Of a stretch of DNA of 64,000 nucleotides, positions 1-64,000 are shown in pieces. The notes beneath the pieces are model-generated. The model ran no database searches and was not told where the DNA came from. It saw only the letters and a program-made list of their open reading frames with translations. Within the stretch, counting starts at the first letter, position 1. Each line of letters opens with the position of its first letter. Made by a program: the position numbers and the translations under genes. The DNA comes from Naumannella halotolerans (lineage in GTDB: Bacteria > Actinomycetota > Actinomycetes > Propionibacteriales > Propionibacteriaceae): positions 2,046,001 to 2,110,000 of the forward strand of contig NZ_SOAW01000001.1 in assembly GCF_004364645.1 (NCBI RefSeq). Reading direction: 5' to 3'.

Positions 1-51
1 CGACGAAGGGCAACGCAAACCGTGCGTCCCATTTCGCGGAAGGACGACCCC

Positions 52-258
52 ATGGCCATTGGAGATCGCATCGAGAACGCTGCCGAGAAGGTGGCAGGCA
101 AGGTGAAGGAAGGCGTCGGCAAGCTGACCGACGACGAGCGTCTCAAGACCGAGGGCAAGACCGATCAGGGCAAGGCCGAGGTCAAGGACTTCGGTGAGGA
201 CGTCAAGGACCGCGCAGCGGGCGTCGCCGATTCCTTCAGCGACAACGACAAGAAGTGA
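52..258 (+). CDS. CsbD-family general stress protein
   Basis: A 68-residue, highly charged, Lys/Glu/Asp-rich protein with the CsbD pattern: an N-terminal MAIGDRIENAAEKVAGKVKE helix, then a KTEGKTDQGKAEVKD segment. CsbD-like proteins are small, poorly structured stress proteins of unknown mechanism, in Bacillus controlled by the general stress sigma factor. The ATG at 52 was chosen over an in-frame ATG at 22 because GGAAGGA sits at 38-44, seven bases upstream, and the family starts with MA-type N-termini. A perfect hairpin follows the stop, so it is probably monocistronic. Confidence 0.9.
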   Translation: MAIGDRIENAAEKVAGKVKEGVGKLTDDERLKTEGKTDQGKAEVKDFGEDVKDRAAGVADSFSDNDKK

Positions 259-272
259 GCTGATCACTCGCC

Positions 273-307
273 ACAACGGCCGCCGACCTGGTGTCGGCGG
301 CCGTTGT
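273..307 (+). terminator. Intrinsic terminator-type hairpin after csbD
   Basis: Perfect inverted repeat: ACAACGGCCGCCGAC at 273-287, loop CTGGT, complementary arm at 293-307. The 15-bp GC-rich stem is 15 bases after the csbD stop. There is no long T tract, as is usual for high-GC actinobacterial terminators. Confidence 0.8.
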
Positions 308-389
308 GCGTCTGCGCTGCGGCATTCGGCCGCCGAACTCGTGGCGTAGTGTGTGCCGCGTCCTGTCCGATGTCTCCCCGAGGTTGTCG

Positions 390-1553
390 ATGTCGTCCCT
401 GCGCGCCGCTTTCCGTTGGCCGATCGCCCTGCTGCTGTCCTCACTGTTCTTCATCGCCCCGACCTTCCGTGCCCTTGCCGAACCGATCACCACCGGTCCG
501 GTACCGGCGGCGGTCTGGATGCAGGACAATCTCGACGCCGCCGAGGGTGATCCGTCGTTGTTGATCGATGTCGCCCTGGGGATGATCGCGGCCGGCCAGC
601 ACGATCAGGCCGATCCGATCCGGGAACAGGTGCTCGCACAGGCCGCCGAGCTCGATCCGGCCGTGATCGCCAAACTGATCGTGCTGGTACGGATCGGCGG
701 CGAGGATCCGACGACCGCCGGTGATGTCGATCTTGTCCAGCTGTTGGCCGACGGCACCAGCGTCGACGGTCAGGTGGGTGAGTATGCGTCGGCCTTCGGG
801 CAGTCCTGGGCGATCCTCGCCCACAACTGGATCGGCGAGGACGTACCGCAGCCGGTGCTGGACACCCTGCTCGGTTTCGTCGATCCGGAGGGTTCGGGCG
901 CCTTCGGTTTCGACGACGGCAGCGGATTCACCGCCGATGTCGACAGCACGGCGATGGCGGTGATGGCCCTGTCCGGTGCCGGCAATGCGCCCAGTGAGGT
1001 GCAGTCCGAGGCGATCGACTGGTTGGAGTCGCAACAGGCCGAGGACGGCAGCTTCCCCGGTTACGCCCAGGTGAACTCGACTGGTCTGGCCGCCGGTGCG
1101 CTGGGCGACCTCGGCCGGGACATCGGCAGTGCCCAGGAGTGGTTGGAATCACAACAGGATTCCGACGGCGGCCTGCCCGCCGAGAGCGACGGGCCGTCCG
1201 ATCTGCGCGCGACCAGCCAAGGTGTCCTCGGCCTGGCCGGAGTGGGGTACGCGACCCTCGGCGCGAGCCGTGGATCCGATCTCGGTGGCGAGGTCAGCAC
1301 CTCGGACATGGAGTCCGCGGAGGGCGTCGGCTTCAGCCCCGCGTTGGTGGTCGGGATCGCCGTCGCGATCGGCGCCTCCGTACTCACCGCGGGCTTCCTG
1401 CTCACGCGTCGCCCCAAATCCGGCTACGCCGAGGATCCCGATGCCGAGGGACCTGCGGGGGCCGCCGCGCCGAGTGAAGCTGATCATCGCAAGGGTACGC
1501 AGGCGCCTTCGGGCGAGCCCGAGGACGGTCCGTCCGAGGACCGACCCCACTGA
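390..1553 (+). CDS. Secreted, membrane-anchored prenyltransferase/squalene-oxidase repeat protein
   Basis: A 387-residue protein with a signal peptide (residues about 1-31, ending near FRALAEP), an alpha/alpha-toroid-like region with repeats typical of the prenyltransferase/squalene cyclase fold (WLESQQAEDGSFPGY and WLESQQDSDGGLPAES, about residues 210-275), one C-terminal transmembrane helix (about 318-340) and a charged cytoplasmic tail. No DxDD-type cyclase catalytic motif is visible, so enzymatic activity is doubtful; similar actinobacterial proteins are usually annotated only by the repeat. ATG 390 is preferred because it directly precedes the signal peptide; an earlier in-frame start at 291 would lie inside the csbD terminator. 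Confidence 0.75.
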   Translation: MSSLRAAFRWPIALLLSSLFFIAPTFRALAEPITTGPVPAAVWMQDNLDAAEGDPSLLIDVALGMIAAGQHDQADPIREQVLAQAAELDPAVIAKLIVLVRIGGEDPTTAGDVDLVQLLADGTSVDGQVGEYASAFGQSWAILAHNWIGEDVPQPVLDTLLGFVDPEGSGAFGFDDGSGFTADVDSTAMAVMALSGAGNAPSEVQSEAIDWLESQQAEDGSFPGYAQVNSTGLAAGALGDLGRDIGSAQEWLESQQDSDGGLPAESDGPSDLRATSQGVLGLAGVGYATLGASRGSDLGGEVSTSDMESAEGVGFSPALVVGIAVAIGASVLTAGFLLTRRPKSGYAEDPDAEGPAGAAAPSEADHRKGTQAPSGEPEDGPSEDRPH

Positions 1554-1662
1554 CACACAAGCTTGACCGGCGCCTAAGCTGGACGGGTCAGGAGTTGAAC
1601 AACAACTCTGCTGATCGTGTCCATGAGGGTCCGATCAGGGCTCAACAGAAGAGGGAGAAATC

Positions 1663-2268
1663 ATGACCTACGAACTTCCCGACCTGCCCTACGACTACGG
1701 CGCACTCGAACCGCACATCTCGGCGAAGATCATGGAACTGCACCATGACAAGCACCATGCGACCTACGTCAAGGGCGCCAACACTGCGCTCGAGAAGCTC
1801 GACGCCGCCCGCGAGGCGGGTGACTACGCGACCATCAACCAGCTCACCACGGATCTGGCATTCAACCTCGGTGGTCACGTCAATCACTCGATCTTCTGGA
1901 ACAACCTGTCCCCGGACGGCCCGGATCGCCCGGTGGGCAACCTCGAGGTGGCGATCGACGAGTTCTACGGTTCCTTCGCCGACTTCCAGGCCGCGTTCAC
2001 CGCTGCCGCCACCGGCATCCAGGGCTCCGGCTGGGGCATCCTGGCCTGGGACCAGCTGGGCAAGCGCCTGAACATCTTCCAGCTCCGTGATCAGCAGGCG
2101 CAGGTTCCGCTGAACCAGACCCCGATCGTGTTGCTGGACATGTGGGAGCACGCCTTCTACCTCGATTACCAGAATGTGAAGCCGGACTACGTCAAGGCGT
2201 GGTGGAACGTCGTCAACTGGACCGACGCGGCCGAGCGGTTCGAGAACGCCCAGTCTCCCGAGAACTGA
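1663..2268 (+). CDS. sodA: Superoxide dismutase (Fe/Mn family)
   Basis: A 201-residue enzyme that dismutates superoxide to oxygen and hydrogen peroxide in the cytoplasm. All four metal ligands are visible: His27 (MELHHDKHH), His75 (GGHVNHSIFW), Asp159 and His163 (LDMWEHAFYLDY). Length and the VNW C-terminal region are typical. Where the iron or cambialistic actinobacterial enzymes carry His (DHQ), this one has Gln144 (RDQQAQVP), the residue associated with manganese use in mycobacterial comparisons; Mn preference is therefore inferred. The strong ribosome site GAGGGAG at 1651-1657 supports the start. A hairpin terminator follows the gene. Confidence 0.97.
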   Translation: MTYELPDLPYDYGALEPHISAKIMELHHDKHHATYVKGANTALEKLDAAREAGDYATINQLTTDLAFNLGGHVNHSIFWNNLSPDGPDRPVGNLEVAIDEFYGSFADFQAAFTAAATGIQGSGWGILAWDQLGKRLNIFQLRDQQAQVPLNQTPIVLLDMWEHAFYLDYQNVKPDYVKAWWNVVNWTDAAERFENAQSPEN

Positions 2269-2315
2269 TCGGATGATCATCGCGGCGGCCGTCACTCGTT
2301 GACGATCGACGTCCC

Positions 2316-2353
2316 GCACAGAAGCGGTCGGCCTTGGCCGGCCGCTTCTGTGC
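2316..2353 (+). terminator. Terminator hairpin after sodA
   Basis: GCACAGAAGCGG at 2316-2327 pairs with CCGCTTCTGTGC at 2342-2353; the intervening bases (TCGGCCTTGGCCGG) can also pair. It lies about 48 bases after the sodA stop. Confidence 0.8.
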
Positions 2354-2458
2354 TGTCCGGTCACGGCGGAGTGGAGGAGTACTTCAGGTTCTGCCGGGTG
2401 TTCGGAGCAGTTGATCAAGACTGCTCACGGGCTCGGAGTCCCCGCGGAAGGAGCCAGT

Positions 2459-3655
2459 GTGGATTCGGTTGCCGACGACAGTGAGTGGCATGGTCACGCC
2501 CGCGGCAGCGCCGAGTATCGACGGATCCTGATCGCCCTCGGCGCAGCGGGCCTGGCGACCTTCGCCCAGCTGTACTCACCCCAGGGGTTGCTGCCCATGA
2601 TCGGCCGGGAGCTGCAGGTCAGCGCCGATCGCGCTGCCCTGACCATCTCGGTCAGCACCTTTGCGCTGGCCCTGTCGGTACTCGCCTGGTCGGCCCTGGC
2701 CGACCGGATCGGCCGGTTGCCGGCCATGCGGATCGCGTTGATCATGGCCGCTTGCCTGGGGCTGTTGAGTCCGCTCGCCCCGACCTTCGAGGCGCTGTTG
2801 ATTCTCCGGTTCGTCGAAGGCGTGGCGATCGGCGGCGTACCCGCTCTGGCAGTCACCTTCCTGCACGAGGAGGTGGCCGCCGAGCACACGGCGGTGGCCG
2901 CCAGCACCTACATCTCCGGAACCAGCATCGGTGGTCTGCTGGGCCGATTGGTCGCCGCACCGTTCGCCGACCTTGCCGGTTGGCGGGCAGGAATGGTCGC
3001 CGTGTCGGTGATGGCTGCCTTTGCGGTGGTGATCTTCCTGGTCGCCGTACCCCGAGCCCGCGGATTCCGACCGACGCAGGCACAGCACAACGTGTGGCAC
3101 GGTCTGTCGGCGAATCTGCGCGACCGCTCGATGCTGGTGCTGTTCGCCCAGGGCTTCCTGCTGATGGGCGGATTCGTCGCGACCTACAACTACCTGACCT
3201 TCCGGCTGGAGGACCCGCCGTTCGACCTACCGGTGTCGATCATCGCGTTGATCTTCCTCGCCTACCTGGCCGGCACCGCCTCCGCCAGGGTTGCCGGCGG
3301 CCTGGCCCAACGGTACGGACGCCGACCGGTGCTGTTGATCTCCGTGGCGGTGATGATCATCGGCGTACTGATCACCTTGCCCGATTGGTTACCGAGTGTG
3401 TTGTTCGGCCTGATCGTGCTGACCACGGGGTTCTTCGCCGCCCACTCCATCTCCGCCGGATGGGTCGGGCACCGGGCGACGGCAGGACCGGCCCAAGCGA
3501 CCTCGTTGTACAACCTCGCCTACTACGGGGGGTCCAGCCTGTTCGGCTGGGCCGGTGGTTTGGCCTTCCTTCTCGGTTGGGGAGGTACCGCCGCGATGGT
3601 GATCGCGCTGGCCCTGGTCGCTCTGCTGCTGGCGGCCGGTAGCCGACTGCGCTGA
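2459..3655 (+). CDS. MFS transporter, YnfM/AraJ-like drug-efflux type
   Basis: A 398-residue integral membrane protein with about 12 predicted helices. It carries the MFS loop signature twice: SALADRIGRLPAMR after helix 2 and GLAQRYGRRPVL at the equivalent place in the second half. This class exports small molecules by proton antiport; the substrate cannot be told from sequence. The GTG at 2459 is preferred to an ATG at 2411 because GGAAGGAG (2446-2453) is correctly spaced and the intervening codons look non-coding. The gene stands alone, convergent with the broken protease gene 12 bases downstream. Confidence 0.85.
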   Translation: MDSVADDSEWHGHARGSAEYRRILIALGAAGLATFAQLYSPQGLLPMIGRELQVSADRAALTISVSTFALALSVLAWSALADRIGRLPAMRIALIMAACLGLLSPLAPTFEALLILRFVEGVAIGGVPALAVTFLHEEVAAEHTAVAASTYISGTSIGGLLGRLVAAPFADLAGWRAGMVAVSVMAAFAVVIFLVAVPRARGFRPTQAQHNVWHGLSANLRDRSMLVLFAQGFLLMGGFVATYNYLTFRLEDPPFDLPVSIIALIFLAYLAGTASARVAGGLAQRYGRRPVLLISVAVMIIGVLITLPDWLPSVLFGLIVLTTGFFAAHSISAGWVGHRATAGPAQATSLYNLAYYGGSSLFGWAGGLAFLLGWGGTAAMVIALALVALLLAAGSRLR

Positions 3656-3667
3656 GCCGCGCCCGTC

Positions 3668-5259
3668 TCAGCGGCGCCGCAGGGTGAGAGCGGCACCGGC
3701 GAGTGCACCCAGCCCGGCGATCAACACGGCGATCGACCCGGCACCGGTGTCGGTCAACGACCCGCCGGTACTCGACCCGTGGTCGGCACCCGAGCTGTTG
3801 TCGCCCGGAGTGGTGCTGCTGCCCGACCCGTCGGTCGGTTCAGGGGTGCCTGGCTCCGAAGTCGGAGCAGACGACGATGGACCCTCCGTCGGCGCAGACG
3901 TCGGGACCTGCGTCGGCGCAGACGTCGGGACCTGCGTCGGCGCAGACGTCGGAGCCTGCGTCGGCGCAGACGACGGAGCAGACGTCGGGGCCAGCGTCGG
4001 CGCCGACGACGGAGCCTGCGTCGGCTCCCGATCGGGATCGGCGACGGTGATCCGGACCGTTGCCGTACCCCCGGCCACCGTCACAACCTCGGCGGTGATG
4101 TCGCCGCTGTGCCAGGGGACTCCCACGGGCACGGCGAACTGGATCTGCTCCGGATCGTCGCTGGAGACGAAGTTCAACGCCACGGCGTCGCTCTCACTGG
4201 TCTGCTCGGTGACGACCACTCCGGCAGGGAACATCTCGGGGAAGTTCGTGTACTGCGCCCCCGCGTCGATGCCCGACCCGTCGCGATACTCCAACCAGAG
4301 GACTCGGCCGTCGGGTGCCACGACCCGCAGCCCCCGCGGGTTCGCGAAATCCTCCCCGCCGATGGGCCGCAGTTCGATCGTCTCGGTCACCGTCGCCTGG
4401 TCATCGGCCAGCTCCACGGTCGGGATCTCGTCATCGGCCAGGAAGCCGAGACGGTTGAGCTCGAAGGCATTGAACGAGCTGAAGGCCGAGTTCCCGCTCG
4501 AGCCGTACCCCATCGGGGTGTAGCGGTTGCCGTAATCACTGATCCGATCACAGCCCAGGTCGGTCACCGGGCAGTCCTGGCTGTGGGCATGGGCCAGGCC
4601 GAGGTGTGTCCGAGTTCGTGCGGCAGGGACGAGTAGAGCCAGCTCCGCCCGGCCGAGATGTAGATGCCGAAGGTCCCCTCCGCATCGATCGTGGACCCGT
4701 GGCGAGCGTTGCCGACCCCGCAGTCGTCCGGAACCACCATGATGATCCGATTACGACCGGACTCGAAGTCGACCTCGGGATACAGCTCGGTACGGATACG
4801 CCTCTCGATGTCCTCGTTCTGGGGCTCGCAGACGCCCTCCTCGGACTGCAGGTGGGCGATCGGGCCCTGCTGTTCGAAGGCAGCGATCGTACCTCGGGAC
4901 TACAGGCGCACGTTCTCCAGCGCTGCGCTGACATCGGTCTGGACCTGATCCTCGGTGGAGGTCCAGCCCGGTGTGATGCCGTCGACCATGACCAGGTAGA
5001 TGTTGAAGGTGAGCGGGTCGGCTGCCGCGTCCTCGACCGCACTGCCGACATCGACCGGCGCCTCCGGTACCGCCCCGACCAATGCGTTGGCAGCCGGACC
5101 GGCGGTCAGGTCTGCGCGCGGCACGGTCCCGGCCGCCGGATCGGCGGCGCCACCTGCGGCGGAATCACCGACGGCAGCCTCTGCGCCGAAGGACGTTTCC
5201 AGGCCGACCACGGACAGTCCCAGCGCCGGCGCGAGGAGGAGGGCAGCGCCGAACTTCAT
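3668..5259 (-). pseudogene. Broken secreted zinc metalloprotease with sorting-signal-like C-terminus
   Basis: Reading from 5259: a signal peptide (MKFGAALLLAPALG), a variable region, then an in-frame TAG at 4902-4900 where a Tyr codon is expected (VRL-stop-SRGTIAAFEQQ). The same frame continues through FGIYISAGRSWLYSSLPHELGHT to 4603, where one base is missing: ACC-TC-GGC should be ACC-CTC-GGC. Restoring a C gives HELGHTLGLAH, the full HExxHxxGxxH metzincin zinc site. The downstream frame runs on (TDLGCDRISDYGNRYTPMGY), then a Pro/Ser/Thr-rich stalk with tandem repeats, then LTDTG, a hydrophobic helix and RRR, resembling a sortase-type anchor. The two lesions make a functional product unlikely unless one or both are sequence errors. 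Confidence 0.85.
3888..4026 (-). repeat. Tandem 24-nt repeats in the protease stalk region
   Basis: About five to six imperfect copies of a 24-nt unit beginning GTCGGCGCAGACGTCGGGAC on the plus strand; on the minus strand they encode SAPTQ(A/V)PT-type octapeptides of an extended cell-wall stalk. Slippage-prone and probably variable between strains. Confidence 0.85.
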
Positions 5260-5434
5260 TGCTCGTCGCTGCGCGGAAGAGAAGCGGGGGGGATTTCATG
5301 GCCTGAAGATACTGGAAAACACCGAGAAGTCCTCAGTGACCGCGAGAATGAGGCCAGAATCTCCTCGGAGCACGCGACGGAACCCGACGGATTCCGAGAT
5401 ATAGTTGAACTCTCAACACTTCAAGGGAGTTTTC

Positions 5435-5944
5435 ATGCCCATCCAGCGCCTCAACCACGCCGTGCTCTACGTCAGCGACCTCGACCGCAGCCTCGCGTTC
5501 TACACCGAGATCCTCGGGTTTCGTGTCAAGGAGCAGGTCGACGGGGCTGCCTTCCTGCAGGCCGAGGGCAGCAGCAACGACCATGACCTGGGGTTGTTCG
5601 CCTCCCCCACACCGCTCGGCCCGTCGACCGCCGGTCGGAGCACTGTCGGCCTCTACCACCTGGCCTGGGAGGTCGACACCCTGGGCAGCCTGCAAGAAGT
5701 CGAAGGGCGCCTGCGCTCGGCCGACGCACTGGTGGGAGCCTCCGATCACGCGACCACCAAGGCCCTGTACGGACACGACCCCGACGGGCTGGAGTTCGAG
5801 GTCTCCTGGTTCCTGCCCCCGGAGCTGCTGACCCCCGATGTGCTCGCCCGCGGTGTCACCATCGCGCCCCTCGACCTTCCGGCCGAGGTCGAACGTTACG
5901 GAGCCGAGACCCTCGGGTTCTCCGCCTCCGCACTGGCTCGCTGA
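5435..5944 (+). CDS. VOC/glyoxalase-family protein, catechol-2,3-dioxygenase (CatE)-like
   Basis: A 169-residue protein of the vicinal-oxygen-chelate superfamily. The N-terminal motif LNHAVLYVSDLDRSLAFYTE contains the first metal-ligand His; YHLAWEVDT provides the second, and GHDPDGLEFEVSW the Glu region. It is a single VOC pair, shorter than full extradiol dioxygenases, so a metal-dependent dioxygenase, isomerase or resistance role all remain possible. ATG 5435 was chosen over an ATG at 5405 because of AAGGGAG at 5423-5429. A small inverted repeat GTTGA-N4-TCAAC (5404-5417) overlaps the leader and could be an operator. Confidence 0.85.
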   Translation: MPIQRLNHAVLYVSDLDRSLAFYTEILGFRVKEQVDGAAFLQAEGSSNDHDLGLFASPTPLGPSTAGRSTVGLYHLAWEVDTLGSLQEVEGRLRSADALVGASDHATTKALYGHDPDGLEFEVSWFLPPELLTPDVLARGVTIAPLDLPAEVERYGAETLGFSASALAR

Positions 5945-5952
5945 CCCGGGCG

Positions 5953-6417
5953 GTGTCGGTACGCCGACCTGGTATCTCCGGCGTGGACGGCCCCGCAGCA
6001 GCACCTCGTGCGTACCCCACCGATCTCGAAGCCGTGTTGGACCGGCTGGCGAGACACCGGTTCCGTGCCCGGTTCCACCTGCGCCCGCCGGAGCGGCGAA
6101 TCGCCCAGACGAGGGGCCTGCCGGTGATCCGAATGCATGCACTCGATCTGCTCACCTCCAGGCTGGCCCCTGCCCGGCCACCCAACGACGGACGGCAGAC
6201 CCCGTGGGGCGGTCATCCGGTCTTCCGCGCCCAACATGCGACCGGTACCTGCTGTCGCGGCTGTCTGGAACGACTGCACGGTCTCCCCCGTGGCCATCGA
6301 CTGACAGCTGCCGACCTGCGGTTCGTCACCGCCCTGATCACCGCCTGGGTGGCCCGCGAACTTCGCGCCGCCGCTGCACCCGGTCCGGCCGGACCCGATC
6401 ACCTGCCCGGGCTCTGA
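5953..6417 (+). CDS. DUF4186 family protein
   Basis: A 154-residue protein matching the DUF4186 pattern: RARFHLRPPER, LAPARPPNDGRQTPWGGHPV and QHATGTCCRGCLERLHG. The CCRGC cysteines and neighbouring histidines suggest metal binding, but no function is established. It starts with a GTG eight bases after the VOC gene, so the two are probably co-transcribed. The first 15-20 residues are low-complexity and a later start cannot be excluded. Confidence 0.8.
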   Translation: MSVRRPGISGVDGPAAAPRAYPTDLEAVLDRLARHRFRARFHLRPPERRIAQTRGLPVIRMHALDLLTSRLAPARPPNDGRQTPWGGHPVFRAQHATGTCCRGCLERLHGLPRGHRLTAADLRFVTALITAWVARELRAAAAPGPAGPDHLPGL

Positions 6418-6584
6418 TCCGTACCGGTTCCCGGTACCGATCCATCGAGGCGGACCCGGTGATGCACCTCACCGGCACCGGGCTAATCTGAGCAGGCTGA
6501 CCTTCCGCAGTGTCAGACCGGCCACCCGACCCGGGCGCGTGACCGCATTTCCCTGTCCCCACCACGACGAATGGGTGAGCACAC

Positions 6585-8069
6585 GTGAGCACGACAACCG
6601 ATCCGACGGACGAGCGCAAGAAGTGGCGGGCCTTCTGGGTCGCCGTGGCGGTGGCCGGGGTGACGATCCTCGACCTGTCCAAGGTCAACGTGGCCCTGCC
6701 CTCGATCGAGTCAGCCCTCGGCGCCGGTTCCACCGAACTGCAGGTGATCGTCTCCGGCTACGTGCTCACCTTCGGTCTTGCCCTGGTTCCGATGGGACGG
6801 CTGGGTGACCAGCGCTCACGGCGAACACTGTTCATCATCGGGCTCTCCCTGTTCACCCTCACCAGTCTGATCTGCGCACTGGCGCCGAATGCGACGGTTC
6901 TGCTGATCGGCCGCCTCCTGCAGGGAATCGCCGCCGGGATTCAGATGCCACAGGTCCTCGGGCTGATCCAGTCCCAGTTCCAGGGCAAGGAACGTGGCCG
7001 CGCCTTCGGGCTCTTCGGTGCCACCATCGGCATCTGCACCGCGATCGGGCCCACCCTGGGCGGTCTGCTGATCGCCCTGGGGGGCGAGCCCGACGGATGG
7101 CGGCTGATCTTCTGGATGAATGTTCCGCTGTGCGTGATCGCGATCGGTCTGGCGATCTTCCTGTTGCCCGACACCCGGCCGGCGACCAAGGAGCCCCTGC
7201 ACCTCGATCCGGTCGGCGTGGTCCTGCTGGGTGGGACCATCCTCTGCCTGCTGCTGCCGTTCCTGCTGACCACCGGTGGCTCGGACGACGATCCGCGCCG
7301 CTGGTGGTCGCTGGTGGGGTTCGTCCTGCTGGCGGCGGCGCTGGTGGCCTGGGAGCGTCACTACGCCGCGCAGGGACGCAGTCCGCTGATCCCGTTCAAG
7401 CTGTTCGGGATCTCCTCGTTCCGCAACGGGACGCTGCTGGTGGCGATCTACTTCACGGCCCTGCCGTCGATGTTCCTGACCACCACCTTGTTCCTCCAGG
7501 AGGGGGTCGGACTGACACCGTTGCTGGCCGGCCTGGTGGGCATGGGGTTCGCGATCGTCAGCGCCACCGCCTCCTATGTCGGCGGCGGTCTGGTCGGCCG
7601 GATCGGTCGCCCGCTGGTGATCGGCGGTCTGGTGATCATGCTCTGCTGCACGGTCGGGATGAGCCTGGTGGCCCATTTCGTACCGCAGCAGCTGATCCCC
7701 TTCGCGCTGGCCGCTGTGATGCTGCTCGGCGGCGTCGGTGGCGGTGTCGTGGTCTCCCCGAACCAGACCCTCACCCTGGCCGACGTACCGGTGAGCCAAG
7801 GCGGGCTGGCGGGCTCGATGGGCCAGTTGGGCCAGCGCATCGGTACCGCGATCGGTACGGCAGTCACCTTGTCGCTGTTCTACGCCGCGGTCTACAGCAC
7901 TCAAGGGGAGCCGGGGCTGGATGCCTACCGCGACGCCTACAACCTCGGCATGGTGGCGGTCTCGGGATTCATCGCCCTGGCGTTGTTGATCGGCGTCATC
8001 GATGCCGGGTCCCGGCAGCGACGAGCCCGACCCACGCCGGTGGCCCAGGGCGTCGACTCACCCGGCTGA
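6585..8069 (+). CDS. MFS drug:proton antiporter, DHA2 (14-helix) family
   Basis: A 494-residue membrane protein with about 14 predicted helices. Motif A, GRLGDQRSRR, follows helix 2, and the antiporter-type helix 5 region (GATIGICTAIGPTLGG) is present. Family members of the EmrB/QacA type export drugs, dyes or antibiotics; the substrate is unknown. The GTG start at 6585 lacks a clear ribosome site, and TAATCT at 6484-6489 is a possible -10 element. No regulator is adjacent. Confidence 0.88.
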   Translation: MSTTTDPTDERKKWRAFWVAVAVAGVTILDLSKVNVALPSIESALGAGSTELQVIVSGYVLTFGLALVPMGRLGDQRSRRTLFIIGLSLFTLTSLICALAPNATVLLIGRLLQGIAAGIQMPQVLGLIQSQFQGKERGRAFGLFGATIGICTAIGPTLGGLLIALGGEPDGWRLIFWMNVPLCVIAIGLAIFLLPDTRPATKEPLHLDPVGVVLLGGTILCLLLPFLLTTGGSDDDPRRWWSLVGFVLLAAALVAWERHYAAQGRSPLIPFKLFGISSFRNGTLLVAIYFTALPSMFLTTTLFLQEGVGLTPLLAGLVGMGFAIVSATASYVGGGLVGRIGRPLVIGGLVIMLCCTVGMSLVAHFVPQQLIPFALAAVMLLGGVGGGVVVSPNQTLTLADVPVSQGGLAGSMGQLGQRIGTAIGTAVTLSLFYAAVYSTQGEPGLDAYRDAYNLGMVAVSGFIALALLIGVIDAGSRQRRARPTPVAQGVDSPG

Positions 8070-8105
8070 GCGCTGACCCGAACCACGAGAGGTCCCGAGA
8101 CGACA

Positions 8106-8142
8106 ACAGGGCCGATGCCCTCTGGGGGAGCATCGGCCCTGT
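8106..8142 (-). terminator. Bidirectional terminator between the MFS gene and rplQ
   Basis: ACAGGGCCGATGC at 8106-8118 pairs perfectly with GCATCGGCCCTGT at 8130-8142 across an 11-base loop. It lies between convergent genes and would end the infA-rplQ operon on the minus strand as well as the transporter transcript. Confidence 0.85.
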
Positions 8143-8158
8143 CGAGCGTGTGCGGAGC

Positions 8159-8812
8159 TCAGCCGGCCTTGGTGAAGCCGGCGGCCTCGGCAGCCTCCTC
8201 GGAGTTGAACCAGACCTCGGCATCGGTCTGCTCGTACCACCGCGACTCCGGGGTGTGGAACTTCATCGAGTCCTCATTGCCCTTGATGTCGAAGCCCTCG
8301 GGGGCCTCGGTGCCACGGAAGGAATTCTCGCCGTAGTCCACGATCTCGGCGGTGTCCTCGGCCGGGGTCTCCTCCACCGGCGCCTCGGCGGCGGCGACCG
8401 CAGCAGCCTTGGCGTTGGTCTCCTCGGCGGTCTCGGCCTTCGGCTTCGACTTGACTACCTCGGTGATCACCTCGAGGACGGCCATCGGGGCGTTGTCACC
8501 CTTGCGCGGGCCGATCTTGACGATCCGGGTGTAACCACCCTCCCGCTCGGCGACCGCCTCGGCGATCTCGGTGAACAACACGTGCACCACCGACTTGTCG
8601 CGGATGTGGGTCAGCACCTGCCGACGCGCAGCGAGGTCACCACGCTTGGCCTTGGTGATCAACTTCTCGGCCAGCGGACGAACCCGCTTGGCCTTCGCCT
8701 CGGTGGTGGTGATCCGACCGTGCTCGAACAGCTGGCTGGCCAGGTTGTCGAGGATGATCCGCTCGTGGGCGGGGCTGCCGCCCAGACGCGGACCCTTGGT
8801 TGGGGTTGGCAT
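8159..8812 (-). CDS. rplQ: 50S ribosomal protein bL17 with long C-terminal extension
   Basis: Residues 1-120 are canonical L17 ([40 protein letters not shown]). The usual protein ends near residue 120; here an Ala/Glu-rich linker (about 121-172) leads to a compact C-terminal module (173-217: [18 protein letters not shown], then [16 protein letters not shown]). Similar modules occur at the C-terminus of some actinobacterial L17 proteins and as small stand-alone domains; their role is unknown. Last gene of the infA-rpmJ-rpsM-rpsK-rpsD-rpoA-rplQ block. Confidence 0.97.
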
Positions 8813-8855
8813 TTCTCAGTTCTCCAATGTTCGCCCGAGCCTGTACTGCTCGGTG

Positions 8856-9878
8856 TCAGTACTGCTCGGTCTCGACGTACTCGTTGTCGCTGCCGTCCTC
8901 GTCGTCGTAACGACCGATGGCGGTCAGCGGATCGAAACCAGGAGCGCTGTCCTTCAGCGACAGGCCCATCTCGGCCAGCTTCAGCTTCACCTCGTCGATC
9001 GACTTCGAGCCGAAGTTGCGGATGTCGAGCAGATCCTGCTCCGACCGCGACACCAACTCACCGACGGTGTGGATGCCTTCGCGCTTGAGGCAGTTGTAGG
9101 ACCGAACGGTCAGGTTCAGGTCCTCCACCGGCAGCGCGAGGTCGGCAGCCAGTTGCTCGTCGACCGGCGACGGGCCGATCTCGATGCCCTCGGCCTCGCT
9201 GTTCAGCTCATGTGCCAGACCGAAGAGCTCGACCAGGGTGCGACCGGCCGAGGCCACGGCATCGCGCGGGGTGATGGCCGGCTTGGTCTCGACGTCGACG
9301 ATCAGCTTGTCGAAGTCGGTGCGCTGTTCGACACGGGTGGCCTCGACCTTGTAGGTCACCTTCAGCACCGGCGAGTAGATCGAGTCGACCGGGATCCGGC
9401 CGATCTCGGTCTCGTACCCCTTGTTCTGGACGGCGGAGACGTAGCCACGGCCACGCTCGACGACCAGTTCCATCTCGAGGCGACCGGAGTCGTTCAAGGT
9501 GGCGATGTGCAGCTCCGGGTTGTGGATCTCCACACCGGCCGGCGGGGCGATGTCGGCAGCGGTGACGGCACCGGCACCGGACTTGCGCAGGTACATCACC
9601 ACCGGCTCGTCCTCCTCGGAGGAGACGACCAGCGACTTCAGGTTGAGGATGATCTCGGTGACGTCCTCGGTGACACCCTCGACCGTGGAGAACTCGTGCA
9701 GGTTCCCCTCGATCTTGATGCTGGTGATCGCTGCACCGGGGATCGACGACAGCAGGGTCCGACGCAAGGAGTTGCCGAGGGTGTAACCGAAGCCGGGCTC
9801 CAGCGGCTCGATCACGAAGCGCGAGCGGAACTCGTCGACCTTCTCCTCGCTCAGGGTGGGGCGCTGTGCAATCAGCAT
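8856..9878 (-). CDS. rpoA: DNA-directed RNA polymerase alpha subunit
   Basis: A 340-residue RpoA. The N-terminal dimerisation domain is clear ([39 protein letters not shown]) and the C-terminal helix-hairpin-helix domain, which binds UP elements and activators, is intact ([34 protein letters not shown]). An acidic tail follows. The start is supported by GGAAAGGAAAGAG just upstream. A 115-base spacer with two perfect hairpins separates it from rpsD, longer than expected inside this operon. Confidence 0.99.
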
Positions 9879-9927
9879 GTGTTTCTCTTTCCTTTCCGCC
9901 GACCGCTATTTGACGGCGAATGGTTGG

Positions 9928-9952
9928 TCCTGTGCGGTGGCTCCGCACAGGA
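9928..9952 (-). other. Hairpin in the rpsD-rpoA spacer (second in transcript order)
   Basis: TCCTGTGCGG at 9928-9937 pairs with CCGCACAGGA at 9943-9952 (10 bp, 5-base loop). It lies between rpsD and rpoA and adjoins a second perfect hairpin. It could act as an attenuator, processing site or partial terminator. Confidence 0.65.
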
Positions 9953-9954
9953 AG

Positions 9955-9986
9955 CGCCGGTACGCCGCGGTTGCGGCGTACCGGCG
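9955..9986 (-). other. Hairpin directly after rpsD
   Basis: CGCCGGTACGCCGC at 9955-9968 pairs perfectly with the arm at 9973-9986 across GGTT (14 bp). It begins seven bases after the rpsD stop on the minus strand, where a terminator would be expected, although rpoA and rplQ follow in the same direction. Confidence 0.7.
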
Positions 9987-9993
9987 AGGAGGG

Positions 9994-10605
9994 TCAGCTC
10001 ACCTTCGAGTAGAGCTCGACGATCAGCTGCTCCTGGACGTCGACGGTGATCTGCTCACGCTTCGGCAGCGCATGCACCAAGATCATCATCGGATCGGTAC
10101 GGGCTTCCAGCCATCCCGGAACCTCGCGCTCACCGTGGGTCTCACGAGCGATCACCAGCGGGTGCAGGTCCTTCGACTTCTCCTTCACCGTGATCACGTC
10201 ATGCGGCGAGACCCGGTAGGAGGGGATGTTGACCTTCTTGCCGTTGACCTCGAAGTGGCCGTGGTTGACCAGCTGCCGGGCCTGCCGACGGGTGTTGGCG
10301 AAGCCGGCGCGGTAGACCACGTTGTCCAGCCGGGTCTCCAGGATCTGCAGCAGCAGATCACCGGTACGACCGGTGGCCCGGTTGGCCTCTTCGTAGTAGC
10401 GGCGGAACTGCTTCTCCAGCACGCCGTAGGCGTAGCGGGCCTTCTGCTTCTCCCGCATCTGGAGCAGGTACTCCGACTCCTTGGTGCGTCCGCGGCCGTG
10501 CATACCCGGGGGGTACGGACGGCGCTCGAAAGCCTTGTCGTTGCCCACCAGGTCGGTGCCGAGACGACGCGACTTCTTGGTCAATGGGCCGGTGTAACGA
10601 GCCAT
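9994..10605 (-). CDS. rpsD: 30S ribosomal protein uS4
   Basis: A 203-residue S4 (MARYTGPLTKKSRRLGTDL). It lacks the N-terminal zinc-binding cysteine cluster found in some S4 proteins, so it is the zinc-free form. The S4 RNA-binding domain is visible (RLDNVVYRAGFANTRRQARQ; HFEVNGKKVNIPSYRV). S4 binds 16S rRNA early in 30S assembly and in several bacteria represses its own operon. Sits between rpsK and rpoA as in most bacteria. Confidence 0.99.
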   Translation of the reverse strand: MARYTGPLTKKSRRLGTDLVGNDKAFERRPYPPGMHGRGRTKESEYLLQMREKQKARYAYGVLEKQFRRYYEEANRATGRTGDLLLQILETRLDNVVYRAGFANTRRQARQLVNHGHFEVNGKKVNIPSYRVSPHDVITVKEKSKDLHPLVIARETHGEREVPGWLEARTDPMMILVHALPKREQITVDVQEQLIVELYSKVS

Positions 10606-10633
10606 CTGTCAGTCCTTTCTTTCGTCTCGGTGA

Positions 10634-11038
10634 TCAGACCCGACGCCGCTTGGGCGGACGGGTGCCGTTGTGGGGAACCGGGGTCACGTCGGCGATCGCG
10701 CCGACCTCGAGGCCGACCGCACCGAGTGAGCGGATGGCGGTCTCGCGGCCCGAACCCGGGCCCTTGACGAAGACGTCGACCCGCTTCATGCCGTGCTCCA
10801 TGGCGCGTCGGCCGGCGGCCTCGGCAGCCATCTGGGCGGCATAGGGGGTGGACTTGCGGGAGCCCTTGAAGCCGACGGTGCCGGCGGAGGCCCAAGCGAT
10901 CACTGCCCCGGTCGGGTCGGTGATCGTGATGATCGTGTTGTTGAACGTGGACTTGATGTGGGCCTGGCCCGACACCACGTTCTTCTTCTCCTTGCGGCGC
11001 ACCTTCTTGGCGCCGCTGCTGCGTCCTGCAGTAGCCAT
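10634..11038 (-). CDS. rpsK: 30S ribosomal protein uS11
   Basis: A 134-residue S11 with a basic N-terminus ([14 protein letters not shown]) and the conserved core ([37 protein letters not shown]). It forms part of the 30S platform next to the Shine-Dalgarno helix. Gap of 12 bases to rpsM and 28 to rpsD, consistent with co-transcription. Confidence 0.99.
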
Positions 11039-11050
11039 CTAGGTGCGTCC

Positions 11051-11419
11051 TTACTTCTTCTTGCCGGCGACGGGCTTGCGCTTGCCCTTGCGCTGACGGG
11101 CGTTGGTACGGGTGCGCTGTCCGCGGACCGGCAGTCCGGAGCGGTGGCGACGTCCCTGGTAGGTGCCGATCTCGACCTTGCGGCGGATGTCGGCGGCGAT
11201 CTCGCGGCGCAGGTCGCCCTCGGTCTGGTAGTTCGCGTCGAGGTGGTCGCGCAGCGCGACGAGCTGCTCGTCGTTCAGCTCGTGGACGCGGAGGTCGCCG
11301 GAGATCCCGGTGGCCTTCAAGGTCTCCAGGGCGCGGGTACGTCCCACCCCGAAGATGTAGGTCAGTGCGACTTCCAGGCGCTTGTCACGCGGGAGGTCGA
11401 CACCAAGCAGGCGTGCCAT
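11051..11419 (-). CDS. rpsM: 30S ribosomal protein uS13
   Basis: A 122-residue S13 ([20 protein letters not shown]; helix-two-turn-helix region; basic tail [20 protein letters not shown]). The ATG at 11419 was chosen because [10 protein letters not shown] is the conserved N-terminus; a start five codons earlier is possible. It binds the 30S head and contacts the P-site tRNA. About 190 non-coding bases separate it from rpmJ. Confidence 0.99.
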
Positions 11420-11610
11420 ATGTGTCTCTTTCACTCATCGGAGGTGTCTGCGTGAAGCGTCCCGGTCTGGCTGCCGGGCCCCGGCCTCCGACCGGGGGTG
11501 TGCCCGCTGCTGCGGGTTGCATTCACGTTGGGTTATTCAGTTGTGGTCGGTCCTGACGGACCGTCTTGCGTGCGAGCCGGAACTGCGGCCCGGCCGCAGC
11601 TTCGGGCCTG
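11420..11610 (-). other. Structured spacer between rpmJ and rpsM
   Basis: This 191-base gap inside a normally compact operon contains several short inverted repeats, including CTGCGGC/GCCGCAG, GGTCC/GGACC and CCCGC/GCGGG. No coding capacity is evident. It could hold an internal promoter or a leader for rpsM-rplQ; no convincing promoter pair was identified. Confidence 0.45.
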
Positions 11611-11724
11611 TCAGCCCTGGCGCTGCTTGTGGCGCGGGTTCTCGCAGATCACCATCACGCGACCGTGCCGGCGAATCACCTTGCACTTGTCGCAGATCTT
11701 CTTCACGCTCGGCTGAACCTTCAT
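11611..11724 (-). CDS. rpmJ: 50S ribosomal protein bL36
   Basis: A 37-residue protein translated directly from the minus strand: [20 protein letters not shown] then a C-terminal half ending NPRHKQRQG. The zinc ligands Cys11, Cys14, Cys27 and His32 are all present, so this is the zinc-containing (C+) form. It lies between infA and rpsM, the usual position. Confidence 0.98.
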
Positions 11725-11794
11725 CGAGCTCTCTTTTCGATCTGTGGGGTCGGTACGGACGACCGGCCCCTCATGGTTGAATCTTCGATCCCGG

Positions 11795-12016
11795 TCACCG
11801 GTGCCGGTAGACGATGCGACCGCGGGTCAGGTCGTAGGCGGAAACTTCGACAACCACCCGGTCCGAGGGAAGGATTCGGATGTAGTGCTGGCGCATCTTG
11901 CCACTGATGTGTGCAAGCACCTTGTGACCATTGGACAGCTCGACGCGGAACATCGCGTTGGGCAGTGCTTCGATCACAGTTCCCTCGAGCTCGAGGGCGC
12001 CTTCCTTCTTTGCCAT
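11795..12016 (-). CDS. infA: Translation initiation factor IF-1
   Basis: A 73-residue OB-fold protein with the classic IF-1 sequence ([40 protein letters not shown]; ending GRIVYRHR). It occupies the 30S A site during initiation. First gene of the infA-rpmJ-rpsM-rpsK-rpsD-rpoA-rplQ block. In most actinobacteria map lies upstream; here map is 21.5 kb away and unrelated genes intervene. Confidence 0.99.
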
Positions 12017-12089
12017 CGTTTCCTAAACTGTTCCTGCTCGGAACTCCTGTTTGCGGACATGCGGTACCGACATGGGTAACCGACGGAAA

Positions 12090-12119
12090 ATACTAGCCCG
12101 CGCCGCGGGACTTCCCCAA
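12090..12119 (-). promoter_or_regulatory. Promoter for the infA-rplQ block
   Basis: On the minus strand TTGGGG (12119-12114), an 18-base spacer and TAGTAT (12095-12090) form a sigma-70-like promoter about 75 bases before infA. The same architecture is seen before the resuscitation-promoting factor gene. Confidence 0.6.
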
Positions 12120-12254
12120 ATCGGCTCCTTCTGGCCAGTACTGCCTGCAACGCCGTCTCCTGTCCCGGTATTCCCCCGCACCGACGAGCCGGGTCTCGCA
12201 ACTGCGGTTACGGCCGGCGGGCTGCGGCGCCCGACAACGGGATAGCCTCGGCGC

Positions 12255-13265
12255 GTGGACGGAACCGAGGCCGACCTGCCGCTGGCCTACCGCTCGTTCG
12301 CCCGGCAGGCCGGCGGGTACTGCCCGGAGTACGAACGACTGGCGCTGGGCGTCGCCGACGATGCGGAGCTCCTCAGGCGCCTGAGCGACCTTCCGCAGTC
12401 CCAGCGACAACCCAATCTGCTGTTCGGCGTCACGCGGCTGCTGGGCGGCCCGGTCGAGAACTGGCCCGATTTCCGGAGCTGGGTGCTGGCGCACTGGTGG
12501 CAGGTCCACCGGGAATTGTTGCGCCGCTCGACCCAGACCAATGAGGCCGGCCGCTGCGCCACCTTGTTGCCCTACCTGCCGCTCGATCGGCCACTGGCGC
12601 TGCTGGAGCTCGGCTGCTCGGCCGGGCTCTGCCTGCACCCCGACCGGTACGGCTACCGCTACACCGGCACCGACCGGAGCACTGCGCCGGTGCTGCTGGC
12701 CGGCGAGCAGGAGCCCTTGTTGGACTGCCGGCTCGGTGTCGGCATCACGCCCCCTGCCGGGCTCCCCCAGATCGCCTGGCGCGCCGGCCTCGACCTCAAC
12801 CCGCTCGACTTGAGACGGCCCGACAACCGTGCCTGGTTGCGGGCTCTGGTCTGGCCCGGCCAGCCGATCCGGGAGGCGCGACTCGATGCAGCCATGGCGG
12901 TCGCGACAGCCGATCCGCCGCGGCTGTTCACCGGAGATCTGGTCGACGACCTGCCGACACTGTTGGACGACGTACCTGCCGGGGTGACACCGGTGATCTT
13001 CCACAGCGCCGTGCTGGCCTACGTCACCGATCCGCAACTGCGGGCCCACTTCGTCGGTCAGGCCCTGTGGGCGGTCGAACACCGTGGTGCGGTGTGGATC
13101 GCCAACGAGGCACCGACGGTCCTCGGCCCTCAGCTGATTCCCGACCATGGCAGTCGGGCCCGTCTGCTCGACGCTGCCGAGGGTCGCTTCCTGCTCACCG
13201 TGAACGGCGAACCACGCGCCTGGGCAGGCCCCCACGGCCAGAGTCTCGACCGGTTGGATCACTGA
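12255..13265 (+). CDS. DUF2332 family protein
   Basis: A 336-residue cytoplasmic protein of the DUF2332 family, common in actinobacteria. Recognisable features are FARQAGGYCPEYERLALGVA, the glycine-rich LLELGCSAGLCLHPDRYGYR (Rossmann-like, reminiscent of an SAM-binding loop) and VIFHSAVLAYVTD. The LELGCSAG pattern suggests a methyltransferase-like fold, but no activity is known. It starts with GTG and is divergent from infA, so its promoter lies in the shared 238-base intergenic region. Confidence 0.8.
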   Translation: MDGTEADLPLAYRSFARQAGGYCPEYERLALGVADDAELLRRLSDLPQSQRQPNLLFGVTRLLGGPVENWPDFRSWVLAHWWQVHRELLRRSTQTNEAGRCATLLPYLPLDRPLALLELGCSAGLCLHPDRYGYRYTGTDRSTAPVLLAGEQEPLLDCRLGVGITPPAGLPQIAWRAGLDLNPLDLRRPDNRAWLRALVWPGQPIREARLDAAMAVATADPPRLFTGDLVDDLPTLLDDVPAGVTPVIFHSAVLAYVTDPQLRAHFVGQALWAVEHRGAVWIANEAPTVLGPQLIPDHGSRARLLDAAEGRFLLTVNGEPRAWAGPHGQSLDRLDH

Positions 13266-13380
13266 CCCGGCGAGTTCACCGTGGATCGATGATCAGAACC
13301 TCCGGCATCGGGACCAAGCTCGCCACCCTCTTGCGCGCGGCGGGCCGGGGCTCCGATCCGACCGACCGGGCCGTAACGGT

Positions 13381-14121
13381 TCAGCGTCCGCTGAGCTCGG
13401 TACCCAGTCCGGACAGCGCCTCGGCATCGGAGCCCTCGTCGTCGTTCACGATCACCAACATCACCCGGTCACCGTTCACCGCCACCACCTCCGACCACCG
13501 GTCACCACCGGCGTAGTCACGGTGTCCGCCGTACCATCCGTCACCGGTGGCCACCTCCTCGGCCGACGGCATGCCGTCACTGCTGGGACAGCTCTCCAGC
13601 ACGTCGAGATAGGTCTTGTAGTAGTCCTCGGCCTCCTGCTCGCCGGCGAACTGCAACAACAAGCCATTGCCGGGCCGTCCCCGATCGTCGACATAGGTGG
13701 CGGCGAGAGCGAACTCGGGATCGGGCCATCCGCCGCCGGTGTTCGCCTCACAGGTCGGCACTGCCTCGTACCCGGCCTGGGTGCTCTCGACCTCATGGGT
13801 CCAGGTTCCGTTCGGGTTGTACTCGCTCTCTGCCGGCTCGCGGAACTGTGCCGAGAACCCGAGCACCTGCTGCGGCAGGTCCTCGGAGGTGAGCGGCCCG
13901 GCGGACACCGCGGCCGGTGTGGCCTCCCTCGGCGGCGCCTCCCGCGGGCTGGACTCCGGAGGCAGGGTCTCCCCCGGTGGCAGCGGCGCGACCGAGACCT
14001 CTCGCTCCGACGGCGAGGGCTCGACCGCCGCCGGCGGCGGCGACGCGGTGCAGCCCGCGGCCGTCGTCACAGCCAACCCCAGCAGCAGACGAGACGCCAG
14101 CGGCAAACCCGGCACACGCAT
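13381..14121 (-). CDS. Hypothetical lipoprotein
   Basis: A 246-residue exported lipoprotein with signal peptide and lipobox-like VTTAAGC, then a Pro/Ser/Glu-rich linker and a compact domain (about 85-245) with two cysteines (VPTCEAN and LESCPSSDG) that may form a disulphide. It weakly recalls the extracellular sensor domain of PknH-type kinases, but this is not firm. ATG 14121 has GAGGTGA upstream; an alternative ATG at 14136 overlaps the stop of the upstream peptidase gene (ATGA), so the two genes are translationally coupled and probably work together at the cell surface. Confidence 0.7.
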   Translation of the reverse strand: MRVPGLPLASRLLLGLAVTTAAGCTASPPPAAVEPSPSEREVSVAPLPPGETLPPESSPREAPPREATPAAVSAGPLTSEDLPQQVLGFSAQFREPAESEYNPNGTWTHEVESTQAGYEAVPTCEANTGGGWPDPEFALAATYVDDRGRPGNGLLLQFAGEQEAEDYYKTYLDVLESCPSSDGMPSAEEVATGDGWYGGHRDYAGGDRWSEVVAVNGDRVMLVIVNDDEGSDAEALSGLGTELSGR

Positions 14122-14132
14122 CCGATCACCTC

Positions 14133-15830
14133 TCATCGCTCGAAGTGCTGCCAGTCACGACCGGTGGTCCACCGGCCACCCCAGAAGTAGCCACGGTCCT
14201 CCAGTGCATCGGTCAAAGGGCTGGAGCTGACCAACATCGCCGGATGGGTCACCTTCCGGTTCAACCCGGCATTGCCCACGTACTTGCGTCCGTTGCTGGG
14301 CAGCCAGCGCCCCTGGGAGTCGCGGAACGGGTTCTGCACCGTGTTCACGTCGATGGCGGTGCCGTAGGAGTGGGGTGACATCGACTGCGGGTTGCCGGTC
14401 ACATGGCGGCAGTTGAAGGCCGAGGTGTTGTTGGCCGCCATCATCGGTTCGTCATCGGCGCGCCACTTGTCGGGATTGTCCATCCGGGCGATCGGGTAGC
14501 GGTTGTCCAATGCGATCTGGAAGGCATCGACGACCGCGCCGACGGTGTCCTCGCGGACGATGATCATCCCCCGTTTCAGATCACCGTCGAAATTGAGGTA
14601 GTTCATCTCGATGGTCCGCAACCGGCTGAGACCGACCGGGCAACCGCTCGACTTCATCGTGTACTTGACCTCGCTGCTGCGTGTCCGGTGCACCGACTCG
14701 TTCAGTCGGTACCGGGAGCGGGACTTGTCGCTCGACTTGGTCCAAACGATGCTGCCGTTCTGGAAGTTCTGCTCGCAGCTCGAACGGCCGCATTTCTCCA
14801 TCCCGGTCGGGTAGGCAAGGTTGCCGTTCTCCGAGCCTTCCCGGGCCCAGAGCCGGGCGATCGAACCCCAAGTCGGCCACGCTCCCGATTTCTGGCTCCA
14901 GTGCATCGACCCGCCTTGGAACTTCTGGTAGCAGCCTCCGTTCCGCAGCCCGCACTTCTCGGCGCTGATCGGGTAGCCCAGACGCCCTCGTTCCCACTTC
15001 ATCTTGCTCCACCGCGAGTACATCGAACCCCAGACCGGTTGCGCCCCCGACTTCTGGCTCCAGTAGATCGAGCCACCCTGGAACCGCTGATAGCAGCCAC
15101 CATCGCGCAAACCGCACTTCTCAGAACCGGTCGGATAGCCCAGGCGGCCCCGTTCCCACTTCAGGTCACTCCACCGCGCATACATCGAACCCCAGATCGG
15201 ATATGCCCCCGACTTCTGGCTCCAGTAGATCGAGCCACCCTGGAACCGCTGATAGCAGCCACCATCGCGCAAACCGCACTTCTCAGAGTCCGTCGGATAG
15301 CCGAGGCGCCCGTGCTCGGACTTCAGCTCGCGCCAGCGTGACTGGATCGAACCCCAGATCGGGTCTGCACCGGTCTTCTTGGTCCAATAGATCGAGCCAC
15401 TCCGGAAACGTTGATAACAACCGCCGTCACGCAACCCGCAGATGGTCGATCCGACGCGGGCTCCCAACCGCCCCTTGTCCCCGCCCAGTCTGGCGTGGCG
15501 TTCCCGGATCGCCTTCTCCGCGGCAGATTCGGCCTCGGCCTTGCGGGCAGCTGTCGGAGCCGAGGCGGTTGGCGAGGCAGAGACCGAGGGTGTCTGCTCG
15601 GCCGTCGGCGACGAGGGGGTGCTGACGGGTACGGAGGCAGTGGCCGTCGCACTCGGGGTGGCCGACGACGGCGTACCTGCCGAGGTCGTCGCGCTCGGCA
15701 CCGGGGTGGGCGACACCGATGGCGTGGGGCTGACGGGGGGCGACGGTGTCGGCGACGGCGCCGCCTGCGCCCAGCCCACCCCCATCACCAGAAAGCACAT
15801 CGTCAGACCCGCTACCAGACTTCGCCGCAT
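14133..15830 (-). CDS. Secreted LGFP-repeat protein with C-terminal M15 (VanY/DacB-like) peptidase domain
   Basis: A 565-residue exported protein. After the signal peptide (MRRSLVAGLTMCFLVMGVGW) comes a Pro/Ser/Thr linker, then five 54-residue LGFP-type repeats (RLGYPT.SEKCGLRDGGCYQ, GSIYWSQKSGA.PIWGS), which bind the actinobacterial cell envelope, and finally an M15 metallopeptidase domain with zinc-site motifs SPHSYGTAIDVN and DWQHFER. M15 enzymes cut D-Ala-D-Ala or L-Ala-D-Glu bonds in peptidoglycan peptides, so it is probably a wall-remodelling carboxypeptidase or endopeptidase. The ATG at 15830 has GGAGCGAGG upstream; earlier in-frame starts (15860, 15911) lack this. It is coupled to the lipoprotein gene downstream. 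Confidence 0.88.
   Translation of the reverse strand: MRRSLVAGLTMCFLVMGVGWAQAAPSPTPSPPVSPTPSVSPTPVPSATTSAGTPSSATPSATATASVPVSTPSSPTAEQTPSVSASPTASAPTAARKAEAESAAEKAIRERHARLGGDKGRLGARVGSTICGLRDGGCYQRFRSGSIYWTKKTGADPIWGSIQSRWRELKSEHGRLGYPTDSEKCGLRDGGCYQRFQGGSIYWSQKSGAYPIWGSMYARWSDLKWERGRLGYPTGSEKCGLRDGGCYQRFQGGSIYWSQKSGAQPVWGSMYSRWSKMKWERGRLGYPISAEKCGLRNGGCYQKFQGGSMHWSQKSGAWPTWGSIARLWAREGSENGNLAYPTGMEKCGRSSCEQNFQNGSIVWTKSSDKSRSRYRLNESVHRTRSSEVKYTMKSSGCPVGLSRLRTIEMNYLNFDGDLKRGMIIVREDTVGAVVDAFQIALDNRYPIARMDNPDKWRADDEPMMAANNTSAFNCRHVTGNPQSMSPHSYGTAIDVNTVQNPFRDSQGRWLPSNGRKYVGNAGLNRKVTHPAMLVSSSPLTDALEDRGYFWGGRWTTGRDWQHFER
14780..15430 (-). repeat. Near-identical 162-bp tandem repeats encoding LGFP modules
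   Basis: The motif GACTTCTGGCTCCAG recurs with a 162-bp period (for example at 15049 and 15211, with GATTTCTGGC at 14887). The two central units share more than 70 consecutive identical bases, which points to recent duplication or gene conversion. Confidence 0.85.
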
Positions 15831-16109
15831 CGCGTACCTCGCTCCTGTCGTCCGGCGCATCCCCGCGCCGGTGACAGTATCGATGCCGGCTCGGCCCGAG
15901 AAGTTCGCCATTCGCTCCGAAATCTCGAAAACTGCCGCTTTCCGATGCCGCGGGCCGGGCGACAGCTCGGGTCACGAATCGACTGGTGAGGGCGACCTGG
16001 TGCTGTCCGGCGGGCAGACGCCACGAGCGGCCGCCACCCGGGACGACCGCTCGCTCGACGGACCATCATCTCCCTCACCGACACTCCTGCCAGTGCATGG
16101 ATCAGTTGA

Positions 16110-16997
16110 TCATTTGACCGCACCCATGGCCAGGCCGGCGACCAGGCGCTTCTGCGCGACCCAGCCGGCGATGATCACCGGGATGATGGCGATTGTGATC
16201 GCGGCGCTCAGCACCGCCAGGAACTGCCCGCGCCCGTCCACGAAGGACCCGAGGAAGGGCGGGGTGGTCATTGCCGTGACCGAGGTCAGCAACAGGGCCA
16301 GGAAGTACTCGTTCCAAGCGAAGATGAAGCAGATCAGCGCAGCCGCCGCCGCTCCGGGAGCGACGATCGGGAAGGCAATCCGCCACAGTTCCTTCCAGTA
16401 GCTGGCGCCGTCGACATGGGCCGCCTCGACGATCGCCGCCGGCACCTCGTCGAAGAACGAACGCATCATCCAGATCGCCAGCGGCAGGTTCATTCCGACG
16501 TAGAGCACCCCGAGCACGGTCAGGTTGTCCAGCAGGCCGAGCTCCCGCAGGAGCAGGAAGATCGGGATGATCACCGCGGCGAACGGCATGAACCGGGTGG
16601 AGATCACGAAGAACAGTGCATCGGTCCAGCGCCGCACCTTGCGTACCGACAAGGCATAGGCCGCGGGGATCGCCAGCGCCATCACCACCACGGTGGACAG
16701 CACCGCCACGGCGGCGGAGTTGAGCAGGTACAACCCCATTCCTCGCCGGAACACCTCGGCGTACTGCTCGAAGCTGAGCGGGGTGAAGATCAACGGCGTC
16801 GCCGACGCCGCCGCGGCCTCGGACTTGAAGGAGGTGAAGATCGTCCAGCCGACCGGGAAGAAGAAAAACAGCACCAGCAACCAGGTGAGCACGGTCAGCG
16901 CGAGACCACCGATCCTGAATCCGCCCTTGCGCCCGGTGCGGGCAGTCGAAGCAGACGACATCTCGTTGGTCCTGGTGGGTTCGGCGACAGCGGTCAT
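16110..16997 (-). CDS. Sugar/polyol ABC transporter permease (MalG type)
   Basis: A 295-residue inner-membrane permease with six predicted helices and the EAA loop (EAAHVDGASYWKELWRIAFP) that docks the ATPase. It pairs with the permease encoded just upstream (overlap of four bases). Resembles permeases of the sorbitol/mannitol carbohydrate-uptake type-1 branch. No ATPase gene is adjacent, so the system probably uses a shared MsiK-like ATPase encoded elsewhere, as is common in actinobacteria. Confidence 0.92.
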   Translation of the reverse strand: MTAVAEPTRTNEMSSASTARTGRKGGFRIGGLALTVLTWLLVLFFFFPVGWTIFTSFKSEAAAASATPLIFTPLSFEQYAEVFRRGMGLYLLNSAAVAVLSTVVVMALAIPAAYALSVRKVRRWTDALFFVISTRFMPFAAVIIPIFLLLRELGLLDNLTVLGVLYVGMNLPLAIWMMRSFFDEVPAAIVEAAHVDGASYWKELWRIAFPIVAPGAAAAALICFIFAWNEYFLALLLTSVTAMTTPPFLGSFVDGRGQFLAVLSAAITIAIIPVIIAGWVAQKRLVAGLAMGAVK

Positions 16998-17935
16998 CGG
17001 CCCTCCTCCTCGGTGAAGACACGGAAGACCTTCCGCAGCGCGAAGGTCGCAATGACGATGATCAGGACGACGGTGACCACACCGTAGGCGGCGGCTTCAC
17101 CGACCTGCTGACCGATGAAGGCACGCTCGTAGAGCAGGTACGGCAGAGTCTTCGTACCACCGGCACCCTTGGTGATGATGTTCACCGGGTCGAACAACTG
17201 CAGCATCAGGATCGTGCCCAGCAGCACCGCCAGCTCTGCATAGGTACGCAGATGCGGCAGGGTCATGAAGAAGAACTTGCGGAACGCCCCGGCCCCGTCG
17301 ACATCGGCGGCCTCCAGCACCTCCCGGTCCTGCGATTGCAGACCGGCGAGCAACAGCAACATGAAGAACGGCGTGTACTGCCAGATCATCACGATCATCA
17401 CGCTGAACACCGGATGGTCGGTGTTCCATGCCACCGGGGGGATCCCGAACAGGCCGATGAACCAGTTGACGATGCCACCCTCGGAATTGAACAGCGACCA
17501 CTTGAAAACCAACGAGGCCGCCGCCGGCATGACCAGGAACGGGGTGATCATCAGGGTTCGCGCCACCGGCCGACCGAAGAACTCGCGGTTCAGCAGCAGC
17601 GCCATCACCAGCCCGAGCAGCAGTGAGACGATCACCGATCCGCCGACGATCTTGATCGTCGCCCAGACCGACGGCAGGAAGTAGCCATTGGTGAAGACCG
17701 CGACGTAGTTGCTCAGCCCGGCGAAACCCCGGATGTCGGGCCGGGAGAGGTTCCATTGCTGCAAGGAGTAGTAGATCGTCACCAGGAACGGGATCTGGGT
17801 GATCAGGATCAACGCCACCAGCGAGGGGGCGAGCAGCTTGCGTGCGAATCGCCGCGAGGCCTCGACCTCGGTATGGCGGGACTCATTCGTCGACGGCCGG
17901 GAATCCGGCCGTTGATCAACCTCGGTCGCTGTCAC
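16994..17935 (-). CDS. Sugar/polyol ABC transporter permease (MalF type)
   Basis: A 313-residue membrane protein, about six helices, with the EAA motif EAADVDGAGAFRKFFFMTLP. Its 3' end overlaps the MalG-type gene and its 5' end overlaps the stop of the binding-protein gene by four bases, so all three are translationally coupled. Sequence features are those of the polyol/sorbitol-mannitol import branch; the substrate is inferred only. Confidence 0.92.
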   Translation of the reverse strand: MTATEVDQRPDSRPSTNESRHTEVEASRRFARKLLAPSLVALILITQIPFLVTIYYSLQQWNLSRPDIRGFAGLSNYVAVFTNGYFLPSVWATIKIVGGSVIVSLLLGLVMALLLNREFFGRPVARTLMITPFLVMPAAASLVFKWSLFNSEGGIVNWFIGLFGIPPVAWNTDHPVFSVMIVMIWQYTPFFMLLLLAGLQSQDREVLEAADVDGAGAFRKFFFMTLPHLRTYAELAVLLGTILMLQLFDPVNIITKGAGGTKTLPYLLYERAFIGQQVGEAAAYGVVTVVLIIVIATFALRKVFRVFTEEEGR

Positions 17936-19281
17936 TGTCCGGTCTCCTGTCGCTGCTGGGCGGCACCACGCTCGGCGATCCGTTGTGCCTCATCGAGTGC
18001 CTCAGCGGTGGTCTTCCGCCCGGCGAATGCATCGGCGAAGGCCTGCGTCGCCTGGTTGCCGACATCCTGGAACTCGGGGATGCTCACGTACTGCACACCG
18101 ACCCACGGCTGCGGCAACACACCCGGATGGGCCGGATCGACCTCCGAGATCACCTGTTCGGTCAGCGGACCGTAGGCCGAACTCACCTCCTGGTACTCCG
18201 GCAGCTCGTAGGTGGATTCACGCGTACCCGGGGGCAGGTTGGACCATCCCTGTTCCTCGCCGACCAGTTGCAGGTACTCGGGGCTGGTCGCCCACTTCAC
18301 GAACTCGGTTGCGGCCTCCTGCTTGGTCGAGGCGGCGTTCACGCCGAGGTTCCACGACCACAGCCATCCGGCCTGCTCGGTCTCGACCACCGGCGCCGGT
18401 ACGTATCCGACCTCACCCTGGACCGGGGAATCGTCGGACTCCAACTGCCCGGCGGCCGAGGTGGCGTCGTACCACATGGCTGCCCCACCCTGACCGAAGA
18501 GGTTCAGGCACTCGGTGAATCCGTAGGAGACCGGATCGGCCTCACCGGCGTTGCGGACCAGATCGACGTAGAAATTGGTGGCCTCGGCGAAACCGCCGGT
18601 GTTCACCGTGGCATTCCACTCCATGTCGTACCACTGCCCACCGAAGGTGTTGACCATGGAGCCGAGCACGGCGCCGGTCTCACCCCAGCCGGGCTTGCCA
18701 CGCATGCAGATGCCCGCCCGGCCCTCCTCGGGTGCGTTCGCCTGTTCGGCCAACTGGGCGACCTCGTCCCAGGTCGGGTTGTCCGGGATCTGCAGTCCGA
18801 GCTCTTCGAAGATGTCCTTGCGGTACATCAGGAACGACGACTCGCCGTAGAACGGTGCAGCGTAGAGGCGGTCCTCGTAGCTCGCCGCCTCCCGGATCGG
18901 ACCGATCAGATCATCCAGGTCGTAATCGGGGTCACTTCCAAGATCATCGGTGAGGTCGCGAAGCCAGCCGTTCTGCCCCCAGATCGGCACCTCGTAGGAG
19001 CCGACGGTCATCACGTCGTACTGCCCGCCACCGGTCGCGACATCCTTGGTGATCGCCGCCCGGAGATCGTTCTCCTCCATGAACAACATGTTCACGCGGA
19101 TGTCGGGGTGCGCAGCCTCGAAATCATCGATCAGCTCCGACATGTCCTGCATTTGGGAGTTGTTCACCGTGGCGACGGTGATCGTCGTGACACCGGCCTG
19201 CTCCCCCAGACGGCCGAAACCGGCACATCCGGAGGTGGTGAGCACGGCCCCGGCCAGAAGAACCGGGAAAACCTTCTTCAT
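17932..19281 (-). CDS. Sugar/polyol ABC transporter substrate-binding lipoprotein
   Basis: A 449-residue solute-binding protein with a lipoprotein signal (MKKVFPVLLAGAVLTTSGC). The mature part has the family-1 extracellular binding fold: DMSELIDDFEAAHPDIRVNM near the start and APFYGESSFLMYRKDIFEEL, typical of the sorbitol/mannitol (SmoE-like) binding group. It captures the sugar outside the membrane and delivers it to the two permeases. ATG 19281 is preferred because the signal peptide begins there; GTG 19287 is an alternative and the next ATG upstream (19326) lies at the presumed transcription start. Confidence 0.9.
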   Translation of the reverse strand: MKKVFPVLLAGAVLTTSGCAGFGRLGEQAGVTTITVATVNNSQMQDMSELIDDFEAAHPDIRVNMLFMEENDLRAAITKDVATGGGQYDVMTVGSYEVPIWGQNGWLRDLTDDLGSDPDYDLDDLIGPIREAASYEDRLYAAPFYGESSFLMYRKDIFEELGLQIPDNPTWDEVAQLAEQANAPEEGRAGICMRGKPGWGETGAVLGSMVNTFGGQWYDMEWNATVNTGGFAEATNFYVDLVRNAGEADPVSYGFTECLNLFGQGGAAMWYDATSAAGQLESDDSPVQGEVGYVPAPVVETEQAGWLWSWNLGVNAASTKQEAATEFVKWATSPEYLQLVGEEQGWSNLPPGTRESTYELPEYQEVSSAYGPLTEQVISEVDPAHPGVLPQPWVGVQYVSIPEFQDVGNQATQAFADAFAGRKTTAEALDEAQRIAERGAAQQRQETGQ

Positions 19282-19689
19282 CTTCACATCCCGTCCACGG
19301 TCCACACGGGGGCCGTTCTCGTCCATGAGGGGACCGACTCTAGCGAAACAGGCTGTGTTGCGCGAGGGGGAACGAGCGTTGCGCGGTGCGAAACGGGGCT
19401 CCGGCTCTACAACGGCCGAAGATCACGTGGAGGCCGACCCGGGCTGCTGCGGGGACACGGGGATGCAGCGCTCACCGGGCCGACCTCCCACGCCAAGCCA
19501 TTGCAGCAGCCGATGCTGCGAAACCCTTGTCCGAGAGCTGTGGGGGAACTGTGCACCTTCGCGAACGGCACACCGGTTGCGGACCACCCGAGAGCGACGG
19601 GCGCCGTCAGGATCAGGTGCCGTCAGGATCCGGGAATGACCCACCGGTGGCCAGGCACGACCCGTCCGGAGATCGATGTCAACCGGTGA
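19282..19689 (-). other. Upstream region of the sugar importer operon; no gene seen
   Basis: These 408 bases contain no convincing coding sequence. On the minus strand TAGAGT (19342-19337) is a plausible -10 without a good -35. Around it are direct repeats: GTTGCGCG at 19357-19364 and 19378-19385 (21 bases apart) and GCGAAAC at 19343-19349 and 19388-19394. They may be operator half-sites for a sugar-responsive repressor or activator; no regulator gene is adjacent. Confidence 0.5.
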
Positions 19690-20574
19690 TCAGGGAACGA
19701 CCCGTTCACCCAGACCGCCACGCTCCCGGTACATCTCCACCGATTCGCGCAGCGCCTTCAGCACATAGGAGGGGAAGTCCAGGCCCTTCACATTGGCGAA
19801 CAACGCCGCCTTCTCCACCCGGGAGATCTCCCGGGCATAGGCCTCCATGTCATCGGCGAAGCCCAACCCGACCATCAGACCGCCGGCATCGGCGGCGTAC
19901 TGCTTCTTCTGGTTGGTCCCGACGACTCCGTAGGAGTAGCGACGAAGCTGCCGGATCAGCCACAACTGCCACGGCTTCAACACCTCGTCCTGCACCATCA
20001 GCTCCGCCGACATCTTGTAGAAGGCGAAGTGGCCCGGCTCCTGGCGCTTGATCTGACCGATGATCGTGTCGGCGATCGCCTCCTCACCGAGGTGCTGCAT
20101 CCCCTTGGTCATGGCGTTGTAGGCCAGCACCGCCTGCCGCTCGGTGGCCGCTCCGGTCAGGTAGTACATCATCCGGGCCACCTCCTGGATCGGCTCGATG
20201 TGGGCCAGTGCGCCGAGCATCTTCATGCTCATCTGCACCTCCAACATCGGCTCCGACGGCTGCAGACCGAGATCGGTCTGCAGCCGGTCCAGGATCAGCC
20301 CGTGCTGAATCTCCTGGGGCTGCCAGACGTCGGCGTAGAAGTAGCGGTCGACCTCGCTGACCTCGGGCAGCAGCACCAGCAGTTCCAACACATTGCGGTC
20401 GACCTCGAGCTCGACCCGGGCGAGGTAGTCCAAGATGTGCCCGTAGTCCCGGGCGACCAGTTCCGGTCGCTTCACCGTCCGATCCACGGTCTCCAACAGG
20501 ATCGGCGGATGCTCATCGCCCAACTTGCTCACGTGGTCCATCAAAATCGTGTCGGTGATCCGGCGGCGTGCCAT
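19690..20574 (-). CDS. Ferritin-like diiron-carboxylate protein, possible oxygenase/desaturase
   Basis: A 294-residue cytoplasmic, largely helical protein. It has the two ExxH motifs of ferritin-like diiron oxidases: E88-I-Q-H91 (DVWQPQEIQHGLILDRL) and EPGH (IKRQEPGHFAFYKM), with additional acidic candidates (LARVELEVDRN; QHLGEEAIAD). Such proteins use a diiron centre for hydroxylation, desaturation or N-oxygenation; the exact reaction is not known for this actinobacterial group. ATG 20574 (MARRRITDT) is favoured over 20625. A TTAGGGTTACCT motif resembling half an IdeR box lies 33-44 bases upstream. Confidence 0.75.
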   Translation of the reverse strand: MARRRITDTILMDHVSKLGDEHPPILLETVDRTVKRPELVARDYGHILDYLARVELEVDRNVLELLVLLPEVSEVDRYFYADVWQPQEIQHGLILDRLQTDLGLQPSEPMLEVQMSMKMLGALAHIEPIQEVARMMYYLTGAATERQAVLAYNAMTKGMQHLGEEAIADTIIGQIKRQEPGHFAFYKMSAELMVQDEVLKPWQLWLIRQLRRYSYGVVGTNQKKQYAADAGGLMVGLGFADDMEAYAREISRVEKAALFANVKGLDFPSYVLKALRESVEMYRERGGLGERVVP

Positions 20575-20606
20575 GCCACCGACTGTAGTCGACCTCCGAC
20601 CGCGTC

Positions 20607-20618
20607 TTAGGGTTACCT
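20607..20618 (-). promoter_or_regulatory. Partial IdeR/DtxR-like box before the ferritin-like gene
   Basis: TTAGGGTTACCT at 20607-20618 matches the core shared with the siderophore promoter at 30283-30294, but the flanking half-site is weak. It would place an iron-using protein under iron control; a tentative call. Confidence 0.35.
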
Positions 20619-20670
20619 CAGTCACAGCCGGCCCGACCTCGGCAGCGGGTCATTCGGACGGCGTTCGCGA

Positions 20671-20741
20671 GCAGAATCCGCCACTCGATGAGCGAATCGG
20701 CCGCCGACGGGCCGCTTGAGCGATCGAGTGGCAGAATCCGC
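20671..20741 (-). terminator. Hairpin element flanked by direct repeats, downstream of the isochorismate synthase gene
   Basis: The 11-base repeat GCAGAATCCGC occurs at 20671-20681 and 20731-20741. Between the copies lie inverted arms CCACTCGAT (20681-20689) and ATCGAGTGG (20723-20731) and an inner CGGCC/GGCCG pair. The position immediately after the stop suggests a terminator; the flanking repeats also resemble a target duplication around a tiny palindromic element. Confidence 0.5.
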
Positions 20742-21905
20742 TCAGGAATCGGATCGTCCGGGGCGCAGCGCGTCCAGCATCGGCTCCAGCTTCGCCTCGG
20801 TCTCGGTGTACTCCCACTCCGGATCGGCGCCGGCGACGATCCCGCCTGCCGCATACAGGCGCACCCCACCGGGTTCGAGCTGTCCGCAGCGCAGGGCCAG
20901 GCAGATCTCGGCATTGCCCTCACCGTCCAACCAGCCGACCGGCCCGGCGTAGCGGCCGCGATCGCGGAACTCCAGTTCCTCGATCAAGGCCACCGCGGGT
21001 TGCTGCGGCACGCCGGCCACCGCTGGTGTCGGGTGCAAACGGTCGACCAGCGCCAGCGGACTGACGGCCGGGTCGAGGACCCGTCCGGCGATGTCGGTGG
21101 CCAGATGCCACAGGTTCGGCAGTTCCAACAGGTGCGGTTCGGGATGCACTTCGTCCAGGACCGCCACCTCACCGAGGGAGGTCAACACCGGATCGGCCGC
21201 CAGCCGGTGTTCGCTCACCCGACGCTCGTCGCTGACCAGCACCCCCGGCTCCCGGGCGGTACCGGCCAGCACCCGGGTCCGGAACCGCTCCCCGGTGCGA
21301 GCCAGCAGCAGTTCAGGGGTGGCCCCGAGCAGGCCGTCGACAGCGAAGGTCCAGACATCGGGATAGGCCGCGGCCAGCGCCTCCAGCGCCCGACCACAGA
21401 CCTCGGGGTCGGCGGGGACGAACTCGTCTCGACCCACCACCACCTTGCGTACCCGGTCACGTTCGATCGCGGCCAGCGCCCGCTCGACCAGCAGGCGATG
21501 CTGCGCCCTGGTGGGAGTGGAGCCCGGAGCCGTCATCGACGGCTGCTCCCCCAACCGCAGTTGCGGATCCGCAGCCAGCAGCTGCGCCGCAAGCTCCGAG
21601 GGGACGGACTGTTCGAGTTCGACCTGGTCACGCCGCAGAAGAGCCGGGAGCCGCAGCACACTCGGCAAGGCCGAAGTGTCGTCGAAGGCCGCACTGACGA
21701 AGGCCGTGGGTGAGTACGGCAGCGCGGACAACAGCGCCTGCCAGACGCGATCCATCCGCCGCAGCCGGTCCGTCCCGGTGAACGCGAAACGCCAGCCACC
21801 GGACCCGGTGATCGGTTCACCCCCGCGCTGCCAGTGCAGCAACTGGGCGAACGGAGGACTCACACCTCGATCATTCCACGTCGGCGCACCGGGGCGCGAA
21901 ACCAC
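20742..21905 (-). CDS. menF: Isochorismate synthase
   Basis: A 387-residue chorismate-utilising enzyme that converts chorismate to isochorismate for menaquinone or catecholate siderophore synthesis. Conserved features: RVRKVVVGRDEF (with the catalytic Lys region), LLGATPELLLARTGERFRTR, LAGTARE, SDERRVSEHRLAADP, HPTPAVAGVP and YAAGGIVAGADPEWEYTETE near the C-terminus. The N-terminal part is shorter than in longer MenF proteins. Start is a GTG. No other men or siderophore-biosynthesis gene is nearby, so menaquinone is the more economical assumption. Confidence 0.88.
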   Translation of the reverse strand: MVSRPGAPTWNDRGVSPPFAQLLHWQRGGEPITGSGGWRFAFTGTDRLRRMDRVWQALLSALPYSPTAFVSAAFDDTSALPSVLRLPALLRRDQVELEQSVPSELAAQLLAADPQLRLGEQPSMTAPGSTPTRAQHRLLVERALAAIERDRVRKVVVGRDEFVPADPEVCGRALEALAAAYPDVWTFAVDGLLGATPELLLARTGERFRTRVLAGTAREPGVLVSDERRVSEHRLAADPVLTSLGEVAVLDEVHPEPHLLELPNLWHLATDIAGRVLDPAVSPLALVDRLHPTPAVAGVPQQPAVALIEELEFRDRGRYAGPVGWLDGEGNAEICLALRCGQLEPGGVRLYAAGGIVAGADPEWEYTETEAKLEPMLDALRPGRSDS

Positions 21906-21939
21906 GAGTTCGCCCCGATCGCGCTGTTACCGTTGATCG

Positions 21940-22884
21940 GTGTTCTGCGGAATTGATCTTGGCAGGTCCGGATGCCGACTGGCCGTCGTCGATGACCGCC
22001 CGCTGGTCGTGAGCAGCGAAGGCGGCGCCTCGTTGATCGACGCGGTCGACTCCGAGGGTGCACACAGTGAAGTGGTGACCGCGGCACTGCAGGCAATCCT
22101 CACCGCCCGCGACCAGTTGCCCGCCGAACGGCGCCATCCGGCCGGATCGCTCGTCTGCGGTGTCGCGGGGGCCGGTGCCGAACCGGAGCTGGCGGCCGAA
22201 CTCGCCACCCGCCTGCAGGCTGAGCTTCCCGGAACCACCGTCCAGGTGACGAGCGATCTGGTGATCACCCATGCCGGGGCACTGGGTGGCCGCAGCGGCA
22301 GCGTGGCCAATGTCGGCACCGGGGCCGAGGTGATCGCCCTGTCGCCCGGTGGTGAGCTGCGACAGCTCGGCAACTGGGGCCCCTGGCTCGGTGACGACGG
22401 TTCCGGCGCCTGGCTCGGCCGCGAAGCACTCCGCCGGGTGCTGGCGTCCCGGGAGGCCGACTACGACCTCGGGCCGCTGGTCGGCGCAGCCACCGAACGC
22501 TACGGAGACCTGGACCGCTTGCACCAGACCCTGGCCACCAGCGGTACGCCGGCACGCAGCACGGCGGCCTTCGCCGGTGATGTCCTGCGCCTGGCCGAGG
22601 ACGGAGAACCCGGGGCCCTGGAGGTGACCCGGTCCGCCGCCGACGCCCTGGCCTCGGTCCTGCAACGGTCCGGTCCCGGACCGTATGCGATCACCGGCGG
22701 CCTGTCCGGCCATCAGGTCTATCTGGACGAGATCGCCGGGGCACTCGGCCAGCCGGTCACGAATGCCGAGGGTACGGCGCTGGACGGCGCCCTGCTGCTG
22801 GCCGGCGGGACCACCACCGCTCCACACCTGGGGCTGCTGATCGGCGCCGCGACCCGCACCCCGCCCGAGTCCGCGACTTCCTGA
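21940..22884 (+). CDS. BadF/BadG-type sugar kinase, probable N-acetylglucosamine kinase
   Basis: A 314-residue ASKHA-fold kinase: phosphate-1 loop FCGIDLGRSGCRLAVVD, CGVAGAG, the catalytic region SDLVITHAGALGG, VANVGTGAEVIALSP and the strongly diagnostic LGDDGSGAWLGREALR. The family phosphorylates amino sugars such as N-acetylglucosamine; sequence alone cannot fix the substrate. GTG start at 21940. Divergent from the isochorismate synthase gene with only 34 bases between them. Confidence 0.85.
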   Translation: MFCGIDLGRSGCRLAVVDDRPLVVSSEGGASLIDAVDSEGAHSEVVTAALQAILTARDQLPAERRHPAGSLVCGVAGAGAEPELAAELATRLQAELPGTTVQVTSDLVITHAGALGGRSGSVANVGTGAEVIALSPGGELRQLGNWGPWLGDDGSGAWLGREALRRVLASREADYDLGPLVGAATERYGDLDRLHQTLATSGTPARSTAAFAGDVLRLAEDGEPGALEVTRSAADALASVLQRSGPGPYAITGGLSGHQVYLDEIAGALGQPVTNAEGTALDGALLLAGGTTTAPHLGLLIGAATRTPPESATS

Positions 22885-22989
22885 GCTCCTACCTGCCGTT
22901 CGCCGTACCTGCCGTCGGAGTTGGTTCGGCGTGGGCACCGGAGCAGGATGGAGGTGCCCCCGCTCGGAGGCGATGACCAGGAGCCGACA

Positions 22990-23556
22990 ATGCCCCACAG
23001 CAGTACCCAGCAGTCCGCCGCCGACGAGCACGGACCGCTGCCCCGCGGCATCAACCACATCGGACTGACCGTTCCCGATCTGGACCTCGCCACCCGTTTC
23101 CTTGCCGAGGCCTTCGGCGCCAAGGTCGCCTATGACGGTCTCACCCTGGACGATGAGGCACGCAGCGGGGCCGAGACCGAACGGCAGCTGGGTCTGCCGC
23201 AGGGCGCCCGGATCATCCGCCAGAGGATGATCCAGATCGGGGTCGGACCGAGCCTGGAGGTGTTCGAGATCGAGGTCGACGACCGCCATCCCGCCGCCCG
23301 GCTCTCCGACCTCGGCTGGAACCACATCTCGCTGCTGGTCGACGACATCGAAGGGGTGCTCGCACGCGCCGTCGCCGCCGGCGGGCAGGCCCTGTCCGAG
23401 GTCCACGACAACTCCCGGCATGAGGACACTCCGGGCAATGGCAGTGTCTACGTCCGGCCGCCGTGGGGCGGGCTGATCGAATTGCAGACCCTGCCGAACG
23501 GCCACTGGTACGGACCCGACTCCGAGTCCGAGGTCTGGTCACCGCCGCAGCGCTGA
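22990..23556 (+). CDS. VOC/glyoxalase-family protein
   Basis: A 188-residue VOC-fold protein with metal-ligand regions INHIGLTVPDLDLATRFLAE, WNHISLLVDDIEG and GGLIELQTLP. Related proteins are glyoxalases, epimerases or ring-cleavage dioxygenases; no closer assignment is safe. ATG 22990 has CAGGAG at 22978-22983. It is a different subgroup from the VOC protein at 5435. Follows the BadF kinase by about 105 bases and may share its transcript; convergent with the DUF1707 gene only four bases later. Confidence 0.8.
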   Translation: MPHSSTQQSAADEHGPLPRGINHIGLTVPDLDLATRFLAEAFGAKVAYDGLTLDDEARSGAETERQLGLPQGARIIRQRMIQIGVGPSLEVFEIEVDDRHPAARLSDLGWNHISLLVDDIEGVLARAVAAGGQALSEVHDNSRHEDTPGNGSVYVRPPWGGLIELQTLPNGHWYGPDSESEVWSPPQR

Positions 23557-23560
23557 GCGT

Positions 23561-23935
23561 TCAGAGTACGGCGAGGAAGATCACCCCGAGGATCACCAAC
23601 AGGACCACGGCCGCGGCCAGCACGGCGAAGAGGACCAGCCCGAAACGGCGCCCGTCGGTGGGTTGACCCACCTCGCCGGGCCGGCCGGTCTGTTTGACGA
23701 TCTCCGGCTCCTCGAAGGTGGCCAGTGGCGCCAGGCCGCTGACCACCGGGACCAGTTCACCCAAGGTGGAGGCGCCGTAGAGTGTGTCCAGCCGGTGCTG
23801 GTAGTCGTCGGCGTCGAGTTCGCCCCGGGTGAAGGCGTCGTTCAGCTGCCGACCGAGCCGCTCGCGCTCCTCGGTGTCCACCGGTTTGGCCGGTGTGCTC
23901 CGGTACTTGCTCGAGATCGGCAGGTCTGCGCTCAT
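23561..23935 (-). CDS. DUF1707 domain membrane protein
   Basis: A 124-residue protein with an N-terminal DUF1707 module (EERERLGRQLNDAFTRGELD, DDYQHRLDTLYGASTLGEL), a hydrophilic linker and one C-terminal transmembrane helix (about 98-122). The family is actinobacterial and of unknown function, often linked to envelope proteins. Monocistronic by context. Confidence 0.85.
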   Translation of the reverse strand: MSADLPISSKYRSTPAKPVDTEERERLGRQLNDAFTRGELDADDYQHRLDTLYGASTLGELVPVVSGLAPLATFEEPEIVKQTGRPGEVGQPTDGRRFGLVLFAVLAAAVVLLVILGVIFLAVL

Positions 23936-24036
23936 GGACCAAGCCTAACCAGCGGCCGGGTTTCGCGTATCGGGTGCGCTTGCGGGCAACGGGAAAACCC
24001 GTTGCCCGGCCGCGGCACAACCGGCAGGCTCCACGG

Positions 24037-25164
24037 ATGGACACCCGCGCAGACGACGACCAGCAGGCCGAGGTCCCCGGCCGAACCGGTTCCGCCGCGA
24101 TCCCCCCGGCCGGTTACGCCATCGCCGAACTGGATCCGACCGACCGGGCGGGATTGGCGGAGGTGGTCGCCCTGGAGGCTGCGGGGTGGTTCGAGGTGCT
24201 GGGCACCGACGACCTGGCCGTCGACCTCGACGTCTGGGCCTCCAACCTGACACCGACCCCCTATCGCGAACGAACCGTGCTGATCGCCCGCCACCTCACG
24301 ACCGGCCGGATCGACGGGTACGTCATGTGCTCCCTGCGTCTGCGTGAGGACACCGACCTGCTCGACTTCGAACTGCAGGTCCGCAGTGAATGCCGTCGAC
24401 GCGGCATCGGCCGGGCCTTGTTGGCTGCGGCGCAGGAGTTCGGCGCGCGCTCCGGACGTACCCGGGCGATGACCTACTGCACCCAGCGGGAGGCCGCGCC
24501 GGGCGATCCCGAGGCACTGATCCCGGCCACCGGTTCCGGCCGGGTGCCGGCCGACAGCGCAAGCACCCGGTTCGCCCTCGCAACCGGTCATCGGCTGGAG
24601 CAGACCGAACGGCACTCGGTGCTGGACCTGCCGGTGGACATCGAGGGTCTGTGGTCCACGCTCGGGGAGCGCACCGCCGGTTACCGGTTCCGGACCTGGA
24701 CCCGGTTCACCCCCGAGGACCTGCTCGAGCCGCTGGCAGCGCTGCGCAGTCAGATGAGTGTCGACGTACCGACCGGTGAGTTGCCGAGGGAACGGGAGAT
24801 CTGGGACGCCGAACGGGTACGCCGCGCCGACCAGCGGGTGGCCGACTCCGGCTCGGTGGTGCTGTTCACCGTCGCCGAGCGGATCGCCGACGGCGAGCTG
24901 GCCGCCTACACCGTGCTCGAACAACTCCCGTCCCGTCCCCAGGTCGCCCACCAGGGCGACACCTTCGTGCTGGCCTCCCATCGCGGCCACGGGCTCGGCC
25001 TGGCGGTCAAACTGGTCAACCATCAGGCAGCGGTCGCCGCGTTCGACCGGCTGCAGCGGGTGCACACCTGGAATGCGGAGGAGAACCGGTGGATGCTGGA
25101 GATCAACCAGTCACTGGGCTACCGCCCGCTCGCCGTGGAAAGCGTCTGGGCCAGGCAGTTCTGA
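24037..25164 (+). CDS. Tandem GNAT-family N-acetyltransferase
   Basis: A 375-residue protein with two GCN5-like domains. The first has the acetyl-CoA loop RSECRRRGIGRALLAAAQEF (about residues 113-132); the second has ASHRGHGLGLAVKLVNHQAA and the typical YxP-type ending WMLEINQSLGYRPLAVES. Tandem GNAT proteins in actinobacteria acetylate small molecules such as aminoglycosides, mycothiol precursors or amino acids; the substrate is unknown. ATG 24037 was chosen because the upstream in-frame extension (to 23893) overlaps the DUF1707 gene promoter and is low-complexity. Confidence 0.85.
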   Translation: MDTRADDDQQAEVPGRTGSAAIPPAGYAIAELDPTDRAGLAEVVALEAAGWFEVLGTDDLAVDLDVWASNLTPTPYRERTVLIARHLTTGRIDGYVMCSLRLREDTDLLDFELQVRSECRRRGIGRALLAAAQEFGARSGRTRAMTYCTQREAAPGDPEALIPATGSGRVPADSASTRFALATGHRLEQTERHSVLDLPVDIEGLWSTLGERTAGYRFRTWTRFTPEDLLEPLAALRSQMSVDVPTGELPREREIWDAERVRRADQRVADSGSVVLFTVAERIADGELAAYTVLEQLPSRPQVAHQGDTFVLASHRGHGLGLAVKLVNHQAAVAAFDRLQRVHTWNAEENRWMLEINQSLGYRPLAVESVWARQF

Positions 25165-25172
25165 GCCACGGT

Positions 25173-25198
25173 CCGATCCGTGACCGATCACGGATCGG
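25173..25198 (+). terminator. Hairpin between the GNAT and PfkB genes
   Basis: CCGATCCGTGA at 25173-25183 pairs perfectly with TCACGGATCGG at 25188-25198 over a CCGA loop. It lies just after the acetyltransferase stop and is probably its terminator; as a palindrome it could also be an operator for the next gene. Confidence 0.7.
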
Positions 25199-25219
25199 GG
25201 TCTGGAAGAATCGGCGACG

Positions 25220-26206
25220 ATGAACCGTACCCATGCACCGGCCGGCCGCGACCAGTTCGGCGGCATCCTCACCGTGACGCCGAATCCGGCCCTCGACATC
25301 ACCTATCAGGTACGCCTGGTTCCCGGTGAGGTGCACCGGGTCGAGCCACCGCGACGGCGTGCCGGCGGCAAGGGGTTCAACGTGGCCCGGGTGGTGGCGG
25401 CGAACCAGCACCGGGCGGTGGCCGTGGCCCCGGTCGGGCAGGCACAGATCGCGGCCTTCGCCGAGGAACTGCGCAAGGCCGGAGTGGGAGCCGAACTGGT
25501 CGCGGTGGCCGCCGACACCCGCAACTCGATCGCCCTGGTCGATGCCGACGCCGATCAGGTCACGGTGCTGAACGAACCGGGGAGCGCGCCGACGACGGCC
25601 GAGGCCGAGGAACTCGACCTGCGGGTACGCGACTGCATCGCCCGGTACGCACCGGCCGTGGTGGTCATCGCCGGCAGCCTTCCGCCGGGCACCGATTCGT
25701 CATTGTTCGCCCAGTTCACCCGCTACGCCCACGATGCCGGTGCGCCGTGCATCATCGACACCTCCGGCAGCGCCCTGCTCGACGCGGTACGCGCGGGCGC
25801 GGACCTGATCAAGCCGAACGCCGAGGAAGCGATGCAGGCGACCGATGCCACCGATCACCTGACGGCCGCCACCGCACTGCTGCAGCTGTCCCCCAATCCC
25901 CGGGCCCGGGCGCTGATCTCCCGCGGCCCGGACGGGATCTCCTTGTTCACCAAGGGATCCGAGGTCGTCACCACCGCCCGCCCCGGGGAACGACTGAGCG
26001 GCAATCCCACCGGTGCCGGGGATGCCGCCGTGGCCGCGGCCGCGGTCGGTCTGGCCGACGGCCTCGATGATCATGCCCTGGTCCGGCTCGCCGTGCAGTG
26101 GTCGTCGGCGGCGGTGCTCGCCCCGCTCGCCGGAGACCTCGGCCCACTCGCCGAACCGGAATCGATCACCGTCAGCACCGAAACCCTTCCGCACAAGATC
26201 ATCTGA
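25220..26206 (+). CDS. PfkB-family sugar-phosphate kinase (1-phosphofructokinase / tagatose-6-phosphate kinase type)
   Basis: A 328-residue ribokinase-superfamily kinase. ILTVTPNPALDITYQV is the usual N-terminus of the LacC/FruK group; RRRAGGKGFNVARV is the substrate loop; SGNPTGAGDAAVAAAAVG holds the catalytic Asp and anion hole. It should phosphorylate fructose-1-phosphate or tagatose-6-phosphate to a bisphosphate. A class II aldolase gene starts 32 bases later, making a two-step kinase-aldolase route to triose phosphates very likely. No phosphotransferase genes are adjacent. Confidence 0.9.
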   Translation: MNRTHAPAGRDQFGGILTVTPNPALDITYQVRLVPGEVHRVEPPRRRAGGKGFNVARVVAANQHRAVAVAPVGQAQIAAFAEELRKAGVGAELVAVAADTRNSIALVDADADQVTVLNEPGSAPTTAEAEELDLRVRDCIARYAPAVVVIAGSLPPGTDSSLFAQFTRYAHDAGAPCIIDTSGSALLDAVRAGADLIKPNAEEAMQATDATDHLTAATALLQLSPNPRARALISRGPDGISLFTKGSEVVTTARPGERLSGNPTGAGDAAVAAAAVGLADGLDDHALVRLAVQWSSAAVLAPLAGDLGPLAEPESITVSTETLPHKII

Positions 26207-26238
26207 TCTGCGCCGACCGATCTCAGCCAGGAGTTCCC

Positions 26239-27090
26239 ATGCCCATTCGTCCCACACTGGAACTGATCGATGCCGCAGCCCGGCAGAACGTGGGCATCGG
26301 CGCCTTCAACGTGATCCACCTCGAGTCGGCCGAGGCATTGGTCGCGGGGGCCGAGGATGCCGGGCTGCCGGTGATCCTGCAGATCTCGGAGAACTGCGTG
26401 AAGTACCATGGCGGACAGTTGACCCCGATCCTCGCCGCCACCTCCGAGATCGCCCGGCAGGCCGCTGTCGACGTGGCACTCCATCTTGATCATGCCGAGG
26501 ACGAGTCCTTGGCAATCGCCGGGATCGAGGGCGGTTTCGGTTCGGTGATGTACGACGGTTCCCGACTCCCCCATGAGGCCAACCTGGCGACCACCCAGCG
26601 GGTGGTGGCCCTGGCCCATGAGCGCGGGGTGAGCGTGGAGGCCGAACTCGGTGAGGTCGCGGGCAAGGACCTGCCGGGACGCAGCGCCCATGAGCCGGGG
26701 GTGCTCACCGACCCCGAACAGGCCCGCGTATTCGTCGCCGAGACCGGGGTCGACGCCCTGGCGGTGGCTGTCGGGTCGCGCCACGCGATGACCGAACGCA
26801 ATGCGGTACTGGACCTGGAGCTGATCACCCGCCTACGCGATGCGGCCGGCGTACCGCTGGTGCTGCACGGCTCCTCCGGCGTGGACGACGCGACCCTGGT
26901 CGCGGCGATCGCAGCCGGGATGACCAAGATCAATGTCTCCACCCACCTGAACCAGGTCTTCACCTCCTCGATCCGCCGGAGCCTGAGCGAGGATCCGGGC
27001 CTGGTCGACTCCCGCAAATACCTGGGTCCGGCACGTATCGCCATGGCTGCCGAGACCGCCCGGTTGCTCCGGTTGTTCCGCGGGGCCTGA
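26239..27090 (+). CDS. Class II fructose/tagatose-bisphosphate aldolase
   Basis: A 283-residue zinc-dependent aldolase: GIGAFNVIHLESAEALVAGA, the zinc region ALHLDHAEDE, and phosphate-binding VLHGSSGVDD and GMTKINVSTHLN. Size and motifs fit the GatY/KbaY/FbaA branch that cleaves tagatose- or fructose-1,6-bisphosphate. AGGAG lies six bases before the ATG at 26239. It is probably co-transcribed with the PfkB kinase. Confidence 0.92.
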   Translation: MPIRPTLELIDAAARQNVGIGAFNVIHLESAEALVAGAEDAGLPVILQISENCVKYHGGQLTPILAATSEIARQAAVDVALHLDHAEDESLAIAGIEGGFGSVMYDGSRLPHEANLATTQRVVALAHERGVSVEAELGEVAGKDLPGRSAHEPGVLTDPEQARVFVAETGVDALAVAVGSRHAMTERNAVLDLELITRLRDAAGVPLVLHGSSGVDDATLVAAIAAGMTKINVSTHLNQVFTSSIRRSLSEDPGLVDSRKYLGPARIAMAAETARLLRLFRGA

Positions 27091-27176
27091 GGGGCCGTTC
27101 GCCGTACTCCCGCCGGTGTCGGCCACGGTGGCCCGGAGTACCGTGGTCGGGTAGCAGTCGATCAATCGGAGGATCA

Positions 27177-28634
27177 ATGACAACGCCGGCAGCGGTCAGC
27201 AAGCTCAACACCAATCTGTTCATCGACGGGCAGTGGGTGCCTGCTCGCAGCGGCGCCACCTTCGATGTCGTCAACCCGGCCACCGAGGAAGTGTTGGCCG
27301 TCGTCGCCGACGGCGCCGCGGCCGATGCGACCGCAGCCCTGGACGCGGCCGTGGCGGTACAGGCCGAGTGGGCGGCCACAGCCCCCCGCGAACGCGGCGA
27401 GATCCTGCGGCGCGCCTTCGAATTGATCACCGAGCGGACCGACGAGATCGCTTCGATCATGACCGCCGAGATGGGCAAACCGCTGGCCGAGGCCAAGGGT
27501 GAGGTCGCCTACGGTGCGGAGTTCTTCCGCTGGTTCTCCGAGGAGGCGGTACGGATCAGCGGCGATCAGCTGCTGGCCCCCGACGGCAAGACCCGCTACT
27601 TCGTGCAGCGGCAACCGGTGGGCCCCTGCGTCTTGGTGACCCCCTGGAACTTCCCGCTGGCGATGGGTACGCGGAAGATCGGCCCGGCCGTCGCCGCCGG
27701 CTGCACGATGGTCTTCAAGCCCGCCGAACTGACCCCGCTGACCTCACTGGCCCTGGTGGAGATCCTGGCCGAGGCCGGACTGCCCGACGGGGTGCTGAAC
27801 GTGGTGAACACCACCGATCCGGGGGACGTGGTCACCGCCTGGATGACCGATCCGCGGGCCCGAAAGGTGAGCTTCACCGGATCCACCCCGGTGGGCAAGC
27901 AGCTGTTGAAGCAGGCCGCGGACAATGTCATGCGGACCTCCATGGAACTGGGCGGCAATGCGCCGTTCCTGGTCTTCGACGATGCCGATCTGGATGTGGC
28001 GATCGGCGGCGCGATGGCGGCCAAGATGCGGAACATGGGCGAGGCCTGTGTCGCGGCCAACCGGATCTACGTGCAGTCGGGGGTGGCTGAGGAGTTCAGC
28101 AACCGGCTGGCCGAGAAGATGAGGGCACTGACCGTCGGCGACGGAGCCACCGAAGGCGTCGGTGTCGGCCCGCTGATCGAGCAGAAGGCACTGGACAAGG
28201 TGGTGCAGCTGGTCGATGACGCCGTGGAGCGTGGCGCCGAGGTGAAGGTGGGCGGTGACCGACCCGAGGGGGACGGCTTCTTCTACAACCCGACGGTGTT
28301 GTCGAATGTGAGCAGCGAATCCGACCTGATGAGCACCGAAATCTTCGGTCCGGTGGCGGCGGTGGTCCCGTTCGACACCGAGGAGGAGGCCATCGCGCTG
28401 GCCAATGCCACCCCCTTCGGCCTGGCCGGCTACCTGTTCACCACCGACCTGAACCGTGCGTTCCGGGTCAGCGACGCCATGGAGGTGGGCATGGTCGGCC
28501 TGAACACCGGCATCGTCTCCAACCCGGCGGCCCCGTTCGGCGGGATCAAGCAATCCGGTCTCGGCCGCGAGGGGGGCAGCGAGGGCATCGATGAGTTCCT
28601 CGAGGTGAAACTGATCGCAATGCCGCAGCCCTGA
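27177..28634 (+). CDS. gabD: NAD(P)-dependent succinate-semialdehyde dehydrogenase-type aldehyde dehydrogenase
   Basis: A 485-residue aldehyde dehydrogenase. Catalytic Cys291 (GEACVAANR), general base Glu257 (SMELGGNAPF), the cofactor segment TPWNFPLAMGTRKIGPAVAA and the C-terminal FGGIKQSGLGREGGSEGIDE are all present. The combination fits GabD, which oxidises succinate semialdehyde to succinate in 4-aminobutyrate breakdown; other semialdehydes are possible. CGGAGG at 27167-27172 supports the start. No gabT or transporter is adjacent. Confidence 0.9.
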   Translation: MTTPAAVSKLNTNLFIDGQWVPARSGATFDVVNPATEEVLAVVADGAAADATAALDAAVAVQAEWAATAPRERGEILRRAFELITERTDEIASIMTAEMGKPLAEAKGEVAYGAEFFRWFSEEAVRISGDQLLAPDGKTRYFVQRQPVGPCVLVTPWNFPLAMGTRKIGPAVAAGCTMVFKPAELTPLTSLALVEILAEAGLPDGVLNVVNTTDPGDVVTAWMTDPRARKVSFTGSTPVGKQLLKQAADNVMRTSMELGGNAPFLVFDDADLDVAIGGAMAAKMRNMGEACVAANRIYVQSGVAEEFSNRLAEKMRALTVGDGATEGVGVGPLIEQKALDKVVQLVDDAVERGAEVKVGGDRPEGDGFFYNPTVLSNVSSESDLMSTEIFGPVAAVVPFDTEEEAIALANATPFGLAGYLFTTDLNRAFRVSDAMEVGMVGLNTGIVSNPAAPFGGIKQSGLGREGGSEGIDEFLEVKLIAMPQP

Positions 28635-28664
28635 GCCGTCGTCCCTCGCGCCTCGGTGGCGTGA

Positions 28665-29246
28665 TCAGTCCCGCGGGGGTGCCGGCAGCACCATCGGGGA
28701 TCCGGTCAACGGATCCGGCAGCACCCGGCAGCGCAGACCGAAGACCAGGATGGGGGTCTCCTGGGCCAGCGCCATGGCGATCCAGACCCGTTGACGCTGG
28801 CCCCCGGACAACTCGTCCAGGCGCCGGTCGACCAGGTCGGTCATCCCGGTCCGGGCCAGGGCGGAGATCACCGCACTCTGGTCCTCCTCCGACCACTGCC
28901 GCAACAGGCTCTGATGCGGGAAGCGACCTCGGGCGACCAGTCCGCCGACGGTGATTCCTTCCGGCGCCTGCGCCCCCTGGGGCAGCAGACCCATGCGACG
29001 GGCGAGTTCCTTCGAGGGCAGCTGGTGGATCTCGGATCCGTCGAGCAGGATCCGGCCGCTGCTCGGCCGGATCAAGCGGGAGAGCGCCCGCAGCAGGGTC
29101 GACTTGCCACAGGCGTTCGGCCCCAGGATGACGGTGAACTCACCTTCGGTGATCCCGACGTCCAGTCCGACGCTGACGGTCCGACTGTCATAGGCCAGGG
29201 TGACCGCGTCGGCGACCAGGAAGGGCTCCGCGCCGTCAACTGCCAA
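28665..29246 (-). pseudogene. Siderophore ABC transporter ATPase with internal deletion removing Walker B
   Basis: A 193-residue FepC/FecE-type ATPase. The Walker A loop (GPNACGKST, residues 42-50), Q-loop (LLPQG) and ABC signature (LSGGQ, 146-150) are normal. Then AMALAQETPIL (to residue 167) is joined directly to VFGLRCRVLPDPLTGSP, which in full-length relatives follows about 70-80 residues later. Walker B (LLLDEP), the D-loop and the switch His are missing, with the frame kept. Such a protein should not hydrolyse ATP. The start is probably the TTG at 29246, overlapping the end of the binding-protein gene. Confidence 0.85.
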
Positions 29247-30271
29247 GGCTGGTCTTCAGCCGGTTCAGGACCACCCTGGCAGCCGTCGTTCCCGCGTTCA
29301 GGAAGAACGGGTCGTCATCGACCTGGATCGCGTGCTGCTCCTCCACCGCGACCAGGGTCGGCCACAGTGGCATGTCGGTCAGCTCGGCCGCATCGCCTCC
29401 CCGCACCCCGTAGAAGATCCAGCTCGCATCGGCCAGGTCCGAGTTCCTCCGGACTTATGTCGACCGAGGTCTCCTCGGTGTCACGCTGGCTCTCCGGTCG
29501 GGCCACCCCGACGTCCTCGGCGATCGAACCGGGGAAGGAGGCGATCTGGAAGATCCGCAGCCGGTCACCGTTCAGCCGGGTGAAGGACACCGTCGTGGCC
29601 GGGTCGACAGTCTGGCCGAAGGTGGCCGCCTCGGTCTCGAAGTCGCTCAACCAGGTTTCTGCCTGCTCCCGCTTGCCCAGCGCATCGGCGACCAGCAGCA
29701 TGTCGGGCTTCCAGTTGATTCCGGCGCCCTCGGTGGAGATCGTGGGCGCGATCTGGCTCAGCGCCTCATAGGTCTGCTCCTTGTTGTCACCCCGTGAGTT
29801 CATCAGGATCAGGTCGGGCTCGAGCGCCCCGATCGCCTCGATGTTCGGTTCGGTACGCTGACCGACCGGACTGATCGCGGCCAACTCCTCGGCCAGCTCG
29901 GGGAAGCTCTCCGGCAGGTACGACGGGACCGCCTCGGCCCCGTCACCCGCGGCGGCGCCGACCGGGACCACGCCTAGGGTGACCGAGACGTCCAGCTGAC
30001 CGGTGGCGATCACCACCACCCGTTGCGGTTGCGCCGGGATCTCGGTCTCACCGGCGAAGTGGACGACCGTCCGGGGGAACTCACCGTCGGCGGCATCACT
30101 GCCCTTGCCCTCGGCCATCGTGTTCGGGGCGACCTTCTCCGTGGCCGGCGCCGAACTCACCGGATCCACACTCGGCTCTCCTTCGGATCCGGCGGCGCTG
30201 CAGCCGCTGAACGCCAGGAGCAAACTGACCAGGACCGCGGTGCCGGCACCGAAAACTGCACGCTGGTTCAT
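29236..30271 (-). pseudogene. Frameshifted ferric-siderophore substrate-binding lipoprotein (locus A)
   Basis: Starts at ATG 30271 with a lipoprotein signal (LLLAFSGCSAAG) and a normal periplasmic-binding fold (FPRTVVHFAGETEIPAQPQR; LEPDLILMNSRGDN). Near 29440 one extra G (CTCGGACCTG instead of CTCGACCTG) shifts the frame: the intact reading SPEELDLADASWIFYGV continues in another frame to a stop at 29236, giving the expected C-terminus (DDDPFFLNAGTTAARVVLNR). As sequenced, translation runs on to 29315 with an unrelated tail. The gene either is disrupted or contains a one-base sequence error. Confidence 0.8.
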
Positions 30272-30276
30272 GCGCG

Positions 30277-30295
30277 TAAGGTTAGGGTTACCTTG
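30277..30295. promoter_or_regulatory. IdeR/DtxR iron box between divergent siderophore genes
   Basis: TAAGGTTAGGGTTACCTTG matches the DtxR/IdeR consensus (TWAGGTWAGSCTWACCTWA) at 17 of 19 positions. It fills the gap between the start codons of the binding protein (30271, minus) and the permease (30295, plus). On the minus strand TTGAGC (30308-30303), an 18-base spacer and TAACCT (30284-30279) form a promoter whose start would be at the ATG, suggesting a leaderless transcript repressed by iron. Confidence 0.8.
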
Positions 30296-31338
30296 TGGTG
30301 CTGCTCAACACATGGCCGCGTGATCTTGGCCGCAGTTCCCTGCAGTGGGGCCGGATCGGCGTTTCGCTGATCGTCTGCACCCTGACTCTGGGGCTGTTGA
30401 CCCTGGCGAGCCTGGCGATCGGTGCCCGCGAGCTCAGCCTCGCCGAGGTGTGGCAGGCGGTCTTCGCCCCCGGTGGCGCCGAGACCCGGGCCGGCATCAT
30501 CATCCGCGAACTCCGTCTCCCCCGTACCCTGCTCGGCCTGCTGGTCGGTGTCGCACTGGGCATCGCCGGTGTGGTGATGCAGGTGATCACCCGCAACCCG
30601 TTGGCCGAGCCCGGACTGCTCGGGGTCAATGCCGGCGCCTCACTGGCGGTCGTCCTCGGGATCGCGGTCTTCGGCGTGACCGATGCCTCGGGTTGGCTCT
30701 GGTTCGCCCTGTTCGGCGCCGGGCTGGCGGCGTTGGTGGTGAACTGGCTCGGCATGCGCAATGCCGGTACCGAGGTGACCCATCTGGTGCTGGCCGGGGT
30801 CGCACTGTCGGCCAGTATGTCGGCCGTGGTCGGGGTGATCACCATGTTTCGCAGTGACGCCTTCGACACCTATCGGTTCTGGATGGTCGGCGCCCTCTCC
30901 GGCGCCGATCTGCCGACCGTACTCGGGCTCGCCCCGGCGGTGACCGTGGCCGTGGTCGGCGCCCTGTTGCTGGCCGGACATTTCAACGCGATGGCATTGG
31001 GTGACGAGGTCGGCAGTGGCCTGGGGGTTCGGGTGACCCGGGTACGCCTGCTCGGCCTGTTGTTGATCACGATTCTCTGTGGCTGCGCGGTCGCCGCTGC
31101 CGGGCCGATCGGTTTCGTCGGCCTGGTCGTCCCGCACACCGTCCGCCTGCTGGTCGGAGTCGATCAGCGGGCGGTACTGGCACTGTCGCTGCTGGTCGGA
31201 CCGATCCTGGTGCTGGCCGCCGACATCATCGGTCGGGTGGTGGTCCGCCCCGGTGAGCTGGAGGTCGGCATCGTCACCGCCTTCATCGGCGCACCGGTGC
31301 TGCTCTTCCTGATCCTGCGGGCGCGGAGCCGGGTATGA
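30295..31338 (+). CDS. Ferric-siderophore ABC transporter permease (FecCD family, locus A)
   Basis: A 347-residue membrane protein with about nine to ten helices. Conserved FecCD features include LRLPRTLLGLLVGVALGIAG, QVITRNPLAEPGLLGVNAGA and GPIGFVGLVVPHTVRLLVG. It is the only undamaged gene of the four in locus A. The GTG at 30295 directly follows the iron box, so translation is probably leaderless. Its stop overlaps the start of the second permease (ATGA). Confidence 0.93.
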   Translation: MVLLNTWPRDLGRSSLQWGRIGVSLIVCTLTLGLLTLASLAIGARELSLAEVWQAVFAPGGAETRAGIIIRELRLPRTLLGLLVGVALGIAGVVMQVITRNPLAEPGLLGVNAGASLAVVLGIAVFGVTDASGWLWFALFGAGLAALVVNWLGMRNAGTEVTHLVLAGVALSASMSAVVGVITMFRSDAFDTYRFWMVGALSGADLPTVLGLAPAVTVAVVGALLLAGHFNAMALGDEVGSGLGVRVTRVRLLGLLLITILCGCAVAAAGPIGFVGLVVPHTVRLLVGVDQRAVLALSLLVGPILVLAADIIGRVVVRPGELEVGIVTAFIGAPVLLFLILRARSRV

Positions 31339-32380
31339 ATCGAATCGACCCGCTCCCCGACTTCTCGCTCGCCCGGCTGCCCGGGCGTTGCAGTCTCCTG
31401 CTGCATCGCCGAACCCTGGTCGTCTGCTCGGTACTCGTCGCCGCGGTGGCGATGCTGATGCTGCTCACCATCGGTACCGGTGCCTACCGATCAGCCCGTC
31501 GGAACTGCTCACGATCCTGCTCGGCGGTGGGGAACCGACGGCGCGATTCTTCGTGCTGGAGCAACGCGCACCCCGCGCCGTCGCGGCGGTCGTGGTGGGG
31601 ATCTGTCTGGCCCTGGCCGGGGCGATCTTCCAAACCCTGTCCAACAACCCGCTGGGCAGCCCCGACATCATCGGTTTCACCACCGGAGCGGCCACCGGTG
31701 GTCTGGTGATGATCCTGGTGGCGGGGGCCTCGGTGCCCGGCGGGGTGGCCACCGGCGCCACCCTCGGTGGGCTCGCCACGGCCCTGCTGGTCTGGTCGCT
31801 GAGTGTCGGCCGTGGCCTGGCCGGGGAACGGTTGATCCTGGTTGGGATCGCCGTCGGGGCGATGCTCTCCTCGATCAACGACTACCTGCTGACCCGGGCC
31901 GATCTGGAGTCCGCCGAGGCGGCCCGGGCCTGGCAGTTCGGCAGCCTGAATGCGGTGGGCTGGGGCCAACTGAGCGGACCGGTGGTGATCGTCGGGCTGC
32001 CACTGCTCGTGCTCTGGCTGTGGTCGCCGTCGCTGCGCGCACTGGAGACCGGGGACGACCTCGCCGCCGCCCTGGGGGTACGGGTGACTCGCGACCGTAC
32101 GATGCTGCTGGCCACCGGTGTGCTGTTCACCGCGATCGGCGTGGCCATCGGTGGGCCGATCGGTTTCGTCGCCCTGGCGGCACCGCAGATCGCCCGGCGG
32201 TTGACCGCCTCACCGGGAATCTCCCTGCTCGGGAGCGCGGCCCTCGGCGCTGCCCTGCTCGGCTCGGCGGACCTGCTGGCAGCGCGGATCCTCAGTCCCT
32301 TCCAGATCCCGGTGGGCCTGGCGACCTCCGCGGTCGGCGGCCTCTATCTGGTCTGGCTGCTCAGTCGCCGACGTCGCTGA
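31335..32380 (+). pseudogene. Frameshifted second FecCD permease (locus A)
   Basis: Begins at ATG 31335 (MNRIDPLPDFSLARLPGR, then a first helix VCSVLVAAVAMLMLLTIGTG). At 31487-31488 TAC-CG should be TAC-CCG; one missing C moves the frame. The remaining FecCD sequence is intact in the other frame (ISPSELLTILLGGGEPTARF; FQTLSNNPLGSPDIIGFTTG; GGPIGFVALAAPQIARRL) to 32380. Repairing one base restores about 348 residues. Either a real loss of function or a homopolymer error. Confidence 0.85.
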
Positions 32381-32401
32381 CTGGGCGGTCCGGTACGCGG
32401 C

Positions 32402-33337
32402 TCACTGCCTGCTGACCGATTCCCGGACCTGCTCCAGCGTCGCCGCCGAGGACTCCGGGCCGAAGGTGACCACCACCGCCAGACTCTCCGGATCACCGCT
32501 GTCCAGCACGTTCACGTCGAACACGGTCCGCACACCGGCCTGGTCGATCGCGAAGGTCCGCTGCCAGCCGTCGAGGCCACCGAGGGTGATCGACCCCGAG
32601 TCGATCGGTTCGGGCTGCAACCCCTCGCCCGCATAGGGGCCGTAGTCGACGATGCAGGTGATCACCTGATCGCTCGCTTCCTCGGGTGCGTCGAAACCGT
32701 TGTAACCGGCCAGGCCTCCCAGGACCATCCCCTCGACCTCCTCACCGTCGAGCGTCCTGCCCCAGGCGGCCTGATCGTCGAGGAAGACCCACAGGGATTT
32801 GTCGAACCGGAACCCCCAGTCCTCGGGGACATCGACCGAGACACCGGCCGCGCTGTAACTGCTCTGCTGAGCGTCGGCGGAGCGTCCATTACCACCGAGG
32901 CAGTTCAGTTCGCCCCCGCCGGGCGCGGGTCCGGTCTCGGTGCCGCCGGTCTCGGTGGTCGGCACCGGTGGCAGCGGTTCGGTCGGTTCGATCGGTTCGT
33001 CACCGCCACCGAAGACCTGGGTGACGACCAGGGCGACCACCAAGGTGAGCGCCACTGCCGCTGCGGCGAGCAGCATCACCGGCACCAGTGAACGCTTCGG
33101 CCCGGTCGCGGGCTGCCACGGCACCTCGGCGGGTTGACCACTTCCCGGTTGCCCGCCCAGCGGGTGATCGCTTCCCGGGTGGCCGGCCGCCGGGCCGGTG
33201 GCACCGGGAGGTCCCGAAGGTGCTGGTGGCGGTACCGACGGGTCGGTGCTCACCTCGTGGGACCACTGGTGCCCGTCCCAGTACCGGAACTGTCCGCTGC
33301 TGCCGCTCGGATCGTGATACCAGCCGGGCATGCTCAT
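32402..33337 (-). CDS. DUF2510 domain, membrane-anchored secreted protein
   Basis: A 311-residue protein. An N-terminal DUF2510 module (MPGWYHDPSGSSGQFRYWDG) stays in the cytoplasm, followed by a Pro/Gly-rich linker, one transmembrane helix (about residues 83-107) and an extracellular domain of about 180 residues with cysteines (ELNCLGG, VITCIVDYG). The function of such DUF2510 anchors is unknown. Start ATG 33337 has AAAGGAA upstream; ATG 33331 is an alternative. Convergent with locus A, 21 bases away. Confidence 0.8.
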   Translation of the reverse strand: MSMPGWYHDPSGSSGQFRYWDGHQWSHEVSTDPSVPPPAPSGPPGATGPAAGHPGSDHPLGGQPGSGQPAEVPWQPATGPKRSLVPVMLLAAAAVALTLVVALVVTQVFGGGDEPIEPTEPLPPVPTTETGGTETGPAPGGGELNCLGGNGRSADAQQSSYSAAGVSVDVPEDWGFRFDKSLWVFLDDQAAWGRTLDGEEVEGMVLGGLAGYNGFDAPEEASDQVITCIVDYGPYAGEGLQPEPIDSGSITLGGLDGWQRTFAIDQAGVRTVFDVNVLDSGDPESLAVVVTFGPESSAATLEQVRESVSRQ

Positions 33338-33505
33338 CGAAGCGTGGTTCCTTTCGGTTGGTCGGTACGCGCCGCCGGGCGCCCCCACAGGCTACGGGTC
33401 CACCGGCTCGCCCAGCTGCAAACCGTCGGGAGCTCTGGCGACCTGACGCGATGCCGAAGTCGCCATAACTTCCGACAATTTGCGGTACGGAGGAGGCGGC
33501 GCTCC

Positions 33506-34351
33506 TCAGTCGGAGAGCGGACCGAACGGCAACCCGTGCTTGGCCAACAGCTCCTCGCCGCCGTCCTCGGCGGTGAGCACCCACAGCCCGTGCTCGGTGA
33601 CGGTGATGGTGTGCTCCCAGTGGGCGGCCCAGGAGCCGTCGACGGTGACCATGGTCCATTCGTCGTCCAGGGTCGCGGTCTGCGAGCTGCCCAGGGTGAG
33701 CATGGGTTCGACGGCCAGGGCCAGACCCTCGGTGATCCGCGGCCCACGACCCGGACGCCCCTCATTGGGTACGTCGGGTTCCATGTGCATCGCCGAGCCG
33801 ATCCCGTGACCGACCAGGCCCTCGGCGATCCCGTAGTCCCCCTGGGCGGTGACGAACTCTTCGATCGCGGCACTGATGTCGGTCACCCGCCCACCGAGAC
33901 GGGCCGCTCCGATACCGGACCAGAGGGCGTCATGGGTGACCTGGGACAGCTTCACCGCCGCTGGATCACCCGGCTCCCCGACGAAGACGCTGCGGGCGGC
34001 GTCACCGTGCCAGCCCTCGACGATCGCCCCGCAGTCGATGGACACCAGATCCCCGGTCTGCAGCACCCGGTCCCCCGGGATGCCGTGCACCACCTCGTCG
34101 TTCACCGAGACGCAGATGACCCCGGGGAAACCGCCCTCGCCGTTGATGTCGGCGCCGTAGTCGAGGAAGGACGGTTCGGCACCGGCGGAGGCGATCACCT
34201 CGGCGGCGACCGCGTCCAGTTCGCAGGTGGTGATACCGGCTCGTACCTCGGCGCTGGTCGCGGCCAGTGCCTGGGCGACCACCTGTCCGGCACGACGCAT
34301 CAACCGGAGCTGGTCCGGGGTCTTCAGCTCCGGACGACGGGATCCGAACAC
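33506..34351 (-). CDS. map: Methionine aminopeptidase, type I
   Basis: A 281-residue MetAP that removes the initiator Met co-translationally. Signature regions with the two-metal ligands are present: VSVNDEVVHGIPGDRVL, DLVSIDCGAIVEGWHGDAAR, VGHGIGSAMHMEPDVPNEGR, LALAVEPML and DEWTMVTVDGSWAAHWEHT. It starts with GTG six bases after adk, so secY-adk-map are probably co-transcribed. In most actinobacteria infA follows; here the DUF2510 gene and the accessory block begin instead. Confidence 0.98.
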   Translation of the reverse strand: MFGSRRPELKTPDQLRLMRRAGQVVAQALAATSAEVRAGITTCELDAVAAEVIASAGAEPSFLDYGADINGEGGFPGVICVSVNDEVVHGIPGDRVLQTGDLVSIDCGAIVEGWHGDAARSVFVGEPGDPAAVKLSQVTHDALWSGIGAARLGGRVTDISAAIEEFVTAQGDYGIAEGLVGHGIGSAMHMEPDVPNEGRPGRGPRITEGLALAVEPMLTLGSSQTATLDDEWTMVTVDGSWAAHWEHTITVTEHGLWVLTAEDGGEELLAKHGLPFGPLSD

Positions 34352-34357
34352 TGTCGC

Positions 34358-34927
34358 TCAGCCGCGCTCGTCCAGGGCCGAGGCGATCCGTTGACCCACC
34401 TCGTCGACCGAGCCGAGACCGTTCACGCGTACCAGCTGGCCACGCTTGGCGTAGACGTCCAGCAGCGGCGCGGTCTCCTTCACATAGGTCTCCTGGCGCA
34501 CCCGGATGGCCTCCTCGGTGTCATCGGCGCGGCCCTCGATCTCGGCCCGCTTGGCCAACCGCGCCACCACCTCGTCGGTATCGGCCTCCAGACAGATCAC
34601 CGCGTCCAAGGACTGTCCGAGACCCTCCAGCACAGAGTCGAGGGCCTCGACCTGGGCGAGGGTACGGGGGTAGCCGTCGAGCAGGAAACCGTTGGCCGCA
34701 TCGCCCTCGGCCAGCCGGTCGGCCACGATCTGATTGGTGATGTCGTCGCCGACGTACCCACCGGACTTCATGATCCGATCCACCTCGAGCCCCAGCGGCG
34801 TCTTGTTCTTGACGTTGGCCCGGAAGATGTCTCCGGTGGAGATGGCGGGGATGCCGTACCTCTCGGCGATGCCCTTGGCCTGGGTTCCCTTGCCCGCCCC
34901 GGGCGGCCCCATGATCAGCAGACGCAT
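34358..34927 (-). CDS. adk: Adenylate kinase (short form)
   Basis: A 189-residue kinase interconverting ATP, AMP and ADP. The P-loop [11 protein letters not shown] (residues 7-17), the AMP-binding [11 protein letters not shown], and [14 protein letters not shown] are canonical. The LID is the short type without the zinc-binding insertion, as in mycobacteria. Between secY and map as usual. A 162-base gap to secY contains a possible promoter. Confidence 0.99.
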
Positions 34928-34986
34928 CCGTGCGCCCTCCCTTCCGTGGGTGTGGCTTCGAGCCTCACCAGTCTGTGGACGGTCCG

Positions 34987-35016
34987 ACTCTAGCGTCTGC
35001 CCGCCGTTACGGTCCC
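34987..35016 (-). promoter_or_regulatory. Possible internal promoter for adk-map
   Basis: On the minus strand GGGACC (35016-35011), 18 bases and TAGAGT (34992-34987), about 60 bases before adk. The -10 is good, the -35 weak; the spacing equals that of the other promoters in this window. Confidence 0.35.
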
Positions 35017-35089
35017 CTCCGGTCGGGCGGATCCCGCAGGAAAGTACTACCGAGTGTCGCAGATCACCTGTGGCGCCGGGGCGTACCGA

Positions 35090-36415
35090 TCAGCGCAGGA
35101 ATCCCTCGTAGTTGCGCTGCTGCAGCCGGCTCTCGATCTGCTGCACCGTGTTCAGGCCGACACCGACGATGATCAGCAGCGAGGTGCCGCCGAAGGGGAA
35201 GTTCTGGTTCGCCCCGGGCAGGAAGGCGAAGGCGATCGTCGGCAACAGGGCGATCAGGCCCAGGTAGAGCGAGCCGGGCGTGGTCAGCCGGTTCAGCACA
35301 TGGGCCAGATAGCGCGCGGTCGGGTTGCCGGCCCGGATGCCGGGGATGAAGCCGCCGTACTTCTTCATGTTGTCGGCCACCTCGTCGGGGTTGAAGGTGA
35401 TCGAGACGTAGAAGAACGCGAAGGCGATGATCAGCAGGAAGAACGTCACCATGTAGACCGGGTGGTTGCCCTGCACCAGGTTGTTCTGGATCCAGCTGGA
35501 GACCGGGCTCTCGGGATCGAACTGGCTGTAGAGCACCGGGATGTACATCATCGAGGAGGCGAAGATCACCGGGATCACACCGGCCTGGTTGACCTTGATC
35601 GGGATGTAGGTCGAGCTGCCGCCGAAGACCCGGGTACCGACGGTCTTCTTCGCATAGTGCACCGGGATCCGGCGCTGGGCCAGCTCGATGTAGAGGACTG
35701 CCGACATGACCAGCAGACCGACGGCGATGACCAGGAAGAAGGTGACCCATCCGGCCTGGCCCGGCTGGGCCTGCTTGATGCCCCACAGGGCGCCGGGGAA
35801 GGTGGCCGCGACCTGGGTGAAGATGAGGATCGACATGCCGTTGCCGATGCCCTTCTCGGTGATCAGCTCGCCGAGCCACATCACCACACCGGTGCCGGCG
35901 GTCATGGTCAGCACCATCACCACGATCGGGAACAGCGAGGTGTCGTAGACCAGTCCGTCACAGCCGGGGAAGAGCTGGCCGGAGACGGCCAGAGAGACGA
36001 AGGCGGTGGAGTTCAGCACCGCCAGGACGATCGTCAGGTAGCGGGTGTACTGGGTGATCTGCGCCTGACCGGAGGCGCCTTCCTTCTTGATCGCCTCCAG
36101 CCGCGGGATCACCACGGTCATCAACTGCAGGATGATCGAGGCGGTGATGTAGGGCATGATGCCGAGCGCGAAGATGGACAACTGCAGCAGTGCGCCGCCG
36201 GAGAAGAGGTTGATCAGCGAGTAGATCTGCTGGCCGCCGTCGCCGCCGATGCCACCGGTCATACCGAGCTGTCGGCACTCGTTGACCCGCTGGGCGTTCA
36301 CATTGGGTGACGGCAGGACCGACCCCAGACGGAAGATGGCGACAATGCCGAGCGTGAACAGGATCTTCATCCGAAGTTCGGGTGACCTGAACGCGTTCCC
36401 GAAGGCTGATAGCAC
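35090..36415 (-). CDS. secY: Preprotein translocase subunit SecY
   Basis: A 441-residue, ten-helix channel subunit (LSAFGNAFRSPELRMKILFT; LNSTAFVSLAVSGQLFPG; GEPIxEKG-type WLGELITEKGIGNGMSILIF; C-terminal QQIESRLQQRNYEGFLR). With SecE and SecG it forms the export channel. The GTG at 36415 preceded by GGAGAGGG is the likely start; an earlier in-frame start at 36493 adds non-homologous residues. Normally rplO lies directly upstream; here a helicase and an rpf gene intervene. Confidence 0.98.
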   Translation of the reverse strand: MLSAFGNAFRSPELRMKILFTLGIVAIFRLGSVLPSPNVNAQRVNECRQLGMTGGIGGDGGQQIYSLINLFSGGALLQLSIFALGIMPYITASIILQLMTVVIPRLEAIKKEGASGQAQITQYTRYLTIVLAVLNSTAFVSLAVSGQLFPGCDGLVYDTSLFPIVVMVLTMTAGTGVVMWLGELITEKGIGNGMSILIFTQVAATFPGALWGIKQAQPGQAGWVTFFLVIAVGLLVMSAVLYIELAQRRIPVHYAKKTVGTRVFGGSSTYIPIKVNQAGVIPVIFASSMMYIPVLYSQFDPESPVSSWIQNNLVQGNHPVYMVTFFLLIIAFAFFYVSITFNPDEVADNMKKYGGFIPGIRAGNPTARYLAHVLNRLTTPGSLYLGLIALLPTIAFAFLPGANQNFPFGGTSLLIIVGVGLNTVQQIESRLQQRNYEGFLR

Positions 36416-36496
36416 CGAGCCCTCTCCTCGTAAATCCGTCGTTGTCGGACGCCGCTCGCACGGCGCCACCGCATGTACGCATACGGCAACCACGAG

Positions 36497-36526
36497 AGAC
36501 TATCAACCGATTCTCAGTTGCCGTAA
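36497..36526 (-). promoter_or_regulatory. Promoter for secY-adk-map
   Basis: On the minus strand TTACGG (36526-36521), an 18-base spacer and TAGTCT (36502-36497), about 80 bases before the secY start. It would let secY be transcribed separately from the ribosomal genes. Confidence 0.5.
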
Positions 36527-36559
36527 TCCTGCTCCGGGCCGAGCCGACCGCTCGTGTGC

Positions 36560-39500
36560 TCAACCGGTGAACAGACTGCGCAGCTCGTCGGGATCGAGTC
36601 GGTTCGCCGATCCGGACCGGCCACCGATCACCTGGGTGAAGAGGTCGCGTTTGCTCTGCTGCAGCGCCAGCACCCGCTCCTCGATCGTCCCGGCCGAGAT
36701 CAGCCGGTAGACCATCACCGGCCGCTGCTGCCCGATCCGGTGGGTACGGTCGATCGCCTGCTCCTCGGTCGCCGGATTCCACCACGGATCCAGCAGGAAG
36801 CAGTAGTCGGCCTCGGTCAGGTTCAGTCCCACTCCGCCTGCCTTCAGGCTGATCAGGAACACCGGCGCCTCACCCTCGCGGAAGGCCTCGATCACCGCCG
36901 CCCGGTTCTTCGTCGCACCGTCGAGGTAGGCGTGGGCGATGCCCTCGGCCGACAGCCGCTCGGCGACCTGTGCGAGGAAGCGGGTGAACTGGGAGAACAC
37001 CAGGGCCCGATGCCCCTCGGCAGCCAGCTCCCGGACCCGGCCGAGCAGGGTGTCGATCTTCGCCGACGGTACGCCGGCCAGCCCGTCGTCGATCAGTTGC
37101 GGACCCAGTGCGAGCTGCCGCAGCCGGGTGAGTGCGGCGAAGATCTGCATCCGATTGCCCTGGGGATCGTCGAGCAGCCCGAGCACCCGCTGCCGTTCCC
37201 TCGACAACCGGGTCCGGTAGGCGCGTTGGTGGGCCGGGGCGAGCTCCACCCGGACCACCTGTTCGATCCGCGGCGGCAGATCGGCGGCCACCGATTCCTT
37301 CGTCCGGCGCAGCAGGAAGGGCCGGATCCGGCCACGCAGCTGGGCCAGCCGCTGGTCATCGTGGTCGCGTTCGATCGGACGCTGGTAGTCGGCGGCGAAC
37401 TGCTCCGGATCATCGAACAACCCCGGCGCGCAGATCGACAGCAACGCCCACAACTCCATCAGCTGGTTCTCCATCGGGGTGCCGCTGATGGCGATCACCG
37501 AGTCGGCGCGGAGTCGGCGGACCGCCTGGTACCCCTTCGACCGATGGTTCTTCACCGTCTGCGCCTCGTCCAGCAGCACCACCGACCACTCGATGCCGGC
37601 GTACTCGGCCGAGTCCAGCCGCAGCAACGAGTACGTGGTGACGACCAGATCGTTGACCGCAACCAGGTCCGGCAGTGACTCGCCTTGACGACGCAGGGTG
37701 GACTCGATCGTCCGTACCCGCAGGTCGGGGGTGAACCGGGCGGCCTCGGCGGCCCAGTTGCCGACCACCGAGGTCGGCGCCACCACCAGCACCGGCCGCT
37801 GCTCCCCCGCCTCGCGGCGCTGCTGCACCGCGGCCAGGGCCTGTACGGTCTTGCCCAGTCCCATGTCGTCGGCCAGCAGACCACCGAGGCCGGCATCCAT
37901 CAGCGCCGTCAGCCAGCCGTACCCCTGCTTTTGGTACGGGCGCAGGCTCGCCCGCAACCCGGCCGGCGGGTCGGGTGGCGGCTGCGGACTGTCCTGCACC
38001 AGGCGTTCCACCCGGCGGCGCCAGGCCGCGGCCTGCCGCCCGACCACCCCCAGAGCGACGAGTTGTTCGTAGAGCCCGAGTTGTTCGACACCGATGCGCA
38101 ACTCACCGGTCTCGGGATCGGCCAGCCGACGTGCCTGCAGCATCAGGCTGCGCAGCTCGTCGAACTGTTCTCCGGCGGTGTCGACGACGAGTCCGTCGGG
38201 CAGCACCAACTTCTGGATGCTGCCGACCGCCTGCATCACCAGGCCGATCGGAACCTCCCGGCCGGCCACCCGGACCTCGACCTGCAGACTGAACCAGTCG
38301 GTCCTGCCGAGGTCGCCGACACCGACCTCGACCACCGGCGCATCGGTACTGCGGCGGTACTCGGGCAGATCGCCGATGACCACCACCTCGACCCCGGCCT
38401 CGGCGAGCAGCGGCAGCTGGTCGGTGACGAAGTCGGCAGCAGCCAGACCCTCCAGTTCGGCGGTGGCTGCCAGGTGCCCGTCGTCGGTGCGGGGCAGCCG
38501 AAGATCCGGGCGTTGCAGCCGACGGAGCAGTGCGGCCTCGGCATCATGGTCGCGGGCCAGCGGGTCGTCGGGATCCAGCGCCAGCCCCACGGTCAGGTCC
38601 AGCTCGGCACTGCGGTACCGATGTCCCCAGACCAGCCCGATCCGGTGTCCGCCCAGGTAGGTCAGGGTCAGTTGCAGCGCCGGTTCGGGGTCGGCCGGCA
38701 GCGGCACCGACGCATCGAGTGAGCCGACCAGGTTGCTGCGGCGGATCCGGGGAAGGTACTTGGCACGGAAGGCTTCCCGTTCCGCGGCCGGGATCCGCAG
38801 CGGGCGACCCCGCCGCGCCAGACCGGCGGTGACCGGGTCGGTACTGCGTTCGATCCGGTGCAGCCTGGCCCGTTCACCCTGGGTCGACCAGACCGCGACC
38901 GGTGGCTCGCCGATCATGTCCGCCCCGACGACCTGCTCACCGTGGCTGGTCGACAGTCCCGGCTGCAAGGACAGGCCGCCATCGGCCTCGGCACGCAGAT
39001 CCACCCCCAGCAGCAGCGGCTCCTCGACCAGTTCGACATGGCCCTGCCTGCACCAGACCAGTTCCACCTCGGTCGCGGCGATCTCACCCAGCAGCCGCCA
39101 GGCGACCGGATCGCCGTTCAGCACCACCGGCGCATGGTCGTACCAACCGGTGTCGACCAGCAGCTGGCGCAGGCTGTTCAGGGTCGGCGCCGCGGGATGG
39201 GCGGCCACCGGCTGGTGCCGGTGTCGCAGATCGGCCCAGTCGATGCCGGTCCGTACCCAATTGCCCAGTCGGCCCCGCTGGACCGGGGTGAGGGTGATCC
39301 GGCGTTGTGCCCCGGTGCCCTTCCCCGGGTCGAACTGAAGTCCCAGCCGGGGATGCTGCACCCGTTCGTCCAGCAGCGCGTCCAGTTCATGGCGCCACTG
39401 GCCCAGTTGCCGCTGCGCGCTCAGCAGGGCGACGGCCGCGACGTGGGGACAGCCACCGGCCAGCGGACAGCTGCAGCCCTGGTGCAGCAGCGACCCGTCC

Positions 39501-39706
39501 TCGGCCAACCCCACCAGCACCTGGTACGGACGCCGCCCGCTGCCGGCCACCTCGGCCATCGTCAGACGGTCGCTGTCCTGCAAGCTGACCACCCGATCCT
39601 CGTGCAGGTAGCGCCGACCGCGCTCGAGGACCGTGGCGCCCAGCTGTCGGGCGAGCATCACCTCGACTTCTTGGGCGAGCGTCACCTCGACTGGATCCGA
39701 CGGCAC
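36560..39706 (-). CDS. SNF2-family DNA/RNA helicase with SWIM zinc finger
   Basis: A 1048-residue protein. Near the N-terminus a SWIM finger (C78-S-C80-PLAGG-C86-P-H88) is present. The SNF2 ATPase core follows: Walker A LADDMGLGKTVQAL, motif Ia VVAPTSVVGNWAAEAARF, motif II LLDEAQTVKN (DEAQ rather than DEAH), motif III ISGTPMENQ, and helicase C-terminal FSQFTRFLAQVAERL, LISLKAGGVGLNLTEADY and DRTHRIGQQRPVMVYRL. It is typical of bacterial HepA/RapA-like SWI2/SNF2 enzymes that remodel nucleoprotein complexes; the role is unknown. It lies between rpf and secY, interrupting the ribosomal cluster. Confidence 0.93.
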   Translation of the reverse strand: MPSDPVEVTLAQEVEVMLARQLGATVLERGRRYLHEDRVVSLQDSDRLTMAEVAGSGRRPYQVLVGLAEDGSLLHQGCSCPLAGGCPHVAAVALLSAQRQLGQWRHELDALLDERVQHPRLGLQFDPGKGTGAQRRITLTPVQRGRLGNWVRTGIDWADLRHRHQPVAAHPAAPTLNSLRQLLVDTGWYDHAPVVLNGDPVAWRLLGEIAATEVELVWCRQGHVELVEEPLLLGVDLRAEADGGLSLQPGLSTSHGEQVVGADMIGEPPVAVWSTQGERARLHRIERSTDPVTAGLARRGRPLRIPAAEREAFRAKYLPRIRRSNLVGSLDASVPLPADPEPALQLTLTYLGGHRIGLVWGHRYRSAELDLTVGLALDPDDPLARDHDAEAALLRRLQRPDLRLPRTDDGHLAATAELEGLAAADFVTDQLPLLAEAGVEVVVIGDLPEYRRSTDAPVVEVGVGDLGRTDWFSLQVEVRVAGREVPIGLVMQAVGSIQKLVLPDGLVVDTAGEQFDELRSLMLQARRLADPETGELRIGVEQLGLYEQLVALGVVGRQAAAWRRRVERLVQDSPQPPPDPPAGLRASLRPYQKQGYGWLTALMDAGLGGLLADDMGLGKTVQALAAVQQRREAGEQRPVLVVAPTSVVGNWAAEAARFTPDLRVRTIESTLRRQGESLPDLVAVNDLVVTTYSLLRLDSAEYAGIEWSVVLLDEAQTVKNHRSKGYQAVRRLRADSVIAISGTPMENQLMELWALLSICAPGLFDDPEQFAADYQRPIERDHDDQRLAQLRGRIRPFLLRRTKESVAADLPPRIEQVVRVELAPAHQRAYRTRLSRERQRVLGLLDDPQGNRMQIFAALTRLRQLALGPQLIDDGLAGVPSAKIDTLLGRVRELAAEGHRALVFSQFTRFLAQVAERLSAEGIAHAYLDGATKNRAAVIEAFREGEAPVFLISLKAGGVGLNLTEADYCFLLDPWWNPATEEQAIDRTHRIGQQRPVMVYRLISAGTIEERVLALQQSKRDLFTQVIGGRSGSANRLDPDELRSLFTG

Positions 39707-39760
39707 CTGTTCAGCCTAGAGGCCCCCACCGACCGAGCACCCCGACTGCGCACATGACAA

Positions 39761-39788
39761 CGGCCCGCTCCCCCGAGGGAGCGGGCCG
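39761..39788 (-). terminator. Terminator after the rpf gene
   Basis: CGGCCCGCTCCC at 39761-39772 pairs with GGGAGCGGGCCG at 39777-39788 over CCGA; 12 perfect base pairs, 21 bases after the rpf stop on the minus strand. Confidence 0.88.
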
Positions 39789-39808
39789 CCTGTCGCAGGA
39801 CCGGTCGA

Positions 39809-41038
39809 TCAGCGCAGACCGAGCTTCGAGGTGCAGGCCGGCCACTGGCCCCAACCGGCCTGGGCCTGCAGCTTCTTGCCCAAGCGGATCTGCTCGGCCT
39901 TCGAGTTCTCGTGCGGCAGACCGGATCCACCCATCGACTTCCAGGTCTGCTCGGTGAACTGCAACCCGCCGTAAAAGCCGTTGCCGGTGTTGATCGACCA
40001 GTTGCCACCGGATTCGCACTGGGCCAGTCGTTCCCAGACCGCGTCGTCACCGGGACCGCTGTCGGTCTGATTGCTCGAACCGGAACCGGAGGAGTCATCG
40101 GAATCGGACTCCGAGCTGCCCGATCCCGAGCTGCCCGATCCCGAGCTGCCCGATCCGGAGCTGCCCGATCCCGAGCCGGAGTTCGAGCTGGAGGACTCTT
40201 CTTCCTCCTGCTGCTCGCGAGTGCCGACGGCGACCCGCTTGTTCACCGGCTCGGTGAGCACCTTGGAGTCCTTCTCGGAACGCTTGACCTCCTTGCCGTC
40301 TTCGTAGACGACGTCGAAGGTGAGTTCGCGCTGACCCTTCTTGCCCTCGGCCAGGACCTTGGTCTCGCCCTTGTCCAAGCTCGAGCTCTTGACCTCTTCG
40401 GTCTTGAAGTCGATGTCCTTCTTCTGCTTCTCGGTCTTCTTCTCCACCTGGGTGTAGGTGATCTTCATCCCGTCGATCAGCGCCTCGTCGACACCCGGAT
40501 CGACCTTGTCGTCGTCGTCGGCCTCGACCTCGGCAGCTTCCAGCGCGGCCTGCACATCATGGCCGTTCGTGTGCACCGTCTTCGACTTGCCGCGAACGAC
40601 GACCTCGACCGACTTCTCGGTGCCGATCTCCAGCGCCAGACCCTCGCGCGGGATCTCGGTGTCCCGCAGCGGGGAGACCGAGGCGGTCTCGTCGTAGCCC
40701 AGCTCGTCGAGCGCCTCGGAGACGGTCAGCGCATTGGACCAGACCTGCGACTGCTCACCGTCGACGGTCAGGTCGAGCGGGCGGGCGTAGCGGATGGCGA
40801 TCGTGGTCTCGCCGTCGATCGGAGCATCAGCGGCCGGTTCGACCACGTCACGCTCACCGAGTGCGATGCCGCTCTGTTCGAGGTAGGCACCGACCGTGGG
40901 CGCCAGGGTCCCTTCGGAGCTGACCACTCCATCGACCGACAACGACACCTGGTCGTTCATGGCGGCGTAGCTGGCCCCGGCTCCACCGGTGGCGGTGAGC
41001 AGGCCTGCGGCAACGAGTCCGACTGTCTTCTTCCACAC
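39809..41038 (-). CDS. rpfB: Resuscitation-promoting factor, RpfB type
   Basis: A 409-residue exported muralytic enzyme. Signal peptide (WKKTVGLVAAGLLTATGG), then DUF348 modules (VSLSVDGVVSSEGTLAPTVG; LDLTVDGEQSQVWSNALTVS; KSVEVVVRGKSKTVHTNGHD), a G5 domain (KTEEVKSSSLDKGETKVLAE), a Gly/Ser/Glu linker made of 15-bp DNA repeats, and the lysozyme-like Rpf domain (VWERLAQCESGGNW with the catalytic Glu; GGLQFTEQTWKSMGG). Rpf proteins cleave peptidoglycan and wake dormant cells. The GTG at 41038 was chosen because TAGACT lies seven bases upstream with TTGGGA 18 bases further, implying a leaderless mRNA; in-frame GTGs further upstream would precede the promoter. Confidence 0.93.
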   Translation of the reverse strand: MWKKTVGLVAAGLLTATGGAGASYAAMNDQVSLSVDGVVSSEGTLAPTVGAYLEQSGIALGERDVVEPAADAPIDGETTIAIRYARPLDLTVDGEQSQVWSNALTVSEALDELGYDETASVSPLRDTEIPREGLALEIGTEKSVEVVVRGKSKTVHTNGHDVQAALEAAEVEADDDDKVDPGVDEALIDGMKITYTQVEKKTEKQKKDIDFKTEEVKSSSLDKGETKVLAEGKKGQRELTFDVVYEDGKEVKRSEKDSKVLTEPVNKRVAVGTREQQEEEESSSSNSGSGSGSSGSGSSGSGSSGSGSSESDSDDSSGSGSSNQTDSGPGDDAVWERLAQCESGGNWSINTGNGFYGGLQFTEQTWKSMGGSGLPHENSKAEQIRLGKKLQAQAGWGQWPACTSKLGLR

Positions 41039-41045
41039 GTTCCTG

Positions 41046-41075
41046 AGTCTAACTGAGAGTTTTTCAGTATCCCAA
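41046..41075 (-). promoter_or_regulatory. Promoter for rpfB, probably leaderless
   Basis: Minus strand: TTGGGA (41075-41070), 18-base spacer, TAGACT (41051-41046). Transcription starting about seven bases later would begin at the GTG at 41038. Confidence 0.6.
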
Positions 41076-41156
41076 TCGAGGGACCGCTTCACATGTTGCA
41101 CACAGGGACCGGCCCGAGCGAGTTCGTCACCTCGCCCGAACGGTCCCGGGAACGAA

Positions 41157-41189
41157 ACAGGGCCCGTCCCCGAGGGGAACGGACCCTGT
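41157..41189 (-). terminator. Terminator after rplO
   Basis: ACAGGGCCCGTCCCC (41157-41171) and GGGGAACGGACCCTGT (41174-41189) form a long stem with small mismatches, 17 bases after the rplO stop. It ends the rplN-rplO block before rpfB. Confidence 0.8.
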
Positions 41190-41206
41190 GCCTGGTCGAC
41201 GCCGGT

Positions 41207-41647
41207 TCAGAGCTGAGTGGCCGAACCGCCGGCGGCCTCGATCTTCGACTTCGCCGAGCCGGAGAACGCATGCGCGCTCACCTGCACCGCGACCGAGATC
41301 TCACCATTGCCGAGGACCTTCACCAGTTCGCCCTCGCGCACCGCACCCTTGGCGACCAGATCGGCGACACCGATCTCTCCACCGTCGGGGAACAGCTGGG
41401 CGATCTTCGCCACGTTCACGATCTGGTACTCGGTACGGAACGGGTTGTTGAAGCCACGAAGCTTCGGTACCCGCATGTGCATCGGCATCTGACCGCCCTC
41501 GAAGGCCTCGGGCACGTTCTTGCGTGCGCCGGTGCCCTTCGTACCGCGACCTGCCGTCTTGCCCTTCGATGCCTCACCGCGACCCACACGGGTCTTGGCG
41601 GTCTTGGCGCCCGGAGCCGGGCGAAGGTGATGAACCTTCAGTGCCAT
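41207..41647 (-). CDS. rplO: 50S ribosomal protein uL15
   Basis: A 146-residue L15 ([41 protein letters not shown]-terminal [19 protein letters not shown]). Late-assembling 50S protein. It is the last gene of the rplN block; a terminator follows, whereas in most bacteria secY comes next. Confidence 0.99.
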
Positions 41648-41648
41648 G

Positions 41649-41831
41649 TCAGTCGACCTCCTCGACGCTGATCAGGTGCGAGACCGTGTTCAGCATTCCT
41701 CGAATCTCGGGGCGGTCCTCCTTGACGGCGGTGTCCCCGATGCGCTTCAGGCCGATGGTCCGCAAGGTGTCGCGCTGGTTCTGCTTGCCACCGATACCGG
41801 ACTTGACCTGGGTGACCTTCAAACGAGCCAT
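41649..41831 (-). CDS. rpmD: 50S ribosomal protein uL30
   Basis: A 60-residue L30: [20 protein letters not shown] then [20 protein letters not shown]. Its ATG shares one base with the rpsE stop (TGATG), and rplO starts one base after its stop, indicating tight translational coupling. Confidence 0.98.
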
Positions 41832-42433
41832 CAGGAGGCCACCTCCTGCTTCTCGCGCGAGGCCTTCAGCAGTGCAGCCGGGGTGACATCCTCGACCGCC
41901 TTGCCGCGGCGCGCCGCGACGGCTTCGGGGGTCTCCAGCATCTGCAGGGCCGCCACCGTGGCGTGCACCACGTTGATCGCATTCGGCGAACCGAGCGACT
42001 TGGCCAGGACGTCGTGGATACCTGCGCACTCCAGCACTGCACGGACCGCGCCACCGGCGATCACACCGGTACCGGGCGAAGCCGGGCGCAGCATGACCAC
42101 GCCGGCCGCCTTCTCACCCTGGACCGGGTGTGGCACGGTGCCCAGGATGCGGGGGACGCGGAAGAAGTTCTTCTTCGCCTCCTCGACGCCCTTGGCGATC
42201 GCCGCGGGCACCTCCTTGGCCTTGCCGTATCCGACGCCGACGGTGCCGTCACCGTCACCCACCACAACCAGTGCGGTGAAGCTGAAACGGCGGCCACCCT
42301 TGACGACCTTGGCGACGCGGTTGATCGCCACCACGCGCTCTACGAAATTGCTCTTCTCGGCGTCCCGGCCACGACGATCGTCCCGGCCGCGACGCTCGCC
42401 CCCGCGGCCACCGCCGCGTTGGGTTCCACTCAT
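41831..42433 (-). CDS. rpsE: 30S ribosomal protein uS5
   Basis: A 200-residue S5. An Arg/Gly-rich N-terminal tail ([20 protein letters not shown]) precedes the double-stranded RNA-binding domain ([20 protein letters not shown]) and the C-terminal domain ([20 protein letters not shown]). Contributes to decoding accuracy. The start is ATG 42433, preceded by AGAGGAAC. Confidence 0.99.
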
Positions 42434-42482
42434 CGCTTGTTCCTCTCGTACCGCCCGGGGGCGGTCTCCGATTGTCGTGTTG

Positions 42483-42872
42483 TCAGAAGTCCAGGCCGCC
42501 GGAGCGTGCACCGTCGGCCAGTGCAGCCAGACGCCCGTGGTACTTGTTGCCGGACCGGTCGAAGACGACCGCCTCCACGCCCTTGGCCTTGGCCCGCTCG
42601 GCGAGCAGTTCGCCGACGCGCTTGGCCTTCTCGGACTTGTCACCGGTGGTGCCGCGCAGGTCGGCCTCCATGGTGGAAGCCGAGACCAAGGTGGCACCGG
42701 CGTTGTCGTCGATGACCTGGGCGAAGACATGCTTGCTCGAGCGGGTGACCACCAGCCGCGGACGCTCGGCGGAGCCGAAGATCCGCTTGCGTCCACGTAC
42801 CTGGCGACGGTGCCGAGCGGCAGCCTTCGGTGCGGTGTGCTTGCCAGCATCCAGTGAGATACCCATCGTCAC
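42483..42872 (-). CDS. rplR: 50S ribosomal protein uL18
   Basis: A 129-residue L18 that binds 5S rRNA ([52 protein letters not shown]). The GTG at 42872 overlaps the rplF stop (GTGA) and has GGAAAGG correctly spaced; ATG 42866 is the alternative. Confidence 0.98.
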
Positions 42873-43411
42873 TTACCAGCCTTTCCAACCTTGCGCCGAA
42901 CGTGCTCGCCGGCGTACCGCACACCCTTGCCCTTGTAGGGCTCGGGCTTGCGGAGCTTACGGATGTTCGCAGCGACCTCACCGACCGCCTGCTTGTCGAT
43001 GCCCTGGACGCTGAACTTCGTCGGGTTCTCGACGGCGAAGGTGATGCCCTCGGGGGCCTTCACCACGACCGGATGCGAGAAGCCCAGGTTGAACTCCAGC
43101 TCGGTCGGGCCCTTGGAGATCACGCGGTAACCGACACCGACGATCTCGAGCTTCTTCTCGTAGCCATCGGTGACACCGGTGACCATGTTCGACACCAGCG
43201 TCCGGGTGAGACCGTGCAGCGAACGGCTGACGCGCTCCTCATCGGGACGCGACACCTCGATCTGGCCGGCATCGTTCTTGGCCACGGTGATCGGCTCGGC
43301 GACGACGTGGCTGAGGGTCCCCTTCGGGCCCTTCACCTCGACCTGCCGGCCGTCGAGCTTGACCTCGACTCCGGACGGAATGGCGATCGGGAGCTTGCCA
43401 ATACGCGACAT
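42869..43411 (-). CDS. rplF: 50S ribosomal protein uL6
   Basis: A 180-residue L6 ([20 protein letters not shown]; internal duplicated domains; conserved C-terminal [20 protein letters not shown]). Located near the sarcin-ricin loop and the GTPase centre. Overlaps rplR by four bases. Confidence 0.99.
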
Positions 43412-43434
43412 GTTCTTCCTCCTCTACCTTTCCG

Positions 43435-43842
43435 TCACCACACGTAGGCGAGGATCTCCCCGCCCACGTTCTTGTTGGTGGCGTCCCGGTCGGTCAGCAG
43501 ACCCTGGGACGTCGAGATGATCGCGATGCCGAGGCCACCGAGGACCTTCGGCAACTGGGTGCTCTTGGCATAGACCCGCAGGCCGGGCTTGCTGATCCGG
43601 CGGATGCCGGAGATCGACTGCTCGCGGTTCTGGCCGTACTTCAAGGTGATCTCGAGCGACTTGCCGACCTCACCCTCGGCGGGTTCCTTCACCTCGTAGG
43701 AGGAGATGTAGCCCTCCTGCCGCAGGATCTCGGCGATACCGGCCTTGATCTTGGAGTGCGGCATGGTGGTGGAGTCGTGGTGCGCCTGGTTCGCATTGCG
43801 CACACGCGTCAGCATGTCTGCGATTGGATCAGTCATTGTCAT
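43435..43842 (-). CDS. rpsH: 30S ribosomal protein uS8
   Basis: A 135-residue S8 ([57 protein letters not shown]). S8 binds the central domain of 16S rRNA and in Escherichia coli represses the spc operon. Two ATGs (43842 and 43836) are possible starts. A 90-base gap separates it from rpsN. Confidence 0.99.
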
Positions 43843-43932
43843 GGCTGAGTTGCTTCTTTCTCGAAATGGTTTCCCGGCCCACCGCGGTGGACATCAGGGG
43901 ACCTGTTCCGTTGGATTAGAGGGAGGTACGCC

Positions 43933-44118
43933 TCACCAGCTGGACTTGGTGACGCCGGGCAGTTCGCCACGATGGGCCAGGTCCCGCAGGCAGATGCGGC
44001 ACAGGCCGAACTTGCGGAACACGGCCCTGGGGCGGCCACAGCGGTTGCAGCGGGTGTAACCGCGGACGCCGAACTTGGGCTTGCGGGACTGCTTGACCTT
44101 CAGTGCGGTCTTCGCCAT
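43933..44118 (-). CDS. rpsN: 30S ribosomal protein uS14, zinc-binding type (type Z)
   Basis: A 61-residue S14 with the zinc ribbon Cys24-x2-Cys27 ... Cys40-x2-Cys43 ([32 protein letters not shown]). The short zinc form is usual in actinobacteria; zinc-independent paralogues, if any, lie elsewhere. Seven bases after the rplE stop. Confidence 0.99.
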
Positions 44119-44125
44119 CAGTAGA

Positions 44126-44746
44126 TCACTTCCGTCGTGCGTAGGCCGGGCCGCTGCGGCGAGCCTTGGCCGGCTTCGGGTTGTCGTTGAAGGGGAAGCC
44201 CAGGTTCTTCAGCAGTGCCCGGCCTTCGTCGTCGTTGGTCGCCGAGGTCACGAAGGTGATGTCCATCCCTCGGCTCCGGTCGATCTTGTCGGGGTCGATC
44301 TCGTGGAACATGACCTGTTCGGTGAGACCGAAGGTGTAGTTGCCCTGGCCGTCGAACTGGTGGCTGTTCAGACCGCGGAAGTCGCGGATCCGGGGCAGCG
44401 CCAGGCTCAGCAGGCGGTCGGCGAACTCCCACATCCGGGTGTTCCGCAAGGTGACGTGGGCACCGATCGGCTGTCCCTCACGCAGCTTGAACTGGGCGAT
44501 CGACTTGCGGGCCTTGGTCACCTGCGGCTTCTGACCGGTGATGGTGGTCAGGTCGCGGATGGCGCCGTCGATCAGCTTGGAGTCGCGAGCAGCCTCACCG
44601 ACACCCATGTTGACGACGACCTTCACCAGGCCCGGGATCTGCATCGGGTTGGCGTAGTTGAACTCGTTCTGCAGAGCCGGTACGACCTCGTCGCGGTAAC
44701 GCTGCTGCAGACGCGGCAGGGTGCGCTCGGTGGTGGTGGCGGTCAT
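44126..44746 (-). CDS. rplE: 50S ribosomal protein uL5
   Basis: A 206-residue L5 ([60 protein letters not shown]). Binds 5S rRNA and contacts P-site tRNA. The ATG overlaps the rplX stop by one base. Confidence 0.99.
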
Positions 44747-45114
44747 CAGATTTCCTCTCCGGTCTTCTTGGCGATCCGGACACTGCGGAAGGCGGCGTAC
44801 TCCGAACCGTCGGGGCGACGCTTGGTCACCTCACGGCGCTCGTAACCGACCCGGCTGACGACTTCCTCGCCGTCCACCTTGACGACCAACTGGACGTTCG
44901 AGGCGTGGATCGGGGCCTCGGAGCTGATGATGCCGCCCTCGACCCGCTTGCCCTGCGGGGTCGCCGTCTCGCGGACATGGCGCTGGACCACGTTCACGCC
45001 CTGGACGACCACCTTGGTGTTGGTGGGGTCGACGGCGAGGATCTCACCGACCAGACCCTTGTCCTTGCCTGCGATGACCTTCACCCGGTCACCCTTCTTC
45101 ACGTGCAGGCTCAT
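44746..45114 (-). CDS. rplX: 50S ribosomal protein uL24
   Basis: A 122-residue L24 with a KOW motif ([20 protein letters not shown]) and the conserved [20 protein letters not shown]. An assembly initiator for the 50S subunit. One base separates it from rplN. Confidence 0.99.
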
Positions 45115-45115
45115 G

Positions 45116-45484
45116 TCAGATCACCTCCGGGGCGAGCGAGACGATCCGCATGAACTTCTTCTCGCGAAGCTCACGACCCACCGGGCCGAAGATGCGGGTG
45201 CCTCGGGGCTCGCCGTTCGTGTTCAAGATGACGGCAGCGTTCTCGTCGAACTTGATGTAGGAACCATCGTTGCGACGACGCTCCTTGACGGTCCGCACGA
45301 TGACGGCCTTGACGACCTCACCGCGCTTCACGTTGCCGCCGGGGATGGCGTCCTTCACCGTTGCGACGATGGTGTCACCGACGCCGGCGTAGCGACGACC
45401 AGAGCCACCGAGCACGCGGATGCAGAGGATTTCCTTCGCACCCGTGTTGTCGGCGACCTTCAGTCGCGACTCCTGCTGGATCAT
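45116..45484 (-). CDS. rplN: 50S ribosomal protein uL14
   Basis: A 122-residue L14 ([58 protein letters not shown]). First gene of this block; AGGAG lies upstream. Normally the S10 operon (ending rpmC-rpsQ) precedes rplN, but here a 513-base intergenic region and a divergent siderophore gene do. Confidence 0.99.
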
Positions 45485-45695
45485 GTGTTGTGTCTCCTGG
45501 TTGTTTCACCGGTTCCCGCCCACGCACGTACCCCCACCACAGCGTGGAACGGGAACGCACCACAGCAAGGGCACGAGGCGAACAGGCCTGATGGAACGGA
45601 CGATTGTGTGCGATGCTCAGAAAAGGTCCCCGTCGGCCGTTTCACCGTGAGATGTGACTCGGAGATCCGCGGGCACAGTCCTGCGCAACCGGTCA

Positions 45696-45725
45696 ATCGT
45701 AACCCATCGGCCGCGCGGGATGAAA
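45696..45725 (-). promoter_or_regulatory. Candidate promoter for the rplN-rplO block
   Basis: Minus strand: TTTCAT (45725-45720), 18-base spacer, TACGAT (45701-45696), about 210 bases before rplN. Spacing matches the other promoters here; the -35 is only moderate. Confidence 0.4.
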
Positions 45726-45895
45726 TCGGGCCATCGGTAGGCTGCGGACGCACCGCCGGGCAACGCACCGCAACCCCGCTTTCGCGTCCGTCGCATCTCC
45801 GCCGAAGCACAGCCCCCGCCCGTGAGTCCGGTCACCTGCGCCGGGTGTTCTCGGTTACAGCTCGGCCACAGGCTTTGCGCAGCCCGATCACAGCC

Positions 45896-45931
45896 GGTTA
45901 GGGTTACCGACGTTAGGACACGCTTACCTGA
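45896..45931 (+). promoter_or_regulatory. Two IdeR/DtxR-like boxes before siderophore locus B
   Basis: GGTTAGGGTTACC (45896-45908) matches the box core with one mismatch, and TTAGGACACGCTTACCTGA (45913-45931) matches the 19-bp consensus at 15 positions. They lie 67-102 bases before the binding-protein start and imply repression by iron. Confidence 0.65.
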
Positions 45932-45997
45932 CGATCCCATGCGAAAACTCGTGGCGGTAGAGCAGTTCGCCCCCGCCACTCGTTCGAAAGTCGACCC

Positions 45998-46987
45998 ATG
46001 CGCCGTTCCCGTTCCCTGTCCGCCATCGCCGCCATCGCGGCCTCCGCAGCGCTGCTCACCGCCTGCTCCTCCGGTGAAACCGAGACCCCCGCCGGTGACA
46101 GCTCCGCCGCCACCACGACGGTCCAGGTCGAGGACAACTTCGGCACCCAGACCGTGACCGTCCCGCCCACCTCGGTGGTCGCCACCGACAACCGCACCTT
46201 CGAGACCCTCTCGGACTGGGGCGTCCAGCTGGCCGCCGCACCGCGCGCCCTGATGCCGGAGACCATCGCCTACAAGAACGACGAATCGATCGTCGACCTG
46301 GGCAGCCACCAGGAGCCGGACCTGGAGGCCGTCGTCGCCGCCGAGCCAGATCTGATCATCAACGGTCAGCGCTTCTCCCAGTACCGGGAGGACCTGGCCA
46401 CCCTGGCCCCCGATGCCGCGATCGTGGAACTCGACCCGCGCGACGGGGAGCCCTTCGAGGCCGAGCTGAAGCGGCAGACCACCGCGCTCGGACAGATCTT
46501 CGGCAAGGAGACCGAGGCCGAGCAGCTGAACACCGGCCTCGACGATGCGATCGCCCGTGCCCAGGCTGCCTACGACTCCGGTGAGACCGTGATGGCGGTG
46601 AACTCCACCGGCGGTGAACTGGGTTACCTGGCACCGAGCAACGGACGTACCCTCGGGCCGGTCTTCGACACCCTGAGCCTCACCCCGTCGCTGGAACTCG
46701 AGGGCTCCGACTTCCACGAGGGTGACGACATCTCGGTGGAGGCGATTGCCGAGTCCAACCCCGACTGGATCCTGGTGATGGACCGCGATGCAGCGGTCGG
46801 CAGCGACGAGGCGGACTACCAGCCCGCCGCGCAGGTGATCGAGGAGTCCCAGGCGCTGCAGAACGTGACCGCGGTGCAGGAGGGCAACATCGTCTACATG
46901 CCCGATGACACCTACACCAACGAGGGCATCCAGACCTACACCGAGTTCTACAGCAGCCTCGCCGACGCCTTCGAGGCCAAGGGCTGA
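45998..46987 (+). CDS. Ferric-siderophore substrate-binding lipoprotein (locus B)
   Basis: A 329-residue lipoprotein (signal MRRSRSLSAIAAIAASAALL, lipobox LTAC). The fold is that of the siderophore-binding FatB/YclQ group: VEDNFGTQTVTVPPTSVVAT, LEAVVAAEPDLIINGQRFSQ and ESNPDWILVMDRDAAVG, with the long connecting helix. It binds the iron chelate outside the membrane and hands it to the two permeases. Complete, unlike its counterpart in locus A. A strong hairpin separates it from the permease genes. Confidence 0.92.
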   Translation: MRRSRSLSAIAAIAASAALLTACSSGETETPAGDSSAATTTVQVEDNFGTQTVTVPPTSVVATDNRTFETLSDWGVQLAAAPRALMPETIAYKNDESIVDLGSHQEPDLEAVVAAEPDLIINGQRFSQYREDLATLAPDAAIVELDPRDGEPFEAELKRQTTALGQIFGKETEAEQLNTGLDDAIARAQAAYDSGETVMAVNSTGGELGYLAPSNGRTLGPVFDTLSLTPSLELEGSDFHEGDDISVEAIAESNPDWILVMDRDAAVGSDEADYQPAAQVIEESQALQNVTAVQEGNIVYMPDDTYTNEGIQTYTEFYSSLADAFEAKG

Positions 46988-47028
46988 GTGGTCCCGACCC
47001 GACCCGTCGACCGCGATCGATGACCGTC

Positions 47029-47062
47029 GCACCGGCCCCCGCGCAGTTGCGGGGGCCGGTGC
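47029..47062 (+). terminator. Hairpin between the binding-protein and permease genes (locus B)
   Basis: GCACCGGCCCCCGC at 47029-47042 pairs perfectly with GCGGGGGCCGGTGC at 47049-47062; the stem can be extended by CCGTCG/CGACGG around it. It probably acts as a partial terminator or mRNA-stabilising stem, so that more binding protein than permease is made. Confidence 0.75.
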
Positions 47063-47116
47063 CACGACGGTCACGGCCGAGCTCCAGGACTCCACTGCCA
47101 CGATGACACCCACCTG

Positions 47117-48097
47117 ATGACGATCACCACCACCACCGCCGCCCGCAAACAGCGGCTCTTCGACCCCAAGTTGCTGCTCGGCATCCTGGTCGTCGCCGCC
47201 CTCCTGGTCGTCTCCTTGTTCACCGGGGTCTATGACATCTTCGGCAACACCGATGGCGGTGAGATGTTCGCCATCACCCGGATCCCCCGCACCATCGCGC
47301 TGGTCCTGGCCGGCGCCGCGATGGCGATGTGCGGTCTGGTGATGCAGTTGCTGACCCAGAACCGTTTCGTCGAGCCCACCACCACCGGCACCACGGAATG
47401 GGCCGGTCTGGGGATGCTCACGGTGATGATCACCTTCCCCACCGCCGGTTTGAACCTGCGGATGATCGGCGCGATCGCCTTCGCCTTCGTCGGCACGATG
47501 ATCTTCTTCCTCTTCCTGCGGCGGGTGACCCTGCGTTTCTCCCTGATCGTGCCGATCATCGGCATCATGCTCGGCGCCGTCGTCAGTTCGATCTCCACCT
47601 TCGTGGCCCTGCAGACGAACATGTTGCAGAGCCTCGGCGTCTGGTTCGCCGGCAGTTTCACCTCGGTGCTGCGGGGGCAGTACGAGCTTCTCTGGATCGT
47701 CGCCGCGGTCGGTGTCGTGGTCTTCCTGGCCGCCGACCGATTCACCGTCGCCGGGCTCGGCGAGGACATCGCCACCAATGTCGGGGTCAACTACAACCGG
47801 GTGATCTTCCTGGGTACGGGGTTGATCGCGATCGCGACCGGGGTGGTCACCGTGGTCGTCGGCAACCTGCCGTTCCTCGGCCTGATCGTGCCGAACCTGG
47901 TCTCGATGGTCCGCGGGGACGACCTGCGCAGCAACCTTTCCTGGGTCTGCCTGACCGGGATCGCCATCGTCACCGTCTGTGACCTGTTCGGCCGGTTGGT
48001 GATCATGCCCTTCGAAGTACCGGTCTCGGTGATCCTGGGGATCTTCGGTTCGGTGGTCTTCATCGCCTTGTTGTTGAGGCAGCGTCGCCGTGGCTGA
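47117..48097 (+). CDS. Ferric-siderophore ABC permease (FatD/YclN type, locus B)
   Basis: A 326-residue FecCD-family permease with about nine helices (FAITRIPRTIALVLAGAAMA; VMQLLTQNRFVEPTTTGTTE; NLPFLGLIVPNLVSMVRGDD). The QNRFVEPTTTG loop is characteristic of the YclN/FatD branch. The stop overlaps the next permease by eight bases. The ribosome site is weak. Confidence 0.93.
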   Translation: MTITTTTAARKQRLFDPKLLLGILVVAALLVVSLFTGVYDIFGNTDGGEMFAITRIPRTIALVLAGAAMAMCGLVMQLLTQNRFVEPTTTGTTEWAGLGMLTVMITFPTAGLNLRMIGAIAFAFVGTMIFFLFLRRVTLRFSLIVPIIGIMLGAVVSSISTFVALQTNMLQSLGVWFAGSFTSVLRGQYELLWIVAAVGVVVFLAADRFTVAGLGEDIATNVGVNYNRVIFLGTGLIAIATGVVTVVVGNLPFLGLIVPNLVSMVRGDDLRSNLSWVCLTGIAIVTVCDLFGRLVIMPFEVPVSVILGIFGSVVFIALLLRQRRRG

Positions 48098-49127
48098 GTC
48101 GACCCGTACCGCCGAGACGGTCTCCCACCCCGGTTCCGGTGCCCTCTCGGCCCCGGGTGCCGCCCGTCGCTACTGGCTGGTCCTCACCGCGCTGGCCCTG
48201 GTCGGCGGGCTCAGCGGTTTCGGCCTGCTCGCCTGGGACAATCCGATGCCGGTCGGCTCCCGCGGGTTCTGGTTGATCGCCAACCTGCGGACCGAGAACC
48301 TGATCGTGATGGCGGTGGTCGCATTCTGCCAGACCCTGGCGACCGTCAGCTTCCAGACCGTCACCAACAACCGGATCATCACGCCCTCGATCATGGGCTT
48401 CGAGTCGCTCTACGTGGCGATCCAGACCGCCTCGGTCTACTTCCTCGGTGCTGCCGGACTGGCGATGCTGCAGGGCGTACCCCAGTTCATCCTGCAGGTG
48501 TTGTTGATGGTCGGCTTCGCCCTGCTGCTCTACGGCTGGCTGCTGTCGGGCAGGTACGGGAACCTGCACGTGATGTTGCTGATCGGCATCATCACCGGCG
48601 GTGGCCTCGGGTCGGTCTCGGCCTTCATGCAGCGGCTGTTGACCCCGAGCGAGTTCGACCTGCTGGCTGCCCGGTTGTTCGGCTCGGTCAGCAATGCCGA
48701 TGCCGACTACCTGCCGATCGCGATCCCGCTCTGCCTGGTCGCCGGGATCGCCTTGTGGTGGAAGGCCCGGAGCCTGAACGTGCTCGCCCTGGGCAAGGAC
48801 GTCGCGCAGAACCTGGGGCTGCGGCACCGCACGCAGACCATGCAGGTGTTGTTCCTGGTCTCGATCCTGATGGCGGTCTCCACCTCCCTGGTCGGACCGA
48901 TGACCTTCTTCGGCTTCCTCGCCGCGACCCTGGCCTACCAGTTCGCCGGCACCTACGACCATCGCTACATCTTCCCGGTCGCCCTGCTCACCGGGTTCTC
49001 GGTGCTGACCCTGGCCTACTTCGTGATGAACCACATCTTCTACGCCCAGGGTGTGGTCTCGATCATCATCGAACTGGTCGGCGGCTCGGTCTTCCTGATC
49101 GTCATCCTGCGGAAGGGACGCCTGTGA
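48090..49127 (+). CDS. Ferric-siderophore ABC permease (FatC/YclO type, locus B)
   Basis: A 345-residue FecCD-family permease (VSFQTVTNNRIITPSIMGFE; STSLVGPMTFFGFLAATLAY; FVMNHIFYAQGVVSIIIELV). The TNNRIITPSIMGFES loop marks the YclO/FatC branch. Translationally coupled to both neighbours (overlaps of eight and four bases). Confidence 0.93.
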   Translation: MAESTRTAETVSHPGSGALSAPGAARRYWLVLTALALVGGLSGFGLLAWDNPMPVGSRGFWLIANLRTENLIVMAVVAFCQTLATVSFQTVTNNRIITPSIMGFESLYVAIQTASVYFLGAAGLAMLQGVPQFILQVLLMVGFALLLYGWLLSGRYGNLHVMLLIGIITGGGLGSVSAFMQRLLTPSEFDLLAARLFGSVSNADADYLPIAIPLCLVAGIALWWKARSLNVLALGKDVAQNLGLRHRTQTMQVLFLVSILMAVSTSLVGPMTFFGFLAATLAYQFAGTYDHRYIFPVALLTGFSVLTLAYFVMNHIFYAQGVVSIIIELVGGSVFLIVILRKGRL

Positions 49128-49879
49128 TCACCCTCAACGAGGTGCAGAAGCGCTACAGCTCCGAGGTCGAGATCGGCCCGGTCAGCCTGACGATCCCCGC
49201 CGGCGGGGTGACCGCGCTGATCGGACCGAACGGTGCGGGCAAGTCGACGCTGCTGACCATGATCGGCCGTCTGCTGGACATCGACGCCGGCAGCGTGGAG
49301 GTGGCCGGTCACGACGTCAGCACCACTCCTTCACGGGAGCTGGCCAAGATCATCTCCATCCTCCGGCAGGAGAACAACTTCGTCACCCGGTTGACCATCC
49401 GGCAGCTGGTGGCCTTCGGCCGCTTCCCCTACAACCGGGGGCGGCTGACGACCGAGGACGAGCAGATCATCGACCGGGCGATCGACTTCCTCGATCTGGC
49501 CGAGTTGCAGGATCGCTATCTCGATCAGCTTTCCGGCGGCCAGCGGCAGCGCGCCTATGTGGCGATGGTGCTCGCCCAGGACACCCCCTTCGTGCTGCTC
49601 GACGAACCGCTGAACAGCCTGGACATGAAACATGCCCGGGCGATGATGCAGCAGTTGCGGCGGGCCGCCGACGAACTCGGCCGGACGATCGTGGTGGTGC
49701 TGCACGATGTGAACTTCGCCTCCCACTACGCCGATTGGATCTGCGCGGTGAAGGACGGTGTGGTCGCCGAGTTCGGCACCGCCGAGGAGATCATGACCGA
49801 CGAGGTGCTGAGCCGGATCTTCGACACCCCGGTGCAGGTGATCGACGGCCCGCACGGGCGCCTGGCCGCCTACTTCTGA
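49124..49879 (+). CDS. Ferric-siderophore ABC transporter ATPase (YclP/FatE type, locus B)
   Basis: A 251-residue ATPase with all motifs: Walker A GPNGAGKST, Q-loop LRQENNF, signature LSGGQRQRA, Walker B FVLLDEPLNSLD and switch LHDVNFASHYAD. It powers the two permeases. GTG 49124 overlaps the preceding stop (GTGA). Intact, in contrast to the locus A ATPase. Confidence 0.95.
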   Translation: MITLNEVQKRYSSEVEIGPVSLTIPAGGVTALIGPNGAGKSTLLTMIGRLLDIDAGSVEVAGHDVSTTPSRELAKIISILRQENNFVTRLTIRQLVAFGRFPYNRGRLTTEDEQIIDRAIDFLDLAELQDRYLDQLSGGQRQRAYVAMVLAQDTPFVLLDEPLNSLDMKHARAMMQQLRRAADELGRTIVVVLHDVNFASHYADWICAVKDGVVAEFGTAEEIMTDEVLSRIFDTPVQVIDGPHGRLAAYF

Positions 49880-49897
49880 TCCGCCTGCCCAGGGCCG

Positions 49898-49935
49898 GGT
49901 GAGAACACGCCGGTGAGAACCCGCCGGGGTGAGAA
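49898..49935 (+). repeat. Three GGTGAGAA direct repeats before the LysR gene
   Basis: GGTGAGAA occurs at 49898-49905, 49912-49919 and 49928-49935, ending ten bases before the GTG start. Possibly operator sites or chance. Confidence 0.45.
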
Positions 49936-49944
49936 GCTGGGTCG

Positions 49945-50859
49945 GTGGACCGACGCCAGCTGACCCATTTCCTCGCGGTCGCCCATGCCGGCAGCCTGAC
50001 CCGGGCGGCGGCCCATCTGCGGATCGCCCAGCCCTCGTTGTCCCACAGCATCCGGGCCCTGGAGACCGAACTCGGCACGCAGTTGTTCGAACGTCTCGGC
50101 CGCGGGGTGGCGCTGACGCCGGCCGGCGAGGCACTGGTGGAACCGGCCGCGCGTACCCTGCGTGCCTTCGAGATCGCCGCCAGCACGGTCCGCTCGGTCG
50201 ACAACGACGAGTTCGGCACCCTGCGGATCATCGGCAGCACCCTGTGGGCGCTGACACCCCTGGTGCCCCTGGTCACCGAGTTCCGGCGGTTGATGCCGAA
50301 TGTCCGGGTGAGCGTCTCCGATCCCGAACATCGCGACGACGTGCTGGAGCAGGTACGTACCGGCCGGGTGGATCTCGGCCTGTTGGAAGGTCCACCGCCG
50401 GCCGGTCGGTTCGCCAGTCAGTACCTGGCCGATCTGGAACTGCTGGCGGTCCTGCCACCGAACCACGCCCGGTCGGTCGACAGTGAGACACCGGTGACGA
50501 TCGAGGAGCTGGCCGAGATCGGCCTGATCTCCACCCCGACCGGGACCGCCCTGCGCACCCACCTGGACCAGCGACTGGATCTGGCCGACCGCTCCGGTCA
50601 GGTGCAGATCGAGACCGCCCACCTCGCGGCCCTGGTGCCCCTGGTGCTCTCCGGTGCCGGTGCGGCACTGCTGCCCGAGGGCATGGCCGCCACGGCGATC
50701 GAGAAGGGAGCGACCGTGGTCGGGCTGGCACCGCCTTCGCTGGCCCGCGTCTCGCTGATCTGGCGAGCCGGGCAGCTCGACCCGCGGTCACGCACGATGC
50801 TCACCCTGGCGCGCGAGTTCTACGGCACTGTGGAGACCGATCAGTCCGGCGAACTATAG
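49945..50859 (+). CDS. LysR-family transcriptional regulator
   Basis: A 304-residue LysR protein. The N-terminal winged helix-turn-helix is clear (MDRRQLTHFLAVAHAGSLTR; AQPSLSHSIRALETELGTQL; LTPAGEALVEPA), followed by the effector domain (GTLRIIGSTLWALTPLVPLV). LysR regulators usually control a neighbouring gene; the TauD-type gene 131 bases downstream is the most likely target although it is co-directional. GTG start. Confidence 0.92.
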   Translation: MDRRQLTHFLAVAHAGSLTRAAAHLRIAQPSLSHSIRALETELGTQLFERLGRGVALTPAGEALVEPAARTLRAFEIAASTVRSVDNDEFGTLRIIGSTLWALTPLVPLVTEFRRLMPNVRVSVSDPEHRDDVLEQVRTGRVDLGLLEGPPPAGRFASQYLADLELLAVLPPNHARSVDSETPVTIEELAEIGLISTPTGTALRTHLDQRLDLADRSGQVQIETAHLAALVPLVLSGAGAALLPEGMAATAIEKGATVVGLAPPSLARVSLIWRAGQLDPRSRTMLTLAREFYGTVETDQSGEL

Positions 50860-50871
50860 ATAGCGTCTATA
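50855..50871. promoter_or_regulatory. Inverted repeat overlapping the LysR stop codon
   Basis: TATAGA (50855-50860), five bases, TCTATA (50866-50871): a perfect AT-rich dyad unusual in this GC-rich DNA, upstream of the TauD-type gene. Could be an operator. Confidence 0.45.
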
Positions 50872-50926
50872 CCTGGAACAGAAGACTGGTCTCGGTCACA
50901 TCCTGGAATCCACTCCTCACAACGAA

Positions 50927-50941
50927 TTAGGAACCTAACCT
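50927..50941 (+). promoter_or_regulatory. TTAGG-N2-CCTAA palindrome before the TauD-type gene
   Basis: TTAGGAACCTAACCT contains a perfect TTAGG/CCTAA palindrome and a half-site like that of IdeR (CCTAACCT), about 50-64 bases before the start codon. The full 19-bp iron box is not present, so iron control is only suggested. Confidence 0.35.
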
Positions 50942-50990
50942 CTTCAGTGTCGTATCGTGCATTTCGAGATGAGGCACCGAAGGAGACAGC

Positions 50991-51932
50991 ATGACCCTGA
51001 CCAGCGAACCCCTCGCCCGCACCACCGGTGACACCCTGTCGGTACAGCAGCTGAACGGCCGGATCGGTGCATCCCTCAGCGGCGTTCGCCTGAGCGGTGA
51101 CCTGGACCCGGCCACGGTCGCCGCGATCCGTGCCGCCCTGCTGCAGCACAAGGTCGTGTTCTTCCGCGGTCAGCATCACCTCGACGACGATTCCCACGCC
51201 ACCTTCGCCGAACTGCTCGGCACCCTCACCACCGCCCATCCGACGGTCAACACCGGCAGCGCGAAGGTCCTGCGGGTCACCGCCAACCGGGGTATGGCGG
51301 CCAATGCCTGGCACACCGACGTCTCCTTCGTCGATCGCGTGCCGGCGATCAGCGTGCTCCGGCCGGTCACCCTGCCCGAGTACGGCGGCAACACCGTCTG
51401 GGCCAACACCGTCGCCGCCTATGACGCCCTGCCGGCGCCGCTGAAGGCCCTGGTGGACAACCTGTGGGCGGTGCACACCAACTCCTACGACTACGCCCAG
51501 CGCGACGAGGAGCATGACGAACCCGACGCCAACTACTCCCGCGCCGACTTCGCCGCGACGCCGCTGGAGACCCGTCATCCGGTCGTCCACGTGCACCCCG
51601 AGACCGGCGAGCGGGCGCTGTTGCTGGGCAACTTCGTGAAGGGCTTCGAGGGCTTCAACCACACCGAGTCGGTGCAGCTGTTCAACCTGCTGCAGAACCG
51701 GATCCAGAAGCTGGAGAACACCATCCGCTGGCAGTGGCAGCCCGGCGACGTGGCGATGTGGGACAACCGCGCCACCCAGCACTATGCGGTGGCCGATTTC
51801 GACACCTGCCCGCGGGAGATGCGACGGATCACCGTCTCCGGCGACGTCCCGGTCTCGATCGGCGGCGAGCGCTCGGTGATGCTGAAGGGCGACTCGGCGG
51901 TCTATGCCCGCCTGGACTCACTGATCAGCTGA
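50991..51932 (+). CDS. TauD/TfdA-family Fe(II)/2-oxoglutarate dioxygenase
   Basis: A 313-residue non-haem iron enzyme. The iron triad is visible: His108-x-Asp110 (NAWHTDVSF) and His264 ([12 protein letters not shown]), with a following Arg (EMRRITV) for 2-oxoglutarate. Members oxidise taurine, alkyl sulphates or related compounds to release sulphite; the present subgroup resembles actinobacterial taurine/alkylsulphate dioxygenases but no sulphonate transporter is adjacent. GAAGGAG before ATG 50991 supports the start. Confidence 0.92.
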
Positions 51933-51946
51933 GCGAGGATCGGCTG

Positions 51947-51973
51947 CGGGTCCGGGCACCGAGCCCGGACCCG
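51947..51973. terminator. Bidirectional terminator between tauD-type gene and glpX
   Basis: CGGGTCCGGGC (51947-51957) pairs perfectly with GCCCGGACCCG (51963-51973) over ACCGA, between two convergent genes. Confidence 0.88.
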
Positions 51974-51981
51974 TACCTGTC

Positions 51982-52965
51982 TCAGCCCAGCCACTTCTCC
52001 ACCAGGTGGTCGGCGCTGACCCGCCGGATGGTGCCCGAGCGACCGCGCAGGATGATGCTCTCGGTACGGATGATCGGGCCCAGCTGATGCACCCCGGAGA
52101 CCAGGCTGCCGTCGGTCACCCCGGTGGCGACGAAGAAGGTGTTGTCGCCCCCGACCAGTTCGTCGGCGGTGTAGACGTGGTCGAACTTCAGCCCGGCATC
52201 GATGCCGTGCTGCTTCTCCTCGTCGTCCTTCGGCGCGAGCACGGTCTGGATCAATCCGCCCAGCGCCTTCACCGCGCAGGCGGTGGCCACTCCCTCGGGG
52301 CTGCCGCCGATGCCCAGGCACATGTCGAACTGGCCGTCGCGGCTGGCGGCATCGATACCGCCGGCGACGTCGCCGTCGAGCAACAGGCTGGTCCCGGCAC
52401 CGGCCTCGTGCACCTGGGCGATCAGCCCCGCATGCCGCGGCCGGTCCAGGATCGCCACCTTCAGCTCCCCGACCGGTTTGTCCAGGGCCTTGGCCAGCGC
52501 CCGCAGGTTCTCCCCCACCGGCTGCCGGATGTCGACCACGCCGATCCCGGCGGCGCCGCAGACCAGCTTGTCCATGTAGAAGACCGAGGAAGCGTCCAGC
52601 ATGGTCCCGCGGTCGGAGGCGGCGATCATCGAGATCGCATTCGGCCGGCCGGCGGCGGTCAGCGAGGTGCCGTCGATCGGGTCCACGGCGATGTCACATT
52701 CGGGGCCCTCGCCGTTGCCGACGACCTCGCCGTTGTACAGCATCGGGGCCTCGTCCTTCTCCCCCTCGCCGATCACCACGGTGCCGCGGAAGTTGACCGT
52801 GGCGAGGAACTTGCGCATGGCATCGACCGCCGCACCGTCGGCAGCGTTCTTGTCCCCCTTGCCGATGAACGGCACGGCACGGATCGCCGCTCCCTCGGTC
52901 GCCCGGACGAGCTCCAGGGCGAGGTTGCGGTCGGGGTGCTGGTACACGTCGGCAGTCTCGGACAT
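51982..52965 (-). CDS. glpX: Fructose-1,6-bisphosphatase, class II
   Basis: A 327-residue GlpX-type phosphatase for gluconeogenesis. Motifs: IGEGEKDEAPMLYNGE, the metal-binding DIAVDPIDGTSLTAAGRPNA and GIGGSPEGVATACAVKALGG. The class II enzyme is the usual FBPase in actinobacteria. ATG 52965 (MSETADVYQHPDRNLALELV) is favoured over the ATG-like extension to 53022 because it matches the conserved N-terminus. Confidence 0.96.
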   Translation of the reverse strand: MSETADVYQHPDRNLALELVRATEGAAIRAVPFIGKGDKNAADGAAVDAMRKFLATVNFRGTVVIGEGEKDEAPMLYNGEVVGNGEGPECDIAVDPIDGTSLTAAGRPNAISMIAASDRGTMLDASSVFYMDKLVCGAAGIGVVDIRQPVGENLRALAKALDKPVGELKVAILDRPRHAGLIAQVHEAGAGTSLLLDGDVAGGIDAASRDGQFDMCLGIGGSPEGVATACAVKALGGLIQTVLAPKDDEEKQHGIDAGLKFDHVYTADELVGGDNTFFVATGVTDGSLVSGVHQLGPIIRTESIILRGRSGTIRRVSADHLVEKWLG

Positions 52966-53044
52966 CAGCTGGTCACTCCGTCGGATCGCGGGCGGTACGG
53001 CGCCTCCGTACCCAGCGCCCATGCTACTGGTCGGCGACCACCGC

Positions 53045-54679
53045 TCAGCGGGCGGCTCGGACCGCCGCAGCGCGTGCGGTCTGCAGTGCCGTCAGCTCGG
53101 TCTCCACCTCACCCAGCAGCAGCCGCGAGGCGACCTCCTCGACCCCTCGACGCAGCTCGCGGCGTACCCGCCGGGCGCGTCGTGCGGCGCCGATCCCGGC
53201 GCACCATCGGCTGATCAGGGCCAGCAACAGACCGGCCAGCACCCCACCCACCAGCATCAGAGTCGGTACGGGAATGCCGAACTCACCGACCTGGACCAGC
53301 GGCAGGGCGCCGTCACCGATGTCGAACCGCAGGTAGTCCAACAGCGCCAGACCACCCAGCCAGAGCCCGCCGAGCACCGCCACGGCCAAGAACAGCCACT
53401 GGAACGCACCCGCCACCGGCCACCAGGGCGCCCGCCGGATCCGCACCGAGCGGGCCACGGTGGAATCGAGCGCATCGGCGACCGACCCGGTGGCGGCGAC
53501 GACCCGGGCATTGACCTGTTCCCCGAGGGCCGGCGGCAGACTGGCCGAGGCCGCCGCAACGTAACCCCGGGCAGCCGTCGCGATCTGTGCGGTGACCGCC
53601 GGGGAGGCCGTCGGCAGGGAGGTACGGCGCAGCTCAGCCAGGTCCTCGGTGGTCGATGCCCCCTGGTCCGGGGAAGGTCGCAGACCGAGCGTCGCCAGCG
53701 GGTCCGCCCGCAGCTTCTGCACCCAGCGCAGCGGTGGCCAGCCGGTCGCCGCGACCGCATCGCGGATGCTGGAGACCCGGACCGCCTCGACCACCGCCGG
53801 CACACCGGCTGCATGTTCCATGGCGGTCAGCAGCTGATCCCGGGAACGGGTGAGCTCACCGCCACCCGTCGACGGTGCCGCCAGTTCCGCCTCGATCGCC
53901 GCGGCTGCCGCCCGTACCTCGGCCACCAGTCGGGCGGTGGCGGCCTCCCGCCGGCGCACGGCCCGGGCGATCAGCTCGGTCAGTTCCTCGATCCCCTGCC
54001 CGGTGACCGCGGAGGTACCGACCACGGTGGCCCGCAGGCCGTCGGCGGCGACCAGCCGCCGAAGATCGTCCAGACAGGCCCGCTGCTCGGCCGGTTGCAG
54101 CCGATCGAGCTGGTTCAGCACCACCACGATCACCTCGTCGCGGCCGGTCAGCCGCTGCAGATAACGGGTGTGCAAGGTGGCATCGGCGTACTTCTGCGGG
54201 TTGGTCACCCAGATCAACAGGTCGGCACGTTCGGTGACATGGTCGGCCCGGAGCCGGTGGTCGGCGACCACCGAGTCGTGGTCGGGCAGGTCCAGCAGCA
54301 CCAGCCCGTCGGGATGGGCCCGGTCGACCTGGAGGTCGTGCCGCTCACTGACACCCAGCCAGTCCAGCAGGTCCCCGGCGCCGGCGCCGAGGGCAGCGGT
54401 CTCGGCGACCACACCGATCGGGTGGGCGGTGGTCGGGCGTTTGCTGCTGGTGGCGGCGAGTTCGGCGCCGACCAGGGCATTGAACACCGACGACTTGCCC
54501 GCACCGGTCTGACCGGCCAGCGCGACCACGGTGTGCTCGGCGGAGAAGTGGGTACGTTCGCCCGCCCGTTGCAGCACCTCGCCGGCACGGATGCGCACCG
54601 GCTCGGGAAGTCGGTCACCGGCAGCGGTCAACGCCTCCTGCAGCGCGCTGACCCGGTCGGCCAGGCTGGTCCGCGGCAT
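53045..54679 (-). CDS. Membrane-associated GTPase (YfjP/dynamin-like), partner 2
   Basis: A 544-residue protein with an N-terminal P-loop GTPase domain: G1 GQTGAGKS (56-63), G3-like LLDLPDHDS and G4 NQLDRL. The rest is helical, with two transmembrane segments at about 390-425 and 445-470 and a basic C-terminus. The G3 motif has Asp rather than Gly after DLP. Its ATG overlaps the stop of the upstream GTPase gene by one base (TGATG), so the two are made together. Resembles paired membrane-remodelling GTPases of actinobacteria; function unproven. Confidence 0.8.
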   Translation of the reverse strand: MPRTSLADRVSALQEALTAAGDRLPEPVRIRAGEVLQRAGERTHFSAEHTVVALAGQTGAGKSSVFNALVGAELAATSSKRPTTAHPIGVVAETAALGAGAGDLLDWLGVSERHDLQVDRAHPDGLVLLDLPDHDSVVADHRLRADHVTERADLLIWVTNPQKYADATLHTRYLQRLTGRDEVIVVVLNQLDRLQPAEQRACLDDLRRLVAADGLRATVVGTSAVTGQGIEELTELIARAVRRREAATARLVAEVRAAAAAIEAELAAPSTGGGELTRSRDQLLTAMEHAAGVPAVVEAVRVSSIRDAVAATGWPPLRWVQKLRADPLATLGLRPSPDQGASTTEDLAELRRTSLPTASPAVTAQIATAARGYVAAASASLPPALGEQVNARVVAATGSVADALDSTVARSVRIRRAPWWPVAGAFQWLFLAVAVLGGLWLGGLALLDYLRFDIGDGALPLVQVGEFGIPVPTLMLVGGVLAGLLLALISRWCAGIGAARRARRVRRELRRGVEEVASRLLLGEVETELTALQTARAAAVRAAR

Positions 54680-56691
54680 CAGCGTCCCCCGCCGAACAGC
54701 CGTCTCCAGAATCCGGGGCGTTCGTCCTCCTCGGCGACGACCACCTCGGTCGAGACCGGTGCTTCGAGTTCGGGCTGTCCGCGCAGGCCCGCACCGCGCA
54801 ACACCGGGCCGGGTCGTTGCACCCCTTCGGCGGGCAGCTGGGCACGCCGACCGGCCCGCTCGTCGGCATCGGCGGCCTCGAGCGCGTCGGCCGCCTGCCG
54901 CAGTTCGTCACCGGCGACTGCGGTCAGCCCGAGCGCAGCGACCGCGGTACGGGCGATCGCGGCATCGGCGTCCAGCACCGCCTGCAACCGGGCGTTCAGC
55001 CGTTCGGCCGCCTCCTTGGCCAGGCGGCGCACGGCATCATCACCGAAGACGGCCTCCAACAGTTTCTGCGCGGCGAGCGCCGTACCGCCGGCGATACCGA
55101 CCTCCACCCCGGTCAGCCCGCCGGTGCTGGCGAAGACCACCAACATCAGGGCCACACCGAGGCCGTTGACACCGAAGCTGAGACCGCGAGCCAGGCCACG
55201 TTTGGCCGCACCCTGTTCGCTGACGATCTCCAGCACATCGGCCTGCCAACCGCGGATCTGCTCGGCGACGGTGGAGCGGAGTTCGGCGGTACTGACCCCG
55301 GTCACCCCGGCGGTCGCCGAGGCGTCGACCAGCAGACCGGACCCGGCGGGGTCCGAGCGCCAGGCCGAACGCACCCGCTCCCGGGCACTCTCCAGGGCGT
55401 CGATCATCACCGCTTCGAGTCCGTGGGCGATCGCCAGCTCGACCGGTCTGGCCGACGGCTCACCACCGCGCAGGAAGGAACGCAGACCGTCGCGTACCCG
55501 GCCGACGCCGCGGTCGATGGAGCGGATGAAAGCACTCGCGCCGACGAAGTCCTGCCACCGCGCCAGCACCTCCCCGCGCAGCATGGCACCGTCGGCGGTG
55601 GCCTCGACCACCTTCGCCCGGGCGTCGTCGTAGGCGCTGTCGACGATCTGCAACAACCGCTCGGCCGAGGCGTACTGCTCATCGGCGGCACTGGCGAGCT
55701 GCCGCAGGGATCCGGCGAGATCACCGATCACCCCGTCGCGGGTGGCGAGCGCGACCTGGTCCCGGGCACCGGCATCACCGCCGAGGTCACTCAGCCAGCC
55801 GGCGATCTCGGCGACCGCCCGTTCCGGCAGCAGACCTTGGTCGTCGAGTGCGCTCTCGGGTACCGAGAACAACGGCGCCGGGCCCAGGTCGTGGGCGTCC
55901 ATCATCCGCCGCAGGTCGCCCACCACGGCCAGTTCCGAGCCCGGATCGACCCGATCGATGACCAGCGCGATCTGGGCATGTCGGCGGGCGGCGTCACCGA
56001 GCAGTTCCCACGGCACGGCATCGGCGTAGCGGGCGGCGGTGGTGACGAAGAGCCACAGGTCGGCGGCGGCGAGCAACTGCCCGGCGAGTTCCCGGTTGGC
56101 GGTCTCCACCGAGTCGATGTCGGGTGCGTCGAGCAGCGCCAGCCCGGGCGGCATGGCCGGGAAGGGGGCCAACCGCAGGGACCGTACGTCCTCGGTCCGG
56201 GTGCCGTCGCGGTCCGGTGCCGGGACAGCTCCGGCACCGGGCGAGACGGTACGGGTGTGCACCCGTTGCAGTCCGGGCAGGATCCGTTCCGGTGCGAACC
56301 ACGGAGCATCGGCGGGGTGGAAGACCAGCACCGGCGAGCGGGTGGTCGGGCGCAGCACACCCGGGGTGGTCAGCGGCGCCCCGAGCAGGGAGTTCACCAG
56401 AGTCGACTTACCGGCTCCGGTGGACCCGCCGACCACCACCAGCAACGGTGCACCGTCGGCCCGCAACCGGGGCAGCAGATAGTCGTCGATCTGGTCGATC
56501 ACCGATCGGCGTTGCCGACGGGCCTGGTCGACCCCGGCCCCGGCCAACGGCAGCGCGAGTGCGGCGAGCCGACCGCGGGCACGGTCGACGGCGCTGATCA
56601 GGCCGGGCCGTACCGCTGCGGCAGCCGGTACGGCCGGCTCCAGGGCGGGCTGCTCCCGCGCACTCGGCAACGGTGCTTCTGGCTCGGTCAC
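54679..56691 (-). CDS. Membrane-associated GTPase (dynamin-like), partner 1
   Basis: A 670-residue protein. G1 is GSTGAGKS (89-96), G3-like LLDAPDIDSV, G4 VIDRVD. A long helical middle region (residues about 290-490) is followed by a hydrophobic hairpin (GVNGLGVALMLVVFASTGGL; GIAGGTALAAQKLLEAVFGD), the usual membrane-paddle position in bacterial dynamin-like proteins, and a helical tail. It is translationally coupled to the second GTPase. The two may form a heteromer at the membrane. Confidence 0.8.
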   Translation of the reverse strand: MTEPEAPLPSAREQPALEPAVPAAAAVRPGLISAVDRARGRLAALALPLAGAGVDQARRQRRSVIDQIDDYLLPRLRADGAPLLVVVGGSTGAGKSTLVNSLLGAPLTTPGVLRPTTRSPVLVFHPADAPWFAPERILPGLQRVHTRTVSPGAGAVPAPDRDGTRTEDVRSLRLAPFPAMPPGLALLDAPDIDSVETANRELAGQLLAAADLWLFVTTAARYADAVPWELLGDAARRHAQIALVIDRVDPGSELAVVGDLRRMMDAHDLGPAPLFSVPESALDDQGLLPERAVAEIAGWLSDLGGDAGARDQVALATRDGVIGDLAGSLRQLASAADEQYASAERLLQIVDSAYDDARAKVVEATADGAMLRGEVLARWQDFVGASAFIRSIDRGVGRVRDGLRSFLRGGEPSARPVELAIAHGLEAVMIDALESARERVRSAWRSDPAGSGLLVDASATAGVTGVSTAELRSTVAEQIRGWQADVLEIVSEQGAAKRGLARGLSFGVNGLGVALMLVVFASTGGLTGVEVGIAGGTALAAQKLLEAVFGDDAVRRLAKEAAERLNARLQAVLDADAAIARTAVAALGLTAVAGDELRQAADALEAADADERAGRRAQLPAEGVQRPGPVLRGAGLRGQPELEAPVSTEVVVAEEDERPGFWRRLFGGGR

Positions 56692-56790
56692 AAGGCCATC
56701 CTGCCCGACCCCGGCTCACGGTGACCGGTCACCCGGCCGGCGCCGCTGTGATTCCTCGCCGGCCCGCTGCACCCGACGGTTCCTCACGGC

Positions 56791-58371
56791 TCATCCCACG
56801 GTGGCCTGCCTGCCGATCAGCTCGGCGATCCGGCCGCGGCAACCGCCGCAGCCGGTGCCGGCCCGGGTCCGCCGCCCGACGCACTCGACACTGTCGTCCC
56901 CGGCAGCCACACCATCCATGATCGACTTCACGACCACCCCATTGCACCAGCAGACGACCGCCTCGGGGGCGAACCGGTCGACCGCCCCGCCGGTGGTGAG
57001 GGCGGGGGCGTCGAGGCGCAGCAGAACGCTGCGATCGGTGGGCAGTTCGGCCTGCCCGTTGTAGAGCACGGTCAGCTCGGCCCCGACCCGGGGCATCCCG
57101 ACACAGACGAATCCCTCCAGCACGTCATCGACGGTGACCAGCTTGACGTAGGCACCCCGGGCCGGATCGACCCATTGGGAGACCTCGACACCACCGCTGC
57201 AACCGAGGGCATGGCTGCCGCTGTCCCATGGATCGGCCATCACCCGGCCGGCGGCCAGCACATCCACCCCGTCGGCCTTCAACATCACCACCGGCGGACG
57301 TTCCTCGGTCTCGGGCAGCACCGGCCCACCGGCCCGTCCGGCCTCGGCCACCAGCTGTGCGGCGACGAACTCGGCCTGTCGCCATCCCGGGCCGATCAGG
57401 CCGCGCGGCCCGCCGGGTACGGACTCGGCGCCGGCGCCCACCCGGCCGGTGGCCACATGCGCACAGTCACCGATGGCGAAGATCGACCGATCGGCCCAAC
57501 TGCGCAGGCTCGGATCGACCAGTATCCCTGCGGCGGTGGGCAGACCGGCGGCCGCAGCCAGCCCCACCCGTGCCCGGACACCGGCCGACAGCACCAGCAG
57601 ATCGCCGGGGATCCGCTCCCCGTCCTCACCGAGCAGGGCACCGAACCGCGCACCCTCGCCCGGTACGGGCTCACAGATCACACCGGTGGCCCGGAAGTCA
57701 CCGAGCATGATCACCCCGGCCCGTCGGGCCGCCCGGGCCAAGGCCTGTCCGCCACCATGATCGAGATTGCGGGCCATCGGCACCGGCCCGCTGTGGATCA
57801 GCACCACCTCCGCACCCTGATCGGCCATCGCCAACGCCGCCTCGGTACCGAGCACCCCGCCACCCAGGACCAGGATCCGCCGGCGGTCGCTGACGGCCCG
57901 GGCGACCACCTCGGCATCGGCGAGATCGCGCAACCCGACGATCCCGGCGGGCAGTCCCCGTACCTGTCGATCGTCGGCGGGTACGGCGGGATCGGTCGAC
58001 GCTTCGACCTGCGACAACCCGGCCAGCGCCGGCACATGGGCCCGGGCCCCGGTGGCCAGGACCAGCCGGTCGTAACCCAGGGACTGCCCGTCACCGAGTG
58101 TCAGCCGGCGGGCTGTCCGATCGATCGCGGTGACGGCCGTACCGGTGAGCACCCGGACGCCGGTTGCTGCAACGGCTTCAGCGTCGATGATGTCCAGCGC
58201 CCGGCGGTCCACCTTGTTCGCGGCGAACTCCGAGACCAGTACCCGGTTGTAGGCCTGCTCGGGTTCGGCACCGACCACCGTCAGGTCGATCCGCCCGGTT
58301 TCGACCGCCGGCAGCACCTCCTCGACGAACCTGGCCCCGACCGGCCCGTACCCCACCAGCACGACACGCAT
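56791..58371 (-). CDS. nasB: FAD/NAD(P)H oxidoreductase with BFD-type [2Fe-2S] domain, nitrate-reductase electron-transfer subunit
   Basis: A 526-residue flavoprotein. FAD motif VLVGYGPVGARFVEEV at the N-terminus, NAD(P) motif ILVLGGGVLGTEAALAMADQ, FAD-closing IFAIGDCAHVATG, and a C-terminal BFD-like cluster domain (VVCWCNGVVVK ... GTGCGGCRGRIAEL). It resembles the N-terminal half of NirB but lacks the sirohaem domain, matching NasB-type subunits that pass electrons from NAD(P)H to assimilatory nitrate reductase. The ATG overlaps the reductase stop by one base (TGATG). Confidence 0.88.
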   Translation of the reverse strand: MRVVLVGYGPVGARFVEEVLPAVETGRIDLTVVGAEPEQAYNRVLVSEFAANKVDRRALDIIDAEAVAATGVRVLTGTAVTAIDRTARRLTLGDGQSLGYDRLVLATGARAHVPALAGLSQVEASTDPAVPADDRQVRGLPAGIVGLRDLADAEVVARAVSDRRRILVLGGGVLGTEAALAMADQGAEVVLIHSGPVPMARNLDHGGGQALARAARRAGVIMLGDFRATGVICEPVPGEGARFGALLGEDGERIPGDLLVLSAGVRARVGLAAAAGLPTAAGILVDPSLRSWADRSIFAIGDCAHVATGRVGAGAESVPGGPRGLIGPGWRQAEFVAAQLVAEAGRAGGPVLPETEERPPVVMLKADGVDVLAAGRVMADPWDSGSHALGCSGGVEVSQWVDPARGAYVKLVTVDDVLEGFVCVGMPRVGAELTVLYNGQAELPTDRSVLLRLDAPALTTGGAVDRFAPEAVVCWCNGVVVKSIMDGVAAGDDSVECVGRRTRAGTGCGGCRGRIAELIGRQATVG

Positions 58372-60481
58372 CAGCCCTGCACCTCCACCGGGTCGGCGCG
58401 GCGGACGCTCACCTGGGTCCGTTTGAACTCCGGCATCGCCGAGATCGGGTCGACCACGGCCTCGGTCAAGGCGTTCGCCGTCTGTCTGCCTCCGAAATGA
58501 AACGGCAGGAAGACGGTGTCGATCCGGATCCCGGTGCTCAACTCGGCGCGGGCGAAGACCTCACCGCGGAGGTTCGAGATCGCACCCGGTCCCCCTCGGC
58601 GATGCCCAGCCGCTGTGCCGTGGCCGGATCGATCTGCAGATCGGCCTGCGGGCGGGCGCTGCGCAGTTCCTCCACACGACGGGTCTGGGCGCCGGACTGG
58701 TAGTGCTCCAGCAGCCTCCCGGTCACCAGGGTCAGCTCATCGGTCGCCACCGGCCGGGGCGCGTGGCGCCGGGAACGCACCGGAACCATCACGGCGCGCC
58801 CGTCGGGATGGGCGAACCGCTCGGCGAACAGTCGCGGGGTCCCCGCGGATCCGCTCGGGTACGGCCAGTAGGCCTCGACCTCGGTGTCCAGCAACTCATG
58901 GCTCAGGCCGGAGTAGTCGGCGATGCCGCCGGCCGAGGCGCGGGCGAGTTCGTCGAAGACCGCCGCAGCTTCGGTGTCCCAGACCCCGGGGGCCGCCAAC
59001 CGCTGCGCCAGTTCGGCCATGATCCACAGTTCGCTGCGTACCCCCTGCGGTGGTTCGATCGCCCGCCGTCGGCGCAACACCCGGCCCTCGAGATTGGTCA
59101 TCGTCCCCTCCTCCTCGGCCCACTGGGTGACCGGCAGGACGTAGTCGGCATGGGCAGCGGTCTCGGAGCAGAAGAAGTCGCAGACGACCAGCAGATCGAG
59201 TTGGGCCAGACGGCGGGCCACCGCACCGGCGTCGGGGGCCGAGATCACCACATTCGACCCATGGACCAGTAGTGCCTTGATCTGCTCACCGAGCCGGCCG
59301 AGCAGTTCGGTCGCCGGCACCCCGGGCCCGGGCAACCGGTCGGGGTCGACACCCCAGACGGCGGCCACCTGAGCCCGTGCCTGGGGATCGGTGATCTTGC
59401 GATAGCCGGGGAGTTGGTCGGCCTTCTGCCCGTGTTCGCGACCGCCCTGGCCGTTGCCCTGTCCGGTGAGGGTGCCGTACCCGGAGCCGGGCCGGCCGCA
59501 GAGCCCGAGCAGCAACGACAGGTTGATCGCCGCGGTCACCGTGTCGGTGCCGTCGACATGCTGTTCGATCCCCCGGCCGGTCAGGATGTAGGTGCCCCGA
59601 CCGCCGGCCAGCCGGTGGGCCACCTCCCGCAGCTGACCGGTCGGCGCACCGGTCACCTCCTGCACCCGCTGCGGCCACCACTGCGCGACCGAGCGCCGCA
59701 CCCCTTCCCAGCCGACGGTACGGGTCTGCACGTAGTGCTCGTCGTACAGCTTCTCGTTGAGCACGATGTGGGTGATCCCCAACAGCAGCACCAGATCGGT
59801 TCCGGGCACCGGTTGCAGGTGCAAACCACCGCCGTCGTCGGTCAGCCGGGCGGTCTCGGAGCGGCGCGGATCGACCACGATCAGACCGTTTCGTTCGCGG
59901 GTCCCCTCGAGGTGACCGATGAACGGCGGCATCGTGGCAGCGACATTCGATCCCACCAGCAAGATGGTCTGCGCACCGTCGAGATCGCTGACCGGGAAGG
60001 GCATCCCGCGGTCGATGCCGAATGCCCGGTTCCCGGCGGCGGCTGCACTCGACATGCAGAACCGGCCGTTGTAGTCGATCATGGAAGTGCCGAGCGCGAT
60101 GCGCGCGAACTTGCCCAGCTGGTAGGCCTTCTCGTTCGTCAGCCCGCCACCGCCGAAGACCCCCACCGCGTCCTTGCCGTGACGCTCACCGATGCTTCGT
60201 AGTCGGTCGGCGATGTCGTCCAGGGCCTGTTCCCAGCCGACCGGTACGAATTCGGAACCGACCCGCCGCAGCGGGGTGGTCACCCGGCCGGCGGAGTTGA
60301 TCAACTCCGCCGAGGTCCAGCCCTTCTTGCACAGCCCTCCCCGATTGGTCGGGAAGTCCCGACTGCCGATGCCCACCGGCGGCCGATGATCAACTTGCTG
60401 TTCCGGGAGGTCGGCACCGGTCTGCAGGGACATCGCGCATTGCAGGGCACAGTAGGGGCAGTGACTGGCGGTGGTGGCCAT
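58371..60481 (-). pseudogene. nasC: Assimilatory nitrate reductase catalytic subunit, frameshifted near the C-terminus
   Basis: A molybdopterin oxidoreductase. N-terminal [4Fe-4S] ligands Cys8, Cys11, Cys15, Cys51 (CPYCALQC; GGLCKKGW), then typical segments (GGGLTNEKAYQLGKFARIAL; CMSSAAAAGNRAFGIDRGMP; DFFCSETAAHADYVLPVTQW). At 58580 a G is missing (CGATC for CGGATC), shifting the frame in the last 70 codons; the proper ending (ISNLRGEVFARAELSTGIRI ... VEVQG) lies in the other frame, stopping at 58371. As sequenced the protein ends at 58538 with a short false tail, losing part of the molybdopterin-binding C-terminal domain. Confidence 0.85.
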
Positions 60482-60493
60482 GGGCGCGTCCGT

Positions 60494-61887
60494 TCAGATG
60501 ACCAGGCCGCTACGGCGGCCCGACCGCAGGTAGACGCCGTAGGTGATCGCCGCCATGATCACGTAGGCGCCGACGAAGCAGAGCAGACCCGCCTGATAGC
60601 TGCCGGTGGCGGTCTTGGACAGGCCCAGTGCCTGCGGGATCACGAAACCGCCGTAGGCGCCGATCGCGGAGATGATGCCGAGCGCCGCGGCGGCCTTGCG
60701 CTGCGAGCCGATGTCACCGGCGCTGCGGTGGGCATCGGCGGTTCCTCCGCGCCAGGCGAAGACGGTCGGGATCATCCGGTAGGTGGAACCGTTGCCGATC
60801 CCACTGGCGGCGAACAGCACCAGGAACAGGGCCAGGAACACCCAGAAGGAGGCGGAGGGCAGCACGGCGACGACCGTCACCACCACCAGCGCCATCACCG
60901 CGAAGGCACCGATGGTGATCTTGGCACCGCCGAAGCGGTCGGCGAGCCTGCCACCGTAGGGTCGCGAGAGGGAACCCACCAGGGCACCGAGGAAGGCCAG
61001 CGACACCGAGGCCGTTCCGATGTGCAGCGCGGAGAAGTGGGGGTACTGGTCGGCGATCAACTTCGGAAGACCCCGGCGAACCCGATGAACGAACCGAAGG
61101 TGCCGATGTAGAGGAAGGCCAGCACCCACAGGTGGGGCTCCTTGACCGCTGCGATCGCCCCGGCGAAATCGGACTTCGCGTTCGACAGGTTGTCCATCCG
61201 CAGTGCTGCCCCGAGGGCGGCGATCACGATCAGTGGGACCCAGATCATGCCGGCGAGTCCCAGGTTGACCGTTGCCGCAGCGCCGATGGTGACCGCGATC
61301 GGGACGACGAACTGCGCCACCGAGGCACCGAGGTTGCCACCGGCCGCGTTCAGCCCGAGCGCCCAGCCCTTCTCCCGCTGCGGGAAGAAGTAGGTGATGT
61401 TGGCCATCGAGGAGGCGAAGTTACCGCCGCCGAGCCCGGCCAGGGCTGCGACCAGCAGCATCGTCGCGAACGACGTCTCCGGATTGCTCACCACCACCGA
61501 GAGCCCGATCGTCGGGATCAGCAGCAGCAGGGCGGAGACGATGGTCCAGTTGCGCCCACCGAATCGCGCGACCATGAAGGTGTAGGGGAAACGCAGGGTG
61601 GCCCCGACCAGGCTGGGGATCGAGATCAGCCAGAAGATCTGGGAGGTGCTGAAGTCGAATCCGGCCGCCGGCAGGGAGACGACGACGATCGACCACAACT
61701 GCCAGACGACGAAGCCGAGGAACTCGGCGAAGATCGACCAGCGCAGGTTCCGCCGGGCCATCGCCCGCCCGGGCCCTTCCCACTGTGCGGCGTCCCCGGG
61801 GTTCCAACCGTCGATCCAGCGGCCGCGGCGCCGGACCAGCCCGGAGCCTTGAGGGGTCTCGGTGGGCAACGTGGGTATGGCGTTCAT
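60494..61887 (-). pseudogene. narK: NarK-type nitrate/nitrite MFS transporter, split by a frameshift
   Basis: Two adjacent reading frames together make one transporter of about 464 residues. The 5' part (61887 to about 61066) has GFDFSTSQIFWLISIPSLVG and NFASSMANITYFFPQREKGW; the 3' part (about 61065 to 60494) has GALVGSLSRPYGGRLADRFG. At 61065-61066 one C is missing (TTCCGAAG for TTCCCGAAG); repair gives FAGVFPKLIADQYPHFSALH. It would import nitrate for the reductase encoded 12 bases downstream. Confidence 0.85.
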
Positions 61888-62025
61888 GGCTGACTCCAGT
61901 TCTCGGACGAGGATCTCGGGGAGCGGATGGGCGACGCGGTCGCGGGTTCATCGGGCCGGCGTCGACGCCGTACCGGGAGGGTGATCAGGAGTGCTGCCTG
62001 CCGATCGAGAGCAGCAGTCGGGCGG

Positions 62026-62730
62026 TCAGTCGCGACCGTCGTAGAGTTCGCCGACGATCTCGACCAGTTCGGGTGGTACGGGGCCGTCGGCGGTCAACAG
62101 GGGCTCGGTGGTGACATCGGCGCCGGCGGCTGCCGCGCGGCCGGCGAAGAAACCGGGGGCGAGCAGGTAGGTGGCGACGAAGACCCGCCCCGAGCCCTCC
62201 GCGCGGACCTGCTGCACGGCTGCTGCCAGGCCCGGTTCGGCATGGGCCAGGAAGGCTGCGGTGACCGGTCGCTGCACGAGCTCGGCCAGGTACGCCGCGG
62301 TCAGTCGGCAGTCGCGTACCGCCGAGGCATCGGTGGACCCGGCGGCACCGAGCACCACCCGATCGGTGGACTCGGCGTCGAAACCGGCCTCCAGCAACCG
62401 TCGGTGCAGCAGTTGCGCCAACCGCCGGTCCGGGCCGAGTGCCCCGCTCACCGTGACCGGGCGCTGCGTGGCCTGCCGGGTCTGCTGCAGGTCCACGTGG
62501 ACGTGGAATCCGGCCGAGAGCAGCAACGGCACGATCCGGGCCCCGACCTCGTCCGGCAACCCGGCCAGGGTACGGGTGACATCGGGCTCCTGGACGTCGA
62601 CGAAACTCGGCTCGACGACCAGCTCCGGCCGGGCCGCACGGACCGCGTCGACCAGTCCGGCGACGGCGCGCTGTCCGGCCGGGTCGGCAGTCCCGTGCGA
62701 GGCAGCGACCAGTACTGGTCGAGGGGCCAC
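62026..62730 (-). CDS. sirB: Sirohydrochlorin ferrochelatase (CbiX/SirB family)
   Basis: A 234-residue two-repeat chelatase that inserts iron into sirohydrochlorin to make sirohaem. Start of the fold: VLVAASHGTADPAGQRAVAG (active-site His), second repeat TAAFLAHAEPGLAAAVQQVR and FVATYLLAPGFFAGRAAAAG. The GTG at 62730 has GAGGGGG six bases upstream. The same frame is open upstream through the nirD remnant, so a NirD-SirB fusion protein is formally possible. Sirohaem would serve nitrite or sulphite reductase. Confidence 0.85.
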   Translation of the reverse strand: MAPRPVLVAASHGTADPAGQRAVAGLVDAVRAARPELVVEPSFVDVQEPDVTRTLAGLPDEVGARIVPLLLSAGFHVHVDLQQTRQATQRPVTVSGALGPDRRLAQLLHRRLLEAGFDAESTDRVVLGAAGSTDASAVRDCRLTAAYLAELVQRPVTAAFLAHAEPGLAAAVQQVRAEGSGRVFVATYLLAPGFFAGRAAAAGADVTTEPLLTADGPVPPELVEIVGELYDGRD

Positions 62731-62949
62731 GAAGATCACCCCCTCATCCTCTCGTACCCACCAGGTCGGCAGGTGCAGCTCCCCCGGACGGGTGTAGCAC
62801 TCCCCGGTCTGGAGGTCGAAGACATCCTTGTGCAGCGGCGAGGCGATGGTCGCCCGGCCGGCTCGGGAACCGACGATCCCCCGGGACATGACCGCGGCCC
62901 CGGTGGCCGGGTCGTGGTTGGAGACCGCGAAGATCCGGCCATCGGGGAC
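62731..62949 (-). pseudogene. nirD: 5'-truncated nitrite reductase small subunit, in frame with sirB
   Basis: DGRIFAVSNHDPATGAAVMS, then ASPLHKDVFDLQTGECY, is the Rieske-like fold of NirD from about its residue 33 onward. The N-terminal third and a start codon are absent: upstream bases belong to the divergent cobA gene. There is also no stop before sirB. The remnant suggests that a rearrangement removed the 5' end of nirD, perhaps with nirB, and joined cobA-hemD at this point. Confidence 0.75.
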
Positions 62950-62988
62950 CAGGGCGCCGAGCCGTTGCCGCCGACCCCGGCGGGCTGG

Positions 62989-63780
62989 GTGAGCCTGGTC
63001 GGGGGCGGGCCCGGTGACCCCGGGTTGCTGACCGGCCGGGCGGTCCGGGCGATCGGCGAGGCAGATGTGGTGCTGCACGATCGACTGTGCCCGCGCGAGG
63101 CGCTGCTCGACCTGGCTCCGGGTGCCGAGTTGATCGACGTCGGCAAACGTCCCGGCCACCACGCCATGCCGCAGGAGGAGATCGAACGACTGATGGTGGA
63201 CCGGGCCCGGCGCGGATTGCGGGTGGTACGGCTGAAGGGCGGCGACCCGTTCGTCTTCGGCCGGGGCGGTGAGGAGGTCCTGACCTGCCGTCGGGCCGGC
63301 GTACCGGTGGAGGTCGTACCCGGTGTGTCCAGTGCCATCGCCGTTCCCGCTGCCGCCGGGATCCCGGTGACCCACCGCGGTGTGGCCCATGCCTTCACGG
63401 TGATCTCGGCCCATGCCGGACTGGGTGAGGACGAACTGCAGCAGCTCGCGCAGCTGGATGGGACGATCGTCGTCCTGATGGGGGTCGGCACCTTGGACCA
63501 GGTGCTCGACGGGTTGCGCCGTCACGGCATGTCCGATCACACCCCGGTGGCGATCATCGAGCGCGGGTTCAGCGCCGACGAGCGTCGGCTGGTCTCCACG
63601 ATCGGTGCGATCGGTGCACAGGTACCGGAGTTCGCACCTGTCTCGCCGGCGGTGATCGTGATCGGGGCGGTGGTCGCCGCTCTGACCGAAAACGTCTCGG
63701 GGTCGGCCCCGCAGTGCGAAACTGACCCCGACACCAAGACGGTGCTCGGCCCGGTCCTGCAGGCACTCGGTCCGAGCTGA
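62989..63780 (+). CDS. cobA: Uroporphyrinogen-III C-methyltransferase (SUMT)
   Basis: A 263-residue SAM-dependent enzyme that methylates uroporphyrinogen III twice to precorrin-2, the branch point to sirohaem and cobalamin. Motifs: VSLVGGGPGDPGLLTGRAVR, VVRLKGGDPFVFGRGGEEV, VVPGVSSAIAVPAAAGIPVT and VVLMGVGTLDQVLDGLRRHG. It is the CobA-only form without CysG dehydrogenase/chelatase domains, consistent with the separate sirB. GTG 62989 is the likely start; no good ribosome site is visible. hemD follows after 14 bases. Confidence 0.92.
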   Translation: MSLVGGGPGDPGLLTGRAVRAIGEADVVLHDRLCPREALLDLAPGAELIDVGKRPGHHAMPQEEIERLMVDRARRGLRVVRLKGGDPFVFGRGGEEVLTCRRAGVPVEVVPGVSSAIAVPAAAGIPVTHRGVAHAFTVISAHAGLGEDELQQLAQLDGTIVVLMGVGTLDQVLDGLRRHGMSDHTPVAIIERGFSADERRLVSTIGAIGAQVPEFAPVSPAVIVIGAVVAALTENVSGSAPQCETDPDTKTVLGPVLQALGPS

Positions 63781-63794
63781 GCGTTGGGACTCCG

Positions 63795-64000
63795 ATGTCA
63801 GGAACGCCCGGACCGGGCACATGCGATCGGCCCGGACGCACATCATCGACCGGGTTCGCCCCCGACCAGTTGCGCGGTTTCCGGATCGGTGTGACCGCCG
63901 ACCGGCGGGCCGAGGATCTGATCGCCGCCTTCGAACGACGCGGTGCCGAGGTGCTCCACGCCCCGACCATCCGGATGACCGATGTCGCCGACGACGGTGA
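63795..64000 (+). CDS. hemD: Uroporphyrinogen-III synthase, 5' part only
   Basis: Runs off the window. From ATG 63795 the frame reads a short variable N-terminus, then FAPDQLRGFRIGVTADRRAE and LIAAFERRGAEVLHAPTIRM, the start of a HemD domain. HemD cyclises hydroxymethylbilane to uroporphyrinogen III, the CobA substrate; the cobA-hemD order is common. Confidence 0.8.
   Translation, partial: MSGTPGPGTCDRPGRTSSTGFAPDQLRGFRIGVTADRRAEDLIAAFERRGAEVLHAPTIRMTDVADDG

Follow-up and report, generated by a model that had tools for sequence, protein, structure and literature searches.

Two overlapping genes in the window, the 64-kb stretch of DNA analysed here, probably encode a division-site membrane pair of the DynA/DynB type, in a genome that would have lost its native pair and gained a foreign one. 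Judged by their sequences, the two products, A and B, are members of an established group, the DynA/DynB family of actinobacteria (Table 1). The two-component bacterial dynamin-like pair proposed in the initial annotation was supported by the sequence family, by co-occurrence and adjacency, and by the predicted fold. Its description as a poorly characterised system did not hold, since this family had already been studied in Streptomyces, where DynA and DynB contact FtsZ, SepF, SepF2 and SsgB and stabilise the Z-ring, according to two reports (PMC8748795, PMC6428758).

Table 1. Genes and protein features of the pair and its flanks (window coordinates; residue numbers refer to the protein)
Feature	Position	Strand	Description
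glpX, class II fructose-1,6-bisphosphatase	51982..53022	minus	Downstream neighbour, outside the pair's conserved neighbourhood
Gene B, DynB-like	54679..53045	minus	ATG start, 544 aa
TGATG overlap	54679..54681	minus	TGA of A, whose last base is the first base of B's ATG; one base in common
Gene A, DynA-like	56691..54679	minus	GTG start, 670 aa, upstream member of the pair
FAD/BFD-type oxidoreductase, nitrate-assimilation cluster	56791..58371	minus	Upstream neighbour; Pfam assignment
A, architecture			N-terminal helices, G domain, long helices, hydrophobic helical hairpin at about residues 503-549, C-terminal helices
A, G-domain motifs			P-loop GGSTGAGKST, RPTT, G3 DAPD, degenerate G4 DRVD
B, architecture			N-terminal helices, G domain, helical region, two C-terminal hydrophobic (predicted transmembrane) segments
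B, G-domain motifs			P-loop GQTGAGKSS, RPTT, G3 DLPD, canonical G4 NQLD

The gene pair and its products

The coordinates of the two genes proved exact, and their junction through TGATG was confirmed in the sequence. Both products passed the Pfam Dynamin_N cut-off of 27 bits (37.3 for A, 40.4 for B), and among 57 genomes, the window's own and 56 relatives, A and B matches were present together in the same 43 and absent from the same 14, which indicates that both are real genes. Dynamin_N was also matched by all 11 rows of alignment A2, and A was followed by an adjacent B on one strand in 31 of the 31 pairs examined. Exact short patterns, which reach close relatives only, retrieved seven loci, and a scan for promoters and terminators found none (shuffle means 0.1 and 0.7).

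The G3 motifs that had been singled out as atypical are present in both proteins; DxPD was found at this place in all 57 distinct A rows and all 63 distinct B rows, making it the norm for the family. The G4 motifs that had been ascribed to both proteins were borne out for B, in which G1 and an NxxD-type G4 were intact in 63/63 distinct rows, but not for A, in which [N/T]xxD occurred in none of the 57 distinct rows and the final D was kept in only eight. Because A lacks a canonical G4, it was filed as a dynamin-like protein and not as an active GTPase. Hydropathy agreed with the membrane hairpins described at first: by this measure, two hydrophobic stretches were found in the last 190 residues of B in 69 of 70 rows, and at least one hydrophobic segment anywhere in the A chain in 57 of 61 rows, the A hairpin itself being modelled with low to moderate confidence.

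AlphaFold models were obtained with mean pLDDT values of 73.2 (A) and 84.6 (B); both presented long helices beyond the G domain, and for both the best PDB matches were dynamin-like proteins. Residues 18-616 of the A model aligned with Fzo1 over 334 residues (Z 22.7, rmsd 4.3), the neck helices included, the Fzo1 construct being truncated so that the comparison covers the neck and not the trunk or the tip, and Foldseek matched the same model to BDLP at E 8.6e-9. The top Foldseek matches of the B model were Cj-DLP, BDLP and IniA, the first of them at E 5.3e-9 but with a TM-score of 0.30, and a second structural comparison was led by small GTPases aligned on the G domain, mostly over residues 4-267. 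Whole-chain Foldseek TM-scores normalised by query length were low among the 50 rows listed (0.15-0.40 for A, 0.23-0.30 for B). A dynamin-like stalk was recognised in the predicted structure of A, as first suggested, while B showed a clear G domain with a weakly matched stalk.

Kinship with Streptomyces DynA/DynB and the question of membrane repair

The pair was present in all eight Streptomyces-like genomes searched, a genus label that is itself a reading, and was equated there with DynA/DynB by exclusion, gene order and topology. Each of these loci matched both genes, with 251-272 bits for A and 174-217 bits for B; Dynamin_N was reached at E 1e-5 by A and not by B, and in seven of the eight genomes the A gene was the sole match to this model at E 1e-5 or better. 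As in the window, the A and B genes are neighbours in this order on one strand, DxPD occurs in both proteins, A carries a degenerate G4 (LDRVP in 8/8 loci) and B an NQ[VI]D motif (8/8). The gene sven2472, which we take to be dynA, corresponds to sco2685, described as a 'putative ATP-binding protein'. Moreover, the Streptomyces-like B proteins present C-terminal hydrophobic segments, in agreement with the two transmembrane segments published for DynB (PMC8748795). The two systems differ in that the Streptomyces B frames begin further upstream, suggesting an additional N-terminal region, and in that the Streptomyces pair is followed by SSB and ABC-F genes, whereas the window pair adjoins glpX. 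The ABC-F neighbour is, by name, presumably EttA, and SCO2683 presumably ssbB; no literature was found on SsbB with SCO2683 or on the phylogeny of paired dynamins. The window's genome encodes SepF, but no relative of the published partner SsgB, nor any SsgA-family protein, was found in it, unlike in Streptomyces.

These absences, together with the fold matches of both models to IniA, Cj-DLP and BDLP, could also be accommodated by a general dynamin pair for membrane repair or envelope stress with no tie to the divisome, of the kind put forward for DynA of B. subtilis or IniA of mycobacteria. Furthermore, 17 of 141 well-assembled family genomes gave no A match at E 1e-20, so the pair is dispensable. 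Such a role is nevertheless unlikely, as the family pair of Streptomyces, in the way it was identified here, is reported at the Z-ring, and the scanned neighbours included no recognisable stress gene; the repair function suggested in the initial annotation found no specific support. IniA is an actinobacterial dynamin-like protein found among the matches of both models, but sequence searches of solved structures did not return it and the similarity is one of fold alone. Nostoc BDLP and mitofusin/Fzo1 likewise combine a G domain with neck helices drawn from both chain ends, but share 12-15% identity and do not form an operon pair of the A/B family. Campylobacter Cj-DLP1/Cj-DLP2, the top Foldseek match of B, are a heterotypic pair encoded by side-by-side genes, but they are described as cytosolic, with a knockout lacking an obvious division defect (PMC6104087). 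Because DynA/DynB of Streptomyces are tied to Z-ring stability, A and B would be expected, by analogy, to form a membrane module associated with the divisome, repair or phage defence not being its main purpose, even though no division-related hint was found in the present gene context of the pair.

Origin of the pair and its surroundings

Phylogenetic trees built for A and for B place the window proteins among those of Microbacteriaceae and related families. The A tree comprised 61 rows (57 different) and the B tree 70 rows (63 different), after omission of the locus-end cuts L039-L046 and L054-L082 and of L052 for A, and of L009-L038 for B; with the rows cut some 15 residues ahead of the projected start, a number of them open with possibly untranslated residues, and the class searches scored three to four candidates per genome in a drawn sample. 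Approximately unbiased (AU) tests rejected a grouping with the own family at p 1.85e-42 for A and 1.25e-9 for B, on quick trees and with groups of 20 (A) and 5 (B) family rows that were picked after viewing the trees, L084 and L099 being left out. Window A is sister to that of Microbacterium ulmi, with 71% identity and support of 99/93, and the remaining family-search matches reached at most 52% among the matches listed. A further fragment, in G003, with 57% identity to window A over 218 residues, proved on retrieval to be native-type, sharing 75-76% with the A proteins of G018 and G001 and 58% with window A. The only pair found in the window's genome, which we take to belong to the Propionibacteriaceae (Propionibacteriales), is of the type of Microbacteriaceae, Promicromonosporaceae and Cellulomonadaceae, families of the order Micrococcales.

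In the sister species, the native pair sits between SSB and the gene of a PrsW-like protease; its A protein is 48% identical to window A, and the ABC-F protein beside the native site 94% identical to its counterpart in the window's genome. The window's genome has the same SSB/PrsW-like interval without the pair, and the window pair lies about 280 kb distant. The simplest reading of these sequences is that the native pair was lost and a foreign pair gained horizontally at this other site, the direction and the order of gain and loss being those that we infer. It would be very unlikely that no transfer occurred and that the window's genome retained an ancient second pair which the other sampled Propionibacteriales lost, its native pair having disappeared as well: Cellulomonadaceae and Promicromonosporaceae do carry two pairs around SSB/ABC-F, the second of which is the one that clusters with the window pair, but this history requires many independent losses and sits poorly with the Microbacterium ulmi relationship, with the distance to the other listed matches and with the native type of the G003 fragment.

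The horizontal gain may have involved more than the pair. glpX was patchily distributed (at E 1e-20, in 22 of 37 genomes, counting the window's own), with 74% identity to its best counterpart, in G015, 51-55% to other family members and 54-58% to genomes outside the family. The gene directly upstream of A shared only 35-37% with its counterparts in G001 and G005, while the nitrate genes lying further upstream, 2-5 kb from A, were collinear with both genomes, the cluster as a whole being partly collinear. Since glpX is well matched only in G015 and the upstream gene is divergent, the acquired stretch may exceed the pair. A conserved operon with glpX was rejected, as no GlpX match was found in the 29 loci examined; no literature joining an actinobacterial dynamin GTPase operon with glpX was found. 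Misassembly or contamination was also rejected, given that the pair lies inside a 2.39-Mb contig, that contamination is listed at 0.48% and that the nitrate genes keep their collinearity. On this matter, the poor glpX conservation in the family and the divergent upstream gene lean the other way. A single plasmid match was recorded, to an 11.85-Mb Nonomuraea gerenzanensis record filed as a plasmid, in stretches without annotated features. A phage-defence module or mobile-element cargo, to which the transfer suggested by the trees and weak PADLOC matches to the LeoA, LeoBC, Mads and PifA models might point, is very unlikely and was set aside, as these matches scored 11-25 bits and were centred on the G domain, the family is widespread in a conserved neighbourhood, the 64-kb window held no tRNA gene and no repeat framed the pair, which contains a single 22-base pair of partial copies.

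Proposed role and its meaning

In the preferred reading of a gained DynA/DynB-like pair, A and B would most likely assemble, through a putative A-B interaction, into a heterotypic complex anchored in the membrane. B, a predicted GTPase with the full set of GTP-binding motifs, would use its C-terminal hairpin as an anchor in the cytoplasmic membrane, and A would supply a hydrophobic tip together with a G domain that is probably regulatory or altered in its nucleotide binding. The complex would work at the division site, stabilising FtsZ rings and shaping the membrane of the septum, in line with reports on DynA/DynB of Streptomyces; the septal location, the action on FtsZ and the unequal roles of the two proteins are what we infer from this kinship. 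A bolder and more doubtful proposal is that an exchangeable two-gene cassette took over the native role across orders and works with the resident divisome, with B as the working GTPase and the G4-less A using another nucleotide or serving as a regulatory pseudo-GTPase.

Should the foreign pair fulfil the native function, a divisome-linked membrane complex would have been complemented naturally across distant lineages, and its key contacts would then be either internal to the pair or made with widely conserved partners like SepF. Moreover, the degenerate G4 of A makes directly testable which subunit hydrolyses GTP, and a system studied in sporulating Streptomyces would be extended to a genome devoid of an SsgA-family protein.

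The gene pair and its distribution

The initial annotation had placed an overlapping gene pair at this locus, and its position was confirmed exactly, with one base of TGATG common to A, the upstream gene (670 aa), and B, the downstream one (544 aa). Both proteins exceeded the Pfam gathering score (27) of Dynamin_N, the dynamin-type G-domain family (A, 37.3 bits; B, 40.4 bits). The atypical G3 motif described for them was also recovered, as a DxPD variant, in 57/57 distinct A rows and 63/63 distinct B rows. The G4 motif assigned to both proteins held for B but not for A, whose site reads DRVD in the window and mostly DRVP or similar in the other aligned A rows; the canonical [N/T]xxD was present in none of the 57 distinct A rows, and the final Asp was kept in eight.

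Features at and around the dynamin-like pair (window positions)
Feature	Position	Strand	Remark
Gene A	56691 to 54679	minus	frame from sequence
Gene B	54679 to 53045	minus	frame from sequence
glpX	51982-53022	minus	patchy: matched in 22/37 genomes, own included, at E 1e-20
FAD/BFD oxidoreductase	56791-58371	minus	adjoins A
Rieske-type domain and CbiX frame	62026-63846	minus	single frame (Pfam), beside nitrate genes

Of 57 genomes (the window's own and 56 relatives), 43 matched both genes and 14 neither at E 1e-5, and A preceded B on the same strand in all 31 pairs among the loci examined. The projected gap between them was –13 to 173 bases outside eight Streptomyces-like loci (genus coded f19 g50, which we take to be Streptomyces) and 119 to 918 inside them, where the B frame begins further upstream than the region matching window B. 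This far-upstream start suggests an extra N-terminal region in these frames (L085-L092). In class-wide samples, B was matched in 146/295 genomes and A in 188/393, and family-wide A was matched at E 1e-20 in 168/198 genomes (124/141 of the well-assembled ones).

Membrane segments and predicted fold

The anatomy of both proteins, comprising motifs, hydrophobic segments and helices, is seen in their sequences and predicted models. Two hydrophobic stretches lie inside the last 190 residues of B in 69/70 rows, and hydropathy revealed at least one hydrophobic segment in A in 57/61. AlphaFold models, built from shallow alignments (9 and 11 sequences), reached mean pLDDT values of 73.2 for A and 84.6 for B, and pTM values of 0.69 and 0.68. 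The best PDB matches by Foldseek were BDLP (E 8.6e-9), IniA and a Campylobacter dynamin pair for A, and a Campylobacter dynamin (E 5.3e-9), BDLP and IniA for B. Whole-chain TM-scores by query length were low among the 50 matches listed (A, 0.15-0.40; B, 0.23-0.30), as is common for bent multi-domain chains.

The helical stalks proposed initially were recovered unequally in a second structural comparison. A was aligned with truncated Fzo1 (Z 22.7, rmsd 4.3, 334 residues), and the alignment falls within residues 18-616, so that its neck is covered; its trunk and tip are predicted solely from the model. The stalk of B is less firmly assigned, since small GTPases on the G domain lead its list (Era, Z 18.0) and the dynamin-like IniA scores Z 17.2 over 240 residues. 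In PDB sequence searches with A and B, no dynamin-like protein (BDLP, IniA or a mitofusin, for instance) was among the matches listed, which comprised GTPases of other kinds, immunity-related ones included, together with a small number of ATPases and kinases.

Phylogenetic position and probable replacement of the native pair

Window A (tree of 61 rows) was sister to Microbacterium ulmi (71% identity, support 99/93), within a clade (100/100) of Microbacteriaceae, Promicromonosporaceae, Cellulomonadaceae and one further genome, while the 20 rows of its own family formed a separate clade (100/100). The tree of B (70 rows) agreed, grouping window B with the two Microbacteriaceae rows (100/100). 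Forcing the window proteins into their own family cost 280 log-likelihood units for A (p-AU 1.85e-42) and 169 for B (p-AU 1.25e-9). A fragment from the relative G003, 57% identical to window A, proved native-type on direct comparison; the other matches listed in the family search reached at most 52%.

A of the sister species G001 is just 48% identical to window A, whereas the ABC-F protein adjoining the native site is 94% identical between the two genomes. This site reads ABC-F, SSB, B, A, PrsW in G001 and ABC-F, SSB, PrsW in the window's genome, where the matched SSB and PrsW portions are roughly 250 bases apart and the intervening stretch showed no match to window A/B or the G001 pair frames. 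Site and window pair share a contig, some 280 kb apart, and the remaining Dynamin_N matches in this genome were weaker. We infer, together with the direction and order of events, that the window carries a foreign copy of the pair and that the native one was replaced.

Across the loci examined, an SSB-family frame was found at 19/29 loci and an ABC-F-sized relative at 22/29 (the Pfam check covered three SSB frames, one ABC-F frame and one PrsW-type frame), and a PrsW-type frame lay directly upstream of A in 4/5 loci from the window's order. Double pairs, the first preceding SSB and ABC-F and the second following them, occur in Cellulomonadaceae, Promicromonosporaceae and one further genome (L048-L051, L093). 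The window pair has none of these neighbours, being flanked by glpX, not matched in G001 at E 1e-20, and a nitrate-assimilation gene. A misjoined contig is argued against by the upstream nitrate genes, which are partly collinear with G001 and another relative, G005. The FAD/BFD oxidoreductase is 35-37% identical to its G001 and G005 counterparts and the adjacent molybdopterin oxidoreductase 60-64%, and the former gene may have arrived together with the pair. Conservation is uneven for glpX as well as for the gene immediately upstream of A, and the acquired stretch may extend beyond the pair. The Rieske/CbiX frame suggests a fusion of a nitrite-reductase small subunit with a sirohydrochlorin chelatase.

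Relation to DynA/DynB and proposed function

The A gene of the pair matched Dynamin_N in all eight Streptomyces-like genomes searched, being the sole match at E 1e-5 or better in seven, with three more in the remaining one; B did not reach E 1e-5 in these eight genomes. The three additional Dynamin_N genes score higher and stand side by side (G099:C1:6512468-6516813). In S. venezuelae, a dynAB operon is described (dynA vnz_12110, dynB vnz_12105; PMC6428758), and DynB is reported to have two transmembrane segments (PMC8748795). We conclude that the window pair is a member of the DynA/DynB family, linked indirectly to the named S. venezuelae genes.

By contacting FtsZ, SepF, SepF2 and SsgB, DynA and DynB are reported to stabilize Z-rings during sporulation septation (PMC6428758). 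Moreover, DynB is described as binding SepX, a mutant without transmembrane segments failing to do so, and sepX-dynB co-occurrence as reaching unicellular actinobacteria (PMC8748795). The window's genome had one SepF match and no SsgA-family match (six in the Streptomyces-like control G135). Bacterial dynamin-like proteins are described as usually encoded in pairs and dependent on heterotypic pairing (PMC6104087). Interaction, location and chemistry can be proposed by analogy with Streptomyces and other bacterial pairs: B, hairpin-anchored and with a complete motif set, would be the working GTPase, A, with its hydrophobic tip and degenerate G4, its partner, and the two would come together at the septum as a heterotypic assembly. 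The main rival explanation is that the pair serves general membrane repair.

The initial annotation rightly recognized a dynamin-like pair, but one less mysterious than it proposed. Such a pair is of a known kind; its unexpected features are its replacement history and unequal G4, which deserve testing.
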